DNA of 24,282 nt. Source: a virus. Shown here piece by piece: positions 1-24,282 of the stretch. The DNA is taken from positions 1 through 24,282 of IMG/VR virus record IMGVR_UViG_3300006735_000243. One strand, written 5' to 3'. The translations under genes and the position numbers were made by a program. Positions within the stretch are counted from its first letter, which is position 1; the number at the start of each line of letters is the position of its first letter. Under the pieces are notes generated by a model. That model was not told the DNA's origin and did not search any database. It saw only the letters and a list, made by a program, of their open reading frames with translations.

Positions 1-74
1 CCGAATGAATTAAATCTACTTTTCTTTGATTTAAATTCAACTTGGATTTTACTTAACTTTTCGTTAATTGTCAT
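1..74 (-). CDS. ERF-family recombination protein, N-terminus only (partial)
   Basis: Only the first 24 codons are in the window. The reading frame starts with ATG at 74 and stays open to the left edge. The peptide has the pattern M-I-x-EKLxKIQxEFKxxK-x-RxNSF. This resembles the N-terminus of phage ERF-type single-strand annealing proteins, which usually start with a KLxKIQ helix followed by N-x-FG-x-Y-x-YRS; the second half would lie outside the window. ERF proteins anneal single strands during phage recombination, which would fit the ligase gene nearby. It lies 43 nt downstream of the sigma-factor gene on the same strand. The assignment rests on a short N-terminal pattern only, so another annealing or ssDNA-binding protein is possible. 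Confidence 0.5.
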   Translation of the reverse strand, partial: MTINEKLSKIQVEFKSKKSRFNSF

Positions 75-117
75 ACTATTATAATTACGTGTTTATTTGT
101 TAATTTACAATGGTAAC

Positions 118-867
118 TCACAGGTAGTCAAGCACTTGCGAGTGATCCACGTTTGCTATTAATTTTTCTACAGCTTGCTTTTTAAGCTCTGAAACTCTTA
201 CATAAGCTGAAACACCTTTTATTTCTAATGCTGTTGCTATTTCATTAGCAGACCATTTAGGACCATCTAAGCCATAGCTCTTATTTAATACAAACATTTC
301 GTTCCATTCAAGGTATTTATTAAGTAAACTTAACAAGTAAGCATTTAATAAAGTCTCGTTATATGGATCTTTTTTATCAGGTATTTGGTATATCATATCT
401 TCGTCATCTTGCTTTGCATCTATAGATAAGAATATAGAATTAAAAAACATTCTAACCATTTTCTCATCTTTACCTTTTCTCATTTCATTTAACCTATGTT
501 CAGGTATACGCATAGTACCTCTATTTATATCAATAGCTCTACGTATTCCGCCTCTTATTCTTTTAGCTAGAAATGATTTTAAAGTTTTTTCTTGATCTTC
601 TGATTCAATTAATTTAACTCTATCTATTTTATCTACAGCTTTACACAGTTGTAAACTACCTTCTTGTATTATATCCATAATAGACATAACACCTGAAGCT
701 TCTTGAGATGTTGCAAACTTTCTACCTATGTTTTCCACTAAGGGCAGAAATATTGTTTTTAACTCTCTAGGCGTGTAATCTACAAATCTTTTAACTGGTA
801 TAGACCCTATAGCTAGCTTAATGTCTTCTTTATATCTTATATAGTTTTTAACGTTATATTTTTTCAT
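118..867 (-). CDS. Phage-encoded sigma-70-like RNA polymerase sigma factor
   Basis: This 249-aa protein has the order of a small sigma-70 family factor. Residues 64-82 (MDIIQEG...KAVDKID) match region 2.2, the core-RNA-polymerase contact. Residues 96-112 (TLKSFLAKRIRGGIRRAI) fit regions 2.3-2.4, which melt and read the -10 box. Residues 117-131 (GTMRIPEHRLNEMRK) have the R-x-P-x-H signature of region 3. Residues 185-238 hold a region-4-like helix-turn-helix (SANEIATALEI...RVSELKKQAVEKL) for the -35 region. Region 1.1 is absent, as in alternative and phage sigmas. It would redirect host polymerase to phage promoters; the repeated block in this arm is a candidate target, but that link is inferred. 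Its 5' end overlaps the HTH gene by 14 nt, so the two are probably co-transcribed. Confidence 0.82.
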   Translation of the reverse strand: MKKYNVKNYIRYKEDIKLAIGSIPVKRFVDYTPRELKTIFLPLVENIGRKFATSQEASGVMSIMDIIQEGSLQLCKAVDKIDRVKLIESEDQEKTLKSFLAKRIRGGIRRAIDINRGTMRIPEHRLNEMRKGKDEKMVRMFFNSIFLSIDAKQDDEDMIYQIPDKKDPYNETLLNAYLLSLLNKYLEWNEMFVLNKSYGLDGPKWSANEIATALEIKGVSAYVRVSELKKQAVEKLIANVDHSQVLDYL

Positions 868-1477
868 TTTCTATATTTAGAAGATCTTTTTCTTTTTTTA
901 GCTCTTCGCTCATATTTCTATGTATTGTTCTACTTGAACAGTCTAATAGTCCAGCTAACCTTCCTATTGTAATTTTTTTACCTTTATCGTTTAAATCTAT
1001 CATACATTGGTATATAGCTTCTTCATCTATCATAGTTTTTCTACCTATTAATTGTCCTACAATTTTAAGTTTTTGTATTTTAGATAATCCACAACCATCT
1101 TTAAAAACAACTTTACGTAATTTATTATTAGGTGGCTGTTCAAGATCTTGTAAGCAAACATAATCTATAACATTATTTAACATTAAATTATTAATATTAA
1201 AAGTTGTAAAGCCGTTAGGTTTGTAAGCTATAAACTCAGCTAATGCATTAAATTTACTTTTATCCATACTAGGATTAAGCCACCATAGAGTTAATAAGTG
1301 CCATTTTAAAGATCTTATTGTATTTATCTTAGCAGGACTATTAAATAAACTATAATACCCATGAGTACCGTCTTCATAGTACCAACCCCACTCATACTCT
1401 TTTGTAGGTTGATCTTCTGAATACTTACGGTATACAATGCGATTATCGTTAAGATATTTCATATCTCTATGTGACAT
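854..1477 (-). CDS. Putative DNA-binding protein with C-terminal helix-turn-helix
   Basis: This 207-aa protein has no family I can name. The N-terminal half is rich in W and Y (residues 27-70). The C-terminal part, about 167-196 (KKITIGRLAGLLDCSSRTIHRNM), has the spacing of a helix-turn-helix in which a new helix starts at SSRTIHR, as in MarR- or replication-initiator-type winged helices. It is immediately upstream of, and overlaps, the sigma-factor gene. A role in transcription control or replication initiation is therefore plausible but unproven. It ends in charged residues (EELKKEKDLLNIENEKI). Confidence 0.6.
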   Translation of the reverse strand: MSHRDMKYLNDNRIVYRKYSEDQPTKEYEWGWYYEDGTHGYYSLFNSPAKINTIRSLKWHLLTLWWLNPSMDKSKFNALAEFIAYKPNGFTTFNINNLMLNNVIDYVCLQDLEQPPNNKLRKVVFKDGCGLSKIQKLKIVGQLIGRKTMIDEEAIYQCMIDLNDKGKKITIGRLAGLLDCSSRTIHRNMSEELKKEKDLLNIENEKI

Positions 1478-1491
1478 TAGCCTATTACTCT

Positions 1492-1626
1492 TTAATCCTT
1501 AGACCTTGTGTCACACAATGTCTCGTAAATCATTTGTTCTTCTATATCTAGTAGATATTTTTGTATAATATCTTGTAAGGTTGCATGTCCATGCAAATTA
1601 ATATAGTCTTTTTTACTTCCTGCCAT
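1492..1626 (-). CDS. Small hypothetical protein (44 aa)
   Basis: ATG at 1626 and TAA at 1492-1494 give a 44-residue peptide. It begins MAGSKKDYINLHGHATLQDI and has an acidic amphipathic middle (YLLDIEEQMIYETL). It fills the otherwise empty gap between the 62-aa basic gene (ending 1628) and the HTH gene (starting 1477), on the same strand, with gaps of 1 and 14 nt. That tight fit is the main support. The function is unknown. Confidence 0.5.
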   Translation of the reverse strand: MAGSKKDYINLHGHATLQDIIQKYLLDIEEQMIYETLCDTRSKD

Positions 1627-1627
1627 G

Positions 1628-1816
1628 TTAAGGTTTTAATAATTGTAAATATCTATTATATTTTAAATATAATTTTCTAGTTGTATTATCAATAGTACCA
1701 TATAAACAAGCTTGTTTACATAGTTTACTACGTAGTTCTAAAGTTCTACGTCTTACATAATCAATATGTTTAGTATATCTCAAATACTGTTTTAGTATAT
1801 GTTTTCTTCGTCTCAT
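1628..1816 (-). CDS. Small very basic hypothetical protein (62 aa)
   Basis: The 62-aa product is extremely rich in R, K and Y (starts MRRRKHILKQYLRYTKH and continues VRRRTLELRSKLCKQ), with two cysteines near the middle. Such a charge suggests nucleic-acid binding, but no motif is recognised. Its ATG (1816) overlaps the TGA of the preceding 28-codon gene as ATGA, which suggests translational coupling. Confidence 0.6.
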   Translation of the reverse strand: MRRRKHILKQYLRYTKHIDYVRRRTLELRSKLCKQACLYGTIDNTTRKLYLKYNRYLQLLKP

Positions 1817-1899
1817 TCGTAATATTTATCTAATAGCATCTCTGCTACTTCGATTGATATCATATTATCGTTATATAGTTTCCATATTAATTTTCTCAT
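1813..1899 (-). CDS. Tiny hypothetical peptide (28 aa) in an overlapping chain
   Basis: ATG at 1899 and TGA at 1813-1815 encode MRKLIWKLYNDNMISIEVAE followed by MLLDKYYE. The start overlaps the stop of the upstream gene (ATGA, 1896-1899), and its own stop overlaps the start of the downstream gene (ATGA, 1813-1816). Two perfect ATGA junctions are good evidence that it is translated despite its size. The function is unknown. Confidence 0.5.
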   Translation of the reverse strand: MRKLIWKLYNDNMISIEVAEMLLDKYYE

Positions 1900-2096
1900 A
1901 TCACACTTATTATAATAGTAGACCATATTAATAATATCATTAAACATATAGATATTATAAACCAATCTTTTTTATCTTCATCTAACATAGGTACTCTACC
2001 TTGATTACCCATGCCGTCATAATCTATATCGTCTCTCTCGTATGCTTTTGGAGATGGCAAACCAGAGTAATGACAATGTTCTTCTTTTTTATTCAT
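1896..2096 (-). CDS. Small membrane protein with one C-terminal transmembrane helix
   Basis: This 66-aa protein has a hydrophilic N-terminal part (residues 1-42, including DDIDYDGMGNQG). A hydrophobic C-terminal segment, about 45-66 (WFIISICLMILLIWSTIIISVI), should span the membrane as a tail anchor. It is joined to the genes on both sides by ATGA overlaps (2093-2096 and 1896-1899). With the 43-aa membrane peptide just upstream it forms a pair of tiny membrane genes next to the ligase. The role is unknown; superinfection exclusion or inhibition of a host membrane function would be speculation. Confidence 0.6.
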   Translation of the reverse strand: MNKKEEHCHYSGLPSPKAYERDDIDYDGMGNQGRVPMLDEDKKDWFIISICLMILLIWSTIIISVI

Positions 2097-2224
2097 TTGT
2101 TTTTACTTAATAGTGTAAAAAATAATACAAATAAAAGTATAGCAGCACCAAATAATATAATATCTGGTACTTCTATAATTCTACCGTCGCTAGTTTCTCC
2201 TAACTTAACCATAAAGTTATTCAT
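2093..2224 (-). CDS. Small membrane peptide (43 aa)
   Basis: ATG at 2224 overlaps the end of the ligase gene (stop 2217-2219), and the TGA overlaps the next ATG as ATGA. The 43-aa product starts MNNFMVKLGETSDGRIIEVP and then has a hydrophobic helix at 22-40 (IILFGAAILLFVLFFTLLS) followed by SKNK. One transmembrane span is expected. The overlaps on both sides and the uninterrupted hydrophobic stretch support a real gene. The function is unknown. Confidence 0.55.
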   Translation of the reverse strand: MNNFMVKLGETSDGRIIEVPDIILFGAAILLFVLFFTLLSKNK

Positions 2225-3071
2225 AGTTTCTTAAACATTTATAGTGTGGGTGTCTGTAAGAGCCTGCTTGAGTTCTTTGAAAGTAAGTAAAGGTAGCACG
2301 CTGACCTATGTAGTCATTAATGTTATCGAGCATACCTGCTAGATCCTTGTAGTCGTATCCTTTGCCCGGTGGGCAGCCGAACTCAACGCCTTCGTCATCC
2401 TGCATGATGAACTTACCAAGCGTGCCTTGCCTCTTACCTTTACCTATTTCATAACCTACGATAACTGCTTCGTCATCGTGAAAATCTTTAAATTTCATAA
2501 GATCCCATGATCTAGTATTTTTATATACACCGTCAATAGATCTGTATATACTACCTTCATAACCTGATCTTAGGTTGTAATTATGTAGTGACATAGCTTC
2601 GTCAAGGTCTAGTGCAACTTTAGTGTTAATAATTACTAGATGAGGGCTAGTTCTAACAACACTAGAGTCAGTTAGTCTTGTTATAAAACCCATACGCCAG
2701 TCATAAGTAGCGTGTGGAAAACTAGCTACATCGTATATATGATATTGTACTAGTTGAGCTGCTTCATCTCTGTGATCTTGTGTTGGTTTAGTTTTTCTGA
2801 CTAATGAAATAATCTTTTCAAAGTCATCTTTTAGTCCGTGGTTATATAATTCGCCATCTAGTATAAGGTTTGGGTATCTGTTAAATACTACTTCTAAGTC
2901 TTTTTTAATGTGATCTACATTTTTAAACTCTTTACCTGTTCTGCTGTATGCACCATCTTTTGTAAATACACATCTTACGCCATCTAGTTTTGGCTGTATG
3001 TATGCAGGGTAATCAGCTTTTTCAGGATTATATTTATGCGCTAGCATAGGTTTAATCTTCGTCTGAGTCAT
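2217..3071 (-). CDS. ATP-dependent DNA ligase
   Basis: This 284-aa protein is a small viral-type nucleotidyltransferase. It joins nicks by adenylating a lysine, transferring AMP to the 5' phosphate and sealing with the 3' OH. Motif I is KLDGVR at 28-33, with K28 as the adenylation site. Motif III is LDGEL at 71-75, motif IIIa IYDVA at 112-116, motif IV EGSIYR at 172-177 and motif V LMKFKDF at 191-197. The C-terminal about 80 residues (from EAVIVGYEIGKGKRQGTLGK) fit the OB-fold domain. The length matches minimal phage ligases, with no extra DNA-binding domain. It should act in phage replication and recombination. Its start overlaps the upstream 100-aa gene by 20 nt. Confidence 0.93.
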   Translation of the reverse strand: MTQTKIKPMLAHKYNPEKADYPAYIQPKLDGVRCVFTKDGAYSRTGKEFKNVDHIKKDLEVVFNRYPNLILDGELYNHGLKDDFEKIISLVRKTKPTQDHRDEAAQLVQYHIYDVASFPHATYDWRMGFITRLTDSSVVRTSPHLVIINTKVALDLDEAMSLHNYNLRSGYEGSIYRSIDGVYKNTRSWDLMKFKDFHDDEAVIVGYEIGKGKRQGTLGKFIMQDDEGVEFGCPPGKGYDYKDLAGMLDNINDYIGQRATFTYFQRTQAGSYRHPHYKCLRNYE

Positions 3072-3354
3072 AATCTCCTTTTCTTAATTTAGTTTTAATT
3101 GCATTTAATTTGCTTAATAATATCGCTGCTTTTTCATATTCTTCTTTATTTTCAAAGATCATAAGCAGAGTTTGTAATCTTGCAAGCTCACCTATTAAAG
3201 CTTCTTCTTCAGTCATAACAAAAGCTTCTTTGCTAGATTCTTTGCCATAAAGATCTTGAACTGAGCTGTGAAACTCATCATCCCACTCTTGTTGTTTAAC
3301 TTCTAGTTTAGCTATAATAATGTCAGCTAATTGATTCATTGTTTTTTTATCCAT
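3052..3354 (-). CDS. Small acidic helical protein, UVR-like C-terminus
   Basis: The 100-aa product is mostly helical and acidic. The segment at about 71-91 (EEYEKAAILLSKLNAIKTKL) resembles the helical hairpin of UVR/UvrB-C-type motifs (E-x-YEKAAxLxxxI), usually a protein-interaction element; similarity to a named family is not certain. The gene starts exactly 6 nt after the GATAAT of a conserved promoter block (3361-3392), so its mRNA may be leaderless. It overlaps the ligase gene by 20 nt and probably leads that transcription unit. Confidence 0.65.
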   Translation of the reverse strand: MDKKTMNQLADIIIAKLEVKQQEWDDEFHSSVQDLYGKESSKEAFVMTEEEALIGELARLQTLLMIFENKEEYEKAAILLSKLNAIKTKLRKGDYDSDED

Positions 3355-3360
3355 AATAAT

Positions 3361-3392
3361 ATTATCTATTAGTTATCGTATTTAGTTTGTAT
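3361..3392 (-). promoter_or_regulatory. Conserved promoter-like block, copy 1
   Basis: Read on the minus strand it is TACAAACTAAATACGA, a six-base spacer, then AATAGATAAT (partly overlapping the spacer boundary). GATAAT ends exactly 6 nt before the ATG at 3354, where a -10 hexamer would sit if transcription started at the A of ATG. The same block recurs seven more times in this arm. Confidence 0.7.
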
Positions 3393-3393
3393 A

Positions 3394-3459
3394 CCACGAA
3401 AAGCCCGTACCTTTTGAGTACGAGCTTACGCCGGGGCGCAATGCCTTTGCTATTCGTGG
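3394..3459 (-). ncRNA. Candidate structured RNA, three-way junction
   Basis: This 66-nt GC-rich island lies in an AT-rich genome. The closing stem P1 pairs 3453-3459 with 3394-3400 (CCACGAA/TTCGTGG, 7 bp). P2 pairs 3436-3441 with 3426-3431 (TTGCGC/GCGTAA) around the loop CCCG. P3 pairs 3418-3425 with 3403-3410 (GCTCGTAC/GTACGGGC, 8 bp) around a 7-nt loop. P2 and P3 abut with no linker; 11 nt join P1 to P2 and 2 nt join P3 to P1. One pair in P2 and one in P3 are G-U on the minus strand but mismatches on the plus strand, so the RNA is probably the minus transcript. It lies between two genes, just before a promoter block. It matches no riboswitch or ribozyme class I know. Confidence 0.55.
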
Positions 3460-3473
3460 AAACTAAACTACTA

Positions 3474-3743
3474 CTAATCTAACAACACGTAGTAAGCTTC
3501 TGGGTTATTCACCCTAAACCAGTTCAATGCTTTGTCAAATTCATCAATTCGTTTTTTAGTTATTGTTGAAGGTGCTGAGTCAAAAACCATTTGACAACCT
3601 ACTATAAAGTCGTAAATGCTTAGTTCTAAGCCAGTTAGCTCATAACTTTCACCTGAGAAAGGGTTTTTAACTGTTTCACCTTTTGTATATATCATGCCTT
3701 TAAACCACTTTGGTGCTGTCGGCTTCTTCGATTTCGTACTCAT
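3474..3743 (-). CDS. Conserved phage hypothetical protein (PKWFKG / NPFSG type)
   Basis: The 89-aa protein has the pattern PKWFKG-x-IYTKGETVKNPFSGESYELTG, then LELSIYDFIVG, and ends WFRVNNPEAYYVLLD. I recognise this as a family of small proteins seen in many marine and enteric phage genomes, with no known function. The start (ATG 3743) overlaps the upstream acidic gene by 44 nt. The structured RNA begins 15 nt after its stop. Confidence 0.7.
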   Translation of the reverse strand: MSTKSKKPTAPKWFKGMIYTKGETVKNPFSGESYELTGLELSIYDFIVGCQMVFDSAPSTITKKRIDEFDKALNWFRVNNPEAYYVLLD

Positions 3744-4149
3744 TTTTTAAATAATTTATTTCTTCTAATGTAATATCTAGTTCGTCATTTTCTATAATAT
3801 CCTCAACATGTTCTGAAAATAGTTCTAATAATGTGTCATCAAAATAGCAGTCTTCATATATACTATCGCATATGTAGAAAGTTTTGTCATTATAATCTAT
3901 TTGATTTTTAAAAGCTTCTGCAAGATCATGATCATAGTAGTATATGTCTTCGCATATGTTAGGGTGTTTAGTGTTGTTAGTGCACACATACACATCATAA
4001 CCATCTGCAGTAGATTCACTATATATGTGACAATCTACATTATCAAAGTCACTGATATCAGTAGATATTGATATTTCTAAATGATTTTTAATTAGCTCGA
4101 TCATTCTAGACTCGAGCATATCACCTTCTCTTGGTATATTATAGCTCAT
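3700..4149 (-). CDS. Acidic hypothetical protein (149 aa)
   Basis: The product is strongly acidic, with many D, E and Y residues (for example the run ICEDIYYYDHDLAEAF and, near the C-terminus, EDIIENDELDITLEEINY). No conserved domain is recognised. DNA mimicry is one possibility for such acidic early phage proteins, but nothing in the sequence proves it. It overlaps the neighbouring genes at both ends (11 nt with the upstream gene, 44 nt with the downstream gene). Confidence 0.6.
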   Translation of the reverse strand: MSYNIPREGDMLESRMIELIKNHLEISISTDISDFDNVDCHIYSESTADGYDVYVCTNNTKHPNICEDIYYYDHDLAEAFKNQIDYNDKTFYICDSIYEDCYFDDTLLELFSEHVEDIIENDELDITLEEINYLKNEYEIEEADSTKVV

Positions 4150-4489
4150 AATTTAATTTTTTAGTAGTATATAAAAATAATGCTTTTAATCTAGCTTTTC
4201 TAGACCATATTCTCATTCTAGCTTTGTTAGTACTTTCATACTGTTTACCGTTTTGGCCGATAGCTTTATAAGGTACATCATAAGTTGGATTTAGTTGATA
4301 ACACATGCCTACGCCTGTTGGTTTATCTTCTTTATACAAGTTTCTTCTAATATAACCTGTTTTATGCTCTGATACTACTTGACCTGTTGGTAGCTTATAA
4401 GCTGTAGTACCATTGGCTATTTGCCTATCTGTTGTAACGTCTTTGCAACCTAGTGCAAGCATCGCTTTTTCATATTGTTTTTCTGTCAT
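4139..4489 (-). CDS. Hypothetical protein (116 aa), basic C-terminus
   Basis: No family is recognised. The N-terminal part (MTEKQYEKAMLALGCKDVTTD) looks helical. The middle has a beta-rich stretch around YKLPTGQVVSEHKTGYIRRN. The C-terminal 30 residues are basic (NKARMRIWSRKARLKALFLYTTKK), compatible with nucleic-acid contact. The gene sits 6 nt downstream of the 76-aa gene and overlaps the next gene by 11 nt. Confidence 0.55.
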   Translation of the reverse strand: MTEKQYEKAMLALGCKDVTTDRQIANGTTAYKLPTGQVVSEHKTGYIRRNLYKEDKPTGVGMCYQLNPTYDVPYKAIGQNGKQYESTNKARMRIWSRKARLKALFLYTTKKLNYEL

Positions 4490-4495
4490 TAGATT

Positions 4496-4726
4496 TTATT
4501 TATTAAATAGATGATCACCGTACATTAAGTCCATTTGAGTGGTTTCAATTAAAGATACATCGCTAAATGTATTTAATGTTCTAACTTCATCAATAGTTAG
4601 ATCGCTATATCTATTATTGGTTTTTAATTGTTTAAAGATCCCGTCAATGCTAACTGCATATTCTGCATGATGAGCTTCGAGTTTAGCTTTAATTTCTGGT
4701 TTAAGTTGGTCGTATAATGTTTTCAT
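4496..4726 (-). CDS. Small conserved phage hypothetical protein (MKTLYxxLKPEIK type)
   Basis: The 76-aa protein begins MKTLYDQLKPEIKAKLEAH and contains YSDLTIDEVRTLNTFSDVSL. This is an arrangement I have seen in small early proteins of several phage groups; the function is unknown. Its start codon lies exactly 6 nt from a conserved promoter block (4733-4764), which makes it the first gene of a unit that continues leftward. Confidence 0.65.
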   Translation of the reverse strand: MKTLYDQLKPEIKAKLEAHHAEYAVSIDGIFKQLKTNNRYSDLTIDEVRTLNTFSDVSLIETTQMDLMYGDHLFNK

Positions 4727-4732
4727 ATTAAT

Positions 4733-4764
4733 ATTATCCGTAAGTGTTCGTATTTAGTTTGTAA
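4733..4764 (-). promoter_or_regulatory. Conserved promoter-like block, copy 2
   Basis: On the minus strand it has TACAAACTAAATACGA, then ACACTT, then ACGGATAAT. GATAAT ends exactly 6 nt before the ATG at 4726. It differs from the other copies only in the spacer and in the two bases just before GATAAT. Confidence 0.7.
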
Positions 4765-4771
4765 TATTTTG

Positions 4772-5209
4772 TTACATATTTATTTCTGTTTTGACTTGAA
4801 ATAATATATCACCATGATGCTCGTGGTAAAACTCGAACCATTCATCTTCAAACATATCGTAACCTGCTTCTGTTAGGTAGTTGCTTGATTTGAATACATA
4901 GTGTTTACTCATTTCTTCATTCACCATTTCAAATAATGCGTCGTCAAAGTGTCTTAGTATTTTTTCTTTAATAGCATCTTTAGTTTGTGCTATCTCGTTT
5001 TGTGTATATTTACTTGGATTCATTTCTTCGTTTTTATAATAGTCTTCACCCCATAGTTTGTTATGTACTTCATTAAGATGTTCTTTTGTAGTAAATCTAG
5101 GTATATTTTCACCTTCTGCCATTTGTTTAGCTGCTTCTTGATCTTTAATAAAGCTTGGTGATGGTTTCCAATGTGGATTAACCTGTCTTAGTTTGTTTAA
5201 GTCTTTCAT
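4772..5209 (-). CDS. Hypothetical protein (145 aa)
   Basis: The protein is acidic at its C-terminus and rich in aromatic residues (DMFEDEWFEFYHEHHGDILF). The N-terminal 20 residues include VNPHWKPSPSFIKDQ. No domain is recognised. It is separated from the zinc-finger gene by one base and ends just before the promoter block of the next gene. It therefore probably closes a transcription unit that begins with the zinc-finger gene. Confidence 0.6.
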   Translation of the reverse strand: MKDLNKLRQVNPHWKPSPSFIKDQEAAKQMAEGENIPRFTTKEHLNEVHNKLWGEDYYKNEEMNPSKYTQNEIAQTKDAIKEKILRHFDDALFEMVNEEMSKHYVFKSSNYLTEAGYDMFEDEWFEFYHEHHGDILFQVKTEINM

Positions 5210-5210
5210 A

Positions 5211-5426
5211 TTATCGTAGCATTGTGCCGTAACCTTTACGGCGTGTTAGTTTAGCGATGCGATCAGCATCTTCTCTGGATAGTATCTCAATACTATTACC
5301 TGTTTTATGGTTAATAACAGGTGCACAGCCATACTTTTCAATAGTAGAACATGCTACACAGTTATTATAACCATATTTAATTCTTACTGGGTGGATCTCG
5401 TTTCCACATTTACATATTTTATTCAT
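5211..5426 (-). CDS. Small C4 zinc-finger protein (TraR/DksA-like finger)
   Basis: The 71-aa protein has CxC at residues 5-7 (ICKCGNEIHPVR) and CxxC at 23-26 (NNCVACSTIEKYGC), the spacing of a four-cysteine zinc finger. The following INHKTGN segment resembles small phage proteins with a TraR- or DksA-like finger. Those bind RNA polymerase, or DNA, in some phages; which applies here cannot be told. Its ATG lies exactly 6 nt downstream of a conserved promoter block, so it should be the first gene of a unit. Confidence 0.7.
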   Translation of the reverse strand: MNKICKCGNEIHPVRIKYGYNNCVACSTIEKYGCAPVINHKTGNSIEILSREDADRIAKLTRRKGYGTMLR

Positions 5427-5432
5427 ACATAT

Positions 5433-5464
5433 ATTATCTATAAGTGTTCGTATTTAATTTGTAT
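5433..5464 (-). promoter_or_regulatory. Conserved promoter-like block, copy 3
   Basis: On the minus strand it has TACAAATTAAATACGA, then ACACTT, then ATAGATAAT, ending exactly 6 nt before the ATG at 5426. It immediately follows the 3' end of the tRNA-like RNA. Confidence 0.7.
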
Positions 5465-5466
5465 TA

Positions 5467-5638
5467 GAGCGAGAGAGAGGATTCGAACCTCTCATGTCTA
5501 GAACAGTCTGTAACTTCATCGATGGAATTAACTCATTTAATCTGTTACACCTGACCTCGCTGTCCATGCCGAGCCGTCACTCAGCCCTCACAGTTTTTCC
5601 GTTTTCTGCCTGATACGTTACTCAGAAGGGTCTCGGTC
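5467..5638 (-). ncRNA. Candidate tRNA-like / tmRNA-like structured RNA
   Basis: The minus strand carries a textbook T-arm: AGAGG, loop TTCGAAT, CCTCT (5492-5476). An acceptor-like 3' strand ending CTCTCGCTC follows directly. No canonical D-arm (no GG in the loop) or anticodon arm with U33 can be placed, so it is not an ordinary tRNA. Two 5' partners for the acceptor are possible: GACCGAGA (5638-5631, 7 of 8 pairs) enclosing 172 nt, or GCGAG (5560-5556) enclosing 92 nt. Other helices are TGTAAC/GTTACA (5549-5544 with 5514-5509) and a 7-bp hairpin GCTGAGT-GACG-GCTCGGC (5585-5568). The segment GACTGTTCTAGACATG before the T-arm resembles GACTGACTAAGCATG of tmRNA. The exact ends are uncertain. Confidence 0.42.
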
Positions 5639-5644
5639 GTGAGT

Positions 5645-5815
5645 TTAGTTGATTACAAAAGTTAAACCTTTGTAGTTGAACCATGAGTTACACTCATCTG
5701 GTATGCTATCTATAGTGTAGCCTTTTACCATTTGACTTACTTTCTTTTGTGTTATAGTTTCCCAGCCGATCTTAACCTTAGATCTGTCGCTTGGGTAAAA
5801 TTTTATTGTTTTCAT
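5645..5815 (-). CDS. Small hypothetical protein (56 aa) behind a promoter block
   Basis: ATG at 5815 and TAA at 5645-5647 encode a 56-aa protein starting MKTIKFYPSDRSKVKIGWE and ending FNYKGLTFVIN. Its start lies exactly 6 nt after the GATAAT of promoter block copy 4, which is strong positional support. The function is unknown. The structured tRNA-like RNA begins within a few bases after its stop, so it may be processed from the same transcript. Confidence 0.6.
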   Translation of the reverse strand: MKTIKFYPSDRSKVKIGWETITQKKVSQMVKGYTIDSIPDECNSWFNYKGLTFVIN

Positions 5816-5821
5816 ATTAAT

Positions 5822-5853
5822 ATTATCTATTGGTGATCGTATTTATTTTGTAT
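5822..5853 (-). promoter_or_regulatory. Conserved promoter-like block, copy 4
   Basis: On the minus strand it has TACAAAATAAATACGA, then TCACCA, then ATAGATAAT, ending exactly 6 nt before the ATG at 5815. Its upstream part overlaps the last codons and TAA stop of the 53-aa gene. Confidence 0.7.
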
Positions 5854-6004
5854 TTTTATTTACTAGTTTTCTTACTTCTGCTCCAAGATCTTGATTGTTA
5901 GGAAACTTTTCAGCTAACGCTTGTACTTGCCACCATCTTAGTTTAGGTATTGCAGTTTCTTCTTGGTGTTGTTGAAACTCTTGTATTGTTCTAAAATCAT
6001 TCAT
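5843..6004 (-). CDS. Small hypothetical protein (53 aa)
   Basis: ATG at 6004 overlaps the TGA of the upstream 67-aa gene as ATGA. TAA at 5843-5845 lies inside promoter block copy 4. The peptide begins MNDFRTIQEFQQHQEETAIP and continues KLRWWQVQALAEKFPNNQDLG, predicted helical. No family is recognised. The coupling overlap supports translation. Confidence 0.5.
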   Translation of the reverse strand: MNDFRTIQEFQQHQEETAIPKLRWWQVQALAEKFPNNQDLGAEVRKLVNKNTK

Positions 6005-6204
6005 AGTTCTTCAAATTTTATAGTGCTACCATCATCAAACCAAGTTAACTCTGGGTCTATTATTAGCTCACCGTTGTATATTTTTCTTGCTTGATTATAA
6101 GCGTATTGCCATTTCTGTGTTTCAGTACCTGCATTTTGTCTAGCACCATAGTATCCGGCTAAGATATCTTTTGTTATCGCCTCTATTGCTCTTATTTCAT
6201 TCAT
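6001..6204 (-). CDS. Small hypothetical protein (67 aa)
   Basis: The product starts MNEIRAIEAITKDILAGYYG, has a helical middle rich in Q, A and Y (TQKWQYAYNQARKIYNGEL) and ends in an acidic tail (DDGSTIKFEEL). No domain is recognised. It overlaps its upstream neighbour by 8 nt and its downstream neighbour by ATGA, within the chain of four genes running from 6681 to 5843. Confidence 0.55.
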   Translation of the reverse strand: MNEIRAIEAITKDILAGYYGARQNAGTETQKWQYAYNQARKIYNGELIIDPELTWFDDGSTIKFEEL

Positions 6205-6397
6205 ATCTTCTTTCGTATATTTTATTCATTAAATCTTCTACTAAGTCTTTCTCAGTATCATTTCCTTGTAGCTCACAGTCTATACTTACAAACTGTTCTA
6301 CTTGTGTCAACACTTGATCTACATCTGCGTAATTACTTATGAATATGAAGTGATCGATAGTGTCAGGATTCCAATATATTTGTTTACTCTTGCTCAT
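6197..6397 (-). CDS. Small acidic hypothetical protein (66 aa)
   Basis: The protein contains IYWNPDTIDHFIFISNYADVDQVLTQVEQF (residues 7-36) and an acidic C-terminal half (ELQGNDTEKDLVEDLM). No family is recognised. It overlaps the upstream gene by ATGA (6394-6397) and the downstream gene by 8 nt. Confidence 0.55.
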   Translation of the reverse strand: MSKSKQIYWNPDTIDHFIFISNYADVDQVLTQVEQFVSIDCELQGNDTEKDLVEDLMNKIYERRYE

Positions 6398-6681
6398 ATT
6401 AATTCAAGTTTATTTAGTAATTCTTTTGATTTATACCTTAGCATATTACCACCGTGGTTGTCTAGTATCATTCTATGTAATACTTCTGTTACTCCATGAG
6501 TTCCTGTTACCATAAACTCTCTAGCATCTTTGCTATTGTCTTTCTTGAAGTCGTAAAAGTTACAACCACCATATTTCTTTTGAAGTTTAATTAGATCAGA
6601 TATAAAGTCGTTAACTATTTCTCTGCACTCTGCACTTACTCTTTCTTTTAGTGCTTTTTCTATTGCGTTAGTACTATTCAT
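6394..6681 (-). CDS. Hypothetical protein (95 aa)
   Basis: The 95-aa protein begins MNSTNAIEKALKERVSAECR and includes KKYGGCNFYDFKKDNSKDAREF, then GTHGVTEVLHRMILDNHGGNML. No domain is recognised. It is translationally coupled to the 50-aa coiled-coil gene upstream (ATGA at 6678-6681) and to the 66-aa gene downstream. Confidence 0.55.
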   Translation of the reverse strand: MNSTNAIEKALKERVSAECREIVNDFISDLIKLQKKYGGCNFYDFKKDNSKDAREFMVTGTHGVTEVLHRMILDNHGGNMLRYKSKELLNKLELI

Positions 6682-6830
6682 TTTTTCTTATTTTTTAAAG
6701 AGTTAATCTCACTTTTCAACTGGTGGATCTCAGTTTGGCATTTTCTCATGTTGTCCTTCATCTTTCTATCTTGGTAAAATTGATTCCAAGAATATAAGTT
6801 TTGCAACTTCTTTATTTTACTTTGTATCAT
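6678..6830 (-). CDS. Small coiled-coil protein (50 aa)
   Basis: ATG at 6830 and TGA at 6678-6680 encode a 50-aa, lysine- and glutamine-rich peptide (MIQSKIKKLQNLYSWNQFYQ, then a helix CQTEIHQLKSEINSLKNKKK with heptad-like hydrophobics). It overlaps the upstream gene's end by 14 nt and the downstream gene's start by ATGA. The function is unknown. Confidence 0.5.
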   Translation of the reverse strand: MIQSKIKKLQNLYSWNQFYQDRKMKDNMRKCQTEIHQLKSEINSLKNKKK

Positions 6831-7083
6831 TTACTTTTTGTACTTTATTTAGTAATTCGTGTATTTCTTCGTTTGGAAAGGTAGAATACACCTCGTCTAC
6901 CTTATCACTTACATAGTCGTAAGTAAATTCTTTTGGTTGAACACTATAATGACTTACAACTAGATCTCGTTTGTCATAACCATAAGGACTATGGTATGCT
7001 TTGTAGATTGCGAGCTTCATGCCACCATCGTTGAAGATCATAGCGTCGAGATGTCTAGTTTGTATGTATTTTATGTTGTTCAT
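6817..7083 (-). CDS. Hypothetical protein (88 aa), MNN-family
   Basis: The protein begins MNNIKYIQTRHLDAMIF and contains EFTYDYVSDKVDEVYSTFPNEE. The FTYDxx...DEVYSTF segment recurs in the 76-aa protein at 7708-7938 (FTYDHDEIYSTF), which also starts MNNI, so the two look like diverged duplicates. No known family. The start is exactly 6 nt from promoter block copy 5; the unit probably runs down to 5843 through overlapping genes. Confidence 0.6.
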   Translation of the reverse strand: MNNIKYIQTRHLDAMIFNDGGMKLAIYKAYHSPYGYDKRDLVVSHYSVQPKEFTYDYVSDKVDEVYSTFPNEEIHELLNKVQKVNDTK

Positions 7084-7089
7084 GTAATT

Positions 7090-7121
7090 ATTATCTTTTA
7101 GTGATCGTATTTATTTTGTAT
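7090..7121 (-). promoter_or_regulatory. Conserved promoter-like block, copy 5
   Basis: On the minus strand it has TACAAAATAAATACGA, then TCACTA, then AAAGATAAT, ending exactly 6 nt before the ATG at 7083. It overlaps the 3' end of the 55-aa gene. Confidence 0.7.
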
Positions 7122-7258
7122 ATACATTTAGTTATGTCTATACCTACTTCTTCAAGGAAGTCGATGAAGTCATTAGTTAATTCAGGTGAGTTATTATATT
7201 GATAAGTAGTTTCACCATCAGGTAAGGTGATCTCGAATTCATAGTCAAAGTTATTCAT
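7091..7258 (-). CDS. Small acidic hypothetical protein (55 aa), MNN-type start
   Basis: ATG at 7258 and TAA at 7091-7093 encode MNNFDYEFEITLPDGETTYQ, then YNNSPELTNDFIDFLEEVGI and a basic end. The last dozen codons run through promoter block copy 5, so the block is embedded in coding sequence. It may be a distant relative of the two MNNI proteins on either side (beta strand, E/D-rich, then helix). The leader upstream (7259-7430) is long and may be regulatory. Confidence 0.5.
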   Translation of the reverse strand: MNNFDYEFEITLPDGETTYQYNNSPELTNDFIDFLEEVGIDITKCIYKINTITKR

Positions 7259-7647
7259 AGTTATTTATTTTTATTAATAGTACCACGATTTACGTTTTTC
7301 ACCACGTGGAGCGATCTTTCGACTTATTTACACTATTTAAAGTTATTAATTTTTGTTGAGTAATATATTCGTTATATTTATAGTCTCTAAAGTATTACTA
7401 TCAACTAAGACTTTTGTTGTTGTTTATTATATTATCTTTACTATATCGTAATTAGTTTGTAACTAAGTTAACATGAGTAAGATCGTTAGTGTAAGTAGTG
7501 TTATTACTTGTAATATTAGTATATTTATTCTATGTTTATTTACCATTTTAGTTTAGTTTAAAGGTGATCAATTATTTATTTATTATTTTTAGTGATGAGG
7601 TATTATGCTATAACTCACTGTATTTAATTAGTTATAATTATTAGTAA
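7259..7647 (-). other. Long intergenic stretch with a leader-like hairpin region
   Basis: I find no convincing gene here. A degenerate promoter block lies at 7431-7462, and a transcript from it would carry an untranslated leader of about 170 nt before the ATG at 7258. Within that leader are a hairpin closed by CCACG/CGTGG (7309-7305 with 7287-7283) and a small stem CGA-AAGA-TCG (7321-7312). The rest (about 7463-7647) is low-complexity AT sequence. Confidence 0.4.
7431..7462 (-). promoter_or_regulatory. Conserved promoter-like block, copy 8 (degenerate)
   Basis: On the minus strand it has TACAAACTAATTACGA, then a variable spacer, then AAAGATAAT. It has one change (A to T) in the otherwise constant TAAATACGA. 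No ATG follows at the 6-nt position, so any transcript would be leadered and reach the 55-aa gene at 7258. Confidence 0.5.
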
Positions 7648-7700
7648 GTGTGACAATAGCCTATTAAGAATACTAGAGTAACAGGCTAGTGTCATAGTTT
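7648..7700. repeat. 53-bp inverted-repeat element, copy A
   Basis: Copy A matches copy B (8277-8329) at 43 of 53 positions with no gaps. Its ends are TGTGACA and TGTCATA (near-perfect inverted repeat), with a second inner pair AGCCT/AGGCT around a 20-nt loop. It begins 7 nt beyond the stop of the 76-aa gene (stop codon 7708-7710) on its 3' side. It could be a terminator (no clear U-tract here), an operator or a small mobile relic. Confidence 0.65.
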
Positions 7701-7707
7701 ACTCAAC

Positions 7708-7938
7708 TTAAGATACTTCTGCGAGTGATCTAGCGAAAGCTGGTACAGTATTACTATTAGTATACGACTTGTATTCTTGGAAACACTTCATTGATTCAAA
7801 CTTTTCTTGAAATGTAGAGTAGATCTCGTCGTGATCGTAAGTGAATGTTTGATCTTTTTTATTAGTGAAAGTGATTACTGCGTTTTCACCGATTAATGAT
7901 TTTCTGATTACAAATCTTTTAGTTGTTATATTATTCAT
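7708..7938 (-). CDS. Hypothetical protein (76 aa), MNN-family, first leftward gene
   Basis: The protein begins MNNITTKRFVIRKSLIGENA and contains TFTYDHDEIYSTFQEKF, shared in outline with the 88-aa protein at 6817-7083. It is the first gene leftward of the divergent control region, with two tandem promoter blocks upstream (7982-8013, 8059-8090). A leader of about 43 nt from the nearer block is expected, unlike the other units. The position suggests strong early expression. The function is unknown. Confidence 0.6.
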   Translation of the reverse strand: MNNITTKRFVIRKSLIGENAVITFTNKKDQTFTYDHDEIYSTFQEKFESMKCFQEYKSYTNSNTVPAFARSLAEVS

Positions 7939-7981
7939 AGTTATTATATTTAGTTATTATTAATTTAGTTTAGTTATTATT

Positions 7982-8013
7982 ATTATCTATTGACAATCGT
8001 ATTTAGTTTGTAA
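7982..8013 (-). promoter_or_regulatory. Conserved promoter-like block, copy 6
   Basis: On the minus strand it has TACAAACTAAATACGA, then TTGTCA, then ATAGATAAT. It is the nearer of two tandem copies upstream of the gene at 7938, with about 43 nt between GATAAT and the ATG. Confidence 0.65.
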
Positions 8014-8058
8014 CTAACTTTGTTTATTTAATTTAGTTTGTTAGTTTGTTATGTATAT

Positions 8059-8090
8059 ATTATCTATTCAGCATCGTATTTAGTTTGTAG
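8059..8090 (-). promoter_or_regulatory. Conserved promoter-like block, copy 7
   Basis: On the minus strand it has TACAAACTAAATACGA, then TGCTGA, then ATAGATAAT. It is the farther tandem copy, 77 nt from copy 6, with no ATG between them. Only the six spacer bases differ between the two. Confidence 0.65.
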
Positions 8091-8143
8091 ATGTAGTAGT
8101 AATTATGAAAACGTTGAAGTAGACACAATATTATAATGAAAAC

Positions 8144-8166
8144 GATCATATATATACAATATGATC
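8144..8166. promoter_or_regulatory. 23-bp perfect inverted repeat, operator-like
   Basis: GATCATAT and ATATGATC, 8 bp each, flank a 7-nt centre. The size and symmetry fit a dimeric repressor or activator site. It lies between the leftward and rightward promoters. Being AT-rich, it could partly arise by chance. Confidence 0.4.
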
Positions 8167-8177
8167 TCAAAAACAAT

Positions 8178-8245
8178 GGGGGCTGCAAAATATAAAATTG
8201 ATTTTGTAATGAAAAATAAAATTATATTGTGAGGGTGCAGTACCC
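8178..8245 (+). other. Competing GC stems, switch-like leader candidate
   Basis: GGG-CTGC (8180-8186) can pair with GCAG-TA-CCC (8237-8245) across 50 AT-rich bases. The 3' part can instead fold locally as GGGT-GCAGT-ACCC (8233-8245). These are almost the only G/C runs in the region. An 18-codon frame (8177-8233) spans the loop. It could be a regulatory leader, but the evidence is thin. Confidence 0.25.
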
Positions 8246-8276
8246 AACTCCTATATTTTTAACAATAATAAAAAAA

Positions 8277-8329
8277 GTGTGACAATAGGTTGTTAATAAG
8301 CCTAGAATAACAGGCAAATGTCACAGTTT
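8277..8329. repeat. 53-bp inverted-repeat element, copy B
   Basis: This is the sister of 7648-7700 (43 of 53 identical). The ends TGTGACA and TGTCACA are a perfect 7-bp inverted repeat. Inside, GCCT and AGGC (8300-8314) can pair. Read on the minus strand, the hairpin is followed by CTTTTTTTATT, a terminator-like tract; on the plus strand it is followed by GTTTT. It could stop convergent transcripts or bind a regulator just upstream of the rightward promoter. Confidence 0.65.
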
Positions 8330-8352
8330 TCTAGTTATTTCAGCATGTAAAA

Positions 8353-8381
8353 TTGTTAGTTGTTGTGTAATAAGCTATATT
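8353..8381 (+). promoter_or_regulatory. Sigma-70-like rightward promoter for the late genes
   Basis: TTGTTA (8353-8358) and TATATT (8376-8381) are separated by exactly 17 bp, about 40 nt before the first rightward ATG (8422). It matches the general sigma-70 layout, but AT-rich DNA gives such matches easily. A Bacteroidota-type -7/-33 promoter is not evident here. Confidence 0.35.
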
Positions 8382-8421
8382 AAGACCAAAATTGGTTAAA
8401 AATATTAAAAAACAAAGATAA

Positions 8422-9315
8422 ATGGCTATAATATACACATATCCAACAAAAGCAGCTCCAACAGCAGATGATTTAGTCTTAATATCAGACGCAGCGGACA
8501 GTAATAAAACAAAAAACGCTAAGATATCTAGTATACAAAGCCTAGTATCTGGTGTAAACAGCGTAAACGGTTTAGCTGGTGCCGTACTTCTAGATGCAGC
8601 TAGTAGTAATCTAGTTAGAACTACTACTCCAGGTACAAATACTATTAGTTATGACTTAGCATCGAGCCCTACTATAGCTGGAACTTTGACAGCGGCTGGT
8701 TTAAAACCTAGTGGTGGAGCAAACCCTACCGCAATTACTAAATTTGAAACAGGTGTTTGGACACCTAGTTTACAATATTATGATGGATCTACATATTACG
8801 ATGTAATAGGAGGTTCAGCTCCTATTACTGGATTAAGCTATACTAATCAAGGTGGTTACTATACAAGAGTAAACAATTTTGTTACATTACATATAAAATT
8901 AATTGTATCAAAAACAGGAGGAACTGGAGTTTTTAACTGCCAAGGATTGAGAGTAACAGGCGTTCCTTTTGCTGTGAACACCACCTATGGTGGAAGCGGC
9001 GCTTTAATGATATATACCTATTCAAGTTCTGGCACTTTAGGAAGTAGTAGTAATAATATACCTTATCCAACTAGCACTTCTTTTCATTTAAATTATTCTA
9101 CAATTAAAAACCCAGATCCAGCATACTTTGGAGGAACAGGTACTTTTAATGACACGGGTGGAACACCTAGAACTCTTCCATTAGCAACAGCTACAGCGGG
9201 TGAAGGTGGTCAACAATATTTAACTCCTATAGGAACATCAATAGTTAATAAAAGTAGAATTGGTGAAGGCACTACTCAATGGTGGGGAACAGTAACTTAT
9301 TATACAACAGCTTAA
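8422..9315 (+). CDS. Tail-fibre or virion surface protein
   Basis: This 297-aa protein has an N-terminal module (residues 6-40, YPTKAAPTADDLVLISDAADSN then TKNAKISSI) that looks like a short virion-attachment domain. A related module begins the 201-aa protein at 17442. A low-complexity S/T/G/A segment follows. From about 105 a beta-rich C-terminal domain starts with FETGVWTPSL and includes YTNQGGYYTRVNNFVTLHIKL, the pattern seen at tips of many phage tail-fibre proteins (a strand with TP, then Y-x-x-QxGxYxRxxxxV). Many G, S, T and Y residues and no signal peptide fit a structural protein. It is the first gene of the rightward arm. Confidence 0.7.
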   Translation: MAIIYTYPTKAAPTADDLVLISDAADSNKTKNAKISSIQSLVSGVNSVNGLAGAVLLDAASSNLVRTTTPGTNTISYDLASSPTIAGTLTAAGLKPSGGANPTAITKFETGVWTPSLQYYDGSTYYDVIGGSAPITGLSYTNQGGYYTRVNNFVTLHIKLIVSKTGGTGVFNCQGLRVTGVPFAVNTTYGGSGALMIYTYSSSGTLGSSSNNIPYPTSTSFHLNYSTIKNPDPAYFGGTGTFNDTGGTPRTLPLATATAGEGGQQYLTPIGTSIVNKSRIGEGTTQWWGTVTYYTTA

Positions 9316-9316
9316 A

Positions 9317-9565
9317 ATGGAAAATAATAAAGAAAGAAAATTCATAGCAACAGAGGTTGTAAGTGAATACAAACATATACAAGCACTTTATTTAGACATC
9401 GTAAAAGATGGGGATAAAGTAATATCTGAAACTAACTTTAGAACTTCTTACGATTGCTTGACTGACATATCAACATTACCTAAAGAAATAGCAGATGTTG
9501 CTAAAGTAGAGTGGACTGATGAAATTAAAGAAGCTTATAAGAATTATAATCCATACACTGATTAA
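9317..9565 (+). CDS. Small hypothetical protein (82 aa), virion-associated by context
   Basis: This 82-aa acidic protein starts MENNKERKFIATEVVSEYKH and ends EAYKNYNPYTD. No domain is recognised. It follows the tail-fibre gene by one base, so it is co-transcribed and may be an accessory (assembly or attachment) factor for it, which is inference from position only. Confidence 0.6.
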   Translation: MENNKERKFIATEVVSEYKHIQALYLDIVKDGDKVISETNFRTSYDCLTDISTLPKEIADVAKVEWTDEIKEAYKNYNPYTD

Positions 9566-9624
9566 ATAACCGAACTATCAAGTGATAGTATAAATAACCA
9601 ACGTTAAACATAAAACCAAATAAC

Positions 9625-9912
9625 ATGACGTTTTTATACACCAGTGGCTTTAGAGCTGCTGCACACCCTGATCAAAGAATGATCAACCTTTGGAAGCACA
9701 TAACCACAAAGAGCAATTGGAGAATTGTTCAGTTACCAAATGGATTTTATCAAACCGAGTATAGAGATTTTGAAGACGAAGAAAGATGGATCGATGTTAC
9801 TCGTAGAGAAACAATGGAAAGCGCTGAAGCTGCTATTGATGGATCTATAGAACACTATACTAAAAAACTAGATTTCCTTAAAGGACCAAAAGTAGTAAAA
9901 ACCTTTGAGTAA
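9625..9912 (+). CDS. Conserved phage hypothetical protein (95 aa)
   Basis: The protein has a W-rich first half (LWKHITTKSNWRIVQLPNGF) and continues YQTEYRDFEDEERWIDVTRR and ETMESAEAAIDGSIEHY. I have seen this type in marine phage genomes, with no assigned role. It sits 59 nt after the 82-aa gene and 32 nt before groEL. Confidence 0.55.
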   Translation: MTFLYTSGFRAAAHPDQRMINLWKHITTKSNWRIVQLPNGFYQTEYRDFEDEERWIDVTRRETMESAEAAIDGSIEHYTKKLDFLKGPKVVKTFE

Positions 9913-9944
9913 GTATTAAAACAAATCATATTAAATTAAATTAA

Positions 9945-11492
9945 ATGCAAGAATTAAAGTTAGTTAAAGAACTGGCTTTTGGTGATACTGCCAGAAGTCA
10001 GGTCTTAGCTGGCGTTGAAAAGTTAACCAATGCAGTTGGTTCAACATTAGGCGCTAGTGGAAAATGTGTTATACTTGAAGACCATAATGGAAAACCAATT
10101 ATAACTAAAGATGGTGTAACAGTAGCTAATTCAGTTACGTTACATCGACCATTAGAAAATATTGGAGCAACACTTATTAAAGAAGCTGCTCAAAGAACAG
10201 TTAAAGATGCAGGCGATGGTACAACTACTGCTACCATACTAGCTAAAGCTATATTAGATAATGCTAGTGATATAGCAGATAATACATCGTTAAGAGATTT
10301 AAAGCAAGGCATTAGCAAAGGCGTTGATAATGTAGTTAGTTACTTGAATAAAAAAAGAAAAAAAGTAAAAGGTAGAAAAATAAATCAAGTAGCTACAATA
10401 TCAGCAAACAATGATAAAGAGTTAGGAAAAATCATAGGTGAAGCTTTTAGATTAGTAGATGAGACAGGTGTAGTGATGATGGAAACTAATGAGCAACCTG
10501 AAACTATAGTTGAATTAATTGAAGGAGTTCAATACGATCAACCATTAAAAAATAATCATTTTATAACAAACAAAGAAAAAGGGACAGCAGAACTAGATAA
10601 CCCTTTAGTTTTAATAGTAGAGTCACAAATATCTAATGTTAGAAAAATACAAGCTGTACTAGAACATGTTATAAAAACTGGTAAAAGTTTATTGATTATT
10701 GCTGATGTTGATCAACAAGTGGTTTCTGCGCTAGCTATGAATAAGGTGAAGGGTAATATAAAGGTTAACATCATAGATGCACCAGTGTACGGTATGAACA
10801 AAAAAGATACACTAAGTGATTTATGCTCTGTAACTGGTGCTACTCTTATTAATGAAGACTTAGGAGATGATATGGATCTTATACAGCCTGAGCATTTAGG
10901 TAAGTGTATAAAATCAGTTACTAATCAAGAAGAAACTATATTACAAGTTGATTTATCTGACAAGCCAGAAGTAGATAAAACTATTAAAATGTTAGAAAAT
11001 CAAATTAAAGAAACTAAAAACCCTAATGTAGTAATAAGACTTGAAAAAAGATTAGCTAAATTAAAAGCTAAAGTAGCTACAGTTAAAGTAGGGGCTAATT
11101 CTGAAGTAGAGTTAAAAGAAAAGAAAGATAGGGTTGAAGATGCTATTTGTGCTACAAAAGCCGCGATTAAAGAAGGTATAGTGCCAGGAGGTGGTATAGC
11201 TTTATTGAACGCTTCACAAATGTTAAAGCCAACATCATTAGGCGAAGAGATACTATATAAGTCTATAAGAAAGCCTTATGAGTTGATATTAAAAAACGCT
11301 GGCGTAGAAGATTATAAAACTCCAGAAGTAGAAGGACAAGGATTAGATGTGGTTACAGGAAATACGGTTGATATGGTTAAAGCCGGAATTATAGATCCTT
11401 TGTTAGTCACTAAAAGTGCACTTGCTAACGCGGCTTCAGTAGCTACAACTATATTGTCCACTGATTGTGTAATTAATAACATACGAGCATGA
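9945..11492 (+). CDS. groEL: Phage-encoded GroEL-type chaperonin
   Basis: The 515-aa protein aligns by eye with group I chaperonins end to end. Residues 53-58 are ITKDGV (D56, nucleotide pocket), 91-95 DGTTT (phosphate/Mg site, D91), 397-399 VED (D399, the ATP-hydrolysis aspartate), 410-417 EGIVPGGG and 481-500 GIIDPLLVTKSALANAASVA. The apical domain (about 190-375) is more diverged. The usual GPKGR near residue 36 is GASGK, and the C-terminal GGM tail is missing: the protein stops at INNIRA. It should form a 14-mer ring that folds phage (probably virion) proteins with the GroES encoded directly after it. Phage GroEL genes are uncommon compared with phage GroES. The leader is A/T-only (ATTAAATTAAATTAA). 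Confidence 0.95.
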   Translation: MQELKLVKELAFGDTARSQVLAGVEKLTNAVGSTLGASGKCVILEDHNGKPIITKDGVTVANSVTLHRPLENIGATLIKEAAQRTVKDAGDGTTTATILAKAILDNASDIADNTSLRDLKQGISKGVDNVVSYLNKKRKKVKGRKINQVATISANNDKELGKIIGEAFRLVDETGVVMMETNEQPETIVELIEGVQYDQPLKNNHFITNKEKGTAELDNPLVLIVESQISNVRKIQAVLEHVIKTGKSLLIIADVDQQVVSALAMNKVKGNIKVNIIDAPVYGMNKKDTLSDLCSVTGATLINEDLGDDMDLIQPEHLGKCIKSVTNQEETILQVDLSDKPEVDKTIKMLENQIKETKNPNVVIRLEKRLAKLKAKVATVKVGANSEVELKEKKDRVEDAICATKAAIKEGIVPGGGIALLNASQMLKPTSLGEEILYKSIRKPYELILKNAGVEDYKTPEVEGQGLDVVTGNTVDMVKAGIIDPLLVTKSALANAASVATTILSTDCVINNIRA

Positions 11493-11749
11493 GAGCAATA
11501 GGTAAGTATATAGTTATTAAACCAATCAAAGAAGAGAACGTTAAAACAAAAGGTGGTTTAATACTAGCTGATTCGCAAAGAGAAGATATAAGATACAGAC
11601 GTGCTAAGATTATAAATCCTGGCACGGATGTTAAAGCTTTAAAAGAAGGTGATGAAATTTATTACGACAAAGCAGCTGGTTTTAAAATAGAGATTAAAAA
11701 AGAAGAGTATAAGGTTATTAAAGAGTTTGATGTAGTAGTTGTATTATGA
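11489..11749 (+). CDS. groES: Phage-encoded GroES-type co-chaperonin
   Basis: The 86-aa protein starts MRAIGKYIVIKPIKEENVKT. The mobile-loop motif KGGLIL (about 21-26) corresponds to the GGIVL of bacterial GroES that binds GroEL. Then come KIINPGTDVKALKEGDEIYY (about 40-59) and FKIEIKKEEYKVIKEFDVVVVL at the end, matching the beta-barrel strands of GroES. It is slightly shorter than the usual 95-97 aa, with the roof loop reduced. ATG (11489) overlaps the GroEL stop as ATGA, so the pair is coupled, in the reverse of the usual bacterial groES-groEL order. Confidence 0.88.
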   Translation: MRAIGKYIVIKPIKEENVKTKGGLILADSQREDIRYRRAKIINPGTDVKALKEGDEIYYDKAAGFKIEIKKEEYKVIKEFDVVVVL

Positions 11750-12177
11750 GGTTGCATTCATCAGACATTAAAGAACTTAAAATATTTAAGCACTATAGAA
11801 TAGTGCGAAAGTGGGCATGTAAAACTAACGATCTTAATGATGCAGATCTAGAGCTTCTAATATATTTAGAGGCTATTGATCTTTTTACTAAAGATGATTT
11901 TAAAAAAGGTACATATTCTTATAGCTGGGACAACAGGCGCTGGAACAGGTTATTGAAACAAGGGTGGATTACAGTGTGGAGGAGAAGAAACCGCACAACT
12001 CAGAAATATCATATATATAAAGTTTCTCAAAAGTGCAAACAGCTAACAAGTAGAATGTATCGCATAATATTAGGTGAAGAAGATATGCCTACAACTAAAT
12101 TAGAAAAAAGTAATAAGTACAGTTTTAAAGTAACTACTAAAGCTGTTGAATATGTTAACAAAGATAAAACAAGATGA
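11746..12177 (+). CDS. Winged-helix-like DNA-binding protein
   Basis: This 143-aa protein has a possible winged helix. A helix around DLNDADLELLIYLEAIDLF (28-46) is followed by a recognition-type segment SWDNRRWNRLLKQGWITVW (60-78) and a basic wing RRRNRTTQKYHIYKVS. The layout (E/L helix, L-xxGWI, R-rich wing) resembles MarR-type regulators and small phage regulators. Its ATG overlaps the GroES stop (ATGA), so it belongs to the chaperonin operon; it could regulate late transcription. Confidence 0.55.
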   Translation: MRLHSSDIKELKIFKHYRIVRKWACKTNDLNDADLELLIYLEAIDLFTKDDFKKGTYSYSWDNRRWNRLLKQGWITVWRRRNRTTQKYHIYKVSQKCKQLTSRMYRIILGEEDMPTTKLEKSNKYSFKVTTKAVEYVNKDKTR

Positions 12178-12488
12178 TTAATAAAAACTTAAATAACGTA
12201 GATGCAGCTTTAATGGCAGGTGGTTCTAGACCAATGCATCAAGGAACTACTTCACAAGTAGATCCAATGACAGGTATGCCTATGCAAGGCAATGCTCCTA
12301 ATATGGGTAATTTCGGAGGAGCAACTGCTAATTCAAACGTACCTATGTACGATCAGTCTATGTCACCTGGAGCTATAGCTATGACAAGAAAAGAGAAAAT
12401 AGAAAATATTCAAAAAATAGGAGCTCCAGAAGAAGCAGAGAAAAAGATGATAGCTGCTATAGATCAATACAGAAAACTAAAAAAATAA
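12174..12488 (+). CDS. Met/Gln/Pro/Gly-rich small protein
   Basis: Residues 15-67 are low complexity, rich in M, P, G, N and Q (for example TGMPMQGNAPNMGNFGG). The C-terminal third is helical and charged (MTRKEKIENIQKIGAPEEAEKKMIAAIDQYRKLKK). No family is recognised. It may be a virion or assembly protein by context. It overlaps the upstream gene by ATGA and ends 3 nt before the 53-aa gene. Confidence 0.55.
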   Translation: MINKNLNNVDAALMAGGSRPMHQGTTSQVDPMTGMPMQGNAPNMGNFGGATANSNVPMYDQSMSPGAIAMTRKEKIENIQKIGAPEEAEKKMIAAIDQYRKLKK

Positions 12489-12491
12489 AAG

Positions 12492-12653
12492 ATGAAAGCA
12501 ATTATTGGATCAGGTGTAAAAAAACCTTGTGGATGTGGTCACTTACCTACTAGAGTAATGAAGGCTAACAATTCAACTATAACCCCTACTTTAGGTGGTA
12601 TAAGCAATATTGAGTATAAAGGTAACCCTGTACTCAAAGCTAACAGATCTTAA
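12492..12653 (+). CDS. Small basic cysteine-containing protein (53 aa)
   Basis: ATG at 12492 and TAA at 12651-12653 encode MKAIIGSGVKKPCGCGHLPT followed by RVMKANNSTITPTLGGISNI and a basic end (KGNPVLKANRS). The CGCGH motif could be part of a metal site. The tight fit after the 104-aa gene supports it. The function is unknown. Confidence 0.5.
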   Translation: MKAIIGSGVKKPCGCGHLPTRVMKANNSTITPTLGGISNIEYKGNPVLKANRS

Positions 12654-12669
12654 AGTGGAAGATGTAAAA

Positions 12670-12816
12670 ATGTACTTGCTAAATGCAGGTGCATTTACAG
12701 TTTCTATGATGGATTGGTTAGAACCAATTCTAAAAATAACTTTACTTTTAATTACTATTGGTTATACAGCTCATAGATGGTGGAACTTAAAAAAGAACAG
12801 TGAGAAAAATAAGTGA
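12670..12816 (+). CDS. Small single-span membrane protein, possible holin
   Basis: I start the protein at ATG 12670 (48 aa). The same frame extends upstream to GTG 12655 and TTG 12610, but those overlap the previous gene. The sequence has a hydrophobic span (WLEPILKITLLLITIGYTAH, about 15-34) followed by RWWNLKKNSEKNK, a positively charged cytoplasmic tail. Being small, membrane-spanning and directly before a cell-wall peptidase gene fits a class III-like holin. Other small membrane proteins nearby could fill that role instead. Confidence 0.5.
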   Translation: MYLLNAGAFTVSMMDWLEPILKITLLLITIGYTAHRWWNLKKNSEKNK

Positions 12817-13264
12817 CCATGTTTCTTATAAAGAAGCAATAAGATCTACTACAGCTAAAAGATTAGGTATAGATAACTCTCCTACATTAGAGCATACTTA
12901 CAATATGCAAGTTTTAGCAGAGAAAATATTTGAGCCTCTTAGAAAGCATGTAGGTAAACCTATTTGTATAAACAGTATGTATCGCTCTGCTGATCTTAAC
13001 AAAGCGGTAGGTGGTAGTATGACTTCTCAACACTGCAAAGGTCAAGCAATGGATATAGATGACAAGTATGGTCATGCTACTAATGCTGAGATGTTTGAAT
13101 TTATAAGAGACAATTTAGACTTTGATCAAATGATTTGGGAGTTTGGTGATGATAACAATCCAGACTGGGTTCATGTAAGTTATGTATCAGAAGAAAAAAA
13201 TAGAAACAAAATGCTTAAAGCATATAAAAATAAAGGTAAAACAGCTTACAAAATTATAAAATGA
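12800..13264 (+). CDS. M15-family peptidoglycan peptidase (endolysin)
   Basis: The 154-aa protein matches the M15 (VanY/L,D- or D-Ala carboxypeptidase-like) fold. It has NSMYRSADLNKAVGGS (58-73), SQHCKGQAMDID (76-87), giving H78 and D85 as zinc ligands, and WVHVSY (123-128), giving H125. The SxH...GxAxD...WxHV order is typical. It would cut peptide cross-links in the host wall at lysis. The start is a GTG at 12800 that overlaps the small membrane gene. The length suits the catalytic domain alone, without a separate cell-wall-binding domain. Confidence 0.85.
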   Translation: MRKISDHVSYKEAIRSTTAKRLGIDNSPTLEHTYNMQVLAEKIFEPLRKHVGKPICINSMYRSADLNKAVGGSMTSQHCKGQAMDIDDKYGHATNAEMFEFIRDNLDFDQMIWEFGDDNNPDWVHVSYVSEEKNRNKMLKAYKNKGKTAYKIIK

Positions 13265-13533
13265 AAATAAACCAAAATACAGAATTAAATATAGATTTAA
13301 AAACTGTTATAGCAATAATAATGTTTACTTCTTCTATGGTAGGTATGTATTACACTTTACAAGATGATATATCAGATGCTAAAAAAATGCCTAAAGCTGT
13401 AATAGATAGAATAGAGTACGATTTAAAACAAGACTGGCATACTCAACATATAAACAAGTTAGAAGAAGAAGTTAAAGAACTTAGAAAGTGGTGTAAAGAA
13501 CTAGACGAAGATTTATATAAAAAGAAAAAATAA
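13261..13533 (+). CDS. Membrane protein with coiled coil, lysis-cassette type
   Basis: This 90-aa protein has a hydrophobic span at about 14-32 (KTVIAIIMFTSSMVGMYYT) and a charged helical tail with heptads (HINKLEEEVKELRKWCKELDED, about 61-82) ending in KKKK. Such proteins in lysis cassettes can act as inner spanin-like or regulatory proteins. It overlaps the peptidase stop by ATGA. Confidence 0.55.
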   Translation: MKINQNTELNIDLKTVIAIIMFTSSMVGMYYTLQDDISDAKKMPKAVIDRIEYDLKQDWHTQHINKLEEEVKELRKWCKELDEDLYKKKK

Positions 13534-13775
13534 TGGAAGAAGTTTTAAATCTAGTTAAAGAATTTGGATTATCCTTAGTAATAGCAATAGGAGCTTTATA
13601 TGCTTTATATCAGTTTTTCTTTTTTAGTATTAGAGAAGTTAAAACAACGTTTGAAAAAAGACATGAAACAAATGCTAAAAATATGGAGGAAGTTAAAGTA
13701 AGTTTAGCAGAAATAAAATCTGATCTTAAAGTTTTAGTTGAATTTATAAAAGAAATAAATAAAAAACAAACGTAA
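13533..13775 (+). CDS. Small membrane protein with coiled coil, holin-like
   Basis: The 80-aa protein has an N-terminal amphipathic segment, a hydrophobic span at 12-32 (GLSLVIAIGALYALYQFFFF) and a helical charged tail (VKTTFEKRHETNAKNMEE, then AEIKSDLKVLVEFIKEI). One span plus a cytoplasmic coiled coil is the architecture of several small phage holins (BhlA/UviB type). Start and stop overlap the genes on either side as TAATG. Confidence 0.5.
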   Translation: MEEVLNLVKEFGLSLVIAIGALYALYQFFFFSIREVKTTFEKRHETNAKNMEEVKVSLAEIKSDLKVLVEFIKEINKKQT

Positions 13776-13924
13776 TGGGAAAAATATCAGGACCTTGTAA
13801 AATAGCAGCTAAAAGAAAATTTAAAGTATGGCCTTCGGCGTATGCTAGTGGTTGGGGCGTAAGATGTACTAAAGCAGGTGGACCAAGTAAAATGGGTAAA
13901 AAGAAAAAGAAAAAGAAAAAGTAA
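13775..13924 (+). CDS. Tiny basic protein with WPSAYASG motif and poly-lysine tail (49 aa)
   Basis: ATG 13775 (overlapping the previous TAA) and TAA at 13922-13924 encode MGKISGPCKIAAKRKFKVWP, then SAYASGWGVRCTKAGG and eight lysines at the end. The (K/R)xPSAYASG core is a conserved signature in small phage proteins of unknown function. Two cysteines are placed at residues 8 and 31. It is the first of a cluster of tiny basic genes. Confidence 0.65.
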   Translation: MGKISGPCKIAAKRKFKVWPSAYASGWGVRCTKAGGPSKMGKKKKKKKK

Positions 13925-14040
13925 TGGATGCTAAAAAATTAAAAAAAATATCTGCAGAGTTAAAAAAAGCTTCTGCAATGCATAAAGCTCAAGCAGCTAA
14001 AATAGATGCAATGTTAAAATCTATTAAACCTAAAAAATGA
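13924..14040 (+). CDS. Tiny lysine/alanine-rich helical protein (38 aa)
   Basis: ATG 13924 overlaps the previous stop (TAATG); the TGA is at 14038-14040. The peptide is MDAKKLKKISAELKKASAMH then KAQAAKIDAMLKSIKPKK, likely an amphipathic helix rich in K and A. It could bind DNA or membranes. It is coupled on both sides. Confidence 0.5.
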   Translation: MDAKKLKKISAELKKASAMHKAQAAKIDAMLKSIKPKK

Positions 14041-14204
14041 AAAAAAGAGGTGGCGCATATCGCGGTACTTTAAAAGCTAGAATTAATAAGCTATATGGAG
14101 GAGACGTTACGTGTAGCAAAGTTAAAATGCTTAAAAAAAGAAAGAACAAAACTAAAAGAGATGTTCAACTTTCTAATTGGTTTATTAACATGCACAACTG
14201 TTAA
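14037..14204 (+). CDS. Small basic protein with two cysteines (55 aa)
   Basis: ATG 14037 overlaps the previous TGA (ATGA); TAA at 14202-14204. The product is MKKRGGAYRGTLKARINKLY, then GGDVTCSKVKMLKKRKNKTK and RDVQLSNWFINMHNC. The pattern TCSKVK recurs in the next protein (ATCSKVKK) and NWF/DWF in later ones, so members of this cluster may be related. Strongly positive charge suggests nucleic-acid binding. Confidence 0.55.
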   Translation: MKKRGGAYRGTLKARINKLYGGDVTCSKVKMLKKRKNKTKRDVQLSNWFINMHNC

Positions 14205-14206
14205 AA

Positions 14207-14494
14207 ATGGCAGATCCTAAAAAAGGTACAGGTAAAAAGCCTAAAGGTTCTAGCCGTAGGTTATATACAGATGAAAATCCTAAAGATACTGTAAAAATAA
14301 AATATGCTACAGAAGCAGATGCTAGAGCTACTTGCAGTAAAGTTAAAAAAGTAAATAAGCCTTTTGCTAGAAAAATACAAATAATGACAGTTGTAGAACA
14401 ACGTAGTCGTTATGGTAACAAACCAAAACAAAGAGCTATAGCTAAACGCTGTAAAGACGCAATAAGAAGATTACATGGCAAAAAAAAGACCTGA
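14207..14494 (+). CDS. Small basic phage protein, DUF5872-like (95 aa)
   Basis: The protein begins MADPKKGTGKKPKGSSRRLY and continues TDENPKDTVKIKYATEADAR and ATCSKVKKVNKPFARKIQIM, then TVVEQRSRYG. The segments KPKGSSRRLYTDENPKDTV and KPFARKIQI match what I recall of the DUF5872-type proteins of marine phages and large DNA viruses. No function is established. It is very basic and overlaps the next gene by 20 nt. Confidence 0.65.
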   Translation: MADPKKGTGKKPKGSSRRLYTDENPKDTVKIKYATEADARATCSKVKKVNKPFARKIQIMTVVEQRSRYGNKPKQRAIAKRCKDAIRRLHGKKKT

Positions 14495-14720
14495 ATGGAA
14501 AGATAGTAAATATGCAGATGCTAAAGGTAAGTTTAAAAAATTATCTTGTGGTGATCTAGCTAATTGGTTAATAAAATCTAGAAAAGGTAATAAGAAAGCT
14601 ATTGTAGGTAGTCTTAATCAACAAATAGTTTTTAATAGAAAGAAAAAACCAAGCTATGCTAAAAAAATGGTTTGTGCTAGAAATAAAGCAATGAAAAAAT
14701 TAGGTGATGCCAAAAAGTAA
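14475..14720 (+). CDS. Small basic protein (81 aa)
   Basis: The product is MAKKRPEWKDSKYADAKGKF, then KKLSCGDLANWLIKSRKGNK, SLNQQIVFNRKKKPSYAKKM and VCARNKAMKKLGDAKK. Two cysteines and K/R throughout. The pattern SCGDLANWLIKSR loosely recalls the NWF segments of neighbours. It overlaps both neighbouring genes. Confidence 0.55.
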   Translation: MAKKRPEWKDSKYADAKGKFKKLSCGDLANWLIKSRKGNKKAIVGSLNQQIVFNRKKKPSYAKKMVCARNKAMKKLGDAKK

Positions 14721-14982
14721 AGTAAAAGGAGGCGGTACTAAAAAAGTTTGCTTACCAGCTAGTAAAGTAAGATCAATGAGTAAAGCTGAAAAAGATAAAG
14801 TTATAAGAGCTAAGAGATCAGCTGCTAAATCTGGTAAGTACAAAAGGTCTAGTAAGTCAAACGTTAAAGGTGCTAGAAAAAAAGGTGCTACGCTACGTGA
14901 TTGGTTTGAAAAAGAAAACTGGGTGAATGTAGCTACAGGTAGACCTTGTGGTGAATCAACAAAAAAGAAAAAGAAAAAATAA
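14707..14982 (+). CDS. Small basic protein of the DWFEKENWV-GxPCG type (91 aa)
   Basis: I start at ATG 14707 rather than the GTG at 14704. The protein reads MPKSKVKGGGTKKVCLPASK, then SMSKAEKDKVIRAKRSAAKS, NVKGARKKGATLRDWFEKEN and WVNVATGRPCGE with a poly-lysine tail. It is a recurrent type in marine phages, annotated as DUF5872 or unknown. The C-terminal W-x-x-x-x-W...GxPCG segment is the most conserved part. Confidence 0.65.
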   Translation: MPKSKVKGGGTKKVCLPASKVRSMSKAEKDKVIRAKRSAAKSGKYKRSSKSNVKGARKKGATLRDWFEKENWVNVATGRPCGESTKKKKKK

Positions 14983-15251
14983 TGGCTACTGATAAGAAAA
15001 CTTTAAAGTGTAACAAACCTAGAAAAACTCCAAGCCATAAAACAAAATCTCATATTGTTAAGGCTTGTTCTGCAGGTAAAGAAAAGATTATTAGATTTGG
15101 TCAGCAAGGAGTATCTACTGCTGGTAAACCTAAAAAAGGTGAGTCTGCTAAACAAAAAGCTAGACGTAAAAGTTTTAAAGCACGACACGCAAAGAATATA
15201 GCTAAAGGTAAAATGTCTGCCGCGTATTGGGCAGATAAAGTTAAATGGTAA
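14982..15251 (+). CDS. Small basic conserved phage protein (89 aa)
   Basis: The protein contains IIRFGQQGVSTAGKPKKGES (residues 36-55) and RKSFKARHAKNIAKGKMSAA then YWADKVKW at the end. I have seen this C-terminal block, nearly unchanged, in proteins of many marine phages and some large DNA viruses; the function is unknown. It is highly basic. Start overlaps the previous TAA (TAATG). Confidence 0.7.
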   Translation: MATDKKTLKCNKPRKTPSHKTKSHIVKACSAGKEKIIRFGQQGVSTAGKPKKGESAKQKARRKSFKARHAKNIAKGKMSAAYWADKVKW

Positions 15252-15260
15252 AATAAAAAA

Positions 15261-15446
15261 ATGGAAAAGTCAAAACAAAGAGTAGAGCAAGATTATGCTA
15301 GAAATGCTATACGTGATTATGAAACTGGTCATAAAAAAGCTGCTAAGTATGAAAAGAAAAAAGCTTTAGAAGTAGCCGCAGGAGAAATGCACGGGTATTT
15401 TGCTTCAGCTAAAAAAATTCACAAACACGGTAAAGGACATTCTTAA
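15261..15446 (+). CDS. Small basic helical protein (61 aa)
   Basis: The product is MEKSKQRVEQDYARNAIRDY, then ETGHKKAAKYEKKKALEVAA and GEMHGYFASAKKIHKHGKGHS. It is charged, helical and His-rich at the end. It is coupled to the next gene by TAATG. The function is unknown. Confidence 0.55.
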   Translation: MEKSKQRVEQDYARNAIRDYETGHKKAAKYEKKKALEVAAGEMHGYFASAKKIHKHGKGHS

Positions 15447-15604
15447 TGGATAAAGTAAGACAAATAGTAAATCACCCTCTTTCTAAATCAGTTGCACTAG
15501 GTATTATTGGAGTTTTGTTATTGCTAGAAAACCATATATTTTATTCTGGTATGTTTGCAGGTTTAGCATTAAGAGAGTTGTTAATGGCATTTAAAGCAGA
15601 CTGA
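15446..15604 (+). CDS. Small membrane protein (52 aa)
   Basis: ATG 15446 (TAATG overlap) and TGA at 15602-15604 encode a 52-aa peptide with a hydrophobic core (VALGIIGVLLLLENHIFYSG, about 16-35; then MFAGLALRELLMAF). One or two short spans are likely. It is coupled on both sides by overlaps. A holin or lysis-accessory role is possible from context. Confidence 0.55.
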   Translation: MDKVRQIVNHPLSKSVALGIIGVLLLLENHIFYSGMFAGLALRELLMAFKAD

Positions 15605-15945
15605 TGGCTTTTAAAATGAACCCTCCTTATACTATAGATAATACACCTATCTATAGAACTGGTACTGATTATACTATAAATGGTGAAACTAAAACTAATG
15701 GTTCTATAATAATCGCTAATGATATAAGTGATCCAAAAGAATTAGCAAATGTTATTAGCCACGAAAAAGTACACGTAGACCAATTAAGAAGAGGAGATCT
15801 TAGAGTTGATGATAAAAATTATTACTGGAAGGGTAAAGCTTATCCAATTAAAAATTTTAAAACAGCACAGCAACGTAAGAAAGCTCCTTGGGAAAAAGAA
15901 GCTTATAGAAAAGAAAAATATAGTAAATTTAGAAAAACAAAGTAA
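15604..15945 (+). CDS. Small zincin-like protein with HExxH motif
   Basis: The 113-aa protein has HEKVHVDQ at 53-60, the HExxH zinc-binding/catalytic signature of metallopeptidases. Downstream, PWEKEAY (95-101) offers a glutamate as third ligand. The central part DKNYYWKGKAYP (70-81) is typical of a family of small phage proteins that share HExxHxxQ and PWExEA. The target is unknown; it might mature or protect a virion protein, or cut a host protein. There is no signal peptide. Start overlaps the membrane gene stop (TGATG). Confidence 0.7.
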   Translation: MAFKMNPPYTIDNTPIYRTGTDYTINGETKTNGSIIIANDISDPKELANVISHEKVHVDQLRRGDLRVDDKNYYWKGKAYPIKNFKTAQQRKKAPWEKEAYRKEKYSKFRKTK

Positions 15946-15946
15946 A

Positions 15947-16204
15947 ATGAATAAGGTTAAAAAAGAAATGTTAGAGGGTGAAGATACTCTACAAACTATG
16001 GCTACTATGAAAATGGACAGAGCTAAAATGAATTTAGATAGAGCTAAAATGGAAATGTCTAGAGCTGAAATGGATATGGACAGACCTGAAATGAAGATGG
16101 ATAGAAAAATGGAACAAAAAAGATCTGGTTTATATTTAGATAGAATAGATGGTAAGTTACCAAAAGATAGAGTTGGTATGTATTACGATAGAATGGAAAA
16201 GTAG
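15947..16204 (+). CDS. Methionine-rich heptad-repeat protein (85 aa)
   Basis: The gene starts at ATG 15947; the open frame upstream (from 15806) is a shadow of the HExxH gene. Residues about 18-55 consist of repeated 7-residue units of the form M-x-(M/L)-(D/S)-R-(A/P)-(K/E): MKMDRAK, MNLDRAK, MEMSRAE, MDMDRPE, MKMDRK. The end reads SGLYLDRIDGKLPKDRVGMY and YDRMEK. It should form a continuous amphipathic helix or coiled coil with methionines on one face. I recognise no family. Confidence 0.6.
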   Translation: MNKVKKEMLEGEDTLQTMATMKMDRAKMNLDRAKMEMSRAEMDMDRPEMKMDRKMEQKRSGLYLDRIDGKLPKDRVGMYYDRMEK

Positions 16205-16659
16205 TGAGCGATAAAAAAAAGAAAAAATTTAAGGATAGTAAGATAGGGGCTTTTCTAAAAAGTAAAGCTCCTCAAATCCTTAACACTATTGGAGACGTAT
16301 TGCCTGATAAAGGTGGTCTTGGTATAGTAAAAAATTTAATATCAAGTGATTCTAGTATTGGGCCAGAAGACAAAGAGATGGCTTTAAAAATATTAGAACA
16401 AGAGATTGCTGAAATGGATAACATCTCAAGAAGATGGGAAAGTGATATGAAAAGTGATTCATGGCTTAGTAAAAACACAAGACCTATGACACTTATCTTC
16501 TTAACGTTGTCAATGACAATATTTATAGTACTAGATTCAACAGTGCTATTAGAAATAAAAACAGGTTGGGTTTCATTATTAGAAGCTTTGCTTATAACAG
16601 TTTATGTAGCATACTTTGGATCTAGAGGTGCTGAAAAAATTACAAAAATAAAAAAATAA
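16204..16659 (+). CDS. Holin-like membrane protein (GTA/3TM holin type)
   Basis: The 151-aa protein (GTG start at 16204, overlapping the previous TAG) has a basic N-terminus (KKKKKFKDSKIGAFL). A helical region with RRWESDM at 76-82 follows, then SWLSKNTRPM at 86-95 and two hydrophobic spans (about 95-111 and 122-139), then RGAEKITKIKK. The RWExD...WLSKNxRP block directly before the spans is characteristic of the 3TM holin family of gene-transfer agents and many marine phages. It would make the pore that times lysis. It lies apart from the endolysin. Confidence 0.7.
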   Translation: MSDKKKKKFKDSKIGAFLKSKAPQILNTIGDVLPDKGGLGIVKNLISSDSSIGPEDKEMALKILEQEIAEMDNISRRWESDMKSDSWLSKNTRPMTLIFLTLSMTIFIVLDSTVLLEIKTGWVSLLEALLITVYVAYFGSRGAEKITKIKK

Positions 16660-16664
16660 ATAAA

Positions 16665-17243
16665 ATGGCATTAACACAATATAATAATTGGGAACCTACT
16701 TTAGATGCTGTAAGTGGTACTATGGCTAGAGAACCTAGAGTGTTTTCTCATGATGCTTTTGCTGTAGTTCCAGGAGCTATAAATTACAGTGCCTCAGATA
16801 AAGGTATAACTATAACAAGTGGTGGAACAGGGTATTCTGTTGGAGACACGCTAACAGAAGCTGCTGCTGGCGGTGGAAGTGGATTAGTTTTAAAAGTTTT
16901 AAAAGAAACTGGTGGTGTTGTAACTGATTTTGAGTTTTCTGGTTTTACAATAAATGATACTACTTCAGCTGGATCAGGTTATTCTATAGGGGAAGCTTTA
17001 ACTTTCACTGGTGGCGCTGGTAATTTTACAGCTACAGTAAGTAATATAGATATACCTAACACTCAAAAAAGAGGTTGTTGTATTTATATAGGTGCTTCCG
17101 CTGGTATACCAAGTTTGTCTGTAACAATGGAATCAGGTAGAACTGCTGTTTTTGAAACACTATCCGCTGGTAGTATTCTACCTATACTTGTTAAACGCGT
17201 TAATACAGCTATAACAGGTAATGATGTAATCGCTTTATTCTAA
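16665..17243 (+). CDS. Glycine-rich virion protein with GxGYxxG repeats
   Basis: The 192-aa protein begins MALTQYNNWEPTLDAVSGTM. Two repeats follow: GGTGYSVGDTLT (53-64) and AGSGYSIGEALTFTGG (102-117), each a beta-hairpin-type GxGYxxGDxL unit common in phage and adhesin proteins. The C-terminal ETLSAGSILPILVKRVN resembles small phage decoration or fibre-associated proteins. It is probably a structural (surface/tail) protein. Confidence 0.6.
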   Translation: MALTQYNNWEPTLDAVSGTMAREPRVFSHDAFAVVPGAINYSASDKGITITSGGTGYSVGDTLTEAAAGGGSGLVLKVLKETGGVVTDFEFSGFTINDTTSAGSGYSIGEALTFTGGAGNFTATVSNIDIPNTQKRGCCIYIGASAGIPSLSVTMESGRTAVFETLSAGSILPILVKRVNTAITGNDVIALF

Positions 17244-17247
17244 AGTT

Positions 17248-17430
17248 ATGGCAGGTATTATTGGAGTTGGACAAGGAGCTCAACACGAACCTATATTACT
17301 AGATGGCGGCGGATTAGGTCCTGGATCATGGGATATTAGAACAGAGCAAGGTATTGGACCTAAAGCATTAATAGGATTAGAGAACCCATCTACTCTAGGT
17401 GGAGATCCAATGGTAATACAAGCTTTATAA
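17248..17430 (+). CDS. Small hypothetical protein (60 aa), virion region
   Basis: The protein is rich in G, L and I (MAGIIGVGQGAQHEPILLDG, then GGLGPGSWDIRTEQGIGPKA and GDPMVIQAL). No family is recognised. It lies 4 nt after the GxGY-repeat gene and 11 nt before the next virion protein, so it probably belongs to the same structural module. Confidence 0.55.
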   Translation: MAGIIGVGQGAQHEPILLDGGGLGPGSWDIRTEQGIGPKALIGLENPSTLGGDPMVIQAL

Positions 17431-17441
17431 AATAAAAAGAA

Positions 17442-18047
17442 ATGGCAACTAAATTTTCAGAATTTACAGCAGGTGCTACTACAGCAAACACGCTTATAGT
17501 AGGCTTTGACTCAAATTTAAATACAAATAATAAATACACTTTAGCTCAGTTGAAAACTGGACTAGCTATTACCACCTTATATGATGGTAATGGATCACTA
17601 TCAGCAGCGCGAACTGTAACAATGGGTACTCATAATCTAGCTTTTGCAAGCACAACTGCTGGACAAGAAGTTTCTTTTGCTCAAAACGTAAAAATATCTG
17701 GACAAGCACATAACAATAGCATACCAGTTGCTTCAGGAAGTGGAACTACTACTATAACACCTGATTGGAATAGCGGTAATATACAGGAGTGTACACTAAC
17801 TGCTTCTACAGCTCACACATTAGCTAATGCAACAAATTTAAAGCCAGGAGCTACTTACATACTAATAGTAAAACAAGCAGCTGGTGGATCAGGTACTATA
17901 AGTAGTTATGGTACTCAATATGAGTTTCCAGATGCTACAGCTCCTACACTAACTACTGACGGTAATAAAGCAGATGTTTTTACTCTAATAGCGGCAAACG
18001 CAAATACATTGCTTTGTACATCTGTGTTAAAATTTACAATAAACTAA
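17442..18047 (+). CDS. Tail/virion surface protein (201 aa)
   Basis: The N-terminal MATKFSEFTAGATTANTLIV then GFDSNLNTNNKYTLAQLKT has the same layout as the N-terminus of the 297-aa fibre protein (T-x-x-[DN]-[DT]-LI[VL][GS].D..N.....T[AK].L), so it could be a shared attachment domain. The rest is S/T/A/G-rich beta sequence (residues 45-201) ending in CTSVLKFTIN. It is probably a tail or baseplate appendage. Confidence 0.6.
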   Translation: MATKFSEFTAGATTANTLIVGFDSNLNTNNKYTLAQLKTGLAITTLYDGNGSLSAARTVTMGTHNLAFASTTAGQEVSFAQNVKISGQAHNNSIPVASGSGTTTITPDWNSGNIQECTLTASTAHTLANATNLKPGATYILIVKQAAGGSGTISSYGTQYEFPDATAPTLTTDGNKADVFTLIAANANTLLCTSVLKFTIN

Positions 18048-18056
18048 ACATAATAT

Positions 18057-18689
18057 ATGTTTCCTTTCCCTTTTAGTTTTCTTGCACCTACAGCAAGTGG
18101 GTTATCAGATATAGATAATTTATATTCTATGGAATTTGATGGAGTAAATGATCATTTTAATATTGGTAATCCTACTGAATTACAACTAACTGGAACTTTA
18201 ACTTTTTCTGCTTGGTTTAAAACATCAACTTCAGATTATCAAATAATAATTAGTAAAGATAATGTTACAAATAGGTGTTTCAATCTTGGATTATTAAACA
18301 CTGGTTATGTGTACGGACAAGTGTTTAATTCAAACTCTTCTACAGCTGTAACAACGACAACAGCTTGGGATGACGGTATTTGGCATCATGTGGCTTTTGT
18401 TTACATACCTTCAACGTCAATGCAAATATTTATTGATGGAAGTAGTGAAAAACTAGAAACTTCAAATATTCCAGCTTCTATAGATAATGACCCTGCTAAT
18501 TTTAATATTGGTAGAAGAACAGACGGGGCAAGATATTTCAATGGTGATATAGATGAAGTAGCAGTATTCGATTATGCTTTGGATTCAGGTCAAATAGAAG
18601 AAATTTACAATGCTACTAGCACTGGTAAAACAGCAGATCTAAGCACAATGGCAACTCCTCCTGTTGCTTGGTATAGAATGGGAGATTAA
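18057..18689 (+). CDS. LamG-domain virion/receptor-binding protein (210 aa)
   Basis: One LamG (concanavalin-like, Laminin_G_3 type) domain covers about residues 22-186. The strands include YSMEFDGVNDHFNIG, FSAWFKTS (50-57), the central WHH motif (109-111) followed by VAFVY, IFIDG (124-128), then GRRTDG...FNGDIDEVAVFDYALDSGQIEEIYN. These domains bind carbohydrates or glycans. The C-terminal VAWYRMGD recurs in variant form in the linkers and C-terminal part of the 990-aa protein. Probably a host-binding protein on the virion. Confidence 0.8.
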   Translation: MFPFPFSFLAPTASGLSDIDNLYSMEFDGVNDHFNIGNPTELQLTGTLTFSAWFKTSTSDYQIIISKDNVTNRCFNLGLLNTGYVYGQVFNSNSSTAVTTTTAWDDGIWHHVAFVYIPSTSMQIFIDGSSEKLETSNIPASIDNDPANFNIGRRTDGARYFNGDIDEVAVFDYALDSGQIEEIYNATSTGKTADLSTMATPPVAWYRMGD

Positions 18690-18698
18690 AAAAATTAT

Positions 18699-21671
18699 AT
18701 GGCAACTAAATGGACATCACCAACATGGCGAATGCCGGAGAATAGCAATCAGAGTAAATTTGATAACTATAGTTTAGATTTTCCTGGAGCTGTATCGCAG
18801 AGAATAAGTGTAACAGCAAGTGACACTATACTACCTAATCAGTCTGACCCTAAAATGTCTATTTCGGCTTGGATATATATGGACACTAGCTCTTCAGGCA
18901 TTAGTCGTACTATATTCTCTAGCGGAAAAGTTGGAAGTGGAGCAATGGACTACACGTTTGAAGTAAACAATGGTTTTTTATTTTTTAAAGTAAGAACTAC
19001 TAATGTTCCTCCTCATTATACTACAATAACTGGCGGCACTGCAATAAGTTTAAATACTTGGTACCACGCTTCTGTTACCTGGGATGGAGCAAATTTAAAT
19101 TTATATTTAAACAGTGTTGTAGACGCAACTCCAGTTGCAGCTACTTCTTTTTATGCTACCAGTAATTCTTCGCCAATGATTGGAGTTAGAGAAGGTGGTG
19201 GCTATTATTCTGCTTGGGCTGGAAAACTAGGACAAATTTGTTATTTTGACTACGCGTTATCTGAAACTCAAGTAAAATATTTATATAACAATAATGCTGG
19301 TGGATCTACACCTAATCCACAAAATCCTATGGCTATACCAGGTAATTCACCTATAGCTTATTATGATTTAGGTGGGTCAAGTACTGGGGACGCTGCTGCA
19401 TCATCGCCAAACACTTTAACTGTACCAAACTCTTCAGTACCAAGTGCAACTGTTTTTGATTTTAGTACATCAGATGTTGTAGAATCGCCGCATATAAGTA
19501 TTGATTCATCTTTCACTGTATCAGCTTGGATTAACACAACAGATACTAGTACATATGGTAATATATTTTCTTCTGATGATTTTGGCTCTAATAGAAATTG
19601 GCAATTTTTCAGATGGAACAATAAAATAAGATTTTTATTAAGAGACTCAAGTGGTAGTAGTATATACGATAGTTTAGCTACAGCAACAGAAACTATAAAT
19701 GATGGAAAATGGCACCATGTTGCTGCAACTTGGGATGGTACTACAAATTCAAATGGAATAAGTATATATGTAGATGGTGACTTAAGTACACAAGGAACTT
19801 CATCAAGTACATCGTTGAAAAATAGTGTTGTAACACAGAAAATAGGAGCTGGTAATACACTTTGGGATTTTATAGGTAAGATATCTAATTGCCAACTATG
19901 GAATACAAATCTTTCTTTATCAGAAGTAAAAACTCTTTATAATAACGGTGTTCCATTATTAACAGGTACACAACCACAAGCTGCTAACCTAAAAGCTTGG
20001 TATAAATTAAATATTGATACTAGTACTTGGAATGGATCCGATTGGACTATTGAAAATAATTTTACTACTCCAACTTATACAGAAGGTTTAAAGTTTTTTG
20101 GTCAATATTTAGGTGGTTCTCCTAATGCTAACTACTCTGGCATGAGATTAACAAATCAAACAATTTCATCAGACCATGTTACATATAGTTTTTGGTATAA
20201 AAGAGTTATACCAACTACAGGTAGTAGTATAGGAATAGTATTAACTAGTGGTTATTTAGGTGGATTAAATGTGGTAAGTGGTGGTGGGGTGCAATGGTTT
20301 GGTGATGGGGCAACAAAATATGTAAATTTTTCTGGTAATGTAGGAGATGGAGCTTGGCATCATGTTTTAGTATATTACCCTAACACTTCTACTATAACCC
20401 ACTCAGATGTAAAATGTTATATAGATGGCGTTCTTCAAACTAATAGCTATGTTGGTGCAGGTAGTTCTAGTGGCCCTGTAACAGAAATTAGAGGAACTTT
20501 ATTACAAAGTGTCCCTCTTCAAGTTGAATTAAGTAATTGGTCTTATTTTTTAAGTGACCAAACGGGTAACATAGATACGATATATAATGGAGGAACCCCA
20601 GGTGATATTAGTTCATTAAATCCTTCTGTTTGGTTAAAATATAATTCATCCACAACAAGTTTAACAGGAGCAAAAGGAGCAAATTATGGGGTAGCAACAG
20701 ATTCAAGTGGAAATGGAAATAATGGTATTATAGCAGGGGGGTTTAGTTCTCAAAGTAACACTGAAACTGCTGAAATAGTAACTTCAAATGTGTTAACAGG
20801 AGGTAAAAGCTCAGGTATGACTACAGCAAATTTAGTTAATTCTGACTTAGAAAGAAGTATTCCATATAGTAGTTATAGTATGGATTTTGACGGTTTGACA
20901 GATTTTATAAAAACAACTTCACCTACTATAACAAGTGGCGCAATGAGTTTTTCTTGTTGGTTTAAAACAAGTGCAGCTGGTAATCAAGTAATATGGAATT
21001 CAATTGATTCTACTACAGCTAAAAGTTTTCTTAGAATATCAGGCACAGCGTTAAGGTTAAAAATTATTGATGGTTCAGGTGGAAATAATAATATAGATAA
21101 TACAGTTACAACAGCAGATGGTAATTGGCATCACATTGCCTTTATAACAGATGGTTTAACTACCACTAATGGAGTTGTTGTTTACTTAGATGGTCAGGAA
21201 TTAGCTGTTAAAGGAACATTGTCTAATGCTGGTTTTGCGTCTACAACAAAAAATCAAATAGGTGCCTATGCTCCTAATGCTCAAAATTTTAATGGAGAAT
21301 TATCAAACCCAGCTTTTTTCAATAAAGTTTTAACAGAAAATGAAATAGCAAGCATATATAATGGTGGTGTTCCAAACGACATTTCTAGTTTATCTCCAGT
21401 AGCTTGGTGGAGTTTTTCAGGTGATAGTTATTACAATGGAACAGATTGGATATGTCCAGATTTAGTAGGAAGTAATAATGGTGATAGTGATGGAACTATG
21501 GGTGGAGATGAACTAGTAGGCGATGGACCAGGTTCTACATCAAATGGAATCGCTACAGGTATGAATATACCAGGTAATTTACAAGGTAATGCACCTAACT
21601 CATCTAAAAATGCTTTTTCAGTAAATATGAATGCAGCTGATAGAGTTGAGGACGTAGCACCAACCCCGTAA
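18699..21671 (+). CDS. Multi-LamG virion adhesin (990 aa)
   Basis: Four LamG-type domains lie in a row: about 23-198 (WYH at 121-123), 252-416 (WHH 338-340), 464-630 (WHH 553-555) and 725-888 (WHH 810-812). Each has the repeating order FD...FSxW..., WHHxA, YxDG, NxxLSxxEIxxxYNxG. The domains are diverged, so duplication is old. The C-terminal 100 residues (from SPVAWWSFSGD through GSTSNGIATGMNIPGNLQGN to VNMNAADRVEDVAPTP) resemble a conserved tail of phage structural proteins, perhaps its attachment or assembly domain. It is likely the largest host-recognition protein here; a ligand cannot be inferred. Confidence 0.8.
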   Translation: MATKWTSPTWRMPENSNQSKFDNYSLDFPGAVSQRISVTASDTILPNQSDPKMSISAWIYMDTSSSGISRTIFSSGKVGSGAMDYTFEVNNGFLFFKVRTTNVPPHYTTITGGTAISLNTWYHASVTWDGANLNLYLNSVVDATPVAATSFYATSNSSPMIGVREGGGYYSAWAGKLGQICYFDYALSETQVKYLYNNNAGGSTPNPQNPMAIPGNSPIAYYDLGGSSTGDAAASSPNTLTVPNSSVPSATVFDFSTSDVVESPHISIDSSFTVSAWINTTDTSTYGNIFSSDDFGSNRNWQFFRWNNKIRFLLRDSSGSSIYDSLATATETINDGKWHHVAATWDGTTNSNGISIYVDGDLSTQGTSSSTSLKNSVVTQKIGAGNTLWDFIGKISNCQLWNTNLSLSEVKTLYNNGVPLLTGTQPQAANLKAWYKLNIDTSTWNGSDWTIENNFTTPTYTEGLKFFGQYLGGSPNANYSGMRLTNQTISSDHVTYSFWYKRVIPTTGSSIGIVLTSGYLGGLNVVSGGGVQWFGDGATKYVNFSGNVGDGAWHHVLVYYPNTSTITHSDVKCYIDGVLQTNSYVGAGSSSGPVTEIRGTLLQSVPLQVELSNWSYFLSDQTGNIDTIYNGGTPGDISSLNPSVWLKYNSSTTSLTGAKGANYGVATDSSGNGNNGIIAGGFSSQSNTETAEIVTSNVLTGGKSSGMTTANLVNSDLERSIPYSSYSMDFDGLTDFIKTTSPTITSGAMSFSCWFKTSAAGNQVIWNSIDSTTAKSFLRISGTALRLKIIDGSGGNNNIDNTVTTADGNWHHIAFITDGLTTTNGVVVYLDGQELAVKGTLSNAGFASTTKNQIGAYAPNAQNFNGELSNPAFFNKVLTENEIASIYNGGVPNDISSLSPVAWWSFSGDSYYNGTDWICPDLVGSNNGDSDGTMGGDELVGDGPGSTSNGIATGMNIPGNLQGNAPNSSKNAFSVNMNAADRVEDVAPTP

Positions 21672-21717
21672 ATAAAATATTAAACAAGTAAATATATAAA
21701 TAACAATAATTAAAACA

Positions 21718-21960
21718 ATGGCAACAACTTATGCAGTAATAAACTTAACTGACACTAACGCGATACTATTTAGTCAAGTTAATCAAAGTTCTGCTCAGAC
21801 AATGAGAAGAAATGTAGCAAATACTCAAGGTTTACTGTCTTACCAAGTTGAACCTAGTTTTATTACTAATGGTTCACTAGTTCCAGTAGAGACTTTGAAT
21901 CACGAACAAGCTTTAGCTTTAATGGCAACTCCAGAATGGTCGCCACCAGAGCCTGAGTAA
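21718..21960 (+). CDS. Conserved small phage protein (80 aa)
   Basis: The protein reads MATTYAVINLTDTNAILFSQ, then SSAQTMRRNVANTQGLLSYQ and a Pro/Glu-rich end (WSPPEPE). I have seen this type beside tail genes in marine phages, with no known function. The leader is AT-only (AATTAAAACA). It is probably co-transcribed with the adhesin genes. Confidence 0.6.
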   Translation: MATTYAVINLTDTNAILFSQVNQSSAQTMRRNVANTQGLLSYQVEPSFITNGSLVPVETLNHEQALALMATPEWSPPEPE

Positions 21961-21986
21961 ATAATAATTAAATTAAATTAAATTAA

Positions 21987-22241
21987 ATGGAAAATAAAAT
22001 AACAGAAGAACAATTAAATAAAATCAAAGAGCAACAGTCAAAGTTAAATGAAGTAATAAATGAAATAGGTGTTTTAGAAACTACAAAACACAGTCATTTA
22101 CATCACATAGCAGAGATTAATAAAGATATTGAAGAGTTTAAAAACGAACTTGAAAAAGAGTACGGTGCTATAAATATAAACTTAGAAGACGGTACTTATA
22201 CAGATATAAAAAAGGACGAGTTACAAGAAGAAAATGTCTAG
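21987..22241 (+). CDS. Small coiled-coil protein (84 aa)
   Basis: The product is MENKITEEQLNKIKEQQSKL, then a long charged helix (residues 6-60, with heptads) and INLEDGTYTDIKKDELQEEN. I recognise this as a type found near terminase and tail genes of many marine phages; the function is unknown. The leader ATTAAATTAAATTAA is the same as that of groEL. It overlaps the next gene by 8 nt. Confidence 0.6.
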   Translation: MENKITEEQLNKIKEQQSKLNEVINEIGVLETTKHSHLHHIAEINKDIEEFKNELEKEYGAININLEDGTYTDIKKDELQEENV

Positions 22242-22461
22242 TATAATTAGAAAAATTAGTATAGGTTCTGATTATAAAAACGATGCAATGCATTATTCTA
22301 TTGGTCAAGAAGTGTATGGTGGTCATACTATATGCAATATATTAAATAATGAAAAGAGTGGAGAATATTCTATTTATATAAAAAAGAATAACGAAGTTTT
22401 ACCTTGGAAAAGATTTAATAGTCAAATGGCAATAGCAGTAGAATATGATCTTAAGTATTGA
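22234..22461 (+). CDS. Conserved small phage protein (75 aa)
   Basis: The protein reads MSSIIRKISIGSDYKNDAMH then YSIGQEVYGGHTICNILNNE and IYIKKNNEVLPWKRFNSQMA. The layout (an R-K-I-x-IGxDYKxxAMxYxxGQ block) is seen in phage proteins upstream of terminase genes. No function is known. The TGA overlaps the next ATG (TGATG). Confidence 0.6.
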   Translation: MSSIIRKISIGSDYKNDAMHYSIGQEVYGGHTICNILNNEKSGEYSIYIKKNNEVLPWKRFNSQMAIAVEYDLKY

Positions 22462-23054
22462 TGAAAAGCTTATACCAGTTCTTAGTAAAGCCATACTTTG
22501 ACAGATACGATAATACTAGATATATAGATGGCAAAGAATTAATTATAAATACTAGTATTGAAGATCACCAATTTGTAAGTAAAAAAGCTACTGTTGTTTC
22601 TACTCCAGCTGCTTTTGATACAGACATAAAATGTGGTGATATAGTTTATGTTCATCATAATATTTTTAGAAGATATTATGATATGAAAGGTAGAGAGAAA
22701 AACTCATCTACTTTTTTTAAAGATGAACTACACTTTTGCAGTTTAGATCAAATCTATATGTATAATCTAAAACCACATTTAGATTATTGTTTTGTAAAAC
22801 CTATTTTAAATAAATCAAATCTAAGTGTAGATAAAGAGAAAGAGCACTTTGGTATACTAAAATATTCTAATAAGTCCTTAGAAGACGTAGGATTAAAACC
22901 TGGAGCGCTTGTTATATTTACACCTAACTCAGAGTTTGAATTTATTGTGGAAGGCGAACGCCTTTATTGTATGAAATCTAATGATATAGCAGTAACTCAT
23001 GAACACGAAGGAAACGAAGAAGAAAATAATCCAAGCTGGGCAAAAAGCAGTTGA
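22461..23054 (+). CDS. Tandem GroES-fold-like protein (197 aa)
   Basis: I start at ATG 22461, although TTG 22458 is in frame. The protein appears to hold two GroES-like beta barrels. The first, about 25-102, contains ATVVSTPAAFDTDIKCGDIV (43-62) and VHHNIFRRYYD. The second, about 106-180, contains GILKYSNKSL, LKPGALVIFTPNSEFEF and GERLYCMKSNDIAVTHE. In both, G-x-V/I-x-x-P...KxGDxV-type strands recall the co-chaperonin barrel, and similar marine phage proteins are sometimes annotated as co-chaperonins. The usual mobile loop is not evident, so it may not bind GroEL. It is a structural guess from pattern only. Confidence 0.5.
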   Translation: MKSLYQFLVKPYFDRYDNTRYIDGKELIINTSIEDHQFVSKKATVVSTPAAFDTDIKCGDIVYVHHNIFRRYYDMKGREKNSSTFFKDELHFCSLDQIYMYNLKPHLDYCFVKPILNKSNLSVDKEKEHFGILKYSNKSLEDVGLKPGALVIFTPNSEFEFIVEGERLYCMKSNDIAVTHEHEGNEEENNPSWAKSS

Positions 23055-23274
23055 AGAGTTAATTAAAGTAGCAAAAGAAAAAATTGTAGATTCAGATGAT
23101 GATGTATCAGCTGATAGATTAAAAAACGCAGCTGCTACTAAAAAGCTAGCTATATTTGATGCTTTTGAAATATTAACAAGGATACAGCAGGAAGAAGAGA
23201 TGTTAAGTGAAAAACCTAAAAATAAAAAAGAAGAAAGATCTTTTAGGGGTTTTGCAGAAGGGCGTAGCAAATGA
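22999..23274 (+). CDS. Candidate small terminase subunit (91 aa)
   Basis: The 91-aa protein overlaps the end of the preceding gene by 56 nt and the start of the large terminase by ATGA. It is helical and charged: MNTKETKKKIIQAGQKAVEE, then SDDDVSADRLKNAAATKKLA and FDAFEILTRIQQEEEMLSEK, ending FRGFAEGRSK. The position directly before terL and its helical, multimer-like character suggest the small terminase. No helix-turn-helix is obvious, so the assignment rests mainly on position. Confidence 0.5.
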   Translation: MNTKETKKKIIQAGQKAVEELIKVAKEKIVDSDDDVSADRLKNAAATKKLAIFDAFEILTRIQQEEEMLSEKPKNKKEERSFRGFAEGRSK

Positions 23275-24282
23275 GTTACGAACAAAACTTATTACAAGAA
23301 ATAAAAGACTATATAAATCCTAAAATACTTAAAAAAGAAAACAGGTATAAAAGATGGAAGTATGGTTATAACTCTGATTATGATTTTATAGTAATTAGTA
23401 AAACTGGACAAATTGGACAGATCATTGAAATTCAAAATCTCAGGATTGCTTTACCAGCAGTCGATAAACCGTTTAAACGAAGCGAAAAACAAAAGGAACA
23501 ATATTGGGAAAAACAAGAATACCCAAAAGAATTAGCTAGAATAAAAAGTAGATTTGATTGGGATGAGTATCCTAATGACTTCAAAGAAAAATGGTACGAT
23601 TATATAGATGAAGAATTTAAACGTAGATCAGATGGTTACTGGTTTTATAATGACGGTATGCCTACTTACATCACTGGTACTCATTACATGTATTTGCAAT
23701 GGTCAAAGATCGACATCGGAGCTCCAGATTATAGAGAAGCAAATAGAATCTTTTTCATATTCTGGGAAGCCTGTAAGGCTGATGACAGATGCTATGGAAT
23801 GTGTTATCTTAAAAACAGACGGAGTGGTTTCTCCTTTATGTCATCGGCAGAGCTTGTTAATCAAGCCACAATATCTTCAGATGCTAGATTCGGTATCTTA
23901 TCAAAATCTGGAGCAGACGCTAAAAAGATGTTCACAGATAAAGTTGTACCAATATCCGTTAACTATCCGTTTTTCTTTAAACCAATCCAAGATGGTATGG
24001 ATCGTCCAAAAACCGAGCTCGCATATAGGGTGCCGGCTTCGAAGCTTACTCGAAGAAAACTCGAGTCCAATGAGAAGCTTAGAGAACTGCAAGGATTAGA
24101 CACTACTATTGATTGGAAAAATACAGGAGATAACTCTTACGACGGTGAAAAATTAAAATTATTAGCACACGACGAATCAGGAAAATGGGAACGACCAGAC
24201 AATATATTAAACAACTGGAGAGTTACAAAAACTACATTAAGACTAGGCCGAAGAATAGTAGGCAAGTGTATGATGGGCTCAA
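23271..24282 (+). CDS. terL: Terminase large subunit (partial, 5' part)
   Basis: The gene starts at ATG 23271 and runs off the right edge (337 codons seen). I translated it myself; a shorter open frame over 23608-24099 is in another frame. About residues 36-60 read FIVISKTGQIGQIIEIQNLR. At about 179-186 comes KNRRSGFS, the Walker A-like ATPase motif, followed by FMSSAELVNQATISSDARFG. Near 302-308 LAHDESGKW has the DE of Walker B, and near 327-337 GRRIVGKCMMGS precedes the coupling (motif III) residues. The pattern DGMDRPKTELAY follows the conserved order of phage terminases. It packages DNA into the prohead using ATP; the C-terminal nuclease domain would lie beyond the window. Confidence 0.88.
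   Translation, partial: MSYEQNLLQEIKDYINPKILKKENRYKRWKYGYNSDYDFIVISKTGQIGQIIEIQNLRIALPAVDKPFKRSEKQKEQYWEKQEYPKELARIKSRFDWDEYPNDFKEKWYDYIDEEFKRRSDGYWFYNDGMPTYITGTHYMYLQWSKIDIGAPDYREANRIFFIFWEACKADDRCYGMCYLKNRRSGFSFMSSAELVNQATISSDARFGILSKSGADAKKMFTDKVVPISVNYPFFFKPIQDGMDRPKTELAYRVPASKLTRRKLESNEKLRELQGLDTTIDWKNTGDNSYDGEKLKLLAHDESGKWERPDNILNNWRVTKTTLRLGRRIVGKCMMGS

Follow-up and report, generated by a model that had tools for sequence, protein, structure and literature searches.

A two-part sequence block shared by sigma-encoding uncultured phages is a predicted promoter that often adjoins the start codon

Gene and promoter arrangement

The window, meaning the whole stretch of viral DNA analysed here (24,282 nt), carries on its minus strand a gene for a sigma factor-like protein, five genes predicted to be leaderless and eight copies of a two-part block, as follows.

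118..867, minus strand: sigma factor of the phage with regions 2 and 4; proposed promoter reader (matches PHROG 351, RNA polymerase sigma factor, at E 4e-14)
854..1477, minus strand: ORF2, candidate DNA binder with a C-terminal helix-turn-helix; conserved partner of the sigma gene, lying immediately upstream of it
3052..3354, minus strand: predicted leaderless gene of 100 aa (MDKKTMNQLADI...); would head the putative ligase-ORF2-sigma transcript
3361..3391, minus strand: predicted promoter copy 1, TACAAACTAAATACGA-N9-GATAAT; predicted +1 is the A of the ATG at 3354
4496..4726, minus strand: predicted leaderless gene of 76 aa; in relatives, proteins similar to it likewise start at +1
4733..4763, minus strand: predicted promoter copy 2, exact match; predicted +1 is the A of the ATG at 4726
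5211..5426, minus strand: predicted leaderless gene for a 71-aa protein with a CKCGN cysteine motif
5433..5463, minus strand: predicted promoter copy 3, exact match; predicted +1 is the A of the ATG at 5426
5645..5815, minus strand: predicted leaderless KTIKF gene, MKTIKFYPSD..., 56 aa
5822..5852, minus strand: predicted promoter copy 4, exact match; predicted +1 is the A of the ATG at 5815
6817..7083, minus strand: predicted leaderless gene, 88 aa
7090..7120, minus strand: predicted promoter copy 5, exact match; predicted +1 is the A of the ATG at 7083
7431..7461, minus strand: predicted promoter copy 6, sole TAATTACGA variant; leadered, 166 nt to the ATG at 7258
7982..8012, minus strand: predicted promoter copy 7; leader of 37 nt before the ATG at 7938
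8059..8089, minus strand: predicted promoter copy 8, furthest upstream of all; leader of 114 nt before the ATG at 7938

The eight copies described in the first-pass annotation were all recovered at their positions: the 31-mer TACAAANTAANTACGAN6ANNGATAAT occurs eight times in the window with 0 mismatches and on the minus strand only, the TAATTACGA variant being the copy at 7431. The number of exact two-part copies expected by chance in the window is 0.01, and 0 of 100 shuffles reached eight. By itself the upstream 16-mer (up to 3 mismatches) was found 13 times against 8.3 expected in the window, which is not significant, so the significance attaches to the two-part block and not to the 16-mer alone. 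Zero block copies are present on the plus strand of the window at up to 3 mismatches. Numbered from the predicted +1, which lies 7 nt past the final T of GATAAT, TACAAAnTAAnTACGA occupies positions −37 to −22 and GATAAT −12 to −7, with A at −6. The gap of 6 nt from GATAAT to ATG claimed for the five gene-abutting copies holds in each (ORFs at 3354, 4726, 5426, 5815 and 7083), and the three copies said to have no ATG at that spot (7431, 7982 and 8059) indeed have none, yet each has A there; their leaders were counted from this A to the nearest ORF start downstream, taking ORFs of 39 aa or more. No known RNA family was found between 3300 and 8400 of the window at E 0.5, and no tRNA or tmRNA was found.

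The phage sigma factor

Both sigma regions are recognizable in the protein encoded at 118–867. Region 2 is seen in PDB-profile matches to SigA and FliA chains at positions 30–130 (best E 1e-7); TIGR02997 matches at E 1e-9, with all NCBIfam matches under their curated cut-offs, and Pfam Sigma70_r2 scores 19.6 bits, under its gathering cut-off of 24. Region 4 is covered by the PHROG 351 and TIGR02937 matches, which extend to residues 237 and 235. The AF2 model has helices at 188–198, 207–213 and 221–239 and its Foldseek matches are sigma chains, while a separate SigA match to stretch 162–236 reaches 4 bits and is not significant alone. A tblastn search of 50,697 GenBank phage records with this sigma gave no match at E 1e-5. 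The fold search with the adjacent ORF2 gave nothing significant (best E 1.4).

Recurrence of the block in related viruses

An exact-motif scan of viral contigs matched at least 117 stretches. Among the matches listed, 154 unique sites have A (110), G (39), T (5) or C (0) at +1, with ATG at 50; the 104 non-ATG sites among them have A at 60, G at 39, T at 5 and C at 0. A second set comprised 20 relatives fetched via the sigma gene, not the motif, with sites picked by the upstream half only. All 65 sites in this set are on the sigma strand, and 65 of 65 have G−12, A−11, T−10, T−7 and A−6 at fixed spacing, as do 8 of 8 window sites. Their +1 is A in 53 and G in 12, with ATG in 37; when the window is added, ATG stands at +1 in 42 of 73 sites (on recount, 43 of 75 against 1.5 expected), counts that pool related genomes, so that the sites are mutually dependent. 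A looser core, ACG[AT]-N9-GAT[AT][AT]T-A-N5-purine, occurs in the sigma phages (852 kb) 157 times on the sigma strand versus once on the other, and twice in 361 kb of six sigma-less relatives. The search of related genomes proposed in the first-pass annotation thus returned the block and its spacing to +1, but not a constant distance from block to ATG. Relatives and window share the layout of a sigma-dependent promoter, namely a −10 element, an upstream element near −35, a purine start and fixed spacing, and by these sequence features the block is a promoter. In a text search with three nested motif strings, 129 papers contained at least one of them, but none two or more, and so none the whole upstream 16-mer.

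Sigma gene and motif largely occur together. Of 38 records that carry the motif and measure 45 kb or more, 31 encode the sigma. All 22 that reach 58 kb do so, and every one of the 7 without it is shorter than 58 kb. Five of 36 sigma records lack a convincing site (G003, G012, G016, G019 and G025), all under 42 kb; since the sigma proteins of G003 and G019 are identical to those of site-bearing G004 and G010, these two are likely to be truncated sequences. The terminase is 28–65% identical to those of Elemovirus, Callevirus, Baltivirus and Gundelvirus phages, Maribacter phage Panino and MW202828, a group in which several have annotated GroEL or GroES and several have opposed early and late blocks, as here. 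Unlike the sigma phages, 6 of 6 examined members of this group yielded neither the sigma, with the profile that matched in 31 of 38 motif records, nor the motif at up to 3 mismatches. An MW202828 gene beside thyX, first suspected of encoding a sigma, was rejected and is a metallophosphoesterase.

We consider it likely that the phage's own sigma (118–867) reads the motif. The reader could instead be an RNA polymerase encoded by the phage or borne in its virion, independent of sigma and host core enzyme. Virion polymerases occur elsewhere, as reported for Thermus phage P23-45 in PMC10770324, and MW202828 encodes a giant protein of 3859 aa; this protein, however, has no RNA polymerase family match, and MW202828 lacks the motif. 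Moreover, the beta-prime domain is absent from 20 of 20 records (the control matched in 14 of 14), and the −35/−10 layout suits a sigma-dependent polymerase. A search for T7-type polymerases gave no signal in the records or in its controls and carries no weight. A phage polymerase as reader is very improbable.

Host-type promoters and promoter variants

The hosts of these uncultured phages are probably flavobacteria. The consensus for the Bacteroidetes primary sigma is given in PMC6847099 as TTTG at −33 and TAnnTTTG at −7; the motif has GATAAT and does not conform to this type. Host-type sites in sigma-phage stretches number 100 against 105 expected, with no excess, versus 66 against 40 expected in the six sigma-less relatives pooled (Gundel alone, 6 against 9.4). 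Within the window, full matches (2 against 1.25 expected) and −7 elements (18 against 26) are near or below expectation, so no host promoter from which sigma could first be expressed was found there.

The motif varies in a manner fixed for each genome. In G032 the −10 reads GATATT at 8 of 8 sites, and position −13 is G in 5/5 sites of G010, 3/3 of G013 and 3/3 of G020, and A in 7/7 sites of G006 and 7/8 of the window. The per-genome claim rests on these fixed patterns; a test of sites within versus between genomes was not used because sites were chosen with a genome-adapted profile, which is partly circular. In a covariation analysis of sigma and motif columns, residue 228 and its neighbours in the region-4 helix recur, but this statistic ignores kinship and is not counted as proof.

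These observations bear on the proposal in the first-pass annotation that the upstream box resembles a MotA-type activator site. In such an arrangement an activator (ORF2, for example) would bind the upstream block and steer the host sigma-A holoenzyme, with the phage sigma reserved for late promoters. The block, at 16 bp, reaches −22 and exceeds a typical −35 element, so an additional factor may bind, and the helix-turn-helix ORF2 is conserved and encoded directly upstream of sigma. There is also room for a late sigma role, as the N-terminus of the first late (plus-strand) gene is unmatched in relatives and the late promoter could thus not be defined. Nevertheless, the late strand of the window is free of block copies, a sigma-70-like protein whose family covers regions 2 and 4 co-occurs with the motif, GATAAT differs from the host −7 element TAnnTTTG (PMC6847099), and the −10 itself depends on the genome, as in G032. 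The MotA-type reading did not hold up, and we rate an activator acting with host sigma as unlikely.

Leaderless and leadered genes

At 5 of 8 window sites GATAAT lies at −12 to −7, the A of an ATG is at +1 and a long ORF follows. As +1 is nearly always a purine even where ATG is absent, the window's five genes are predicted to be leaderless; the exact +1 and translation of the 5′-terminal AUG are likewise predictions. Of the 43 ATGs at +1, 42 open an ORF of 39 aa or more and the remaining one runs into a contig end, compared with 18–21% of random ATGs that open into at least 40 aa.

The first-pass annotation gave a single block-to-ATG distance for its five gene-abutting copies and had named a variable distance in close relatives as a finding that would refute its reading. 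It does vary: over 148 sites, counting leaders up to 60 nt, the leader is 0 nt at 50, 1–8 nt at 11 and longer at 87. In some other clades every gene seen is leadered, often by 18–23 nt. The constant element is the distance from promoter to +1, not to ATG, so promoter function does not need ATG at +1, and leaderlessness, which we still predict for the window's five genes, belongs to certain genes and clades and is not a trait of the promoter class. Genes within 60 nt of a site illustrate this (window included): in 8 of 9 genomes the KTIKF gene begins with its ATG at +1, and the TTKRF gene (ORF at 7938), the first downstream of promoters 8059 and 7982, has a leader of 18–43 nt in 10 of 10.

Since 5 of 8 window copies adjoin an ATG, GATAAT-N6-ATG might be read as a translation-initiation or RNA element instead of a promoter. 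However, the same block with the same purine spacing precedes leaders of up to 191 nt, and the layout is two-part with −12, −11, −10, −7 and −6 invariant, which leaves this reading barely credible.

A different objection grants that the promoters are real and supposes that the genes are translated mainly from upstream read-through transcripts, ATG at +1 being a by-product of compact packing. The genes do form a dense single-strand array, and leaderless messages are rare in likely hosts: among 37 Bacteroidetes/Chlorobi genomes, PMC3160421 detected such genes in 1, and 87% of predicted transcripts in F. johnsoniae have leaders above 10 nt according to PMC6847099. Packing, though, should also yield leaders of 1–8 nt, which are few beside those of 0 nt, and orthologues tend to keep their class, as the KTIKF and TTKRF genes do. 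We regard the read-through account as doubtful.

Proposed mechanism

The reading we favour, at a probability of roughly 0.8, is that the block serves as promoter for a sigma which the phage encodes and which acts with host core RNA polymerase. The sigma would bring polymerase to up to about 12 sites on the early strand. Copy 3361, the last before sigma, is positioned to transcribe a ligase-ORF2-sigma unit, and sigma would in this way feed back positively on its own expression. In the clade of the window many promoters would abut coding sequence with +1 at the A of ATG and produce leaderless mRNAs, while the TTKRF gene, and all genes seen in some other clades, would be transcribed from this kind of promoter with a leader. 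More tentatively, the lineage may have swapped host promoters for a self-amplifying sigma regulon and shifted between leadered promoters (often with a G start, about 11–43 nt) and promoters with AUG at +1 that serve internal early genes, the first early gene having stayed leadered.

Relation to known systems

Bacillus phage SPO1 gp28 and T4 gp55 are phage sigma factors with cognate promoters that redirect host core polymerase. Here too a phage gene supplies the sigma and is proposed to act likewise; unlike those systems, it combines regions 2 and 4 with predicted promoters that have G−12, a 16-bp upstream block and a +1 often on AUG. Middle promoters of T4 consist of a MotA box and a −10, MotA acting with host sigma-70. 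Like the block, they combine a TATAAT-like −10 with a conserved box upstream at a set distance, but this phage has its own sigma and its −10 does not match the host element. In Thermus phage P23-45, the middle and late mRNAs are reportedly leaderless. According to PMC7403470, their promoters belong to the extended −10 class and are served by sigma-A holoenzyme; the likeness to the present phages is in leaderless phage transcripts as a class, predicted here, and the difference is in the sigma. Leaderless genes with a −10 adjoining the ORF are described for Deinococcus-Thermus in PMC12340547, and TANNNT about 12 bp ahead of the start codon at leaderless genes in PMC3160421. The predicted arrangement here is similar, with a −10 directly ahead of the start codon and a 5′-terminal AUG, but those are host genes with −10 elements of the sigma-70/A type, whereas here a phage sigma is involved and the likely-host phylum has leaderless genes in 1/37 genomes (PMC3160421). 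Literature searches on leaderless messages, phages and Bacteroidetes or flavobacteria found no phage of this kind. The system would be a phage sigma regulon with frequent AUG-at-+1 promoters.

Implications

The block provides a readable promoter code for an uncultured phage group present in many viral contigs, tied to one sigma gene, and its per-genome variants can be used to study co-evolution of sigma and promoter. The promoter and sigma pair could become an orthogonal expression tool in Flavobacterium. Leaderless mRNAs are predicted in a phylum where such messages are rare, and pairs in which the same gene is leadered in one genome and leaderless in another make this prediction directly testable. 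If the tentative history above is true, the phage would run two translation modes simultaneously, although its host makes hardly any use of leaderless mRNAs, and early proteins would perhaps still be made by 70S ribosomes during a shutdown of normal initiation.

A conserved promoter and its probable sigma factor

The motif co-occurs with a phage-encoded sigma factor, and its sequence, spacing and strand are maintained in relatives. The first-pass annotation had reported eight copies in the window, five directly before a gene and three with no ATG at the corresponding position, and had predicted leaderless mRNAs at a fixed block-to-ATG distance. All eight copies (3361, 4733, 5433, 5822, 7090, 7431, 7982 and 8059) are exact and on the minus strand (0.01 expected), each with a 16-mer upstream block at -37 to -22 and a GATAAT -10 element at -12 to -7. 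An ORF ATG follows 6 nt after each of the five, and the other three all carry an A at this position, the next ORF start being 166, 37 and 114 nt downstream.

The ORF at 118-867 (minus strand) matches PHROG 351, RNA polymerase sigma factor (E 4e-14, residues 41-237), and a profile of its family hits SigA and FliA in the PDB via region 2. The Pfam region 2 score is below the curated cut-off and the region 4 stretch is not significant on its own against SigA; the PHROG 351 and TIGR02937 matches extend through region 4. An AlphaFold2 model is helical (pLDDT 83, pTM 0.50), and the best 50 PDB structure matches listed for it are all entries for sigma or for RNA polymerase initiation complexes; their TM-scores are low (0.26-0.35), as expected for flexibly placed domains. 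When the protein is aligned to SigA, K102-R103 take the place of the two tryptophans that precede the -10 recognition helix, G106 that of the glutamine and R109 that of the residue preceding the conserved arginine, these substitutions being invariant across 22 family members. Going by sigma-70 contacts, R109 could presumably suit the G at -12.

The motif is present within two mismatches in 25 of 37 sigma-encoding records, in which a reversed-pattern control gave no matches. A genome-adapted profile with more upstream sequence identified 210 sites on the sigma strand versus 4 on the other (36 relatives plus the window), and a looser fixed core, ACG[AT]-N9-GAT[AT][AT]T-A-N5-purine, 157 versus 1 (852 kb); one relative, G030, has seven sites by the former and none by the latter. 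No convincing site was found in G003, G012, G016, G019 and G025, all records of <42 kb, which are probably fragments since G003 and G019 share identical sigma proteins with the site-bearing G004 and G010, respectively. Among the 80 loci listed by a motif scan, 31 of 38 records of at least 45 kb encode the sigma factor, including all 22 of at least 58 kb; this set of 38 shares 4 records with the 37 sigma-encoding ones above. Counted within the 38 is G048 (record of locus L027), whose sigma frame is interrupted by stops and gives two overlapping matches (C1:55767-56520), with the motif still present. Another record, G062 (locus L051), has two intact sigma genes (C1:20760-21524 and 83045-83800) 62 kb apart on a 129.5-kb contig, which may be an assembly that joins two phages or else a doubled genome.

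Neither the sigma factor nor the motif within three mismatches was found in six related GenBank phages, and the looser core occurs twice in their 361 kb. Host-type TTG-N17-22-TAHHTTTG sites, pooled over these six (two in part only), number 66 versus 40.3 in shuffles, being above shuffles in five phages and below in Gundel. The sigma phages have no such excess (100 versus 105.1, in stretches mostly around early genes), and -7 elements alone number 755 versus 893 expected.

Position of the predicted transcription start

An exact motif scan of IMG/VR returned at least 117 stretches. Among the matches listed there are 154 unique sites, in which the base 7 nt after GATAAT is A in 110, G in 39, T in 5 and never C, and the triplet at this predicted +1 is ATG in 50. 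Because selecting on GATAAT was to be avoided, we also searched relatives chosen by their sigma factor, rather than by the motif, with the upstream half alone, [TC]ACAAAnTAAnTACGA. All 65 unique sites found (20 relatives) lie on the sigma strand and have G-12, A-11, T-10, T-7 and A-6, with +1 being A in 53 and G in 12, and ATG at +1 in 37. With the window added, 42 of 73 sites have ATG at +1, and T is found at -1 in 81%. A recount with shorter windows gave 43 of 75 sites versus 1.5 expected; related sites are not independent, so any formal probability would be exaggerated; even so, the effect is very large. Judged from these sequence patterns, the block is a promoter.

Predicted leaderless and leadered genes

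ORFs beginning with an ATG at +1 are at least 39 aa long in 42 of 43 cases, the remaining one running off a contig end. In 24 genomes with at least four sites, 148 sites have an ORF of 39 aa or longer that begins no more than 60 nt downstream; there is no leader at 50 of them, a leader of 1-8 nt at 11 and one of 9-60 nt at 87, and one or more sites are leaderless in 18 of the 24 genomes. The class is largely conserved by gene. Among early genes named by protein motif, KTIKF lacks a leader in 8 of 9 genomes, G024 being the exception with 18 nt; the CKCGN type lacks one in 5 of 8 (leaders of 2, 11 and 22 nt in the other three), and TTKRF is leadered in all 10, by 18-43 nt. The +1 base is mostly G in G024 (8/11), G032 (9/11) and G036 (10/11), and these three genomes have no leaderless genes. 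As the leader varies while promoter to +1 holds, the fixed distance first described is really that from promoter to +1; whether ATG falls on +1 varies by gene and clade.

Promoter dialects

By the fixed pattern, G032 reads GATATT at 8 of 8 sites and G036 AAAAACGA at 3 of 3; G004 has both GATAAT and GATTAT, and the adapted profile gives an upstream block of TATAnGTTT...ACGA in G024. Position -13, left free by the search pattern, is G in G010 (5/5), G013 (3/3) and G020 (3/3), A in G006 (7/7) and the window (7/8), and mixed in other genomes, for example two A and two G in G011. In a permutation test, identity at -13 was 0.67 within versus 0.32 between genomes, a partly circular result as sites came from the adapted profile; there was no difference at the near-invariant -12, -11, -10, -7 and -6 and a slight one in some spacer columns. 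The pattern fits a trans-acting factor encoded by the phage, and column-wise covariation with sigma residues is suggestive only.

Elements neighboring the promoters

ORF2 (854-1477, minus strand), a conserved gene of ∼200 aa beside sigma, runs into the start of the sigma gene in the window; at 24 of 30 loci examined, an ORF of 120 aa or more stops no further than 60 nt from this start. The ORF2 protein carries a helix-turn-helix at its C terminus, and its N-terminal part has no recognized fold (AlphaFold2 pLDDT 89); a PDB structure search gave no significant match. Repeated and structured elements in the window are:
1471-1514, minus strand: long imperfect dyad GTGACAnTAGCC...GGCTAnTGTCAC, overlapping the ORF2 ATG
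7650-7695, plus strand: the same dyad
8279-8324, plus strand: the same dyad
5479-5489, minus strand: T-arm-like GGTTCGAATCC, with surroundings to 5645

In 19 of 36 relatives a dyad copy lies 630-690 nt upstream of the sigma start, with further copies more upstream. The dyad is possibly an operator or RNA hairpin of ORF2, serving autoregulation or a late switch; a terminator is also possible as AGTTTT or a similar sequence comes after several of the copies that point away from sigma. The T-arm-like sequence suggests a decayed or unusual tRNA-like RNA; ARAGORN and Rfam returned nothing for this region, and similar T-arm ends precede small genes in relatives L146, L148 and L149. An imperfect hairpin, CCACGAA...TTCGTGG (3391-3470, minus strand), spotted by eye directly upstream of the 3361 promoter, is possibly the terminator of the preceding transcript.

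Host and proposed regulon

The window is an IMG/VR virus record of 24,282 bases. Its terminase is nearest to that of GenBank phage MW202828 (65%), followed by Flavobacterium, Cellulophaga, Maribacter and Tenacibaculum phages (28-37%). Its GroEL shares ∼40% identity with Flavobacterium and Bacteroides phage GroELs, and similarly with those of records labelled Acinetobacter phage and Vibrio phage. When 84,980 species genomes were scanned, the exact motif turned up in only four stretches:
two Flavobacteriaceae MAGs
one Bacteroidetes MAG
one Ilumatobacteraceae-binned contig of 4.3 kb, itself encoding the phage sigma (68% identity)

The host is probably a flavobacterium. According to the respective papers, phage transcripts are often leaderless (PMC5312081), leaders exceed 10 nt in 87% of predicted transcripts of F. 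johnsoniae (PMC6847099), and of 37 Bacteroidetes/Chlorobi genomes one was found to have leaderless genes (PMC3160421).

We infer that the motif is read by the phage sigma, that transcription begins exactly at +1 and that the AUG-first mRNAs are translated. Made early, the sigma would bind host core polymerase and start transcription at the early-strand sites. The 3361 copy, with no other copy between it and sigma, is positioned to drive a ligase-ORF2-sigma transcript, which would create positive feedback.

Phage-encoded sigmas with cognate promoters and leaderless mRNAs of phages are both known kinds. Searches of the open-licence literature found no precedent for a sigma regulon that often places +1 on AUG in phages of such hosts.

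Follow-up and report, generated by a model that had tools for sequence, protein, structure and literature searches.

In phage T7, intercistronic hairpins between early genes serve as RNase III sites; unlike the elements described here, they show no module exchange and have no tRNA-like relatives. The TMER RNAs of murine gammaherpesvirus 68 combine a viral tRNA-like unit with other RNA hairpins as cargo, but they are made by eukaryotic pol III, carry miRNA cargo and show no exchange between two frames. T4-type phages reportedly possess mobile regulatory cassettes, which are said to consist of an early promoter and a stem-loop and are not known to have a tRNA-like frame or exchangeable RNA domains; they resemble the present elements in being small, mobile, intergenic stem-loops at sites where genes shuffle. 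To our knowledge, an exchange of folded RNA domains between two distinct frames located at gene junctions is not known from any system.

The RNase P substrates pre-4.5S RNA, phage M3 RNA and phage C4 antisense RNA offer a parallel in that phage-encoded hairpins within longer transcripts are cut by RNase P (PMC11143913); these are single RNAs without exchangeable modules. Mitochondrial repetitive and double-hairpin elements invade intergenic regions of AT-rich genomes and occur as nested copies, as seen here (PMC2800124); no adaptive function is known for them, whereas the present elements are strand-specific, tRNA-like and located beside start codons. The tRNA-like domain of tmRNA (RF00023) has an acceptor stem, a GG-containing D-loop, a T-arm and, where a tRNA has its anticodon arm, a different helix, as does one of the families described below (TLS); TLS differ from tmRNA in lacking the mRNA-like domain and in their hypervariable bodies, and the other family (class A) lacks a T-loop. 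In a literature search covering few subscription journals, no published description of such elements was found, and they apparently constitute a large, undescribed set of mobile RNAs. Their ingredients, i.e., tRNA-like structures, phage RNase P substrates and mobile hairpins, are known, and it is the organisation, with domain exchange and two frames, that appears to be new; their biochemical function may prove ordinary.

The window, i.e., the whole stretch of DNA analysed, comprises 24,282 nucleotides of an IMG/VR virus record (IMGVR_UViG_3300006735_000243) with a genomic GC content of 32% and encodes a sigma factor, a DNA ligase, GroEL, an endolysin and a large terminase. The terminase has its closest annotated relatives in Flavobacterium, Cellulophaga and Tenacibaculum phages and in an uncultured podovirus, which points to a marine member of the Bacteroidota as the probable host; the phages carrying the elements are marine and podovirus-like and probably infect Bacteroidota. 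An ARAGORN scan of the window yielded no tRNA. Searching Rfam 15 at the gathering threshold revealed no family in the window nor in ten element-bearing loci, and permissive thresholds assigned none to the element in the window. In that element, no Rfam motif for a riboswitch, hammerhead, twister or other catalogued ribozyme was found, in agreement with the sequence-only reading made earlier of this DNA, which had reported no riboswitch, hammerhead or twister match.

The class A element of the window (3394-3459, minus strand) is located between an 89-aa ORF upstream (3474-3743, minus strand), for which 22 viral relatives were found, and a 100-aa ORF downstream (3052-3354, minus strand). Folding of the minus strand gave a minimum free energy of -27.9 kcal/mol, whereas shuffled sequences averaged -16.8 (z -4.0) and 0 of 200 folded as well; the z value of the plus-strand fold was -3.7. 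All parts lie on the minus strand. Helix P1 is formed by CCACGAA (3453-3459) and UUCGUGG (3394-3400) over 7 bp, and P3 by GCUCGUAC (3418-3425) and GUACGGGC (3403-3410) over 8 bp with UCAAAAG (3411-3417) as the loop. The P2 module UAGCAAAGGCAUUGCGCCCCGGCGUAA (3426-3452) is an exchangeable arm, which is missing or swapped for unrelated arms elsewhere. P3 contains one U-G pair, where the opposite strand would have A-C, and across the elements U-G pairs are preserved on the sense strand only. The claim of a strand-specific, structured three-helix-junction RNA between two early genes was right, and the homologous regions were found to contain the stems, with a two-sided G-C/A-U change in P3. For the proposed helices of 7, 6 and 8 bp, relatives back P1 and P3, but the 6-bp P2 pairing is one of several candidates: UUGCGC/GCGUAA competes with GC-AAA-GGC..GCC-CCG-GC, and the minimum free energy structure contains a third variant differing from both. 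In the relatives with the same P2 arm (L028, L112 and L119), one pair of UUGCGC/GCGUAA is broken, and in L031 only 4 bp of it remain; these relatives favour neither pairing over the other. A chance hairpin can be dismissed with near certainty given the fold z value, the 49 copies described below and the pair counts in relatives.

Searching the window for the complement of the invariant 3' strand returned the element itself only. The element had been described as a GC-rich island, but it is not isolated, since a promoter-like box (TACAAACTAAATACGATAACTAATAGATAAT; 3361-3391, minus strand) adjoins it ahead of the 100-aa gene and a second structured element is present at 5468-5643. The box is one of 5-8 similar ones in the window; its shared form, TACAAACTAAATACGA-N5-AATAGATAAT, is repeated ahead of minus-strand genes (3361-3391, 4732-4763, 5433-5463, 5821-5853, 7981-8012 and 8058-8089, minus strand) and is probably an early promoter. 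Apart from the window, a few relatives also have a promoter-like box following a class A element, which is absent from most copies.

Pattern scans of viral contigs, together with searches within the underlying records, revealed 49 class A copies including that of the window, distributed over about 35 IMG/VR contigs and located in gaps between co-directional genes; one more copy (L107) is unparsed and stands outside the 49. The 5' strand of P1 was assigned manually from a list of accepted P1 variants, as an automatic best-pairing choice picked wrong partners inside neighbouring genes. Seven candidates (L033, L036, L046, L057, L060, L120 and L121) were rejected by eye as chance pattern matches, L060 being probably a coding match. 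The fixed frame consists of P1 (CCACGAA/UUCGUGG) and P3 (GCUCRUAC/GUAYGGGC). When as many as 3 mismatches were tolerated, the element-bearing records gave only exact or one-mismatch copies of the 3' strand plus one chance match, a near-invariance that is partly due to ascertainment, since that strand was fixed in most scans. P3 occurs in two allelic forms, GCTCGTAC..GTACGGGC and GCTCATAC..GTATGGGC, which differ by the two-sided G-C/A-U change (10 versus 11 sequences), and in L119 the terminal P1 pair is A-U instead of C-G, again changed on both sides. Across 21 distinct class A cores, 95.2% of cells pair, the corresponding values being 93.1% for shuffles and 34-50% for slid controls, with the P1 covariation being weak because the search pattern fixed the P1 3' strand.

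Where measurable, a same-strand gene follows class A copies directly. In 34 of the 49 copies, P1 is followed by a single U and then the AUG of the next gene; in the other 15, the window's among them, the AUG is further off. This spacing bears on whether the element is a transcription terminator or attenuator, with P3 followed by UUUU, an explanation we consider very improbable. P3 with its U-tract does resemble the Thr-leader attenuator hairpin (a weak match, E 0.58), and in the window a promoter-like box comes next. However, a terminator scan based on a GC-rich hairpin with at least 5 U in 8 positions gave no call, only UUUU being present; an AUG after 1 nt leaves no space for a promoter in those 34 copies; and TLS at the same junctions have no U-tract.

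The frame accommodates very different modules. The P2 position is either empty or filled with an arm of up to 131 nt, and the P3 loop comprises 7-8 nt or is replaced by a module of 30-53 nt. In the eight contigs with the closest homologues of the upstream 89-aa gene, the same frame was found with a different P2 arm or none. Module M4 was located within P2 (L005, L055), 5' of P1 (L050, L058, L107) and between tandem cores (L003, L059), and module M2 in the P3 loop (L042, L047) and in P2 (L058). M4 shows two-sided changes in 4 of 13 pairs, while its loops are kept and the GAGUGUG loop is constant. Class A copies are nested and in tandem in L059 and L003; in L059 (see also L094), a tandem array of three cores with interposed modules fills the space between two genes with folded RNA of about 400 nt.

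One of the earlier guesses, a riboswitch, and its variant of a translational operator of the downstream gene would fit the proximity to the start codon and the conserved P1 and P3 sequences. Yet the same frame precedes at least eight unrelated genes and bears unrelated P2 arms, and Rfam gave no match, so that the chance of either is remote; a metabolite riboswitch in particular is unlikely because the P2 arm is not conserved and many unrelated genes stand behind the same frame. Features of attC-like recombination sites, type III toxin-antitoxin repeats and complementarity to ribosome-binding sequences were looked for by eye and were lacking.

The second structured element of the window, B1 (5468-5643, minus strand), is located between the 56-aa and 71-aa genes. 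It comprises a tRNA-like structure (5468-5561) with the acceptor-like stem AGCGAG/CUCGCU, the canonical T-arm GAGAGG-UUCGAAU-CCUCUC and a variable body, together with a hairpin with a UGACGG loop (5568-5585), in which 4 of 6 pairs show two-sided changes across relatives, and a 5' module with the outer stem CUCAC/GUGAG (5587-5643), all on the minus strand. B1 has no anticodon arm and was called by neither ARAGORN nor Rfam. The related TLS were recognised after the 71-aa gene in L012 and L043, with the arrangement GGGCGTG...GGTTCGATTCC...CACGTCC-ACTA. TLS consist of an acceptor stem, a GG-containing D-loop and a T-arm, with a hypervariable body, mostly of 33-143 nt, replacing the anticodon arm.

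A viral scan for the TLS 3' end gave 103 stretches, from which 97 distinct sequences were extracted, 95 of them not called tRNA by ARAGORN. After removal of true tmRNAs (one match each in L136 and L186) and one poor match, the final set comprised 94 TLS. The T-loop TTCGAN(T/C) and the ACTA after the acceptor are present in all 94, as imposed by the search design; in 93 of the 94, GG occupies the D-loop position, taken as the initial 10 nt of the body, and 81 bodies end in AAC. In seven acceptor/T-arm variants, 100% of cells pair, and 9 of 12 pairs show two-sided changes. TLS hence carry the generic hallmarks of tRNA-like structures, and the B1 of the window carries those of acceptor and T-arm. 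Constrained folding produced a three-way junction of acceptor, variable helix and T-arm, as in class A; class A itself lacks this set of tRNA-like features, with an 8-bp P3, loops such as UCAAAAG and no T-loop motif. A co-directional ORF was present within 250 bases on both sides of 67 of the 78 testable TLS, and in 15 of the 97 extracted sequences the acceptor and the next AUG are 3 nt apart, the AUG being further away in most. No RF00023 match to TLS was found in the loci searched, and Rfam searching of TLS-bearing loci returned true tmRNA and tRNA only. Two tmRNAs (L136, L240) have the 3' end CACGTCC-ACTA in common with TLS; the tmRNA genes on the viral contigs L136 (2646-2891, minus strand) and L186 (3220-3359, plus strand) both end in this way.

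The payloads of the two families were compared by blasting 153 bodies, i.e., P2 arms, P3 loops, TLS bodies and B1 bodies. They fell into about 60 sequence clusters with 32 singletons, six clusters spanning frame types, whereas shuffled bodies gave 0-1 matching pairs of any kind per replicate. With 5' flanks included, TLS shared payloads with class A or B1 in 29 pairs in sense orientation and in 0 in antisense, with E values down to 1e-19. The TLS of L178 and the P2 arm of L059 are identical in 47 of 49 nt, and the TLS of L010 matches the class A P2 of L103, L113 and L115 in 32 of 32 nt; beyond this common module, L010 and L115 agree in short stretches only. M4 was also found in the TLS of L164, L201 and L206. 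The motif CC-NCG-GC/GC-AAA-GG recurs in the bodies of L139, L176, L177, L216 and L006 and, judged by eye only, in the P2 of the window with permuted strand order. At the sequence level, frame and payload behave as separate modules that are common to frames and sites on the sense strand only.

These data also bear on the possibility that the elements are intercistronic sites of mRNA processing or stability only, a "punctuation" of RNase III-like or RNase P-like type with the arms as neutral filler. Their location between co-directional early genes and beside the AUG fits this, and true tRNA genes can fill the same junction. Neutral filler, on the other hand, should not reappear as the same module on different frames, nor does it account for conserved loops and compensatory stems in the arms, as in M4 with its constant loop; moreover, no phage RNase III gene was found in 25 contigs, though the host enzyme would suffice. 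We regard this explanation as quite improbable.

Occupancy of the gene junctions varied among contigs. The 56-aa gene is followed by class A, B1 or the promoter box only, with B1 in place of class A in the window, L001, L003, L004 and L008; the 71-aa gene by class A, TLS or nothing; and the 89-aa gene by class A, tRNA-Met or nothing, true tRNA-Met genes filling the equivalent junction in L009 and L012. At the 71-aa gene, L110 reads TAA-[element]-TATG and the empty relatives (window, L001, L008) TAA-TATG. A near-identical class A element is present after the 89-aa gene in L119 and after the 71-aa gene in L112, which are non-homologous sites; in their homologous coding DNA, L119 and the window agree to only 67-74%. 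Across contigs, varied downstream genes were found behind one upstream gene. L012 has, at about 4267-4457, right after the 89-aa gene and before the tRNA-Met, an extended GC-rich region of RNA-like character, which TTGAGAGG/CCTCTCAA closes; this region holds a module also present in the TLS of L131, L168 and L225.

Clean insertion between stop and start, as in L110, the free combination of neighbouring genes, the nesting and tandem repetition observed in L059 and L003 and the near-identical copies at different loci would all be expected of selfish or recombination-prone GC-rich hairpins without RNA function, which spread between genes and help to shuffle the neighbours in the manner of mitochondrial double-hairpin elements or the T4-type cassettes. 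This explanation is nevertheless unlikely, as the copies are sense to the genes and share payloads in sense only, compensatory changes are present with U-G pairs preserved on the sense strand, and TLS retain their tRNA-like GG and T-loop hallmarks (93 of 94).

The sequence comparisons establish structure, modularity, sense-strand constraint, mobility and intercistronic position, and we tentatively favour the explanation that the 66 nt belong to a mobile, modular superfamily of intercistronic RNAs, in which a fixed frame carries a swappable payload and is excised from the early transcript. The fixed frame (P1 and P3 in class A; acceptor, D-loop and T-arm in TLS) would present an exchangeable folded payload, with pairing kept by compensation. 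We infer excision and payload function from the arrangement: the element would be transcribed within the early polycistron and then cut out, which is favoured by the consideration that ordinary initiation should be impeded by a stable helix right before the AUG. For TLS, the natural candidates would be RNase P and RNase Z, and an RNase P step has precedent, since the enzyme cuts several non-tRNA RNAs including phage hairpins (PMC11143913). For class A, some other nuclease may act, as its P3, with 8 bp and no T-loop motif, is not a canonical RNase P/Z substrate. Excision would release a stable small RNA with its payload and leave the downstream ORF with a leader of 0-3 nt where the AUG abuts the helix; in the window, the promoter-like box between element and gene would serve the downstream gene instead, which therefore need not rely on cleavage.

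A processed RNA that cuts the polycistron appears the best of the three guesses made earlier, as it would suit the place beside the start codon, and that interpretation is partly supported overall; beyond it, the arm proved exchangeable, the element repeated and mobile, and a tRNA-like family carries the same modules. Speculatively, payloads could act in trans, e.g., by decoying or inhibiting RNA-binding or defence proteins of the host, and such a role would account for payload diversity. The furthest-reaching version, possible though rather unlikely, is that the phages maintain their small RNAs as a library with shuffled domains, in which dozens of payloads on at least two unrelated frames within early operons would be excised in the course of infection and directed in trans against changing host targets, e.g., defence systems. 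Domain shuffling is familiar in proteins but not in small RNAs, whereas in these marine phages, a widespread group, identical folded RNA domains reappear on two frames. If payloads are released, nature would have its own equivalent of the engineered tRNA scaffold, and about 60 RNA domains would become candidates for a direct search for targets. Excision would further be a simple way to divide the early operons of phages into units whose leaders are very short, a point relevant to hosts making little use of Shine-Dalgarno sequences. Even with inert payloads, a mobile, sense-strand-constrained RNA family would have been overlooked by standard annotation.

Regarding distribution, a DNA search of cultured phages revealed no relatives of the class A element and, for TLS, weak partial matches at the 3' end only; in Flavobacterium phage elemoE and Manatee Spring virus, no TLS or class A copies were found. 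Scanning bacterial genomes for the class A end gave no match. TLS were present on contigs of metagenome-assembled bacterial genomes (L238, L239, L241, L242 and likewise L237), which are probably phage contigs binned with bacteria; a Balneola contig contained a true tmRNA instead. In the window, two 58-nt hairpin-like repeats (7646-7703 and 8275-8332), 81% identical, were additionally observed in the divergent region between gene blocks.
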